The notes below the pieces were generated by a model, which had not been told where the DNA came from, made no database searches, and was given only the letters and a program-made list of their open reading frames with translations. A stretch of 36,190 nucleotides of DNA from Clostridia bacterium (GTDB lineage Bacteria > Bacillota > Clostridia > Oscillospirales > CAG-272), in the NCBI GenBank assembly GCA_017481265.1, contig JAFUPK010000110.1, positions 1 to 36,190 of the forward strand, read 5' to 3'. A program made the translations under genes and the position numbers. Of the stretch, positions 1-36,190 are shown one piece after another. Every line of letters starts with the position of its first letter. Position 1 is the stretch's first letter.

Positions 1-762
1 GCAAGCAGAGGATACGGACTGTCTCTCGTGGAGATTGATAAGGAGTCACCTCTTTATGATGATCCTTACTATGAGAGGGTACAGGCGGATGCTGAAAGAA
101 GTGTGACTCTTATTGATAAGACTATTTCGGTTAAGTATAATAAGACAACACAGTACCCCGGAAAAGAACTCAAAGATACTTACAAGGATGAGAACGGAAA
201 TACCTATAATTTTGCTGAAGATGGTACTTTTCTTTCGTATAGAAGCAAAAGTGATAATTTAGATTTTAGTTCAGCTCTGTATATTGATAAAGGAATTTCA
301 CCGGAGTTGACCGAAGACCAAGCGATAAGCTTAGCTGAAAGGATAGGCAAGGAGATTTATGGCGATGTCTTTGACAAGCTGAAATTCGAAAGTATAAGCT
401 ATTACGGCGGCATATACGATGTGTTTTTTTATCAGAAATTAGGAGCAGATCAATCAATTTTAGGACTCTATTGTAATATAAGTATCCTTGCAGACGGAAG
501 GGTGTCAGGCTTTAGTATGCCTAATTTAGCTGACCTTAGGGAACTTGACGAGTCAAAGTATGAGAACGTTACAAAAGAGGACATTGCGGAAGAAATAGCA
601 GTAAACGCCTCAAAGGTATTCGGTGAGAAAAAAGTTGATTTTCCGCTTAATGATATAATACACCTCTATAAAATAAATGGGAAATACGTTTTGCATGCTA
701 TGACGGAATCACGTAGCGGCGGTGCGGATATCTACTATGAGGTAACTGATCAGGATAAATGA
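1..762 (+). CDS. C-terminal part of an unrecognised, probably exported protein (5' truncated)
   Basis: The reading frame is open from base 1 with no in-frame stop. The first possible start, GTG at 28, has no ribosome site, so this is most likely the 3' end of a longer gene that begins outside the window. About 254 residues are visible, with no transmembrane helix. The middle has the look of a PepSY/YcdB-like extracytoplasmic domain: a helix around TEDQAISLAERIGKEIYG followed by alternating beta strands, then a second acidic helix. The putative anti-sigma protein further along the window contains a vaguely similar helix, but this is not strong enough to claim homology. The frame ends 12 bases before a strong shared terminator. 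No function is assigned. Confidence 0.7.
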   Translation, partial: ASRGYGLSLVEIDKESPLYDDPYYERVQADAERSVTLIDKTISVKYNKTTQYPGKELKDTYKDENGNTYNFAEDGTFLSYRSKSDNLDFSSALYIDKGISPELTEDQAISLAERIGKEIYGDVFDKLKFESISYYGGIYDVFFYQKLGADQSILGLYCNISILADGRVSGFSMPNLADLRELDESKYENVTKEDIAEEIAVNASKVFGEKKVDFPLNDIIHLYKINGKYVLHAMTESRSGGADIYYEVTDQDK

Positions 763-773
763 AAACAATGACA

Positions 774-805
774 AAGCAAGCTCTTGCAGTCGCAAGAGCT
801 TGCTT
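774..805. terminator. Bidirectional intrinsic terminator between convergent genes
   Basis: A perfect 14-bp stem (774-787 with 792-805) closes an AGTC loop. It is followed by T-rich sequence on the plus strand and a shorter T-rich stretch on the minus strand. It lies at the end of the truncated plus-strand gene, and its right arm abuts the stop codon of the minus-strand GH172 gene, so it can serve both. Confidence 0.85.
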
Positions 806-807
806 CT

Positions 808-1929
808 TTACATATACATAGCAATTCTTCTGCCTGTTCTTGACGGTCCTCGCGGTAAACGTTCGTCCGATGAGGGAAGTGCTCCGTAGCTTTCCTCAGA
901 GTGAGGCTCAGCCTGATACCAATAGGCAGTAGAGGCATAGTCGTCGCTTCTGTCGTTTGCGTGACCGTGCTCTATGCTTACGCGAATGTTCTCTTCGAAG
1001 GGGATGGGATCCGCAATGTGGAAGCGGAACAAGCATACCTTGCCGTTGCAGTTATGTGCACGAAGGAAGAATTTATCCTCGCACCATGCCTCGCCGCAGT
1101 AGTCGTTGTGTGTGCTCTGCATACCCCAAGCGTGGCAGAAGTAGTCCTCTGTTCCCGTTCCGTGAAGATCAGGCGGCCATGCACCGCCGCACTCGCGTGT
1201 ACAGTCTTCTCGGTCGATAAAGAACATATCATCACCCTCGCCGTACCACTCGCCCCCAATATTGTCAATGCTCATATTGACTCCGAGGAAGTTTCCGCGA
1301 CCCTTGGCATAAAGGAGAAGATAATTGTACTTGTCTGTAAGGTTACGCCCTTCGAGCATCTCGTTAAACCCGGGATCGTCCTTAACATCAGGTAGCTTTA
1401 CAGGATTTTCCCGTCTCCAGCTTGCGTGGAAGGTAAAAATATCCTCGGGCATCTCCTTGTACTGTGCCCAATCTACATAGAAATATACGCTCACAGGTGT
1501 ACTCTGATCATTAATAAACTCTATTCTGGCACTCCTTCTGAAGGGCATAGGAATAAAGCAGTTCATAGCAACGCCTTCGCCCTGGCGCTCCTCGTCATTG
1601 ACCGAAGTAGAAAAGCAAGCATTCGAGTGAGTGAACGAACGGCTGTGTCCGAGCCCGAAAAAATCACCCAAAGGACATTCTACAGAGGGAGTATCTTCAC
1701 CGTCCCAATACATACGTATTAGATTCCGACGAAGATAATAAGGCTCATCGTCAGCCATTACAGCCATCCAAATATGGTGTATCTCACCGGCGGCAGTTAC
1801 ATCAAGCATAGCCAGCTTTTCACCGGGCATAACAACAATAGAATCACCGTTAGCTCCGGTCCTGTCATAGCTGCTTGACCGTTTAGCTTTAAAGGGCAAA
1901 GGTTTTGTGAGATCGAATCCGTATTTCAT
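808..1929 (-). CDS. GH172 (DUF2961) family glycoside hydrolase
   Basis: A 373-residue protein with the DUF2961 signature: a WYGEGDDMFFID block (228-239) followed by GTGTEDYF (257-264). DUF2961 is now glycoside hydrolase family 172, which includes difructose-dianhydride I synthase/hydrolase and exo-acting D-arabinofuranosidases. Acidic residues Glu231 and Glu261 in these blocks are the obvious candidates for catalysis (inference from conservation). No signal peptide is present, so the enzyme is cytoplasmic and would act on imported oligosaccharide. It is the second gene of an operon, one base after the stop of the GH63-like gene, and its ribosome site lies in that gene's last codons. The substrate (fructan anhydride or arabinofuranoside type) cannot be told from sequence alone. 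Confidence 0.88.
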   Translation of the reverse strand: MKYGFDLTKPLPFKAKRSSSYDRTGANGDSIVVMPGEKLAMLDVTAAGEIHHIWMAVMADDEPYYLRRNLIRMYWDGEDTPSVECPLGDFFGLGHSRSFTHSNACFSTSVNDEERQGEGVAMNCFIPMPFRRSARIEFINDQSTPVSVYFYVDWAQYKEMPEDIFTFHASWRRENPVKLPDVKDDPGFNEMLEGRNLTDKYNYLLLYAKGRGNFLGVNMSIDNIGGEWYGEGDDMFFIDREDCTRECGGAWPPDLHGTGTEDYFCHAWGMQSTHNDYCGEAWCEDKFFLRAHNCNGKVCLFRFHIADPIPFEENIRVSIEHGHANDRSDDYASTAYWYQAEPHSEESYGALPSSDERLPRGPSRTGRRIAMYM

Positions 1930-1930
1930 A

Positions 1931-3445
1931 TTACTCCTCCTCTACATTAAGTGTTACTTTGTGATCACCGCAAATTACATCTACCGTGATGGGTAGAGAA
2001 CTCTTCACAGATAAAGCGGGAGGGTCATTTTCACTTTCTCTTGCTTCACAGATAAGGTCAACTACCGCATCTCCGAGTCTCAAGCCGCGAATTCCGTGTT
2101 TTTCTGTAAGATTTATATACCATGTGATCTTTTTATTCTGCGCATCGCTTCTTATACCGAATACATACTCAAACATTATTGAAATGGGAGCAAGTCCGGT
2201 CCAACCAACGAAATCGGGACGAGCCTCTCCCATTTCAGCTCCCTCAGGGCTGTAATTCTCGTAGAGAGTACCTGTCTTGTTATATACTTTTACCACGTTA
2301 GTTACATAGTCATATGCGATTTCGTGGGCTAAACGATTATATCCGTACTTCTCGAGGCCCTTGAGTACCATATAATTAGTGGGTGCCCAAACTCCACCTT
2401 TCCAATATCCGCCGTTATTTGAATCATATAGAGGATGATCTGCCGAAAGGGAAGGAATCCTGTTGGGACGCTTAAATTCCTTCTCACAGTCAAGGTGAGA
2501 AACAAATGCATCTATCCTGTCTTCAGGCACCAGTCCTGCAAGCATTGTCCAGTAGCTACCTATGCCCTTGACGGGTGAAAGCGTACCGTCGCGTTGTTTG
2601 TCATAGTAGAAACCGTCAGAATCGCTCCACATAGTATCGTTAACAGTCTTGTAAAGCAGTTCATGTTCCTCTTTGAGCCAGTTGACTTCATTTTCACGGT
2701 CAAGGATCTTTGACATTTCAATAAGCACGGCAGCACTGAGATATTGCTGTGCACATGCATCGATCCAACTTAAAAAACCATGGTTCTTGCCAACGTCATA
2801 CTTTCCGTCTGATCTCGGCAAATTATCCATTCCGCATCCGAGACCTGTGCTCCAATAGCTTCCGTCGGGCCACGAACGATTTAACATAAGCCAACGGTGA
2901 TAGGCGCAGAGAGGATCAAATACCTTTGCGATTCGTTCCTTGTCTCCCGTCTGCAGGTAGTACTCCCATTCGGACCAACCCATAATATTGGGTCCTGTAC
3001 CCGAAGGGTTATAGTGATCCCACATTTCACCGTTCTCACTTTCGCATATCTCACGGCATATAAATCCGTCTTTGTGCTGGTGGGAATACATATTATCAAG
3101 AGTGCGCTGAAAATTAAAAATATGGCTTGCATACTTGCCGAACATGACGATAAAGGAAGAATCCCACATAAAGAGGAAGCCGTTAAATGCGGTGTCAATG
3201 AAATTCGATACAAATCCTGTTCCGGGAACGGGACGTCTGAGATTTCCGAATGCAAGCTGCCAAGCCTTGTTATAACAGCTAACCGCATCCTCGTGTCCCT
3301 CCCAAATCGGAACAGGGAGCCGATCTTTTATATTATTATATAAAGGTAACTCAGCATCCTCCATAGGCATTGTAAGAAATACATTTTTATCTACTTGGCT
3401 ATCCTTTTGAAGAAAAGGAGTTTGATTAACCTTGAACAGTCCCAT
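1931..3445 (-). CDS. GH63 / MGH1-like (alpha/alpha)6-barrel glycoside hydrolase
   Basis: A 504-residue protein with the motif series of clan GH-G / MGH1-like glycosidases. It has WDSSF (94-98), GCGMDNLPR (203-211), GGYWKGGVWAPTNY (345-358), ENYSPEG (396-402) and WTGL (415-418). By analogy with E. coli YgjK (GH63), Asp207 of the MDN motif would be the general acid and Glu396 the base; this is inference from motif position. It has no signal peptide and is therefore cytoplasmic. The ATG at 3445 has GGAGG five bases upstream and its own promoter. It is co-transcribed with the GH172 gene, so the two probably take apart one imported oligosaccharide. No sugar transporter or regulator lies beside them in the window. 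Exact specificity (alpha-glucoside, mannosylglycerate-like or other) is not determined. Confidence 0.85.
   Translation of the reverse strand: MGLFKVNQTPFLQKDSQVDKNVFLTMPMEDAELPLYNNIKDRLPVPIWEGHEDAVSCYNKAWQLAFGNLRRPVPGTGFVSNFIDTAFNGFLFMWDSSFIVMFGKYASHIFNFQRTLDNMYSHQHKDGFICREICESENGEMWDHYNPSGTGPNIMGWSEWEYYLQTGDKERIAKVFDPLCAYHRWLMLNRSWPDGSYWSTGLGCGMDNLPRSDGKYDVGKNHGFLSWIDACAQQYLSAAVLIEMSKILDRENEVNWLKEEHELLYKTVNDTMWSDSDGFYYDKQRDGTLSPVKGIGSYWTMLAGLVPEDRIDAFVSHLDCEKEFKRPNRIPSLSADHPLYDSNNGGYWKGGVWAPTNYMVLKGLEKYGYNRLAHEIAYDYVTNVVKVYNKTGTLYENYSPEGAEMGEARPDFVGWTGLAPISIMFEYVFGIRSDAQNKKITWYINLTEKHGIRGLRLGDAVVDLICEARESENDPPALSVKSSLPITVDVICGDHKVTLNVEEE
1934..1942 (-). promoter_or_regulatory. Shine-Dalgarno of the GH172 gene embedded in upstream stop region
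   Basis: The C-terminal Glu-Glu-Glu codons of the GH63-like gene read GAGGAGGAG on the minus strand and double as a strong ribosome site, five bases before the GH172 ATG at 1929. This overlap implies translational coupling of the two enzymes at a fixed ratio. Confidence 0.75.
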
Positions 3446-3455
3446 ATGTACCTCC

Positions 3456-3508
3456 GAATATTTGTTTTTTATTATAAATATTATAGCAAATATTCAGAGT
3501 TTTGTCTA
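3456..3508 (-). promoter_or_regulatory. Promoter of glycosidase operon with inverted repeat around the -10
   Basis: On the minus strand, TAGACA (3503-3508), a 17-base spacer and a perfect TATAAT (3480-3485) form a sigma-A promoter. A 9-bp inverted repeat, GAATATTTG (3456-3464) and CAAATATTC (3487-3495), flanks the -10 box. This is a plausible repressor operator, or a hairpin at the start of the transcript. No cognate regulator is in the window. Confidence 0.75.
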
Positions 3509-3523
3509 TCTGCAAAAATAAAA

Positions 3524-4240
3524 TTAGCGACCTTTATTTATTTTTTTATTATCAATCATGCCTCTGAGTGCATCCATAGCATCGCTGAGACCTCCTACAC
3601 TGTCGATAAGTCCGCACCTTACCGCTTCTTCTCCATCAATAAGAGTACCGGTGTCCGTAGCTATCTGGTCAGTTCTCATGAGCATCTCCCTGAAATGATC
3701 CTCACTTACATTTGAATGAGAGACAATAAAATTTATTATTCTGTCCTGCATATTCTCAAAATAATAATACGTTTGAGGAGTGCCGATAACGGTCCCGCTT
3801 ACACGTACGGGATGTATGGTCATTGTAGCAGACGGAACTATGAAGGATCTGCTCGCAGACACTGCAAGAGGAACGCCGATAGAGTGTCCTCCGCCGAGAA
3901 CAAGAGATACTGTGGGCTTCTTCATGCTTGCAACCATCTCTGCAATTGCAAGACCTGCTTCAACATCTCCGCCCATCGTGTTTAGTACCATGAGAAGTCC
4001 GTCTATTTCAGGGCTTTCCTCAATGGATACGAGTAATGGAATGATGTGCTCATATTTTGTTGCTTTTTGACCTTCACCGAGGGCATAGTGACCCTCTATT
4101 TGACCGATGACTGTAAGGCAGTGAATGGTACTTTCGGCACCTTTTGAGATCACGCTTCCGCTTTTCATGATATATTCAAGCTTGTCTGCGGCTTCTTCTC
4201 CGCCAATTTTCAGGTTTTCGCTGTTGTTTTGTTCTGACAT
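3524..4240 (-). CDS. tepA: TepA/ClpP-class serine protease
   Basis: A 238-residue ClpP-fold peptidase of the translocation-enhancing protein TepA (YmfB) type, a cytoplasmic protease-like protein linked in Bacillus to protein export and spore outgrowth. The nucleophile is Ser120 in GGGHSIG and the catalytic histidine is His143 in MTIHPV. The NTMGGD segment (88-92) is the typical oxyanion-region glycine pair. Two starts are possible. The ATG at 4252 directly follows the stop of a 20-codon ORF (TGAATG). The ATG at 4240 has GGAG at good spacing and is preferred here; using 4252 adds four residues. It lies downstream of degV on the same strand and upstream of the separately promoted glycosidase operon. 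Confidence 0.85.
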   Translation of the reverse strand: MSEQNNSENLKIGGEEAADKLEYIMKSGSVISKGAESTIHCLTVIGQIEGHYALGEGQKATKYEHIIPLLVSIEESPEIDGLLMVLNTMGGDVEAGLAIAEMVASMKKPTVSLVLGGGHSIGVPLAVSASRSFIVPSATMTIHPVRVSGTVIGTPQTYYYFENMQDRIINFIVSHSNVSEDHFREMLMRTDQIATDTGTLIDGEEAVRCGLIDSVGGLSDAMDALRGMIDNKKINKGR

Positions 4241-4252
4241 ATTAATCTCCAT

Positions 4253-4315
4253 TCAGCCTACGGCTGCACTGCGTGAAATCGCTGCAGTTTCGGTTAAAAC
4301 TATTTGAACTTTCAC
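4253..4315 (-). CDS. Candidate 20-residue leader peptide upstream of tepA
   Basis: A short frame begins at GTG (4313-4315) with AAGGA eight bases upstream. It encodes 20 residues ending in SRSAAVG and stops with TGA immediately before the first possible tepA ATG. The tight TGAATG junction and the ribosome site argue that it is translated and may couple to tepA. It may instead be a chance frame inside a small repeat-like intergenic sequence: the stretch holds several near-repeats of a GCAG/CTGC type. It matches no family I recognise. Confidence 0.35.
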   Translation of the reverse strand: MKVQIVLTETAAISRSAAVG

Positions 4316-4367
4316 GCTGATCTTCCTTTTTGATTTATTATGCCGCATAAAATGGGGATTATGTAAG

Positions 4368-5219
4368 TCAAATCATTAATTGCTTTTTAAAGAACGCTAC
4401 CGCGACAGCACCGGGACCTGCATGAGTACCTATAACACTTCCGATAGACGTATAACGTATCTCTTTAAGACCTTCTTCCCATAAAAATCTGCTGTCTTCT
4501 ACATATTTTTTGAGTAGCGCATCGGACAGACCGGTGTAACCGAGAAGGACAGGCATGCTAAAGTCAACACCGCCGGCTTTTTCTATCTGCTCTACAAGAA
4601 GATTGTTGCCTTGCTTTGAACCGCGGGCTTTTCCGAGAATACTGACCTCACCGTCCACTACAGAAAGCACAGGCTTGATATTCAGAACTGTTCCTGCAAA
4701 TGCTACTGTTTTTGATACTCTGCCTCCTCTTTTCAGGTATTCAAGGGTGTCTACGAGAGCAACAATAACGATCCTTTCTTTCTCTCGGTCGAGTATTTCC
4801 GCGATATCCTTCGCTTTGTATCCTTCATCGACAAGACGCAGGGCATACTCAATGAGAATCCCGCCGCCAACAGCTCCCGTTCCGCTGTCAATAACGTAAA
4901 TATTATCATATTCCTTAGCCGCGATCATTGCGCTTTGGCAGGTGCCCGACAGCTTCGAAGATATTGTTATTACCACAGCCTCGTCTCCATCTGCATTGAC
5001 CTGTTCAAACACTCTGTCAAAAGCTGCAGGGGTAGCTTGACTTGTAGTTGGCAAAACGTCGCTCTCAACCAGCTTTTCATAGAACGTTTTGTGATCTATG
5101 GTCACGCCGTCGATATATTCTTCGTTTCCGAAGTGAACCGTCAGCGGTACTATTTCAACTTTCTCTTTAATATTCGGCATAAGATCGGATGTGGAGTCTG
5201 CAATTATTCTTGTTTTCAT
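4368..5219 (-). CDS. DegV family (FakB-type) fatty-acid-binding protein
   Basis: A 283-residue DegV domain protein. It opens with KTRIIADSTSDL and carries TTSQATP (58-64), SSKLSGT (87-93) and LEYLKRGGRVSK (159-170), the conserved segments around the bound fatty acid. In Firmicutes such proteins present exogenous fatty acids to the kinase FakA for entry into phospholipid synthesis. No fakA is in the window. The ATG at 5219 was chosen over the longer frame because DegV proteins start at this point and AAGGA lies seven bases upstream; the extra 26 codons upstream overlap the promoter and operators. It is transcribed from a near-consensus promoter with paired operators and probably leads into tepA. 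Confidence 0.9.
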   Translation of the reverse strand: MKTRIIADSTSDLMPNIKEKVEIVPLTVHFGNEEYIDGVTIDHKTFYEKLVESDVLPTTSQATPAAFDRVFEQVNADGDEAVVITISSKLSGTCQSAMIAAKEYDNIYVIDSGTGAVGGGILIEYALRLVDEGYKAKDIAEILDREKERIVIVALVDTLEYLKRGGRVSKTVAFAGTVLNIKPVLSVVDGEVSILGKARGSKQGNNLLVEQIEKAGGVDFSMPVLLGYTGLSDALLKKYVEDSRFLWEEGLKEIRYTSIGSVIGTHAGPGAVAVAFFKKQLMI

Positions 5220-5262
5220 AAGTAAGTCCTTTTCACAGTTAATATTTAAGTTGCAAGGCACA

Positions 5263-5319
5263 ACTTGTTGAATACTCAACGTGTTGAAGTATACCACAGA
5301 CTTGTTGAATTGTCAACAA
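5263..5319 (-). promoter_or_regulatory. degV promoter with two palindromic operators
   Basis: On the minus strand, TTGACA (5311-5316), a 17-base spacer and TATACT (5288-5293) form a near-perfect promoter. An 18-base direct repeat, ACTTGTTGAATnnTCAAC, occurs at 5263-5280 and 5300-5317 (16 of 18 bases identical, 37 bp apart). The promoter-distal copy is a 7-4-7 palindrome (5302-5319) covering the -35. The other copy lies just past the -10. A third inverted pair, TCAACgtGTTGA (5276-5287), joins them. This is a classical repressor layout; the TTGA-N4-TCAA core suggests a MarR-type regulator (inference). Confidence 0.8.
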
Positions 5320-5376
5320 CTTTTTTCGTTTCGAAAATTATTTATTCATTTGTCATGCTGTGGCTTCAAAAGCTAC

Positions 5377-5405
5377 TTGATTATTTTGTTATAAGAGTAT
5401 ATAAT
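5377..5405 (+). promoter_or_regulatory. Sigma-A promoter of the yqeG operon
   Basis: TTGATT (5377-5382), a 17-base spacer and TATAAT (5400-5405) precede the yqeG start by about 30 bases. It is divergent from the degV promoter. Confidence 0.75.
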
Positions 5406-5436
5406 TATATAAAGACCATAAAGGACGGATATTTAC

Positions 5437-5946
5437 GTGTTTTTAGAAAAATACATAATGCCTAAAATGATGATGGATTCATATAGGGACGTAACCCCGG
5501 AGTTACTGTGTGATCTCGGGATCAAGCTTCTTATTTGTGACATCGACAATACCCTTGTAACTTATGACGACCCCGAGCCCACGGATGAACTGCGTGTGTG
5601 GTTTCGCGACATGAATGATGCAGGGATCACAGTCGCATTTGTGTCGAATAATCACGAGGAGCGCGTTACAAAATTCAACGAAAGCCTTGGATATATTGCA
5701 CATTACGATTCCGGCAAGCCGAAGATCGGCAAGATTCTCGAAACTATAAAGAGCGCAGGTGCGACTGTTAAAACAACGGCTCTTCTCGGAGATCAGCTTC
5801 TGACAGATGCCTGTGCCGCTAACCGTGCGGGGATATATCCGATCATCGTCCCGCCGATCAAAGATAAAACGAATCTTTTCTTTAAGTCCAAGCGCCTTAT
5901 CGAAAAGCCCTATGTAAAGAAATTCAAAAGACTTCATGCAAAGTAA
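5437..5946 (+). CDS. YqeG family HAD IIIA-type phosphatase
   Basis: A 169-residue HAD-superfamily protein of the YqeG group. Motif I is DIDNT (nucleophile Asp35, acid Asp37), motif II Ser70 in FVSNN, then Lys94/Lys96 in SGKPK and motif IV GDQLLTD (Asp119, Asp124). The small cap-less IIIA architecture and the basic C-terminus match Bacillus YqeG, which usually sits beside the GTPase gene yqeH; here an M24 peptidase follows instead. The physiological substrate of YqeG is not settled. The start is GTG at 5437, with AAGGA upstream and an alignment to Bacillus YqeG that begins at this point. Next gene starts 20 bases downstream, so the two are likely one transcript. Confidence 0.88.
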   Translation: MFLEKYIMPKMMMDSYRDVTPELLCDLGIKLLICDIDNTLVTYDDPEPTDELRVWFRDMNDAGITVAFVSNNHEERVTKFNESLGYIAHYDSGKPKIGKILETIKSAGATVKTTALLGDQLLTDACAANRAGIYPIIVPPIKDKTNLFFKSKRLIEKPYVKKFKRLHAK

Positions 5947-5966
5947 GGAAAGGTACGGTAAACAAA

Positions 5967-7043
5967 ATGATAAACTACACTTCAAGATACGAAAAGCTCA
6001 GAGCTTATATGAAGGATAACGGGATCGACGCTGTTTACGTAACGTCTCCCGAGAACTTCCTCTATATGTCAGGTTATAATAATCCCGACGGACATATGCT
6101 CATTACAATGACAGAGTCCTATTCCTACAACGATTTCAGATATATCGAAGCGGCAAGAGCACAGTCATTTGAAACAGTCAAGGTGTGTCATACTCCCGAG
6201 TACTCTATGTTTGATGTTATCAAAAGCGATATGATCGGAACGATCGGCGTAGAGGACACAAAGCTCACTATGTCAGGATATGCGGCACTTCTCAAGGGTA
6301 TCGAAGGAAGTTCCTGCAAAACCGTAGAGCTTGGCGAATGCTTCACAGAGCTCCGCGCAGTCAAGGAAGAATATGAGATTGAATCCATCGTTGCGGCTCA
6401 GAGGATAGCTGAGGGCGCATTTGACCATATCCTTAAAGTTATAAATTATGATATGACCGAGATCGAGGTAGCCGCAGAGCTTGAGTATTACATGAAGAAG
6501 CACGGCTCTGAAAAGCCTGCGTTTGATACTATTGCCGTATCGGGCAAGGCTTCATCACTGCCTCACGGTGTACCGAGAGCTGTAAAGCTTGAACGTGGAT
6601 TCCTCACTATGGACTACGGCGCTATGGTGAACGGATACTGCTCCGACATGACGCGTACTATCGTTATCGGTAAGGCTGATGAGAACATAAAGAAGGTCTA
6701 TAATACTGTACTTAAAGCGCAGCTTGATGCAGAAGCGGCAATCAAGGCAGGAGCAGACTGCGGCGAGATCGATAAGGTAGCTCGTGATATTATCTACGGT
6801 GCAGGTTACGAGGGAAAGTTCGGACACGGACTCGGACATGGCGTAGGACTTCTCATACATGAGCTTCCCAATCAGAATATGCGTTCCTTCGGCAGAAAGC
6901 TTGTTACAGGTAACATAGTCACGGTTGAGCCCGGTATCTATCTTGAAGGTCTCTACGGATGCCGAATCGAAGATATGCTTGCTGTTACTGACGACGGAGC
7001 TGTCAACCTTACCAACTGCACAAAAGAGCTTATTGAAATCTGA
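5967..7043 (+). CDS. M24 family metallopeptidase (Xaa-Pro aminopeptidase/dipeptidase)
   Basis: A 358-residue 'pita-bread' peptidase of the PepQ/YqhT kind. It has a creatinase-type N-terminal domain (about 1-125) and a catalytic domain containing all five dinuclear metal ligands: Asp216 and Asp227 (TMDYGAMVNGYCSDMTRT region), His291 (GHGLGHGVG), Glu321 (TVEPGIY) and Glu335 (RIEDML). It hydrolyses peptides N-terminal to proline in the cytoplasm, recycling proline-containing peptides. Length is typical. The start at 5967 is 20 bases after yqeG and is supported by GGAAAGG upstream. A terminator-like hairpin follows the stop, before the next gene. Confidence 0.92.
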   Translation: MINYTSRYEKLRAYMKDNGIDAVYVTSPENFLYMSGYNNPDGHMLITMTESYSYNDFRYIEAARAQSFETVKVCHTPEYSMFDVIKSDMIGTIGVEDTKLTMSGYAALLKGIEGSSCKTVELGECFTELRAVKEEYEIESIVAAQRIAEGAFDHILKVINYDMTEIEVAAELEYYMKKHGSEKPAFDTIAVSGKASSLPHGVPRAVKLERGFLTMDYGAMVNGYCSDMTRTIVIGKADENIKKVYNTVLKAQLDAEAAIKAGADCGEIDKVARDIIYGAGYEGKFGHGLGHGVGLLIHELPNQNMRSFGRKLVTGNIVTVEPGIYLEGLYGCRIEDMLAVTDDGAVNLTNCTKELIEI

Positions 7044-7047
7044 CATC

Positions 7048-7079
7048 AAAAATCTCACCGAGAGATCGGTGGGATTTTT
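7048..7079 (+). terminator. Terminator/attenuator after the M24 peptidase gene
   Basis: A 13-bp stem (7048-7060 with 7067-7079, one G-U pair) encloses AGAGAT. The 3' arm ends in five T. It sits only 17 bases before the next start codon, so it may lower rather than stop transcription into the dehydrogenase gene. Confidence 0.7.
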
Positions 7080-7096
7080 GGAAGAACGGAGTATTT

Positions 7097-7852
7097 ATGA
7101 AAATCGGAATCATCACCGGCGCTTCATCGGGTCTCGGACGCGAGATCTTAAAAAATGCGCCTAAGTATTTCTCGGATATTGAAGAGTACTGGATCATATC
7201 AAGAAACAGATCTGCACTTGAAGATGCGGCTAATGAGTCCACCGTAAAAACAAAGGTGATCCTCCTCGACCTTACATCAAAAGACGATATAAGTAAAATA
7301 AAGGCTGAGCTTGAGACAGCCTCTGCCGATGTAAGGCTTCTCGTCAACAACTCGGGCTGCGGATTTCTATCGGATTTTGACATATCGGATCCGTCAGAGC
7401 AAGGACTAATGATCGACCTTAATGTCCGCGCACTCACCATGGTTACTCATACGGTTCTTCCGTATATGTCACAGGGGGCGGCCGTAATCAACATATCGTC
7501 CATCGCTTCATTCTGTCCGAACGCCCGAATGACCGTTTACAGCTCTACCAAAGCTTACGTTACTTCCTTCAGCCGCGGACTGAAGTACGAGCTGCGCAAA
7601 CGTAAGACAAATGTCTGCGCGGTTTGCCCCGGACCGATGGATACACCGTTCATAACGAAAGGCGGAATCAAGGGTCAGTCAAAGACTTTTGAAACACTCC
7701 CTTATTGCAAAGTCGATAAGACCGCCAAGGGCGCACTGAAAGCGGCGAAAAGAGGCAAGGGAGTCTATACTCCAACTGCTTTCTTCAAGTTCTACAGAGT
7801 TCTTGCAAAGATCTTGCCACACAGTATTGTAATACCTCTTGCAAAGACCTGA
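7097..7852 (+). CDS. Short-chain dehydrogenase/reductase (SDR)
   Basis: A 251-residue classical SDR with the Rossmann cofactor motif TGASSGLG (7-14), NNSG (84-87) and the catalytic Ser135, Tyr148 and Lys152 (YSSTK). It therefore catalyses an NAD(P)-dependent oxidation or reduction of a hydroxyl/carbonyl group; the arginine at 36 after strand 2 (SRN) favours NADPH (inference). The C-terminus, with TPFITKG and a basic hydrophobic tail, resembles the DltE/YdfG-like and 3-oxoacyl reductase-like SDRs of unknown substrate. The ATG at 7097 has GGAG five bases upstream. It lies behind an attenuator-like hairpin and ends at a strong convergent terminator. Confidence 0.88.
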   Translation: MKIGIITGASSGLGREILKNAPKYFSDIEEYWIISRNRSALEDAANESTVKTKVILLDLTSKDDISKIKAELETASADVRLLVNNSGCGFLSDFDISDPSEQGLMIDLNVRALTMVTHTVLPYMSQGAAVINISSIASFCPNARMTVYSSTKAYVTSFSRGLKYELRKRKTNVCAVCPGPMDTPFITKGGIKGQSKTFETLPYCKVDKTAKGALKAAKRGKGVYTPTAFFKFYRVLAKILPHSIVIPLAKT

Positions 7853-7856
7853 CCTT

Positions 7857-7907
7857 AAAAAAGATACCGTCTTCCTGTGCAAAACACTTGGAACACGGTA
7901 TCTTTTT
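7857..7907. terminator. Bidirectional terminator
   Basis: Arms AAAAAGATACCGT (7858-7870) and ACGGTATCTTTTT (7895-7907) form a perfect 13-bp stem with U-runs on both strands. The 24-base apical region can itself pair partly (TTCC with GGAA, GTG with CAC). It separates the dehydrogenase gene from the convergent HAD phosphatase gene. Confidence 0.85.
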
Positions 7908-7909
7908 GA

Positions 7910-8557
7910 TCATATTTCTTTTATTTTGCTTATAATATCCATAGGAGTTTCGGCAAGAGAAACTGCACCTGCTGTCGTAAGCTCATCTGCATCTCCGAAG
8001 CCGTACAAAACGCCGATGCAGGGAAGTGAACATTCAGCGGCGCCGTGAACATCGTGATGACGGTCTCCGATCATAATAGCTTCGTCGGGTGAAATATCAA
8101 AGCTGTCGAGAACGTATCTGATAACGTCGGCTTTCTTTCCTCGGCTGCCGTCAAAGGTCGCGCCTCCGATAAACGTGAAATAACCGTCGATCTTAAATCT
8201 TGCGCAAATGCGGCGCGCAAACTCCTCGGGCTTTGATGTTGCAAGATAAAGCTTATAACCCAGCTTGCAAAGCTCCTCGAGAAGGTAAAGAACGCCTTCG
8301 TACATCTCGTTCTCAAATATTCCTGTTTCTTTGTAGTACTTTCGGTACACAACCACAGCTTCTGCGGCATCTTCGCTTGAGAGACCGAGATATTCCTCAA
8401 AAGCATCGTGGAGGGGAGGACCAATAAACTTGAGCCTTTCGGATTTCGGCGGTACTTCTATCCCAAAATGCCGCATAGCACACGCAACACCGTTTGTAAT
8501 ACCGTCGGAATTGTCGGAGATTACTCCGTCAAGGTCGAAAAGAATGTGCTTTATCAT
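7910..8557 (-). CDS. HAD family hydrolase, phosphoglycolate phosphatase-like
   Basis: A 215-residue HAD subfamily IA protein with motif I DLDGV (Asp8, Asp10), a helical C1 cap (about 15-85), motif II ATSK (106-109), Lys141/142 and motif IV GDRHHD (Asp165, Asp169). It resembles Gph/PpaX-type phosphatases, but substrate range in this group is broad and cannot be fixed from sequence. It is the second gene of an operon, starting seven bases after the stop of the YfbR-like nucleotidase. Its ribosome site GAGG lies in the end of that gene. The pairing suggests a joint role in clearing phosphorylated metabolites such as nucleotides (inference). Confidence 0.87.
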   Translation of the reverse strand: MIKHILFDLDGVISDNSDGITNGVACAMRHFGIEVPPKSERLKFIGPPLHDAFEEYLGLSSEDAAEAVVVYRKYYKETGIFENEMYEGVLYLLEELCKLGYKLYLATSKPEEFARRICARFKIDGYFTFIGGATFDGSRGKKADVIRYVLDSFDISPDEAIMIGDRHHDVHGAAECSLPCIGVLYGFGDADELTTAGAVSLAETPMDIISKIKEI

Positions 8558-8564
8558 AGTCTTA

Positions 8565-9143
8565 TTACCTCATTTCGTCTATGGTGAGGCTGTAGCTGCC
8601 TAAAAACTCTTTCCTGAAATAGTCAAGAGAGGGGAGATCAAAGGAGTCAAGCTTCTTTTCAGTGCTCGCGGCGGCTCCGTCAAAGTCGCGGTTGCCTGCC
8701 TTCTTTTCTTCGAGGCACTTGATATAAGCACAAAGCGTGTCTGCGGCTTTGATTATCTTTCTCTCGTGCTCACTCATTGAACATCCTGTTAATATTCCTT
8801 CGTATGCAGGACGGAGTTTTTCAGGTAGCTTTGAGAGAAGCATTTCGGATGTTTCGTCCTCGATCTTGTGGTATGCTTCCTTGATCTCGTCATTGTAGTA
8901 TTTTACAGGGGTCGGCATATCACCCGTTATTATCTCAGACGCATCGTGATAGAGAGCTGAGAGGGCAAGTCTTTCGGGATTCAAAGATCCTCCGAACAGC
9001 TCATTTTCGATGACTGCAAGTGCATGGGCGATAACCGCACTCTGGTAAAGATGCTCGCTGAGCGTTTCCGTCTCAGTATTACGCATCAGTCCCCAGCGGC
9101 GGATGTATTTTGTTCTGTTTATATATGCAAAAAAGTGGTTCAT
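8565..9143 (-). CDS. yfbR: YfbR-type 5'-deoxynucleotidase (HD domain)
   Basis: A 192-residue HD-domain hydrolase that lines up with E. coli YfbR over nearly its whole length, including RWGLMRNTETETLSEH, YHDASE and TGDMPTPVKYYN. The metal ligands are His31, His66, Asp67 and Asp135, each two positions below the E. coli numbering. YfbR dephosphorylates deoxyribonucleoside 5'-monophosphates to deoxynucleosides, contributing to dNTP balance and thymidine formation. It is cytoplasmic. The ATG at 9143 follows a clear promoter; there is no strong Shine-Dalgarno in the sequence immediately upstream. A HAD phosphatase follows in the same transcript. Confidence 0.93.
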   Translation of the reverse strand: MNHFFAYINRTKYIRRWGLMRNTETETLSEHLYQSAVIAHALAVIENELFGGSLNPERLALSALYHDASEIITGDMPTPVKYYNDEIKEAYHKIEDETSEMLLSKLPEKLRPAYEGILTGCSMSEHERKIIKAADTLCAYIKCLEEKKAGNRDFDGAAASTEKKLDSFDLPSLDYFRKEFLGSYSLTIDEMR

Positions 9144-9175
9144 AGTAATCTGACTCCGTATCGTAATGTATTTAT

Positions 9176-9204
9176 ATTTTAACCCGAGCGGAGAGAAAAA
9201 TCAA
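9176..9204 (-). promoter_or_regulatory. Promoter of the yfbR-HAD operon
   Basis: On the minus strand, TTGATT (9199-9204), a 17-base spacer and TAAAAT (9176-9181), about 30 bases before the yfbR ATG. Confidence 0.7.
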
Positions 9205-9253
9205 GTAAAATGATGTTTTTGTGCAAATTAAGTTAAAAAAAGAGAAATTGTTG

Positions 9254-9284
9254 TGACCGAGAGCGCCTAAAAATCGTGTATAAT
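9254..9284 (+). promoter_or_regulatory. Candidate ECF-type autoregulatory promoter
   Basis: TGACC (9254-9258), a 16-base spacer and CGTGTA (9275-9280) upstream of the sigma gene have the spacing of ECF sigma promoters, which are often autoregulated. A TATAAT (9279-9284) overlaps the -10, but its best -35 partner is at a poor 22-base spacing, which favours the ECF reading. Sequence-based inference only. Confidence 0.5.
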
Positions 9285-9314
9285 GGTGAAATGAACTTAA
9301 AGGAGGTAATCTTG

Positions 9315-9872
9315 ATGGATGACTCAAAAATTATTGAGCTGTACTGGCAGAGAAGCGAATGCGCGATCAGTGCAACTTCCGAGAAGTACGGTAAGTATTG
9401 CTACGCTATAGCATACAACATTCTCGGCAACAGGTCAGACAGCGAAGAATGCGTGAATGACACATACCTCAGAACTTGGGAATCCATTCCCCCAAAACGG
9501 CCGTCTAAGCTGTCAGCATACCTTGGAATGATAACGCGTAACCTTTCCATTGACCGTTACAGGTCAATGAGCGTCGAAAAGCGAGGAAAGGGACAGATAC
9601 CGCTCGTGCTTGATGAAATGAGGTACTGCTTTGACACCTGCGATGATCTTGTTGATTCAATCGCTATCAGCGAGGTTATAAACGCTTTTCTCAAAGGGCT
9701 CTCGGATGAAAAAAGGCGCATCTTTTTGCGGCGGTATTGGTATTTTTCAAGCATAAAGGAAATAGCTAAGGATTTCGGATACGGTGAAAGCAAGGTTAAA
9801 ATGATGCTTCTCAGATTACGTGAGGAACTGCTTATGCACATGAACAAGGAGGGCTATAGCTATGAAAAATGA
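9315..9872 (+). CDS. ECF-family RNA polymerase sigma factor
   Basis: A 185-residue sigma-70 family protein with sigma2 at about 14-82 (DSEECVNDTYLRTWESIPP, ITRNLSIDRYR) and sigma4 at about 115-172 (helix-turn-helix IKEIAKDFGYGESKVKMML). The LVLDEM segment between the domains is typical of a large clostridial ECF group. The ATG at 9315 was chosen over the longer frame because AAGGAGG lies eight bases upstream; the alternative upstream start falls inside the promoter. It overlaps the start of the next gene by 11 bases, the usual arrangement of an ECF sigma factor with its membrane regulator. The target regulon is not visible apart from its own candidate promoter. Confidence 0.92.
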   Translation: MDDSKIIELYWQRSECAISATSEKYGKYCYAIAYNILGNRSDSEECVNDTYLRTWESIPPKRPSKLSAYLGMITRNLSIDRYRSMSVEKRGKGQIPLVLDEMRYCFDTCDDLVDSIAISEVINAFLKGLSDEKRRIFLRRYWYFSSIKEIAKDFGYGESKVKMMLLRLREELLMHMNKEGYSYEK

Positions 9873-11277
9873 AAATTATTTTGAAATAATGGATAATATC
9901 GACGAGAATTTTATACTTGATGCCGCACCGGTACATAAAACTAAAAAACAAGTACCCCTTAAACTGATCATAGCAGCAGCTATCGTTGCCGTCGTCTGTG
10001 CTTCGCTTTTCCTCGGAGTTAACAGCATAAGAAAGAATGAAATAAAACTCACCGTAGATACAAGTCTGTGCTCAGAGCTTCAAGTGGAAGAAGAGCTTAT
10101 CGTGAATACGGATTCTATACATAGCGAAAGCGTCGAAGCATTACAGGATGTAACAGCGGATTCGAAAGCGCATACTACTGATCCTATTGCTGATCCTGAT
10201 CCTGTTCCTGATCAAGTTGATGGGCTTCCTACCTTAACAGCAGAGCTTCTCTTAAGCGGTATGGGACAGGAGGGACATCTTGTTTATGATATTTCCGATC
10301 TTGATAAAAACAGCCCGTTTGATCCTTCACGTGAACTGAAAAGTCTCCCGGTATATAAGAATCTTGCTTATGACCCTTATACGCAGGAGCATCCGACCTC
10401 TTACCTTTCGCGTAACGAGATGCGTGATATTGCAGAGAAGATCGCGCTTCGCTTAAATGTACATATAGAGGGTCATAAGTGCTTTGATTACCTTGAAAAC
10501 GAGGGCTTTGTTGACGTTACTGATGACGCAAGTATTACCGAGGGGATTATTTATTATCTCTTATACACAGACAAGTTTACACTGATTGTCGGCGCATTCG
10601 GGCAGTATTCTTTTAGTTTTAATGAGGGATGTGCCATCTCTTTACCGCACGAACTGATCCCGTCAGGTGATTCACCGACATCTGATGAAACTGTTCGCGT
10701 TTTTGATTATCTTAGTAGTTACTACAGCGATTACATCTGTGTTCCCAACATCGTTGGCGCAGTTACGAGGGACTACAACTTTTACGGTGAATTGTTTGAT
10801 ACCTCTCAAAATTTTTACCGGTTGATCAAAGATGACTATGAGGCATCCATACTGAATTTTAATTTTGATAATTACAGTGTGAAGTTCAGCGATGATCTCA
10901 CGTGCGTTACCCAAATTGGTGTACCGTGGGATCTTGAACGTCTGACGCAGAAGCTCGGTGATTATCCTGTTATAAACTATACCGAAGCAATTGATGCATT
11001 GATTGAAGGCAAATATCTCTCTACTGTGGCTGAGGATCTGTGCCTTAATGACGGCAAGGTAAAAAAGGACAATGTGCACATGACTGAAATCGTATATTTT
11101 AAGCAGAGCGGCAACAAGTTTTTCATTCCATACTACAAATTTTACGTTCTCCTTGATTATCATAATGAAAAATCTCCCGAGAATCTTAAGAATTATGGGA
11201 TCTTTTATGTGCCTGCAGTAGAAAGTCGTTTTTTCAAAAATTATTCTCTCACGCTCGGCCAGTGGGTTCTCGACTGA
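9862..11277 (+). CDS. Membrane-anchored putative anti-sigma protein
   Basis: A 471-residue protein with a short cytoplasmic N-terminus (about 1-33), one transmembrane helix (34-53), a Asp/Pro-rich linker (about 107-119) and an extracytoplasmic domain of about 350 residues. The N-terminal NIDENFILDA stretch (12-21) matches a motif common at the start of membrane proteins paired with clostridial ECF sigma factors. The gene overlaps the sigma gene by 11 bases and is translationally coupled to it. A role as sensor and inhibitor of the sigma factor is inferred from this layout. The exposed domain matches no family I recognise; it contains few cysteines and many aromatic beta-strand-like segments. 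No terminator separates it from the next gene, which has its own promoter. Confidence 0.75.
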   Translation: MKNENYFEIMDNIDENFILDAAPVHKTKKQVPLKLIIAAAIVAVVCASLFLGVNSIRKNEIKLTVDTSLCSELQVEEELIVNTDSIHSESVEALQDVTADSKAHTTDPIADPDPVPDQVDGLPTLTAELLLSGMGQEGHLVYDISDLDKNSPFDPSRELKSLPVYKNLAYDPYTQEHPTSYLSRNEMRDIAEKIALRLNVHIEGHKCFDYLENEGFVDVTDDASITEGIIYYLLYTDKFTLIVGAFGQYSFSFNEGCAISLPHELIPSGDSPTSDETVRVFDYLSSYYSDYICVPNIVGAVTRDYNFYGELFDTSQNFYRLIKDDYEASILNFNFDNYSVKFSDDLTCVTQIGVPWDLERLTQKLGDYPVINYTEAIDALIEGKYLSTVAEDLCLNDGKVKKDNVHMTEIVYFKQSGNKFFIPYYKFYVLLDYHNEKSPENLKNYGIFYVPAVESRFFKNYSLTLGQWVLD

Positions 11278-11283
11278 AAAGTC

Positions 11284-11312
11284 TTGAAATCGACCGTGTA
11301 ATGTGGTATACT
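11284..11312 (+). promoter_or_regulatory. Sigma-A promoter of the three-helix membrane protein gene
   Basis: TTGAAA (11284-11289), a 17-base spacer and TATACT (11307-11312), starting seven bases after the anti-sigma gene. Confidence 0.8.
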
Positions 11313-11341
11313 ATCCTTATCAAAGCGAAAGGAATCACATT

Positions 11342-13021
11342 ATGGCAAGCTATAAAGACAAGACATCGGCGCCGATCGTAAGAGCAGTTATTTGGCTCGC
11401 GCTGTCGCTTCTTATCATCGGTATAGCATTTTACGTTGCACTTCCACCCATCAATCCACACGCAGGTGAGTTTTGGGCATTTCTATTCTTCTGCACGGCA
11501 GTTGTCCTCGTTCTCGACATCGTTATCAACGGACTTTTCTCCCTTTTCGGAGATCTTCTGTCGGGTAAGGTTTCAAGGAACAGCTTCACAAGTTTTCCGA
11601 AGAGGATAAAGATAACTCTTATCGTCGCCGGAATAGTGATCGTTCTTCTTATTATACTGAATATATTCTCGTCTCAGTTCATCAGATCGGGATCCTACAG
11701 CTCCATGATCGAGCTTAATGAAGTGCCCTTCGAGGAAGCCCTTGCTGAGACCGAATATGTTTCGGACATCGCTCTTATGGACTCAACTTCCGCACAGATC
11801 ATCGGTAACAGAACACTCGGATCGCTTTCGGACCTCGTATCGCAGTTTATAATTGCAGAGGATTATACACAGATCGCCCTTGAGAGCGTACCCTTTAAGG
11901 TAGCGCCTCTTGAGTATGCTTCTTTCTTCAAGTGGCTCAGCAACAAGAGCGACGGTATACCCGGTTATGTAAAGGTCGATCCTGTAAACTTCGATGCTGA
12001 ATTTGTACGCCTTGCAGAGGGTGAGTATATAAGATATTCTCCTTCTTCATATTTCGGAACAGATCTTATGCGTAAGCTTCGATTCAGCTATCCCTTTGAT
12101 ATCTTCGGCGAACCTAATTTTGAGGTAAACGAAGAGGGAAGACCGTATTGGGTATGTCCTACAATGTCTCCGAGAGCAGGATGGTTCGGCGGATACGATG
12201 TTTCGGGTGTCGTTATCCTTGATGCCGCTACAGGTGAAAGCGAAAAGTATAAGCTTGGCGAGATTCCCGATTGGGTCGACATAGTTTACGACGGCTATCT
12301 CATCTGTCAGAAGTACGACTGGTACGGCGAGCTTTCAGGCGGATATCTCAACTATATGTTCAGCCAAACGGGATGTACGGCAACGACCGACGATTTCGGT
12401 TATAAAATAATTGGAAATGACGTGTATATCTACACCGGTGTTACTTCACTTTCAAGTGATGCCGCAAATATCGGATTTATCCTTGTAAACTCACGCACAG
12501 GCGAATATCAGTATTTCCCGGTTCCCGGTGCGGAAGAGTACTCGGCAATGTCTGCTGCAGCCGGTGCAGTTCAGCAGTATGGCTACACCGCATCCTTCCC
12601 ATCTCTCATCAACGTGAAGGGCGAGCCTACCTATATCATGGTGCTGAAGGATGCAAGCCAGATAGTCAAGATGTACGCTATGGTAAATGTACGCAACTAC
12701 AATATAGTTGTTACTGCAACCGATCAGGCAGAGGTATATGAAAAATATATCGAAGCTGCAGGACTTTCAAAAAACGAGGAGCCTCCTGTAGATGAAACAG
12801 AGCTTTCTGAAGCAGAGTTTATTGTATCAGAGGTGCACTTTATTACTACTGACGGCAATACTGTGGGTTATATCAAGTGTGCTGACAAGTCTATATGCTC
12901 CGTGCCGTTTACGCCCGAGCTTCTTCTCCTTGAAAACGGTGACAAAATTAAGTTAAAGTATTCAAGTGAGAACAATGGAATCTACACAGGGTTGGTATTT
13001 GAAATTATTTCTAATGATTAA
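11342..13021 (+). CDS. Membrane protein with three N-terminal helices and a large exposed domain
   Basis: A 559-residue protein with transmembrane helices at about 16-35, 45-68 and 90-109, followed by roughly 450 residues predicted to lie outside the membrane. The exposed part has repeated aromatic/glycine-rich beta-type segments (for example PYWVCPTMSPRAGWFGGYDV), as in bacterial propeller or PepSY-like surface domains. I do not recognise a named family. The ATG at 11342 has AAAGGA eight bases upstream; a longer frame from 11303 begins inside the promoter and is rejected. The gene ends at a perfect bidirectional terminator. Its position after an ECF module suggests, but does not prove, an envelope-related role. 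Confidence 0.85.
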   Translation: MASYKDKTSAPIVRAVIWLALSLLIIGIAFYVALPPINPHAGEFWAFLFFCTAVVLVLDIVINGLFSLFGDLLSGKVSRNSFTSFPKRIKITLIVAGIVIVLLIILNIFSSQFIRSGSYSSMIELNEVPFEEALAETEYVSDIALMDSTSAQIIGNRTLGSLSDLVSQFIIAEDYTQIALESVPFKVAPLEYASFFKWLSNKSDGIPGYVKVDPVNFDAEFVRLAEGEYIRYSPSSYFGTDLMRKLRFSYPFDIFGEPNFEVNEEGRPYWVCPTMSPRAGWFGGYDVSGVVILDAATGESEKYKLGEIPDWVDIVYDGYLICQKYDWYGELSGGYLNYMFSQTGCTATTDDFGYKIIGNDVYIYTGVTSLSSDAANIGFILVNSRTGEYQYFPVPGAEEYSAMSAAAGAVQQYGYTASFPSLINVKGEPTYIMVLKDASQIVKMYAMVNVRNYNIVVTATDQAEVYEKYIEAAGLSKNEEPPVDETELSEAEFIVSEVHFITTDGNTVGYIKCADKSICSVPFTPELLLLENGDKIKLKYSSENNGIYTGLVFEIISND

Positions 13022-13056
13022 AAAATAAAATGCGGCTTTCGCCGCATTTTATTTTT
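13021..13056. terminator. Strong bidirectional terminator
   Basis: A perfect 16-bp stem (13021-13036 with 13041-13056) has a GC-rich top (GCGGC-TTTC-GCCGC) and A/T tails giving U-runs on both strands. It ends the membrane protein gene (plus) and the Asn-rich gene (minus). A 12-bp palindrome CCCTTATAAGGG lies next to it at about 13062-13073. Confidence 0.9.
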
Positions 13057-13072
13057 GTACCCCTTATAAGGG

Positions 13073-13219
13073 TCAGTCTTCGTAATTATTATTGCTCTGG
13101 TTCTTATTCTGATTCTTGTTTTGGTTCTGATTCTGGCTATTATTCTGATTCTTGTTCTGGTTCTTGTTCTGATTCTTCATGTTATTCTTCATCTGATTGT
13201 TATTCTGATTGTTGTTCAT
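13073..13219 (-). CDS. 48-residue Asn/Gln/Lys-rich low-complexity protein
   Basis: The protein consists of 24 Asn, 10 Gln and 6 Lys among 48 residues, arranged in NQNKNQ-like repeats, and ends in NNNYED. The ATG at 13219 is preceded by AAAGGA nine bases upstream, which is why this start is preferred over a longer frame beginning at 13345. A real coding role is supported by that ribosome site and the terminator just after the stop. The composition predicts an intrinsically disordered, prion-like or hydrophilin-type protein. Similar small Asn-rich proteins occur in Clostridia, but I know of no function. The repeats also make the DNA a degenerate ATTCTG/GTTCTT microsatellite, so repeat number may vary between strains. 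Confidence 0.65.
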   Translation of the reverse strand: MNNNQNNNQMKNNMKNQNKNQNKNQNNSQNQNQNKNQNKNQSNNNYED

Positions 13220-13301
13220 ATTGCAGTATCCTTTCGGGGACGCCGGCGCTTTAATGCTGCTGTCGTCCTGTAATTCTGTAAGATGTCGGTTTGTCGTGAA
13301 T

Positions 13302-13330
13302 ACAGCGTACATATTTGTGGGGTACGCTGT
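13302..13330. repeat. Inverted repeat between the SLH gene and the Asn-rich gene
   Basis: ACAGCGTAC (13302-13310) and GTACGCTGT (13322-13330) form a perfect 9-bp stem with an 11-base loop. No U-run follows on the minus strand, so it is either an operator, an RNA-processing hairpin or a weak terminator of the SLH gene. No convincing sigma-A promoter is visible between it and the Asn-rich gene. Confidence 0.55.
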
Positions 13331-13358
13331 TATTTTCCCACGCACATGAGTGTTTTAT

Positions 13359-14621
13359 TCACATATAAATATTTTTTGCGGCGTAGATCATCTGCGCTGT
13401 CTCAGCACGGGTAACCGGTCTCATGGGATCTATATAGTTCGCATTTCCGCTGATAATACCGATAGTTGACAGTGCCTTCATATCAGCTTCTGCCCATGCA
13501 GGAATTTTATCAAAATCAGAGAAAACAGTTAATGCTCTCTCTCCTTCAGCACCCAAGATGCGGTTAAGGATAACTGCTGCTTCTGCACGGCTTATTACAT
13601 CGGTGGGACGGAAATATACTTGTCCGTTTACAGTTTCACCCTTGATTATACCGAGTTTATAAGCCGCGGCAGCATAACCCTTGTGTCCGTCACTAATACT
13701 TGAATCGTCCGCAAAAACAGTGGTTACATCAGGAAGCTCGCCTGCACCGAGCGCCTTCATTACGGCTTTGAGAAACTCCTCACGTGTAAGAGATTCATCG
13801 GGATCGAAATAAAGCTTTCCATTTTCTGCAATCACATCCATAGATCCGTCAGCTATTGCCGAAAGCGCAGCGTTGTATGCCCAGTGACCATCCATATCGG
13901 ATAATACTGCATCCGTGGCGCGCTCGCTGATTTTTAAATTAACGGTACATTTTTCAGAATATGCTCCAAATTCGTCTTTGACCCTGTAGGTGAAGCTGTC
14001 TGCGCCAACAACGCCCTCGTAAGGAGTATATGTGAAGCTGCCTACAGAATGATCTGTTATCGTCAAAAGACCCTTTGTCGGATAATCAACAGCTTCAAAG
14101 TACAGCTTATCTCCGTCCTCATCGTATCCGTAAAGAGAACCAAAGCAAGTGATATCTGTTTGTGTCACTGTACTGACTGCTCCGCCATTGGCGATACAGG
14201 GGGCTGAATTTTTTCTGTCCATTCCTTTAATTACGCATTTAATACTGTAGCTGTTAGGGCAGGTGAATTCAAAGGATGCAAGCCTGTTATCTCCTTTAGG
14301 CTCAAAATATAAAAGCCCAAGGTTTCCTTTTGAGATCGTCTGACCTTCAAATACGTCAGTGTTGCCGAGCTTCAAAACACCGTCTGTTTCGCTTGGCAGG
14401 GTACTTATTTTGATTTGTGATGGGATTGTCCCGAGTACCATCTCAAAATCTTCCTCGGAAAAGGTAACGGCTGTTCCCGCAAGTGATGATTTTACCATAA
14501 CTGTTTCTGAAGAAATAACGTCGAGTGCCGGGGATAGCTTCGGTACTGCGGAAATAACGGTTGCTGTAGCTACAACAGCAGTTAGAGTCAGTGCAATTAT
14601 TGTAAATAGTCTTTTTTTCAT
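13359..14621 (-). CDS. Secreted S-layer-homology (SLH) domain protein
   Basis: A 420-residue exported protein. Residues 1-26 are a Sec signal peptide (MKKRLF, hydrophobic core, AVP). Residues 155-230 form a cadherin-like/VCBS-type beta domain (YGYDEDGDKLYF ... GADSFTYRVKDEFGAYS). Three SLH repeats follow at about 238-290, 300-358 and 366-415, each with the usual YFxPxxxxTRxE or similar signature. SLH repeats bind pyruvylated secondary cell-wall polymer, so the protein is anchored to the wall surface. The N-terminal 130 residues are unrecognised. The ATG at 14621 is chosen because the signal peptide starts there; the longer frame has a non-signal extension. The ribosome site (GGAT) is weak and lies in a small hairpin (14630-14644). 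Confidence 0.88.
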   Translation of the reverse strand: MKKRLFTIIALTLTAVVATATVISAVPKLSPALDVISSETVMVKSSLAGTAVTFSEEDFEMVLGTIPSQIKISTLPSETDGVLKLGNTDVFEGQTISKGNLGLLYFEPKGDNRLASFEFTCPNSYSIKCVIKGMDRKNSAPCIANGGAVSTVTQTDITCFGSLYGYDEDGDKLYFEAVDYPTKGLLTITDHSVGSFTYTPYEGVVGADSFTYRVKDEFGAYSEKCTVNLKISERATDAVLSDMDGHWAYNAALSAIADGSMDVIAENGKLYFDPDESLTREEFLKAVMKALGAGELPDVTTVFADDSSISDGHKGYAAAAYKLGIIKGETVNGQVYFRPTDVISRAEAAVILNRILGAEGERALTVFSDFDKIPAWAEADMKALSTIGIISGNANYIDPMRPVTRAETAQMIYAAKNIYM

Positions 14622-14776
14622 TGATGTTATCCGAACGAGTCGGACACCCTTTCTAAAAAGTGATCTGTATGGAGTATTTGTTTTTTGCGGAAATATATAC
14701 GTCACTACACTTTTTATTGTAAAATTTATTTTTAGCGAAAAAAGCACTTGATTTTTTCATATAAGTGATGTATCAT

Positions 14777-14804
14777 AACATAGTATAAACTGTCCGGTCG
14801 TCAA
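14777..14804 (-). promoter_or_regulatory. Possible promoter of the SLH gene with a long 5' leader
   Basis: On the minus strand, TTGACG (14799-14804), a 16-base spacer and TATGTT (14777-14782). If used, the transcript has an untranslated leader of about 150 bases holding a CACTT/AAGTG hairpin followed by six U (arms 14745-14749 and 14763-14767). The -10 is weak. Confidence 0.4.
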
Positions 14805-14827
14805 GAGCGGGCTTTTTCCGCGTTGTT

Positions 14828-14856
14828 TTGACTGCTTGCAATACCTCAGTTGTATA
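14828..14856 (+). promoter_or_regulatory. Promoter of the pth-mfd operon
   Basis: TTGACT (14828-14833), a 17-base spacer and TGTATA (14851-14856), with TATAAG three bases further as an alternative -10. It lies back-to-back with the SLH promoter. Confidence 0.55.
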
Positions 14857-14897
14857 AGGGCAGGATCGTAATATTAAGGAAGGTCAGGTCTTAGTTT

Positions 14898-15533
14898 ATG
14901 GCAGATATATTTGAACTTTTCAAAAAAATAAGCACCGGTACTGATGCTGTAAAGGGTAAACCCGAGTATCTCGTTGTTGGGCTCGGTAACCCGGGGAGCG
15001 AATACGAAAGAACAAGACATAATGCAGGCTTTATGGCTGTAGATCGCATTTCTGAGAGGTGCTCCTGCTCTGTAAAACAGTCTAAATTCAAGGCTCTTAT
15101 AGGAAGCACTACCATAGCAGGACACACGGTTCTTCTCATGAAACCGCAGACTTATATGAATCTTTCGGGAGAGGCTGTTAAGGAATGCGCTTCTTTCTAT
15201 CAGATACCTGCTGAGAATATCATCGTCATATCTGACGATATTTGCCAGGATGTCGGCAGAATGAGAATACGCAAATCAGGTTCTGCAGGCGGACAAAAGG
15301 GGCTTGCTAACATCATAACTCATATTGGTACCGATGCAGTTCCGAGAATCAGACTCGGAGTTGGAAAGAAACCGACTCCCGAGTATGATCTTAGTAGCTG
15401 GGTACTCAGCCGTTTTTCAGATGAGGATATGAAGCTCATTATTCCGAGGCTTGATGATACATTCGAAAGCGTAAAGCTGATCATCGAGGGAAAGCTTGAA
15501 GAGGCAATGGGCAAGTTCAACGGTAAAAAGTGA
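14898..15533 (+). CDS. pth: Peptidyl-tRNA hydrolase
   Basis: A 211-residue Pth enzyme, which releases peptides from peptidyl-tRNA that drops off the ribosome. The active site is present: Asn31 (GLGNPG), catalytic His41 (RTRHNAGF), Asn88 (KPQTYMNLSG) and Asp113 (ISDD), equivalent to E. coli Asn10, His20, Asn68 and Asp93. The E. coli Asn114 position, in a GGHNG motif, is lysine here (GGQKG, 131-135). There is also an extra N-terminal stretch of about 21 residues (MADIFELFKK...) before the core. The start at 14898 is supported by AGG at nine bases and no in-frame alternative closer to the core. The stop overlaps the next gene's GTG, the common pth-mfd order of Firmicutes. Confidence 0.93.
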   Translation: MADIFELFKKISTGTDAVKGKPEYLVVGLGNPGSEYERTRHNAGFMAVDRISERCSCSVKQSKFKALIGSTTIAGHTVLLMKPQTYMNLSGEAVKECASFYQIPAENIIVISDDICQDVGRMRIRKSGSAGGQKGLANIITHIGTDAVPRIRLGVGKKPTPEYDLSSWVLSRFSDEDMKLIIPRLDDTFESVKLIIEGKLEEAMGKFNGKK

Positions 15534-15541
15534 GGTTAGAA

Positions 15542-18500
15542 TTGAATAATAAACTCATTTTGAGCGGCATCAAAGCTCACAGGGAATATTCCGAGCTGAT
15601 TTTGGGACTTAATACTTCTTATAAAAAGAGCCGAGTGTTCAGGCCAAGCCTGGTAAACGGACTGACCGAGGGTGCTGATGATGTTTTCAGGTGTGCACTT
15701 GCTGATGATATCATCGCTTCGGGAAGCTGTTGTCTGTTCCTGTATACTGACGACAAGGAAGCATCATCTGCTGCTGATATGATGAATTCCTGCGGTGTTC
15801 GTGCGCTTCGGTATCCGTCTAAGGATTTTAATTTTAATAATATGACAGCCTCCCATGACTTTGAGAATGAGAGGCTATCGGTGCTTTCGGAGATGAACGG
15901 TTACGGCGATGGAACTCCTTTTGCAGTATGCGCCGGAATCGCCGCGGCATTGCAGATCACACTTCCTGCAGCTATGATCCATAACAGAACTGTCGTTATT
16001 GATGAAGGCTCTGAGGTGGATATCGAAGAGCTTTCGTCATCCTTACTGCTTGGCGGTTATAAGAAGGTAGATATCGTTGAGGGAGCAGGACAATTTGCTG
16101 TTCGCGGAGGAATAATTGACATATACGCTTCAACAGGCATTGCATACAGACTTGAGCTTTTCGGTGATGAGATCGACAGGATCGGTACCTTCGATCCTGT
16201 TACTCAGCGTTTTTCCGATTTTATTGAAGGAGAAGTTGTGATTCCTCCGGCAAGGGAAATACTCATTTCGGACACCGCAAGAGAGAATATGCTGACTCTC
16301 ATTGGCGCACAGATAAAAAAGCTTGAACGTCGTGGAGATATTATCGAAAATGACAGAAGCGTATCTCTTTTGAAGCGTGAGCTTAATGATATAGAAAATT
16401 TTAGTGACATTCCTTTTGCAGACAAATATTTGCCCATTATTTATCCCGACGGAGAATCGCTGATTGAAGCATTTGACGGTGTTGTCGTTATGACAACCCC
16501 TGTTGAACTTATTAAACGAGCAGATGCCGCTTTTTCACTTCTTCAACAGAGCATTACCGATATGCTTGATCATTCAGAGCTTCCAAGCCACAGCAATGCT
16601 TCTAAGGGATATATGCGAGAGTGGTATGATGTAGCAGAACGGTTCAAAAAGATTCCTTCAGTACTCATTGACTCGATAAACCGTAGCTATGATACACTTT
16701 CTGTCGGAAATGAGTATGATTTTGCTTCGCGCCATCTTACGCCATACGGCGGTCATAGCGATCTGTTTGATGAGGATGTCAAGGGATATGTAAACAGAGG
16801 TTATACTGTAATTGCGTCCTGTGATACGGAGCTTGAACGCGCAGGACTTACGGAACGACTGATTGATTCGGGAATAACTTCAGCTTCCGGCGAAGGCATG
16901 GATGTAAATGATTTGAAGAAAGGTTGCGTTATTACCCTTACAGGGGGCATTCGCGGAGGATTTGAGCTTCCTCAATGCAGATTTGCGCTTCTTGACTATT
17001 CGTCGGATATGACTTCTCGTAAGCCTGCAAGGACTATTCGCAAGCCTAAGACCCGTAAGAATGCAGAAGCTATAATGTCCTATGCCGACCTTGAGATAGG
17101 GGATCTCGTGGTTCATGCCGCATATGGAATAGGACTTTATATGGGCCTGCAAAACCTTACCGTCGGAGGTATATCCCGTGACTATGTAACCATTAAATAT
17201 GCAGGTACCGATCAATTGTTCCTTCCTGTAGATCAGCTTGATCTTGTTTCAAAATATATCGGTGCAGGAAGCGACAGCGGTGCTGTAAAACTTTCAAAAA
17301 TGGGTGGCGCCGATTGGAACAGAACAAAATCACGAGCAAAGGCCGCTACAAAAGAAATGGCAAAGGAGCTTATTGAGCTTTATGCCGCACGTAAGCGTGC
17401 AAAGGGAATAGCATTTTCCCCGGATGACGATCTGTGCCGAGAATTTGCCGCGTCCTTTGAATATGAGGAGACCGACGGACAGCTTGCGGCAATAGATGAC
17501 GTTAGACGCGATATGGAAGCTCCGTATCCTATGGACAGACTTATCTGCGGTGATGTAGGCTACGGAAAGACAGAAGTAGCGCTCAGAGCAGCGTTTAAAG
17601 CTGTTATGAGCGGCAAACAGGTAGCGATCCTTGTTCCTACAACAATCTTGGCTTATCAGCACTATAAGAACTTTAAGAGCCGAATGAGAGCCTTTCCTGC
17701 AAACGTAGATATGGTATCTCGATTCAGATCTGCAAATGAACAAAAGGCCGCTCTGCGTCGATTAAAGCGCGGAGAGACAGATATAATTATAGGTACTCAC
17801 AGACTCATATCCAATGATGTGGAGTTTTATGATCTTGGACTTGTCATCATCGACGAGGAACAGAGATTCGGAGTTGCTCAAAAAGAAAAGCTGAAGAAAT
17901 TTTCGGCAGGAATTGATGTGCTGACGCTTACGGCTACGCCCATTCCGCGTACACTTAATATGGCGATGGGCGGAATCGTTGACATGAGTCTCCTTGAGGA
18001 AGCACCGGGAATGAGAGCTCCTGTGCAGACATATGTACTTGAATATGATGATAACATTATTTACGAGGCGTTAAGACGAGAGCTGAGACGAAACGGTCAG
18101 GTATTTTACCTTTATAACCGCGTTGAAGGTATATATAATGTTGCAGGACGCATAAGCAAGGCAATACCCGATGCACGAATTGCGGTTGCTCACGGAAAAA
18201 TGGATAAGGATGAGCTTGAGGAAATATGGGAGGCTCTTGTCAAGGGCGAAATCGACATTCTCATTTGTACCACTATAATCGAGACAGGAGTAGATATACC
18301 TAATGCCAACACCCTTGTAATCGAAAATGCTGATATGTACGGTCTGGCACAGCTACACCAGATAAGAGGACGTGTTGGACGCTCGGGCAGACGTGCATAC
18401 GCGTATTTCACCTATAAAAAGAACAAGAATCTCACAGAGATCGCCGACAAGAGGCTTTCTGCAATAAAAGAGTACGCTCAGTTTGGTGCGGGCTTCAAAA

Positions 18501-19099
18501 TTGCATTACGCGACCTTGAAATCAGAGGTGCGGGTAATTTGCTTGGTGCGGAACAACACGGTCATATGGAGGCTGTCGGTTATGATCTTTACATGAAGCT
18601 TCTTAATGAGGCTGTAATCGAAGAGAAGGGTGAAGAGTTGCCTAAGAAAGTAGACTGCTCGCTTGATATTCAGGCGGATGCTTATCTTTCGAAGAATTAT
18701 ATTCCTTTTGCGCCTCAGCGTATGGATCTGTATAAGAAGATCGCACGAATCTCCACCGAGGATGACTATGAGGATCTGATCGACGAGATGTGTGACCGTT
18801 TTGGTGAGCCTGCTGCTCCCGCAATTAATCTTTGCAAGATCGCGCTTATCCGAGCAAAAGCCTCCTCGGCCGGACTCAAAAAGGTCATTGAGAGGAATTC
18901 TGTTCTTCAGCTGATTCCGGAGATAATTGACCCGGATGCCGTAACGAAGCTTTCCGCGAAATATCCGACTTCAAGAATGAAGGTATCTCTCGGGACTGAA
19001 CCCATGGTCTCATGTCAAATGCCGAAAAACATACGAAATACCGACTTTATTATGGAGCTGGTAGAGACATACGCTGAAATTGTAAATGCAGTAAAGTAA
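15542..19099 (+). CDS. mfd: Transcription-repair coupling factor
   Basis: A Mfd protein of about 1,185 residues, the translocase that removes RNA polymerase stalled at DNA damage and recruits UvrA. In order: UvrB-like N-terminal module (about 1-340), RNA-polymerase-interaction (CarD-like) domain beginning near 516 (DLEIGDLVVHAAYGIG), Walker A GDVGYGKT (670-677), DEEQRFG (771-777), TATPIPRTL, and QIRGRVGRSG of motif VI. The C-terminal D7-like domain completes the family length. Two starts are possible: GTG at 15530 overlapping the pth stop, which has no ribosome site, or TTG at 15542, which has GAGG six bases upstream and is used here. It is translationally close-coupled to pth. Confidence 0.96.
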   Translation: MNNKLILSGIKAHREYSELILGLNTSYKKSRVFRPSLVNGLTEGADDVFRCALADDIIASGSCCLFLYTDDKEASSAADMMNSCGVRALRYPSKDFNFNNMTASHDFENERLSVLSEMNGYGDGTPFAVCAGIAAALQITLPAAMIHNRTVVIDEGSEVDIEELSSSLLLGGYKKVDIVEGAGQFAVRGGIIDIYASTGIAYRLELFGDEIDRIGTFDPVTQRFSDFIEGEVVIPPAREILISDTARENMLTLIGAQIKKLERRGDIIENDRSVSLLKRELNDIENFSDIPFADKYLPIIYPDGESLIEAFDGVVVMTTPVELIKRADAAFSLLQQSITDMLDHSELPSHSNASKGYMREWYDVAERFKKIPSVLIDSINRSYDTLSVGNEYDFASRHLTPYGGHSDLFDEDVKGYVNRGYTVIASCDTELERAGLTERLIDSGITSASGEGMDVNDLKKGCVITLTGGIRGGFELPQCRFALLDYSSDMTSRKPARTIRKPKTRKNAEAIMSYADLEIGDLVVHAAYGIGLYMGLQNLTVGGISRDYVTIKYAGTDQLFLPVDQLDLVSKYIGAGSDSGAVKLSKMGGADWNRTKSRAKAATKEMAKELIELYAARKRAKGIAFSPDDDLCREFAASFEYEETDGQLAAIDDVRRDMEAPYPMDRLICGDVGYGKTEVALRAAFKAVMSGKQVAILVPTTILAYQHYKNFKSRMRAFPANVDMVSRFRSANEQKAALRRLKRGETDIIIGTHRLISNDVEFYDLGLVIIDEEQRFGVAQKEKLKKFSAGIDVLTLTATPIPRTLNMAMGGIVDMSLLEEAPGMRAPVQTYVLEYDDNIIYEALRRELRRNGQVFYLYNRVEGIYNVAGRISKAIPDARIAVAHGKMDKDELEEIWEALVKGEIDILICTTIIETGVDIPNANTLVIENADMYGLAQLHQIRGRVGRSGRRAYAYFTYKKNKNLTEIADKRLSAIKEYAQFGAGFKIALRDLEIRGAGNLLGAEQHGHMEAVGYDLYMKLLNEAVIEEKGEELPKKVDCSLDIQADAYLSKNYIPFAPQRMDLYKKIARISTEDDYEDLIDEMCDRFGEPAAPAINLCKIALIRAKASSAGLKKVIERNSVLQLIPEIIDPDAVTKLSAKYPTSRMKVSLGTEPMVSCQMPKNIRNTDFIMELVETYAEIVNAVK

Positions 19100-19182
19100 A
19101 CTATGCTGAAATGTGACCGCGAGGCTGCCTGACGTCATTGGTATATTTCATACAAAGTAAAATAATAATAAAAGGGAAGAAC

Positions 19183-19731
19183 ATGACAATGAATCTAAAA
19201 AAACAAAAGGCGGATTATCTTTTATTGAATATGGGACTTGTGGAGGAGCTCTCACGTTTTGGTGAGGTCCATACTGTAGGAAGCTGCCGCACGGGACTTA
19301 TGGCTACGAACGATATTGATCTTTATGTTGATAATTCAGCAATGAGTCTTGAGCTTCTTCATGAGCTAACTGTTTTTATTTTGAATACCTTCAAGCCTGT
19401 TTGGTACGAAGCTAAGGAGGAATACTCTCCCGACGGTGATACAATATATTTTCACGGTTTTGAAACAGTAATATCCGGTGAAAGGTGGAATTTTGATATT
19501 TGGTTTTTTGATAAAAAGGCCATCATGGAAGCCGAAGAACTGTGTAGTCGCATTGAGAGGGAGATAATAGATTATCCTGCCAAGAAGGATGCAGTGCTTG
19601 AGATAAAGAATTTTCTTATCACCAAGGGACTCTATTCTTATGATAAATTTACCGGAATGGATGTTTACAGAGCTGTATTTGATGAAAATATTATAACCTT
19701 AAATGCTTTCATTAAAAAATACGAATTATAA
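19183..19731 (+). CDS. Nucleotidyltransferase-fold protein of unknown substrate
   Basis: A 182-residue protein with the polymerase-beta-like nucleotidyltransferase signature: Gly33-Ser34 in VGSCRTGLM, Asp44 and Asp46 in NDIDLYVD, and a likely third metal ligand Asp105 in WNFDIWFFD. The three carboxylates suggest it is active. Small stand-alone proteins of this type in Firmicutes are often annotated inconsistently (for example as isomerases) and have no assigned substrate; antibiotic adenylylation or RNA/protein modification would be guesses. The ATG at 19183 follows AAGGGAAG closely; ATG at 19189 is a near-equal alternative. It stands alone between mfd and a convergent terminator. Confidence 0.75.
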   Translation: MTMNLKKQKADYLLLNMGLVEELSRFGEVHTVGSCRTGLMATNDIDLYVDNSAMSLELLHELTVFILNTFKPVWYEAKEEYSPDGDTIYFHGFETVISGERWNFDIWFFDKKAIMEAEELCSRIEREIIDYPAKKDAVLEIKNFLITKGLYSYDKFTGMDVYRAVFDENIITLNAFIKKYEL

Positions 19732-19773
19732 AAGTAAAACTGCTTATGATTTTCTCATAAGCAGTTTTACTTT
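19731..19773. terminator. Bidirectional terminator
   Basis: A perfect 19-bp stem (19731-19749 with 19755-19773) around a TTTTC loop begins at the last base of the nucleotidyltransferase-type gene. It lies between this gene and the convergent ABC/DUF1854 operon and has T tracts on both strands. Confidence 0.9.
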
Positions 19774-19777
19774 ATGA

Positions 19778-21997
19778 CTAAGAGTTTGTTTTGGAAGCAT
19801 TTCTTGACATACGGGACATTTGACGCTGTGCCATAACAAGTCCATAGTAAATGCCGCGTTTCTTCATAAGCTCTTCATGAGAATCAAATTCAGCGAGCAT
19901 ACCCTTGTCAAGGACAAGTATCTTGTCAGCATTTCGAAGTGTAGACAGTCTGTGAGCTATAGCAAGAGTTGTTCTGTCACGAGTCAGCTTATAAAGTACA
20001 TCTTGTACCTCTTTCTCTGTTTCAGTATCAAGAGCGGAGGTAGCTTCATCAAGAATAAGTATCTTAGGATTCCTTAAAAGGGCACGCGCTATAGATACTC
20101 GCTGTCTTTCTCCACCTGAAAGACTGAAGCCTCTTTCACCTACCTTCGTATTGTAGCCGTCCGGAAGCTTTACGATAAACTTGTGTGCCCCTGCAAGCTT
20201 TGCTACGGCAATTATCTCGTCTCTTGTGGCGTCAGGCTTGGCATATCGGATGTTATCGTAAATAGTTCCCGAAAATAAATATGTTTCCTGGAGCACAACT
20301 CCTATCTGGCTTCTCAAGCAATCCTGCGGAATGTCACGCAGGTCGTGACCGTCAACCTTGACACATCCTGATTGCGGGTCATACAGACGCATAACTAAGT
20401 TGATCAGTGTTGATTTACCCACACCGGAGCGTCCGACTATACCTACCATTTCACCTTTTTTGATGGTGGCAGTTAAATTTTTGATGACGGGATTTGTAAT
20501 ATCATAGGAGAAGCTCATATTTTCGAAGGTTATCTCACCTTCGATGTCGACATACTCTGCATCTTCCTTATCTACTACCTCATTTTCCTCATCAAGTATG
20601 TCAAATATCTTTGCAAGCGAGGTACCGGTGCGGGATATAATGTTAGGTATACGGGATATCCAGTTAAGAGGACCGTAAATAAGACCTACGTAAGCTGAGA
20701 ACTTAGACATCTCACCAAAGGTCATGGTACCTCCAAGAATCCTGTTACCCACATAGTACATTATAAAGAATTCACCGATTCCAAGTAAGAATCCCATAAG
20801 CGGCATAACTGTACCGGCAAAGCTCTCGGACTGAATGTGCACATCGCGTTCCTTTTCAGTTATATCACGGTGCCTTTTAATTTCACGGTGCTCCATACCG
20901 AATGATTTCACAACGCGTATGCCCGAGAAGGTATCGTGAAGGATAGAGCTTGCTTTTGAGGATGTCACCCATGAAAGTCTGAAAAATTTGTGGAGCCATT
21001 TGCGAACAAATCTGTTCAAAAAAATGATGAGAGGAACAGGGCAGAGCACAAGCAGTGCAAGACGCCAGTCGTAGACGAACAGGATGGCACTTACCGTGAT
21101 CAGTGTTACGACCATCTGTATCATCTCGCCTACCTCGTTAACGATGAAGTTTTTCACCGTGTCACAGTCAGAGGAGACTCTGTTTATAAGCTCACCAGAT
21201 GTTCTTGCGTTGATTCGAGAAATTGAGAGCGACTGGATCTTGTCAAAAGTTATCTGTCTCAGCTTTGCTATAAAACCTGCTCCCGTGTCTATCATAAGCA
21301 ATGATCTGAATGCTGATATTATGAGATTCAGAATATTCACCGCAAAAATCGAGATAATTACACCGATAAAAGCAAATACTGCGGCATTTTCGGCTTTAAT
21401 GTAATCATCAACAAGGATTCGGTTTAACTCGGGAGGAATAAGATTTACAGCTGAAGATACAAAATACAGCAGAACAGACAAAAGAATCATCCATTTCCAT
21501 GGAGAAGCTATCTTCATGAGCCTTGTTATGTAGGTGCTTTTTCCCGCACATTTTGCACAGGTGTTACTTCCGGGAGTAAGAGGTCTGCCACAATCAGGGC
21601 AAGCATTACCCATGGGGTATTCATGAGGTTCTACAGACCGATCATTTTCTATAAGTAACGTCAGATCACCGACAGCGGCGGTGAATACCTTAGAATACAG
21701 CTCGCTTCCTCTGCAAAGAATATGATCACATCCGTCTGCGGTCTTATATTCTATTGTTCTGCATCCGATCCCGGGAATGATGGCAAATGAATCAATATCA
21801 GAAATCAGAACACTGAAGCTTAATACGTTGTCAGATATAACGTAAATATGCTCAGCAGTTGCCGCTACGATGCCGATACATTTTTCTGCTTTCCCGTTAC
21901 TTGAAAGATCGAAGGGAAAGATTGTACGAAGGGACTCATTCTCCTTCGTAGGAACGAGTGCGTTAAAATTATCTATAAGCTTTTGTATACTATACAT
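19778..21997 (-). CDS. ABC exporter with N-terminal PH-like domain and zinc ribbon
   Basis: A 739-residue type IV (MsbA-like) ABC half-transporter with an unusual N-terminal extension. Residues about 20-120 form a beta-rich domain resembling bacterial PH domains, followed by a zinc ribbon (Cys133, Cys136, Cys147, Cys150). The six-helix membrane domain spans about 168-450. The nucleotide-binding domain has a full set of canonical residues: Walker A GRSGVGKST (522-530), signature LSGGERQ (626-632), Walker B ILILDE (646-651) and His682. It is the third gene of an operon with a DUF1854 gene and a second exporter of the same architecture, 37 bases after DUF1854, with GGAG six bases before its ATG. 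Both exporters look catalytically complete, so either homo- or heterodimers are possible. The substrate is unknown. Confidence 0.9.
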   Translation of the reverse strand: MYSIQKLIDNFNALVPTKENESLRTIFPFDLSSNGKAEKCIGIVAATAEHIYVISDNVLSFSVLISDIDSFAIIPGIGCRTIEYKTADGCDHILCRGSELYSKVFTAAVGDLTLLIENDRSVEPHEYPMGNACPDCGRPLTPGSNTCAKCAGKSTYITRLMKIASPWKWMILLSVLLYFVSSAVNLIPPELNRILVDDYIKAENAAVFAFIGVIISIFAVNILNLIISAFRSLLMIDTGAGFIAKLRQITFDKIQSLSISRINARTSGELINRVSSDCDTVKNFIVNEVGEMIQMVVTLITVSAILFVYDWRLALLVLCPVPLIIFLNRFVRKWLHKFFRLSWVTSSKASSILHDTFSGIRVVKSFGMEHREIKRHRDITEKERDVHIQSESFAGTVMPLMGFLLGIGEFFIMYYVGNRILGGTMTFGEMSKFSAYVGLIYGPLNWISRIPNIISRTGTSLAKIFDILDEENEVVDKEDAEYVDIEGEITFENMSFSYDITNPVIKNLTATIKKGEMVGIVGRSGVGKSTLINLVMRLYDPQSGCVKVDGHDLRDIPQDCLRSQIGVVLQETYLFSGTIYDNIRYAKPDATRDEIIAVAKLAGAHKFIVKLPDGYNTKVGERGFSLSGGERQRVSIARALLRNPKILILDEATSALDTETEKEVQDVLYKLTRDRTTLAIAHRLSTLRNADKILVLDKGMLAEFDSHEELMKKRGIYYGLVMAQRQMSRMSRNASKTNS

Positions 21998-22034
21998 TGT
22001 ACACTCCGATCAGAATAAGTAAGTCAACTGAACT

Positions 22035-22562
22035 TTACACATAAAGCTCAATGCGCTTACGTGTCTTAGAATCAAGCGTATCGAATGGCTCAAGCTCATA
22101 ACGGTTGTTATCTATATCTGTAAGTTGTATTTTTCCGTTACTGTTAGTCCGAATGCTGTTGTGAGCATCCCTTATTGTAAATGAGACCTCACCGTCGGCA
22201 GACATTGCTTTCCAATACGAAAAACCGAATCTATCACGGACAGAGAGCACGGATAATAACTTGCAAATATAGTATTTACGCTTTAGCTCTGCGCACAGCA
22301 GCTCATTTTCTTCACCTTTAAAATTATCAAGCTTTGTAATTATTCCAATTTCCGCATTATCTGTGTCGAGGACGGAAATGTATTCATCACGCTTGTCATA
22401 AGGGAATAGTCTGTGCAGTGAGACCTTTTCATAAGATGCTCTATCGCTCTCTTTAAGTGTCACTGACAGAAAATCGCCTTTCTTTGCAAAGGTACAGTTT
22501 TCGGGTGTAAGGTATACAATTCCCGCAGCATCCAAAAGCTCATTTTCGTTGCGAATATTCAT
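22035..22562 (-). CDS. DUF1854 family protein
   Basis: A 175-residue soluble protein that I recognise as DUF1854, by its genomic setting between two ABC exporters and by segments such as the FPYDKRDEYISVLD region and a C-terminal TLDSKTRKRIELYV. It lacks a signal peptide and membrane helices. DUF1854 genes are found beside dedicated ABC transporters in cyanophycin-associated loci of other bacteria and between two exporters in Firmicutes; its biochemical role is not established. The gene lies 31 bases after the first exporter and 37 before the second, so all three are one transcript. It may be a cytoplasmic partner or substrate-handling subunit of the transporter (inference). Confidence 0.8.
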   Translation of the reverse strand: MNIRNENELLDAAGIVYLTPENCTFAKKGDFLSVTLKESDRASYEKVSLHRLFPYDKRDEYISVLDTDNAEIGIITKLDNFKGEENELLCAELKRKYYICKLLSVLSVRDRFGFSYWKAMSADGEVSFTIRDAHNSIRTNSNGKIQLTDIDNNRYELEPFDTLDSKTRKRIELYV

Positions 22563-22593
22563 AGTATGACTTTCCTTTCATAGAAATTTTCAC

Positions 22594-24984
22594 TTATTCT
22601 TCAACACCAACATTTTTGAGTGCCGCAAGCTGCAGAGAGTAAAGCTTGAAATATTCACCCTTAGCTTTTATCAGCTCCTCATGTGAGCCCATTTCGCAGA
22701 TCTCTCCGTCCTTGAGCACAACAAGCTTGTCTGCCATTCTGAGAGTAGAAAGTCTGTGGGCGATCATTATGGTTGTTTTACCCTTAATGAGTATCTCAAG
22801 AGCATTCTGGATCTTCCGTTCTGTTTGAGTATCCATTGCGGCTGTAGCCTCATCCAGGATCAGTATGGACGGATCGCGGAGAAGTGCTCGGGCAATTGAA
22901 AGACGCTGCCTTTCTCCGCCGGATAATTCTCTTTGTCCAAAGCCGATCATCGTTGAATAACCGTCGGGAAGCTTGACAATAAAGTCATGTGCTCCCGAGA
23001 TCTTAGCGGCTTTGATTATTTCGTCGGTGGAAGCTTCGGGATTTGCATAGCGAATATTATCAAGTATCGAGCCGACGAACAGATATGTTTCCTGAGAAAC
23101 GATAGCAATATTTTTGCGAAGGGTATCTGAGGCAATGCTCTTTATCGGTAAACCGTCTATAGTAATATCTCCGCTGTTGACATCGTACATTCTCATCAAA
23201 AGGTTTGCAAGAGTGGATTTACCGGCACCGGTATGTCCGACGACTCCGAGAATAGTGCCGCCCTTGATATCAAAATTTATGTCCTTTAAAACAAGTCTTG
23301 AAGCATCATATCCGAAATCAACGTGGCTGAATGAGATGTCTCCGTTTAAGGTATCGCGGGTGACAGGCTCTTCGGCTTCAAATACATCCGGCTCAGCGTC
23401 CATTATCTCAATGAGACGATTCATAGCATTAAGGCTGTCAGTTGCTTGATAAGACATATGTACGAACTGCTGCATGGGATTATAGATCATAGCAGTGTAA
23501 GCTGTAAAGGTCATAAGCTTTCCGTAGTCAAGGTTACCCTTGATCACCATCCAACCGCCAATTCCGAGCACAAGCAGGTTGCTTGCTGTCATAATAACGT
23601 TAATGAGCGGAAACTTAGTTGTACTGTAGCGTGAGGCAGTGCGGTCGGCGTTGGCAGAATACTTATTGACTATTTCAAACCTGTCAGATCCGTCCTTTTC
23701 TCTTGAGAATGCCTTAACAACGCGCATCCCTGAAAATGTATCGCTTACAAGTGCATTGAGCTTACGCGCACCCACCCATCTCATTCCATGATATTTGCCC
23801 ATGGACGCAAACAGCATTTTCATAAAAATAAATATGAAAGGCACCATGGCAAGGTATATTAGTGCAAGAGTAGGCTTAATAATTATCATAATAACGGAAA
23901 CCGATATTATCTGTACCACATTTACGAGGAAATAGGGAATACCACCGGTGAAGAACCAGAAGATGGTATTTGAGTCGCGCGTTACCTGAGTCATCAGAGA
24001 GCCTGTCTGATTGTTTGTGAAATACTTCAGAGACAATCTCTCTATTGATTCAAAAATTACGTTTTTGAGGTCAAACCTGAGACTTGCGGCGATCCTGCTG
24101 CTTACAAGGTGGTTTAAAATATTAACACCTGTTGAGAGAAGCTTTGTAAGGATTATAAGAATCAAAACGAACAATAGTTGACCGTAAAACTTACCGCCTA
24201 CCGTCAGTACCTGATCGTAGTAGAAGCCGGAACTTATGTACGGCGAAAGTATTCCGAGGGCGCTCGTGAGAACGAGGATCAAAATAGTCGCTATGACCTT
24301 AAAGCGGTACTTAATTACAAATTCCATTACTCTTGAAATGATCTTTCCTTTATCCATGCAGTGCACACAGATCTTTCGATGTGGGTCAGAGTAACGCTTA
24401 CCGCATTTAGGACAGTACATCGGTCCTTTATTCGCGAATTTTCCTTTCTCCTTCTTATGCCCCTTATGATCATGCGGACCATGTTGACCGTGAGGTCCGT
24501 GCGGCGGATGCGGAGGTCTATCGTGAGGCTTATGATCGTCAGACTCTCCTGAAAGAAACTCGGAGAGATCTGAAAGTTCCTCTTTCATTGTATTGGTAGA
24601 GGCAGCAACAATAGTAGATCGTTCTTCCTCGGTCTTTCCGACGAGAAATGCCGTGGATATCTGTTCCTCATAAGAGAAGCTTGTAAAGGTTTTACGGTCA
24701 AATTCATTCTCTTCAAGTATCTCAAAGCACTCTTGAAGCTTCTTTCTTTTAAATATCGGAATACCCTTTGCAGGCGTTAACGTAAGTGAACCTGATATCG
24801 TTACGATCTTTTGCTCAGTGACTACCACATAGGTTTCACATCTTACTTGCGACACGGAAAAATCTGTTGTTGCAAGGTGCAACACATCTTGTTTGGCGAT
24901 TCCATAATCATCCAGAGCAGCGAGCAGATATTCAGGGACTTCGGGGGAGGGTGGAGGGGTAATTTCCTTCAACTCTTGTTCCAT
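22594..24984 (-). CDS. ABC exporter with PH-like domain, His-rich linker and zinc ribbon
   Basis: A 796-residue ABC half-exporter and first gene of the DUF1854 operon. Residues about 25-145 form a PH-like beta domain. Next comes a linker with nine histidines between 151 and 176 (HKPHDRPPHPPHGPHG-type), and then a zinc ribbon (Cys191, Cys194, Cys206, Cys209). The six-helix domain runs from about 228 to 510. ATPase motifs are complete: Walker A GHTGAGKST (583-591), LSGGERQ (687-693), Walker B ILILDE (707-712) and His743. The ATG at 24984 has AGGAGG nine bases upstream. The His-rich linker beside a zinc site suggests metal binding or metal sensing, but this may equally be a metal-buffered regulatory tail. 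Confidence 0.9.
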   Translation of the reverse strand: MEQELKEITPPPSPEVPEYLLAALDDYGIAKQDVLHLATTDFSVSQVRCETYVVVTEQKIVTISGSLTLTPAKGIPIFKRKKLQECFEILEENEFDRKTFTSFSYEEQISTAFLVGKTEEERSTIVAASTNTMKEELSDLSEFLSGESDDHKPHDRPPHPPHGPHGQHGPHDHKGHKKEKGKFANKGPMYCPKCGKRYSDPHRKICVHCMDKGKIISRVMEFVIKYRFKVIATILILVLTSALGILSPYISSGFYYDQVLTVGGKFYGQLLFVLILIILTKLLSTGVNILNHLVSSRIAASLRFDLKNVIFESIERLSLKYFTNNQTGSLMTQVTRDSNTIFWFFTGGIPYFLVNVVQIISVSVIMIIIKPTLALIYLAMVPFIFIFMKMLFASMGKYHGMRWVGARKLNALVSDTFSGMRVVKAFSREKDGSDRFEIVNKYSANADRTASRYSTTKFPLINVIMTASNLLVLGIGGWMVIKGNLDYGKLMTFTAYTAMIYNPMQQFVHMSYQATDSLNAMNRLIEIMDAEPDVFEAEEPVTRDTLNGDISFSHVDFGYDASRLVLKDINFDIKGGTILGVVGHTGAGKSTLANLLMRMYDVNSGDITIDGLPIKSIASDTLRKNIAIVSQETYLFVGSILDNIRYANPEASTDEIIKAAKISGAHDFIVKLPDGYSTMIGFGQRELSGGERQRLSIARALLRDPSILILDEATAAMDTQTERKIQNALEILIKGKTTIMIAHRLSTLRMADKLVVLKDGEICEMGSHEELIKAKGEYFKLYSLQLAALKNVGVEE

Positions 24985-25063
24985 AAGTACAATCCTCCTA
25001 TTTTAAATATTTTATATCATACACTAAAAAAGCGCAAAGAATGTGGAATAATATTTAACAAAC

Positions 25064-25079
25064 GGTAAACTATGTTACC
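25064..25079. repeat. Inverted repeat in the divergent dacF / ABC-operon region
   Basis: GGTAA (25064-25068) and TTACC (25075-25079) flank six bases in the 166-base divergent region. This is a possible operator. A TATGAT/TATAAA -10-like sequence for the ABC operon lies near 25008-25020 without a convincing -35. The dacF-type gene likewise has TATAAT near 25118 and no clear -35. Confidence 0.3.
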
Positions 25080-25162
25080 ATTTGCATACCATATGAATAT
25101 TTTTAAGCTTGTATAAATATAATTTATTAAATTTTACAAAATATCATTAAATGAGAGGATTT

Positions 25163-26332
25163 ATGAAGAGATTATTTGCAGCTGTAACGGCAATTATTAT
25201 GATTTTTTCCTTATCAGTAGGTCTATTCGCAGATTCCGGCAGACTTGAGACCGGTACCGATGTATCTTTACCGTTTGACGTAAATGCTAAAAGTGCGGTG
25301 CTGATGGACTTTAATACAGGAACTGTACTGTATGCAAAAAATGAGAAGGAGGCGTTGCCTCCCGCTTCGGTAACTAAGGTTATGACTTTGCTTCTAATAA
25401 TGGAAGCTATAGACAGCGGTAAGCTTTCGCTCGAAAGCACACTCACAGTCAGTGAGTATGCGGCATCAATGGGAGGCTCACAGGTATTTCTTGAGACCGG
25501 TGAGACCATGAGAGCCGATGAGTTGATCAAATGTGTGGTAATAGCTTCTGCAAACGATGCCGCCGTCACGCTTGCTGAGGCGGTAGCAGGCAGTGAAGAA
25601 GCGTTCGTTGCTGCAATGAACGCTCGAGCGACCGAGCTCGGTATGACTTGTACATTTTTTGAAAATGTAACAGGACTCGATGATGACACGGAAAAACATT
25701 TAACAAGTGCCCTTGACATTGCTATCATGTCCAGAGAGCTGATGAAGCACAAGAAGATATTTGAGTATTCCACTGTCTGGATGGACTCAATAAGGAACGG
25801 AAGCTTTGGGCTTACCAATACAAACAGGTTGATCAGATTTTACAACGGAGCTACCGGACTGAAAACCGGCTCTACATCAAAAGCGGGATTTTGTATAAGC
25901 GCAACTGCCGAAAGAGATGGACTACATCTTATCGCCGTAATAATGGGCGCTGAAAATCGCGACGCAAGAAACGAGGCTGCAAAAGCTCTCCTTGATTATG
26001 GATTTGCAAACTACTCCGTATATACGGCAAGCGGAGGAACAACAGGTGAAATCAACGTGTCGGGCGGAGATGAACGCTGTGTTTTCGGAAAGTATGATGG
26101 GACCGAATTTCTTGTAAGAAAGGGCGAAGAGTCATCCGTTGATATTAAAGTTGAGATATACGAGGATATTAAAGCTCCTGTAAGTATTGGCAATAAGATT
26201 GGAAGTGTAAAATACACTATCGGAGACAAAACAATATGCGAAACTGATATTATTTCTGACCGTAGTGTTGAGATAATGACCTTTGGAAAGCAGCTTGTTC
26301 GACTCATGAGAGCATTTCTTATGAAATATTAG
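25163..26332 (+). CDS. D-alanyl-D-alanine carboxypeptidase (PBP5/DacF type)
   Basis: A 389-residue low-molecular-mass penicillin-binding protein that trims the terminal D-Ala from peptidoglycan stem peptides. It has a Sec signal peptide (1-23), then SxxK with Ser69 and Lys72 (ASVTK), SxN Ser129-Asn131 (SAND) and KTG 234-236. The C-terminal beta domain (about 290-365) is followed by an amphipathic tail (FGKQLVRLMRAFLMKY) that would anchor it to the outer membrane leaflet face of the cytoplasmic membrane, as in PBP5. The ATG at 25163 is preferred because GAGAGG precedes it and the signal peptide starts there; the ATG at 25151 has no ribosome site. No terminator is obvious before the pgi promoter. 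Confidence 0.92.
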   Translation: MKRLFAAVTAIIMIFSLSVGLFADSGRLETGTDVSLPFDVNAKSAVLMDFNTGTVLYAKNEKEALPPASVTKVMTLLLIMEAIDSGKLSLESTLTVSEYAASMGGSQVFLETGETMRADELIKCVVIASANDAAVTLAEAVAGSEEAFVAAMNARATELGMTCTFFENVTGLDDDTEKHLTSALDIAIMSRELMKHKKIFEYSTVWMDSIRNGSFGLTNTNRLIRFYNGATGLKTGSTSKAGFCISATAERDGLHLIAVIMGAENRDARNEAAKALLDYGFANYSVYTASGGTTGEINVSGGDERCVFGKYDGTEFLVRKGEESSVDIKVEIYEDIKAPVSIGNKIGSVKYTIGDKTICETDIISDRSVEIMTFGKQLVRLMRAFLMKY

Positions 26333-26354
26333 ATGAAAAATTATTGATTTCCTA

Positions 26355-26383
26355 TTGAAAAATATTGCGAAATGTTGTATTAT
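26355..26383 (+). promoter_or_regulatory. Sigma-A promoter of pgi
   Basis: TTGAAA (26355-26360), a 17-base spacer and TATTAT (26378-26383). Transcription would start near 26390, giving a leader of about 108 bases. Confidence 0.75.
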
Positions 26384-26389
26384 ATAGGT

Positions 26390-26497
26390 GTACTAATGTA
26401 AACTTGACCGGAGAGTGCGCCGCGACGCAAATTTGATGTCTCCGGAGGCAACCCGGAGAGACCATCCCGGCAGATTGTCGGAAAGCATAGGACACAT
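26390..26497 (+). promoter_or_regulatory. Structured 5' leader of pgi (candidate riboregulator)
   Basis: CCGGAGA occurs at 26408-26414 and again at 26453-26459, and TCTCCGG (26439-26445) between them can pair with either copy. The two hairpins are therefore mutually exclusive. A small stem TGCG/CGCA (26416-26419, 26426-26429) sits inside the first form. A third hairpin, CCGGCA/TGTCGG (26467-26472 with 26476-26481), precedes the ribosome site AGGA, which is five bases before the ATG. GGA occurs five times (26410, 26444, 26455, 26480, 26490). I do not recognise a described riboswitch class. The unit is not a T-box. Confidence 0.6.
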
Positions 26498-27847
26498 ATG
26501 GGACTTAAACTCAAAACCAAGTATCTGAAAAGATTCATTGACCTTGAAGAAGGTCACAGCGAGCTCGAAAAGATCTCGCACATCACAGAAGCTGCTGTAA
26601 AGCTCGTTCGTGAGAAGAGCGGTGCAGGAAACGCATTCCTCGGTTGGCATGACCAGCCTGTCGCTTATGACAAGGAAGAATACGAAAGAATCAAGGCTGC
26701 TGCAGAGAAGATCAAGAAACTTTGTTCCGTATTCATCGTTGTCGGCATCGGCGGTTCTTACCTCGGCGCTCGCGCAGCCATTGAATATGCTAAGTCTCCT
26801 CTGTATAATAATTTTGCAAAGGATACCCCCAACGTTTATTTTGCAGGAAACAGCATCAGCCCTTCATCTCTCGCTGATATTCTCAAGCTTTGCGAAGGAC
26901 AGGATGTCTGCATTAACGTAATTTCCAAGTCCGGTACCACTACCGAGCCTGCTGTTACCTTCAGAATCCTCAGAAAGTATCTTGAAGATAAGTACGGCGA
27001 GGAAGGTGCTCGCGAGCGTATTTTCGTTACTACTGACAGCCACCGCGGAAAGCTCAAGGAGTTCTCCACAAGCAAGGGCTACGAAACATTCGTTGTTCCC
27101 GATGATATCGGTGGTCGTTTCTCTGTACTTACCGCAGTAGGTCTCCTTCCCATCGCAGTTGCAGGTCTTGATATCGACGCTATGATGCGCGGTGCCGCAG
27201 ACGCAAGGGAAGAGTATCTCAGTGATGATCTTCAGAACAATGCCGCTGTTACTTATGCGGCTCTCCGCAACATCTTATATAACAGAGGCAAGAGTCTTGA
27301 GGTTCTCGTCTCTTATGAGCCCTCACTTACAATGTTCTGTGAGTGGTGGAAGCAGCTTTACGGTGAGTCCGAGGGTAAGGACGGCAAGGGTCTGTTCCCC
27401 GCATCGCTTATCTGCTCCACAGACCTTCACTCACTGGGTCAGTACATCCAGGAAGGTCAGCGTACAATGTTTGAGACTCTTATCAAGTTTACAGATTCTC
27501 AGAACAGAGTAGAGATCCCCGATGATCCCGACAACATCGACGGACTCAACTTCCTTTCTCACAAGGATCTCCACTACGTCAACACCATGGCTATGACAGG
27601 CACGATCCTCGCTCATACCGACGGCGGAGTTCCCAACATCGTTATCGAGCTTCCGAAGAGAGATGAATATTCCTTCGGTTGGCTTGTATACTTCTTCGAG
27701 CTTGCCTGCGCAGTTTCAGGCTATATGCTTGGAGTTAACCCCTTTGACCAGCCCGGCGTTGAGGCGTATAAGAGAAATATGTACGCGCTTCTCGGAAAGC
27801 CCGGCTTTGAAGTTGAAAAAGAGGCTCTGGAAGCCAGAATTAAATAA
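26498..27847 (+). CDS. pgi: Glucose-6-phosphate isomerase
   Basis: A 449-residue phosphoglucose isomerase of the Bacillus type, interconverting glucose 6-phosphate and fructose 6-phosphate in glycolysis. SIS-domain phosphate-binding motifs are GIGGSYLG (83-90) and SKSGTTTE (143-150). The catalytic residues Glu290 ([10 protein letters not shown]), His311 (TDLHSLGQ) and Lys425 (QPGVEAYK) lie in the positions known from the Geobacillus enzyme. Codon use is strongly biased (ATC, AAG, CTC, GTT), indicating high expression. It follows a structured leader and is co-transcribed with a small P-loop gene 21 bases downstream. Confidence 0.97.
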
Positions 27848-27868
27848 TTATTTCAGGAGGACCACACC

Positions 27869-28276
27869 ATGTTAAAACTCATTATCGGCGCAAAAGGATC
27901 CGGAAAGACTAAGACCCTTATCGAGCTCGTTAACGTCGCTCTCAAGGAAACAACAGGATCAGTCGTTTGCATAGAAAAGGGCGACAAGCTCAGATTCGAC
28001 ATCAGCTATCAGTGCAGACTTATGGACACAGACGAGTATCAGGTAAAGACATCTCTCGGTCTCTACGGATTCATCGCAGGTATCCTTGCAAGCAACCACG
28101 ACGTTACCGATGTATTTGTTGACTCAGCTCTCAAGATCTGCAACAATGATATAGAAGCATTCGAGGAGTTCCTTGCAAAGGTTGACGCTCTCGTTACAAA
28201 GCATAACGTTAACTGCGTTATCACATCTTCTCTCCCTGTTGAGGAAGCAACCGAGACAGTGAAGAAGTACCTCTGA
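27869..28276 (+). CDS. Small P-loop ATP-binding protein of unknown role
   Basis: A 135-residue protein with a Walker A motif GAKGSGKT (7-14) and a Walker B-like strand VTDVFVD ending in Asp85. It is too short for a full AAA or kinase domain and looks like a minimal RecA-type P-loop fold (central beta-sheet, helices 15-27 and 96-111). It has no membrane segment. AGGAGG eight bases before the ATG and the same highly biased codon use as pgi show strong expression. The 21-base gap puts it in the pgi transcript. I do not recognise the family. It might be a nucleotide-dependent regulator tied to central metabolism, but that is inference from position alone. Confidence 0.8.
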   Translation: MLKLIIGAKGSGKTKTLIELVNVALKETTGSVVCIEKGDKLRFDISYQCRLMDTDEYQVKTSLGLYGFIAGILASNHDVTDVFVDSALKICNNDIEAFEEFLAKVDALVTKHNVNCVITSSLPVEEATETVKKYL

Positions 28277-28298
28277 TAAAAAGGCAAGTAAATCAGTC

Positions 28299-28339
28299 AA
28301 ACTGCATTATTCCTGTTCGCTTGAGGAATAGTGCAGTTT
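28299..28339 (+). terminator. Hairpin terminator after the P-loop gene
   Basis: A 16-bp stem (28299-28314 with 28324-28339, one G-U pair) and a nine-base loop. The U-run is short and interrupted. The next gene's ribosome site is six bases away, so readthrough is possible. Confidence 0.65.
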
Positions 28340-28355
28340 GTGTTTGGAGATTTAT

Positions 28356-28895
28356 ATGAAAAAGTATCTATATATCGTGTTCCCGGCCCTGATTCCATAT
28401 CTCAGTATCGGTTTTGTATTTTTAACTCTGTATACTGATTTTGGGGCTTGGCTTAACGATTCAGGTGTAATTGTCCCGCTTGCTTTACTGATTGCGTTGT
28501 TATTGTTCGCCATTTTCAGTTTGATCAGCGGTGCCGTTTCCTGTGTTTTTATGGTAAAGAATAAAGTTTGTTCTCGGGATGCTGCAGGACTTGCACTTAC
28601 TCTCAAGGTCGTCCATATTCCGATCCATCTTTGCTGTGCGATATTGGGATGGCTGCTTCTCATTTGGATGGGACTTGGTCTTTATTTCTTTGCGATCAAT
28701 TTGTTTGCCATTGCAACAAGCGGAATAGTTTCAGCATACGCAATTCTCAAATCACGAATAGAGGGACGGATATCGAGTATTTCAGCGGTAATTCGAATTT
28801 TCTTCTCCTTCATTTTCGTTCTTGATGTGTTCTTTGCTGTTGCTAATTACATAAGAATTCGACAATCAGCTAACAAAACCTCTGCAAGCAACTGA
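28356..28895 (+). CDS. Small multi-pass membrane protein, family not recognised
   Basis: A 179-residue hydrophobic protein with about five membrane helices (about 6-26, 38-66, 89-110, 112-131 and 143-166) and a short polar tail. It has no recognisable catalytic motif. The ATG at 28356 is chosen over 28338 because GGAG lies six bases upstream. The last codons and the stop lie within the 5' arm and loop of the following terminator. It lies after the pgi transcript terminator; no separate promoter is evident in the 80 bases upstream, so it may be expressed by readthrough. It converges on ileS. Confidence 0.75.
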   Translation: MKKYLYIVFPALIPYLSIGFVFLTLYTDFGAWLNDSGVIVPLALLIALLLFAIFSLISGAVSCVFMVKNKVCSRDAAGLALTLKVVHIPIHLCCAILGWLLLIWMGLGLYFFAINLFAIATSGIVSAYAILKSRIEGRISSISAVIRIFFSFIFVLDVFFAVANYIRIRQSANKTSASN

Positions 28896-28910
28896 CTTGC
28901 AGAGGTTTTT
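28875..28910. terminator. Terminator whose 5' arm encodes the end of a gene
   Basis: A 14-bp perfect stem (28875-28888 with 28896-28909) and a seven-base loop that contains the stop codon of the membrane protein gene. The 5' arm encodes residues near its C-terminus. It has a T-run on the plus strand and an AAAACC flank giving a U-run on the minus strand. It serves both this gene and the convergent ileS. Confidence 0.85.
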
Positions 28911-28917
28911 GTGTAGT

Positions 28918-31900
28918 TTATTCTCTTACGAGCGCCATTCTGAGTGATTCGCCGTTGATATCCCAATCCTTAGCGCCTTCAGGAAGCTCGCCTGTGATCT
29001 CGAAACCGTTTCCGAGAACAGCGGGGAGAATCTTGTCGGCGTATTTTTCGATGATCTCGGAAAGTCTGTCTGAGGGATCAACGAAAATGTTTATTCTGTC
29101 GGTTACAACGAAGTCGGAATCCTTGCGCTGTGTCTGGATCTTAGAGATGATCTCACGTACAAAGCCTTCGTCGATAAGCTCGTCTGTAAGCTTAACGTCA
29201 AGTGCAACTGTGATGTTGCCCTCAGCCACGCAGAAGTAACCTTCCTTCTGTGTAACGTCGATAAGGAGATCTTCTTCGGTAAGCTCAACGGTATCACCGT
29301 CAAAGTTAAATGTAAGCTTGCCGTTCTCGTCGAGCTCGCGCTTAGCCGCGTTTCCGTCAAGTGCATCGGGAGCGAGAGCTGCGCGGATCTTGCCGAGGAA
29401 CTTTCCGTACTTCGGACCTACGGTTCTGAGCTGAGGCTTGAAGTTGTAGGTTGAGAACTCGGAAGCATCGGTAACGAAGCTTACAGCCTTGATGTTAAGC
29501 TCGTCGCGGATGATGTCGGTGAAGTACTCGCCGGGGGCGTAATCACTGCGAACATACATAGCCGCAAGGGGCTGACGGTTCTTTACATTAGCGCCGTTTC
29601 TTGCACTTCTTCCCATTACAATAATGTCTACAACAGCCTTCATGTCACGCTCAAGAGCTTCGTCGATCATAGCCTCATTGCATACGGGATAGTCACAGAG
29701 GTGGATAGATTCGGGAGCATTAGCGTCAACTGTACGGACGAGATTCTGATAAATATCCTCGGTCATGAAGGGAACCATGGGAGCTGAAGCCTTTGCGATT
29801 GTAACAAGACAGGTGTAAAGTGTCATATAAGCTGCTGCCTTATCGTCGGGCATACCCTGTACCCAGAATCTCTCACGGCAACGGCGTACGTACCAGTTGG
29901 AGAGCTCGTCTACGAACTCATAGAGAGACTTAGCAGCTTCAGGCACCTTATACTCGGCAAGATACTTATCTGTTGTCTTAACAGTTGTGTTGAGGCGTGA
30001 GATAATGTACTTGTCCATGACGCTGAGAGGAAGCTTGTCAAGCTCATACTTTGTGGGATCGAACTTGTCGATGTTTGCATAGAGTACCCAGAACGCATAT
30101 GTGTTCCACAGTGTACCCATGAATTTACGCTGACCCTCGACAACAGCCTTGCCGCTGAACTTGGAGGGAAGCCAAGGTGCAGAGTTCGTATAGAAATACC
30201 AACGGATCGCGTCGGCACCGTAGCTCTGAAGTGCATCAAAGGGATCTACCGCGTTACCCTTAGACTTTGACATCTTCTGACCGAACTCATCCTGAACGTG
30301 GCCGAGAACGATTACGTTCTTGTATGGAGCCTTGTTAAAGAGGAGAGTGGAGATCGCCATAAGGGAGTAGAACCAGCCTCGTGTCTGGTCAACAGCCTCG
30401 GAGATAAAGTCAGCAGGGAACTGTGCCTCAAAGAGATCCTGATTTTCAAAAGGATAGTGATGCTGAGCAAAAGGCATGGAGCCTGAGTCGAACCAACAGT
30501 CGATAACCTCGGGAACACGGTGCATTTCGCCGCCGCACTCGGGACACTTTATTGTAACATCATCGATATAAGGACGGTGAAGCTCAATATTCTCGGGACA
30601 ATTATCACTCATTGATTTGAGCTCTTCGATGCTACCGATGCTGTGTCTGTGACCGCACTCACATTCCCAGATGTTGAGAGGAGTACCCCAATAACGGTTA
30701 CGTGAGATAGCCCAGTCCTGAACATTTTCAAGCCAGTCGCCGAATCTGCCCTTACCGATTGAATCGGGGATCCAGTTTACGGTATTATTGTTACGTACGA
30801 GATCATCCTTTACATCGGTCATCTTGATGTACCAGGACTCGCGCGCGTAGTAGATAAGGGGAGTGTCACATCTCCAACAGTGAGGATAAGAGTGCTCAAA
30901 GGGAGGAGCGGAGAAGAGAAGTCCTCTTTCCTTAAGGTTTTTAAGAACCTCGGGATCTGCCTTCTTGCAGAACATTCCTGCCCAAGGTGTTTCCTTAGTC
31001 ATCTCACCCTTAGCGTCTACAAGCTGAACTACGGGCAGCCCGTATGCACGTCCGACATTGGAGTCGTCAGCACCGAATGCGGGAGCAATGTGAACGACAC
31101 CGGTACCGTCGGTAAGAGTTACGTAGTTGTCGCAGGTTACGTACCAGCACTTCTCGCGGGGCTTTACAAAGTCGAAGAGAGGCTCGTATTCGAGGTATTC
31201 AAGATCACGTCCGATGTAAGTTTCAAGAACCTCGAAGTCCTCACCGAGATGTTTTTCGGCAAGAGCCTCAGCAAGGATATACACTGTATCGGGTGTCTTG
31301 ACCTTAACGTATGTCTCATTGGGGTTTACACAAAGAGCAACGTTAGAGGGAAGTGTCCAAGGAGTTGTTGTCCAAGCGAGAATATATGCATCCTCGCCCT
31401 TTACCTTGAACTTAGCAATAGCAGAGCGTTCCTTGACATCCTTGTAGCCCTGAGCTACTTCCTGTGCGGAAAGGGGAGTACCGCAGCGAGGGCAATAGGG
31501 TACGATCTTGTGACCCTTGTAAAGGAGCCCCTTGTCATAGATCTGCTTGAGCGCCCACCACTCACTCTCGATAAAGTTATTGTCATAGGTAACGTAAGGA
31601 TTCTCCATATCAGCCCAGAAGCCGACAGTCTCGGAGAAATCCTCCCACATACCCTTGTACTTCCACACAGATTCCTTACATTTGTCAATAAAAGGTGCAA
31701 GACCGTACTGCTCGATCTGCTCCTTACCGTCAAGACCGAGAAGCTTTTCTACCTCGATCTCTACAGGGAGGCCGTGAGTATCCCAGCCTGCTTTTCTCGG
31801 TACATTAGCACCCTTCATAGTGTGATAACGGGGGATCATATCCTTGATTACACGTGTAAGAACGTGACCGATATGAGGCTTTCCGTTGGCAGTCGGAGGA

Positions 31901-32037
31901 CCGTCATAGAATGTGTAAGCAGGACGGGACTCTCCCATATCCATGCTCTTTTCAAAGATTTTGTTCTCATTCCAGAACTTGAGCGTTTCGTGCTCGCGCT
32001 CTACGAAATTGAGGTTTGTTGATACCTTCTTGTACAT
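28918..32037 (-). CDS. ileS: Isoleucyl-tRNA synthetase, type 2 (eukaryote-like)
   Basis: A 1,039-residue class I synthetase that charges tRNA-Ile. It has HIGH (55-58), KMSKS (588-592), the CP1 editing region with TTTPWTLPSN, zinc-binding CPRCG and CGHRH/CPECG pairs, and an anticodon-binding C-terminal domain. The N-terminal NLNFVEREHETLKFWNENKIFEKS and the lack of the C-terminal zinc finger of standard bacterial IleS match type 2 enzymes, which are typically less sensitive to mupirocin; resistance here is inference. Expression is set by a T-box leader upstream. It ends at a bidirectional terminator. Confidence 0.96.
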   Translation of the reverse strand: MYKKVSTNLNFVEREHETLKFWNENKIFEKSMDMGESRPAYTFYDGPPTANGKPHIGHVLTRVIKDMIPRYHTMKGANVPRKAGWDTHGLPVEIEVEKLLGLDGKEQIEQYGLAPFIDKCKESVWKYKGMWEDFSETVGFWADMENPYVTYDNNFIESEWWALKQIYDKGLLYKGHKIVPYCPRCGTPLSAQEVAQGYKDVKERSAIAKFKVKGEDAYILAWTTTPWTLPSNVALCVNPNETYVKVKTPDTVYILAEALAEKHLGEDFEVLETYIGRDLEYLEYEPLFDFVKPREKCWYVTCDNYVTLTDGTGVVHIAPAFGADDSNVGRAYGLPVVQLVDAKGEMTKETPWAGMFCKKADPEVLKNLKERGLLFSAPPFEHSYPHCWRCDTPLIYYARESWYIKMTDVKDDLVRNNNTVNWIPDSIGKGRFGDWLENVQDWAISRNRYWGTPLNIWECECGHRHSIGSIEELKSMSDNCPENIELHRPYIDDVTIKCPECGGEMHRVPEVIDCWFDSGSMPFAQHHYPFENQDLFEAQFPADFISEAVDQTRGWFYSLMAISTLLFNKAPYKNVIVLGHVQDEFGQKMSKSKGNAVDPFDALQSYGADAIRWYFYTNSAPWLPSKFSGKAVVEGQRKFMGTLWNTYAFWVLYANIDKFDPTKYELDKLPLSVMDKYIISRLNTTVKTTDKYLAEYKVPEAAKSLYEFVDELSNWYVRRCRERFWVQGMPDDKAAAYMTLYTCLVTIAKASAPMVPFMTEDIYQNLVRTVDANAPESIHLCDYPVCNEAMIDEALERDMKAVVDIIVMGRSARNGANVKNRQPLAAMYVRSDYAPGEYFTDIIRDELNIKAVSFVTDASEFSTYNFKPQLRTVGPKYGKFLGKIRAALAPDALDGNAAKRELDENGKLTFNFDGDTVELTEEDLLIDVTQKEGYFCVAEGNITVALDVKLTDELIDEGFVREIISKIQTQRKDSDFVVTDRINIFVDPSDRLSEIIEKYADKILPAVLGNGFEITGELPEGAKDWDINGESLRMALVRE

Positions 32038-32093
32038 AAAATCACCGTTCCTTTTGATTTGATGATATTGTAAACTTGTTTTTGCGTTAAAAC

Positions 32094-32345
32094 AAAAAAA
32101 CTCCCGTCCTATCCGGGACGAAGAGCTTCGTTAAACCACCCGCACGATTGCCGATCACGGCGATATGCTTTCCGATATAACGGTCGGACCCGTTGTCTGT
32201 TACTCTTTTTCACAGCCAAGGCTCATGAGTGATACCGTGCCACGCTTCATATCGGACTTTCACCGTCTCCGATTCGCTTTGGTGAAGGTTTGTGTCAGGG
32301 CTTGTCTCAGTCAAAGCCATGCGACCATACTGCCGCTTTTAATAC
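32094..32345 (-). promoter_or_regulatory. T-box riboswitch of ileS
   Basis: Stem I has base arms GGCT/AGCC and a distal stem ATCGGA/TCCGAT whose loop carries the GGUG-type motif (GACGGTGAAAG). On the other side the AG-bulge-like AAAGCGA precedes it. The specifier codon is ATC at 32231-32233 (isoleucine), followed by A. The antiterminator core GGGTGG is at 32136-32141, with a less canonical 3' side (TTTAACG). A terminator follows (CGTCC/GGACG plus seven T, about 32094-32126). Uncharged tRNA-Ile would pair with both sites and allow transcription of ileS. Recognition is from motif layout. Confidence 0.85.
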
Positions 32346-32352
32346 ATTTGTA

Positions 32353-32382
32353 ATTATACTATATTGCTTTGATGAATGTCAA
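32353..32382 (-). promoter_or_regulatory. Promoter of the ileS T-box transcript
   Basis: On the minus strand, TTGACA (32377-32382), an 18-base spacer and TATAAT (32353-32358). Confidence 0.85.
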
Positions 32383-32448
32383 GGGCTTTTAATAATTTAT
32401 TATTAAAATACAAACATTTTTACTTCCGGTTTGCGACATTATAAATTG

Positions 32449-32524
32449 TTGACTTGGAATAAATAAAGTGGTATAATGTAAAGATAGTGTGAGCGATTTT
32501 TTATCTGCGAGCACTTTAAATCGC
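32449..32524 (+). promoter_or_regulatory. Promoter and leader hairpin of the heterodimeric ABC exporter
   Basis: TTGACT (32449-32454), a 17-base spacer and TATAAT (32472-32477). The leader holds an inverted repeat GCGATTT (32493-32499) and AAATCGC (32518-32524). It may be an operator or a regulatory hairpin. Confidence 0.7.
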
Positions 32525-32567
32525 CGTAGCTTTATACACTGCATTTACTTACTGAATGGAGATACTA

Positions 32568-34304
32568 ATGTTCAAATTATTAAGATATCTTAAAGGATAT
32601 TTAAAGGAGACTGTGCTTGCGCCGTCCTTCAAGCTTTTAGAAGCTTCTTTCGAACTCTTTGTTCCGCTTGTTGTTGCACAAATAATCGACCATGGGATAG
32701 AGTCGCATGATATAAGTTATATATTGTCACGTTCACTTGTACTTGTACTGCTCAGTGTTGTGGGGTTTATTGCTGCTGTAAGTGCGCAGTATTTTTCTGC
32801 CAAGGCAGCGGTAGGCTTTGCCACAAAGGTAAGGAGCGCTTTATTTGCAAAGATAGTCGGTATGTCTTACAGTGACATTGACAGAGCAGGAAGCTCTTCA
32901 CTTATCACTCGTATGACCTCCGACATAAACCAACTGCAGTCAGGAGTGAATTTGACACTTCGTCTTTTCTTGCGCTCACCGTTTATTGTCTTCGGCGCTA
33001 TGATAATGGCATTTACAATAGATCTAAGAGCCTCTTTGATCTTTGCCGTTATGATCGCTGTCCTTTGTTTGATCGTTTTCGGTATTATGCTCATTACTAT
33101 CCCTCTTCACAGAGATGTACAGAACTCACTTGACACTATCACTCTGAAAACAAGAGAAAATCTTACAGGCTCACGAATACTTCGTGGATTCAGAAAAGAA
33201 GCCGCGGAGAAAGCGTCTTTCAGTAAAGCTGCCGATGTGCTTGAGAAAGCTCAACGTTTCGCAGGCGCCATATCTGCACTGATGAATCCTCTCACCTTTG
33301 CTGTAGTAAATCTAAGCATAATCGCTCTTATCTTTGTTGGGGAGCTTGAAGTAGGTAACGGCAGTATTTCTCAAGGCCAACTCATAGCTCTTTACAATTA
33401 CATGACACAAATACTTGTTGAGCTAATCAAGCTTGCAAGCCTTATAATCACATTAACTAAAGCTGCGGCGTGCGGGCACCGTGTTTCCGCGGTAATTGAC
33501 TCTGATACCGGCGAAAAAGAAGGGAGACTTGAATATCCGTCAAAGAGCGCCCCATCCGTTCCGAAAATCGAATTCCGTAATGTTTCCTTCAGGTACGATG
33601 GAGCTTCAGAGGATTCGCTTTCAAACATATCTTTTTCTGTTATGCCCGGGCAGACTATCGGTATAATCGGAGCTACAGGAAGCGGCAAGAGTACACTTGT
33701 GAATCTTATTCCCGCATTCTACAGTTGCAGATGCGGAGATATATTTATTGATGGTGTCAACGTTAAAGACTACAAGCTTGATGAGCTTAGAAATAAATTT
33801 GGTATAGTTCCTCAAAAGGCCGTGCTTTTTCGCGGAACAATAAGGGATAATCTTAAGTGGAGATGCAGCGAAGCTACCGATGAAGAGCTCATGATTGCAG
33901 TTGAAGCAGCACAAGCTGCAGATGTTGTTCTCAGTAAGCCCAAAGGACTTGCTGCGACAGTTGATCAGAACGGTAAAAATTTCTCAGGAGGTCAAAGGCA
34001 GAGGCTTACTATCGCACGTGCCTTGGTCGGGGAACCCGATGTTTTGATCTTTGATGACAGTTCATCTGCACTCGACTACGCAACTGACGCAGCGCTCAGA
34101 GCTTCGGTTGAAAAATTATCATTTGAGCACACGACCTTGATAGTTTCGCAGAGAACCTCTTCAATAATGCACGCAGATACCATAATCGTTTTAGACGATG
34201 GAAACATGGTAGGAATCGGCACGCACGAAGAGCTGTACGGAAACTGTGATACATATAAAGAGATACATGATCTTCAGTTCAGCGAGAAGGGAGGCAATGC
34301 TTAA
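32568..34304 (+). CDS. Heterodimeric ABC exporter subunit with degenerate ATPase site
   Basis: A 578-residue half-transporter (six-helix domain, then ATPase). Walker A is GATGSGKST (368-376), but Walker B is VLIFDD with Asp497 in place of the catalytic glutamate. The H-loop residue is Gln528 instead of histidine. Its signature is FSGGQ (472-476). This matches the non-catalytic half of heterodimers like TM287/288 and BmrCD, whose own ATP site hydrolyses poorly. Its canonical signature completes the partner's active site. The ATG at 32568 has GGAG six bases upstream and is preferred over the ATG four codons earlier. The final TAA overlaps the partner's ATG by one base. Such pairs commonly export drugs or peptides; the substrate is unknown. 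Confidence 0.93.
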   Translation: MFKLLRYLKGYLKETVLAPSFKLLEASFELFVPLVVAQIIDHGIESHDISYILSRSLVLVLLSVVGFIAAVSAQYFSAKAAVGFATKVRSALFAKIVGMSYSDIDRAGSSSLITRMTSDINQLQSGVNLTLRLFLRSPFIVFGAMIMAFTIDLRASLIFAVMIAVLCLIVFGIMLITIPLHRDVQNSLDTITLKTRENLTGSRILRGFRKEAAEKASFSKAADVLEKAQRFAGAISALMNPLTFAVVNLSIIALIFVGELEVGNGSISQGQLIALYNYMTQILVELIKLASLIITLTKAAACGHRVSAVIDSDTGEKEGRLEYPSKSAPSVPKIEFRNVSFRYDGASEDSLSNISFSVMPGQTIGIIGATGSGKSTLVNLIPAFYSCRCGDIFIDGVNVKDYKLDELRNKFGIVPQKAVLFRGTIRDNLKWRCSEATDEELMIAVEAAQAADVVLSKPKGLAATVDQNGKNFSGGQRQRLTIARALVGEPDVLIFDDSSSALDYATDAALRASVEKLSFEHTTLIVSQRTSSIMHADTIIVLDDGNMVGIGTHEELYGNCDTYKEIHDLQFSEKGGNA

Positions 34305-36043
34305 TGAAACGATCCTCAAACAAAGGAACCTTTTATAGGGTTATTAAATACTTAAGGCATCATGCTGTGCTTCTCATGATTACTCTTATTCTTGCTGTTG
34401 TATCAGTTTCGCTGTCCCTTTACCTGCCCATCCTTGTGGGAGATGCAATTGATAATATCATAGGAGAAGGAAATACAAATCATGAAGCCGTAATGAGTAT
34501 TATATCGGAAATGGCTTTTATGATCGCTGTAGTTGCTGTATCACAGTGGTTTATCGGCATTCTTAATAACAGAATGACTTTTTCCATTGTCAAAAAACTT
34601 CGTATGGATGCCTTCGCAAAGATTCAGAAATTACCTGTTTCATATATAGACTCACATGGACACGGCGCCACCGTCAGTCGCATTGTTGCAGACGTGGATA
34701 CATTTTCCGATGGACTGCTTTTAGGCCTTACACAGCTATTTACAGGCATACTAACAATACTCGGAACTCTTGTGTTCATGCTGACCATTGACGTAAAGAT
34801 AGCTCTTATCGTAGTCGTGCTTACGCCGGCATCAATGATAGTATCAAAATTTATTGCTTCAAGCACATTCCGTCTTTTCCGAAAGCAAGCTGAGGCACGT
34901 GAGATTCAGACATCTCTTACTGAGGAGATCATTTCAAATGTCAAGACCGTCAAGGCATTTTCCATGGAGGATGAAATGACGGAAAAGTTTGAAGATGCAA
35001 ATAATGAGCTAAAGAAGATATCTGTGAAAGCAATATTTTATTCATCCCTTGTGAACCCATCCACTCGCTTTGTGAATGGTATCATATATGCCGTGGTTGC
35101 ATTTGCCGGAGCACTCAGCGGTATATCAGCAGGCGGACTTACGTGCTTCCTCGGATATGCGAACCAGTACACAAAGCCGTTCAATGAGATATCCGGTGTA
35201 ATAACCGAGTTTCAGAACGCGCTTGCCTGTGCATCAAGGATATTTGAGCTTCTTGATGAAACCGAAATATCAGATGACGACGACCGCGCCGAGCTCGCAA
35301 TACCCGTCAGAGGTGACATCGTCATTGAAAATCTCAAATTTTCATATGTTCCAGACAGACCTCTTATAGATAATTTCAACGTAAGCATAAAAGCCGGTCA
35401 AAAGGTTGCGATAGTCGGGCCTACAGGTTGCGGAAAGACTACTATCATAAATCTTCTCATGCGCTTTTACGATGCTATCGAGGGAACGATCTATATTGAT
35501 GGTGTAAACATATATGAAATTTCAAGAAATACGCTTCGCAGAAATTACGGTATGGTCCTCCAGGACACTTGGATCAAAAAAGGTACTGTCGCTGAAAACA
35601 TTGCACTCGGAAAGCCTGATTCTACAATGGATGAGATAATATCTGCGGCTAAGGCCGTTCACGCACATTCTTTTATTAAAAGACTATCTAAAGGCTACGA
35701 TACAGTTATCGGAGATGAGTCTTCGTCTCTGTCTCAAGGACAGCGGCAGCTAATTTCCATCGCAAGAATTATGCTTTGCCGCCCTTCTGTCCTTATCCTT
35801 GATGAGGCTACATCATCCATAGATACACGTACCGAGGCAAAGATTCAGGCTGCATTCGACAAGTTGACGAAGAACAGGACATCATTTATCGTTGCTCATA
35901 GGCTCGCAACCATCAAGAATGCTGATGTAATACTTGTCATGAAAGACGGAAACGTGGTGGAGACCGGAAGCCACACCGAGCTTCTCCATAAAGGCGGATT
36001 CTACAGCAGGATTTATGAAAGCCAATTCTTGAAAACAGAATAG
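34304..36043 (+). CDS. Heterodimeric ABC exporter subunit with catalytic site
   Basis: A 579-residue half-transporter and partner of the preceding gene, overlapping it by one base (TAATG) with GGGAGG nine bases upstream. Walker A GPTGCGKTT (372-380), Walker B VLILDE (496-501) with the catalytic Glu501, and His532 are complete. Its signature is LSQGQ (476-480), the variant seen in TM288-type proteins, which pairs with the degenerate Walker site of the other subunit. So one canonical and one degenerate ATP site are expected per transporter. The six helices span about 20-310. No clear terminator follows within the window. Confidence 0.93.
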   Translation: MKRSSNKGTFYRVIKYLRHHAVLLMITLILAVVSVSLSLYLPILVGDAIDNIIGEGNTNHEAVMSIISEMAFMIAVVAVSQWFIGILNNRMTFSIVKKLRMDAFAKIQKLPVSYIDSHGHGATVSRIVADVDTFSDGLLLGLTQLFTGILTILGTLVFMLTIDVKIALIVVVLTPASMIVSKFIASSTFRLFRKQAEAREIQTSLTEEIISNVKTVKAFSMEDEMTEKFEDANNELKKISVKAIFYSSLVNPSTRFVNGIIYAVVAFAGALSGISAGGLTCFLGYANQYTKPFNEISGVITEFQNALACASRIFELLDETEISDDDDRAELAIPVRGDIVIENLKFSYVPDRPLIDNFNVSIKAGQKVAIVGPTGCGKTTIINLLMRFYDAIEGTIYIDGVNIYEISRNTLRRNYGMVLQDTWIKKGTVAENIALGKPDSTMDEIISAAKAVHAHSFIKRLSKGYDTVIGDESSSLSQGQRQLISIARIMLCRPSVLILDEATSSIDTRTEAKIQAAFDKLTKNRTSFIVAHRLATIKNADVILVMKDGNVVETGSHTELLHKGGFYSRIYESQFLKTE

Positions 36044-36092
36044 AGCTTCAATAAAAAATAAAACTTTTAGTTAAAATTCCTCATGATTACTA

Positions 36093-36121
36093 TTGAACAT
36101 TGTTCTTATTCATGTTAAAAT
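36093..36121 (+). promoter_or_regulatory. Promoter upstream of the last, truncated gene
   Basis: TTGAAC (36093-36098), a 17-base spacer and TAAAAT (36116-36121). Confidence 0.65.
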
Positions 36122-36159
36122 TATAGAGTGTGATATCGACTCGGCAAAGGAGGACAGAT

Positions 36160-36190
36160 GTGGGTAATATATTTAGTTCACTCATCGGAA
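36160..36190 (+). CDS. Start of an unidentified gene, cut by the window end
   Basis: AAAGGAGG precedes a GTG at 36160 by a good six bases and an overlapping out-of-frame ATG at 36158 by four. The GTG frame reads (M)GNIFSSLIG, a plausible N-terminus of a membrane or secreted protein; the ATG frame starts MWVIYLVHSSE. Only about ten codons are visible, so no function is assigned. Confidence 0.5.
   Translation, partial: MGNIFSSLIG

Follow-up and report, generated by a model that had tools for sequence, protein, structure and literature searches.

In Firmicutes, one of the two ATP sites is degenerate in many heterodimeric ABC exporters. TM287/288 and BmrCD, in which two half-size type IV exporters are encoded together, also have one such site; both lack PH, zinc-ribbon, and DUF1854 parts. 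TM_0288 was among the PDB matches of the first exporter described here. The nearest families in NCBIfam carry names taken from cyanophycin metabolism, i.e., NF052233 (CphA_assoc_ABC, cyanophycin metabolism-associated ABC) and NF052234 (cyanophycin metabolism-associated DUF1854 protein), where the same DUF1854 partner stands beside an ABC protein. Our literature search found no paper naming DUF1854. As far as the accessible portions of two papers go, one describes a cphA cluster with two cphA genes and one ABC transporter (PMC10687191), and the other describes the clustering of cyanophycin genes in a text where 'DUF' is absent (PMC10206079).

The window, which is the whole stretch of 36,190 nucleotides that was analyzed, is contig G000:C58 of a host assembly, from a Clostridia-type bacterium, with 171 contigs and a completeness of 82.5%. 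Three genes are found together on its minus strand, separated by intergenic gaps of 31 and 37 bp, and all the features given below for them are on this strand. ABC1 (22594..24984, 796 aa) is a half-size ABC exporter with an N-terminal PH domain and a zinc ribbon that belongs to a clade of its own (support 100/100); it is followed by the DUF1854 protein (22035..22562, 175 aa; Pfam domain at 22047-22433) and by ABC2 (19778..21997, 739 aa), another half-size exporter with an N-terminal PH-like region and a zinc ribbon. The transmembrane domain (PF00664) covers aa 231-504 in ABC1 (23473..24294) and aa 171-444 in ABC2 (20666..21487), and the nucleotide-binding domain (PF00005) covers aa 566-715 (22840..23289) and aa 506-654 (20036..20482), respectively, with intact motifs in both. 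Having ABC_membrane and ABC_tran domains with intact ATP motifs, both proteins are type IV ABC exporters. The gene layout, the complete catalytic motifs, and the nine histidines within 26 residues of ABC1 (151-176) bear out the description of the trio given in an earlier note on this DNA. For both ABCs, and likewise for ten further members of the family, NF052233 scored far above every other NCBIfam model, with MsbA-type models ranking next; the window scores of 532.3 bits for ABC2 and 480.7 bits for ABC1 are, however, well under the equivalog cut-off of 880 bits, and the DUF1854 protein reached 55.1 bits with NF052234, whose cut-off is 150 bits. The locus also differs from these families in that its DUF1854 gene is flanked by two paralogous ABCs. 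Elsewhere in the window, two more half-size ABC exporters are encoded as a pair (32556-36043, plus strand; 582 and 579 aa); they have an N-terminus without a ribbon and belong to the outgroup in the tree described below. In addition, an isoleucyl-tRNA synthetase gene (28918-32037, minus strand) resembles the MupA/MupB type; its product scored 1015 bits, below the model cut-off of 1900, and exceeded the general ileS cut-off.

Structure prediction of the N-terminal region of ABC1 gave a putative PH domain (aa 36-146, 24547..24879), modeled as a seven-stranded barrel with a C-terminal helix. The N-terminus of ABC2 is homologous to that of ABC1 (hhalign 99.8%, E 1.8e-27), and the PH assignment of its PH-like region (about aa 20-128, 21614..21940) comes solely from this profile-profile homology. 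When ABC2 N-termini were analyzed by themselves, bPH_3 was matched at E ≤ 0.1 by 6 of 52, and NF052233 at the same threshold by 29 of 52 (best E 8.8e-6); the ABC2 of the window was in neither group. Both N-terminal regions close with a four-Cys ribbon, defined by the Cys pattern: C191, C194, C206, and C209 in ABC1 (24358..24414), positions read from a set of rows selected for having the pattern, and C133, C136, C147, and C150 in ABC2 (21548..21601). This pattern was kept in 104 of 106 ABC1 proteins, both exceptions being truncated ORFs, and in 107 of 113 ABC2 proteins. Since the six ABC2 genes without it are full-length (L108, L119, L123, L142, L146, and L154), the ribbon is not essential in ABC2; the ABC1 ribbon was retained in five of these six loci, those with a listed ABC1 N-terminus (L146 excepted). 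A plan of PH domain plus ribbon is probably rare among ABC exporters generally, and it is the rule inside this DUF1854-linked family. The PH domain predicted for ABC1 and the widely kept ribbon run counter to the possibility, raised in the earlier note as fatal to its idea, that these regions are unstructured and unconserved. The paired N-termini may act as cytosolic modules for docking or membrane sensing, and the zinc in them would be structural.

Between the predicted PH domain and the ribbon of ABC1 lies the His-rich linker (aa 151-176, 24457..24534; 9 His in 26 residues), which is mostly disordered in the predicted model. This tract was behind the proposal of a metal-gated or metal-sensing exporter, where the linker and the ribbon would sense or load zinc or nickel. 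Nine histidines adjoining a ribbon are in line with that proposal, and two relatives of the same genus (L066 and L067) have 5-6 His per 26 residues at the same place; moreover, His-rich tracts were found in different ABC1 loops of L054 (9 per 26) and L180 (6 per 26), and the level of at least nine per 26 residues was reached by 2 of 103 ABC1 proteins (window and L054) and by none of the 677 other ORFs of at least 300 aa taken from the same loci. However, at a threshold of six His per 26 residues, ABC1 showed no clear excess over neighboring ORFs (4/103 ABC1, 0/112 ABC2, and 16/677 other ORFs), and 98 of 103 ABC1 proteins stayed below five. More than four His in the 50 residues preceding the ribbon were found only in the window (9) and in the two same-genus relatives (6 each), so no conserved metal-binding segment was found beyond the structural ribbon, whose Cys pattern is of the ordinary four-Cys, structural-zinc type. 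In addition, no metal gene was recognized by eye among the recurrent neighbors, not all of which are annotated. The tract reads as lineage-specific low-complexity sequence, and because it is lineage-specific and modeled as disordered, the case for metal gating is weak; we regard a metal-responsive exporter as very improbable, while local metal buffering by the tract is possible.

The protein encoded between the two exporters is a clear member of DUF1854 (PF08909), with 99.5 bits against a gathering score of 26.8. Its predicted single-chain model is confident (pLDDT 90.8) and gave no clear fold match in PDB or among viral structures, and the sequence had no convincing PDB relative (best E 0.25). 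Because the model has no clear fold match, the role of DUF1854 is argued from linkage and fusion alone. To follow the linkage, 133 loci with distinct DUF1854 proteins were compared. Relatives contributed 35 of them, a Bacillota sample 20, and a contig scan 77, the window being the remaining one; three further contig-scan loci were dropped as duplicates. Out of 191 matches to a DUF1854 query of a single clade, the scan retained the best 80 (L104-L183), so that the proportions favor that clade; many of the scan loci came from animal guts, judging from the record titles. The order ABC1, DUF1854, ABC2 was observed in 99 of the 133 loci, a single ABC followed by DUF1854 in 12, and an ABC1-DUF1854 fusion in one, and the other 21 were cut by contig ends or beyond the simple ORF caller. 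Altogether, DUF1854 was found fused to the ABC1 C-terminus in two genomes (L072, 1024 aa; L191, 955 aa), and in L191 it occupies residues 792-955 of 955, behind the ATPase domain of ABC1. The single-ABC modules have the same parts and belong to the same family, and they differ in having one ABC, presumably working as a homodimer. Two DUF1854 loci were read in each of ten genomes; seven (G070, G098, G112, G150, G184, G321, and G655) have one two-ABC and one single-ABC form each, so the forms coexist, and three (G009, G035, and G051) have two two-ABC forms each.

Co-occurrence was in agreement with gene order. In a set of 59 genomes that included the host, the ABCs with at least 475 bits to NF052233 were all found in the 33 genomes with DUF1854 and none in the other 26, where the best score was 464.5 bits and came from generic exporters; this line was chosen after inspecting the list, and the bit gap is small. 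The ABCs below the line were generally without the N-terminal part of the NF052233 model. In genome G040, the trio is split over two contigs with all three genes retained, and the gene on the far contig carries the ribbon and scored 510 bits to ABC1 versus 420 to ABC2. The co-occurrence, the fusions, and the retention in G040 give the strongest grounds for one complex, and it is very probable that the three genes act jointly in a single exporter. The linkage of DUF1854 to these exporters in relatives, on which the earlier note had made its idea of a dedicated three-gene system depend, was thus found, and the system is supported by both the conserved order and the DUF1854-ABC co-occurrence.

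A maximum-likelihood tree of 65 ABCs with the N-termini removed, and with ordinary exporters as outgroup (100/99), separated an ABC1 clade (100/100) from an ABC2 clade (100/99), with a largely mirrored inner order. Pairwise distances of ABC1 and ABC2 were correlated over 94 loci (r 0.93), as were those of DUF1854 with ABC1 and ABC2 (r 0.90 and 0.89), all these values being uncorrected for shared ancestry. Seven of the 11 single ABCs clearly branched outside the node from which ABC1 and ABC2 split, three (L088, L090, and L091) attach to this node with no resolved position, and one (L084) groups weakly with ABC2 (85/64). It is likely that the heterodimer arose by duplication of a form with a single ABC and DUF1854. 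In an ancestral pair of ABC and DUF1854, the ABC gene would have been duplicated while DUF1854 stayed in the middle, and the older module would persist as the separate single-ABC form; the four of 11 single ABCs that are not clearly outside the ABC1/ABC2 split weaken this account. Regarding the ATP sites, Walker A and the Walker B Glu were found in all full-length proteins (103/103 ABC1 and 112/112 ABC2; LDEAT, or MDEAT in five), the ABC signature in 103/103 ABC1 and 110/112 ABC2, and the H-loop His, by pattern, in 97 and 112, respectively. No non-canonical ATP site of the kind known from degenerate-site heterodimers was found, since the motifs are complete in both ABCs, and in this the pair is unlike TM287/288 and BmrCD. 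Complete sites in both proteins, together with the existence of single-ABC forms, would also fit a pair of independent homodimers whose only tie to DUF1854 is a common operon. This is unlikely, as both copies, one from each paralogous clade, are retained jointly, their trees mirror each other for the most part, and DUF1854 remains between the ABCs or is fused to ABC1. A heterodimer of ABC1 and ABC2, in a complex with DUF1854, is in contrast highly likely, and both of its ATP sites would be working.

The names of the nearest NCBIfam families point to another explanation, a cyanophycin-linked transporter that moves precursors or breakdown dipeptides (beta-Asp-Arg). Ten further ABCs of the family aligned over nearly all of the NF052233 model, the cphA cluster in the accessible portion of PMC10687191 includes an ABC transporter, and one genome, G039, holds CphA, cyanophycinase, and DUF1854. 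Against this, the window proteins are far under the equivalog thresholds (532 and 481 against 880 bits; 55 against 150 bits), and no cphA or cyanophycinase over cut-off was found in the host assembly (82.5% complete), in agreement with the earlier observation that no cyanophycin genes are visible in this DNA. Within the 59 genomes, CphA and cyanophycinase over cut-off were each present in G039 only, so CphA was found in 1 of the 33 genomes with DUF1854. Larger samples gave a similar picture. Among 299 Bacillota genomes, DUF1854 was present in 16 (host included) and CphA (E ≤ 1e-150) in 93, with no overlap (p 0.004, a rough value, as the genomes are related). In a sample of 391 genomes of the class, DUF1854 over cut-off was found in 62 and CphA (E ≤ 1e-150) in 80, and both in six, compared with about 13 expected (p 0.025, equally rough for related genomes); CphA was thus present in 6 of 62 genomes with DUF1854 versus 74 of 329 others. 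In five of these six genomes, CphA and DUF1854 were on different contigs, and in G392 they were about 485 kb apart; some of the contigs are short, and the distance is not always known. The flanks of six DUF1854 loci from five CphA-bearing genomes (L193-L198) contained no cph gene recognized by eye. Since CphA and DUF1854 are not positively associated in these samples and no CphA was seen beside DUF1854, cyanophycin is not the general role of the DUF1854 system in Clostridia, and a transporter dedicated to it is improbable here; it may have that role in other phyla. The best reading of the trio is a variant of the NCBIfam 'cyanophycin-associated' ABC/DUF1854 families without cyanophycin. The data fit the different cargo suggested in the earlier note.

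The neighboring genes were clustered and read by eye, and only a few were annotated. The commonest neighbor cluster was present at 13 of the 133 loci, and because no neighbor is general beyond the trio, the genomic context does not name the cargo. One locus of G040 (L039, G040:C35, 5446-12472; ABC1 on another contig, L189) has DUF1854 and ABC2 within a spermidine/putrescine importer operon, potA-potB-potC-DUF1854-ABC2-potD, which could speak for an exporter of polyamines or arginine-type compounds that offsets uptake. Nevertheless, this was the only such case noticed in 133 loci, whose neighbors are not all annotated, and the membrane segments detected by a crude hydropathy scan that missed some helices contained no acidic residue that is conserved, a mild argument against a dedicated cationic cargo; in ABC1, the same scan showed a single conserved Lys/Arg position and a single conserved Asn. 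We therefore consider a polyamine exporter very unlikely. Other neighbors were observed at individual loci. A DarA-like (cyclic-di-AMP receptor) gene lies directly after the single-ABC module, slightly overlapping it, in L041 (9653-10003; NCBIfam 95 bits, below the cut-off of 140) and L053 (9211-9561; judged by eye). A HelD-like gene of one cluster is directly upstream of ABC1 in five related loci, L076, L078-L080, and L082, and the L078 copy that was tested is HelD; L082 also has a polyprenyl-phosphate transporter-like gene (PopT, 135 bits, below the cut-off of 400) after ABC2. An apparent glucose-6-phosphate isomerase gene, recognized by eye, is near DUF1854 in the window (26498-27847), L037 (14638-15969), and L195 (12150-13538), at both two-ABC and single-ABC loci, which may be chance.

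Collectively, the trio is probably one ATP-driven exporter, a heterodimer that originated by duplication, with DUF1854 as third subunit and a cargo other than cyanophycin. DUF1854 would be a dedicated cytosolic subunit at the nucleotide-binding end of ABC1, where it would either gate the pump or pass cargo to it, and the chances that it is such a gate or loader are even. The cargo here would be no cyanophycin product; an amphipathic or envelope-related molecule would be the most likely candidate, although this is a guess and a doubtful one. A bolder proposal, which we put somewhat below an even chance, is that DUF1854 is the first recognized example of a new type of cytosolic subunit in ABC exporters. 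By holding on to both the ABC1 nucleotide-binding domain and the pair of PH/zinc-ribbon domains, it would gate a heterodimeric exporter with two ATP sites, and the cyanophycin role assigned to some of its relatives would be one late specialization of an older system. As 56 of 62 DUF1854 genomes are without CphA at E ≤ 1e-150, the 'cyanophycin metabolism-associated' label should be spread with caution. The family is separated from cyanophycin in the sampled class, its likely history being a duplication in which the accessory gene was retained between the two ABCs, and the orphan domain DUF1854 becomes part of a testable three-part pump, with a predicted contact between DUF1854 and the end of ABC1.
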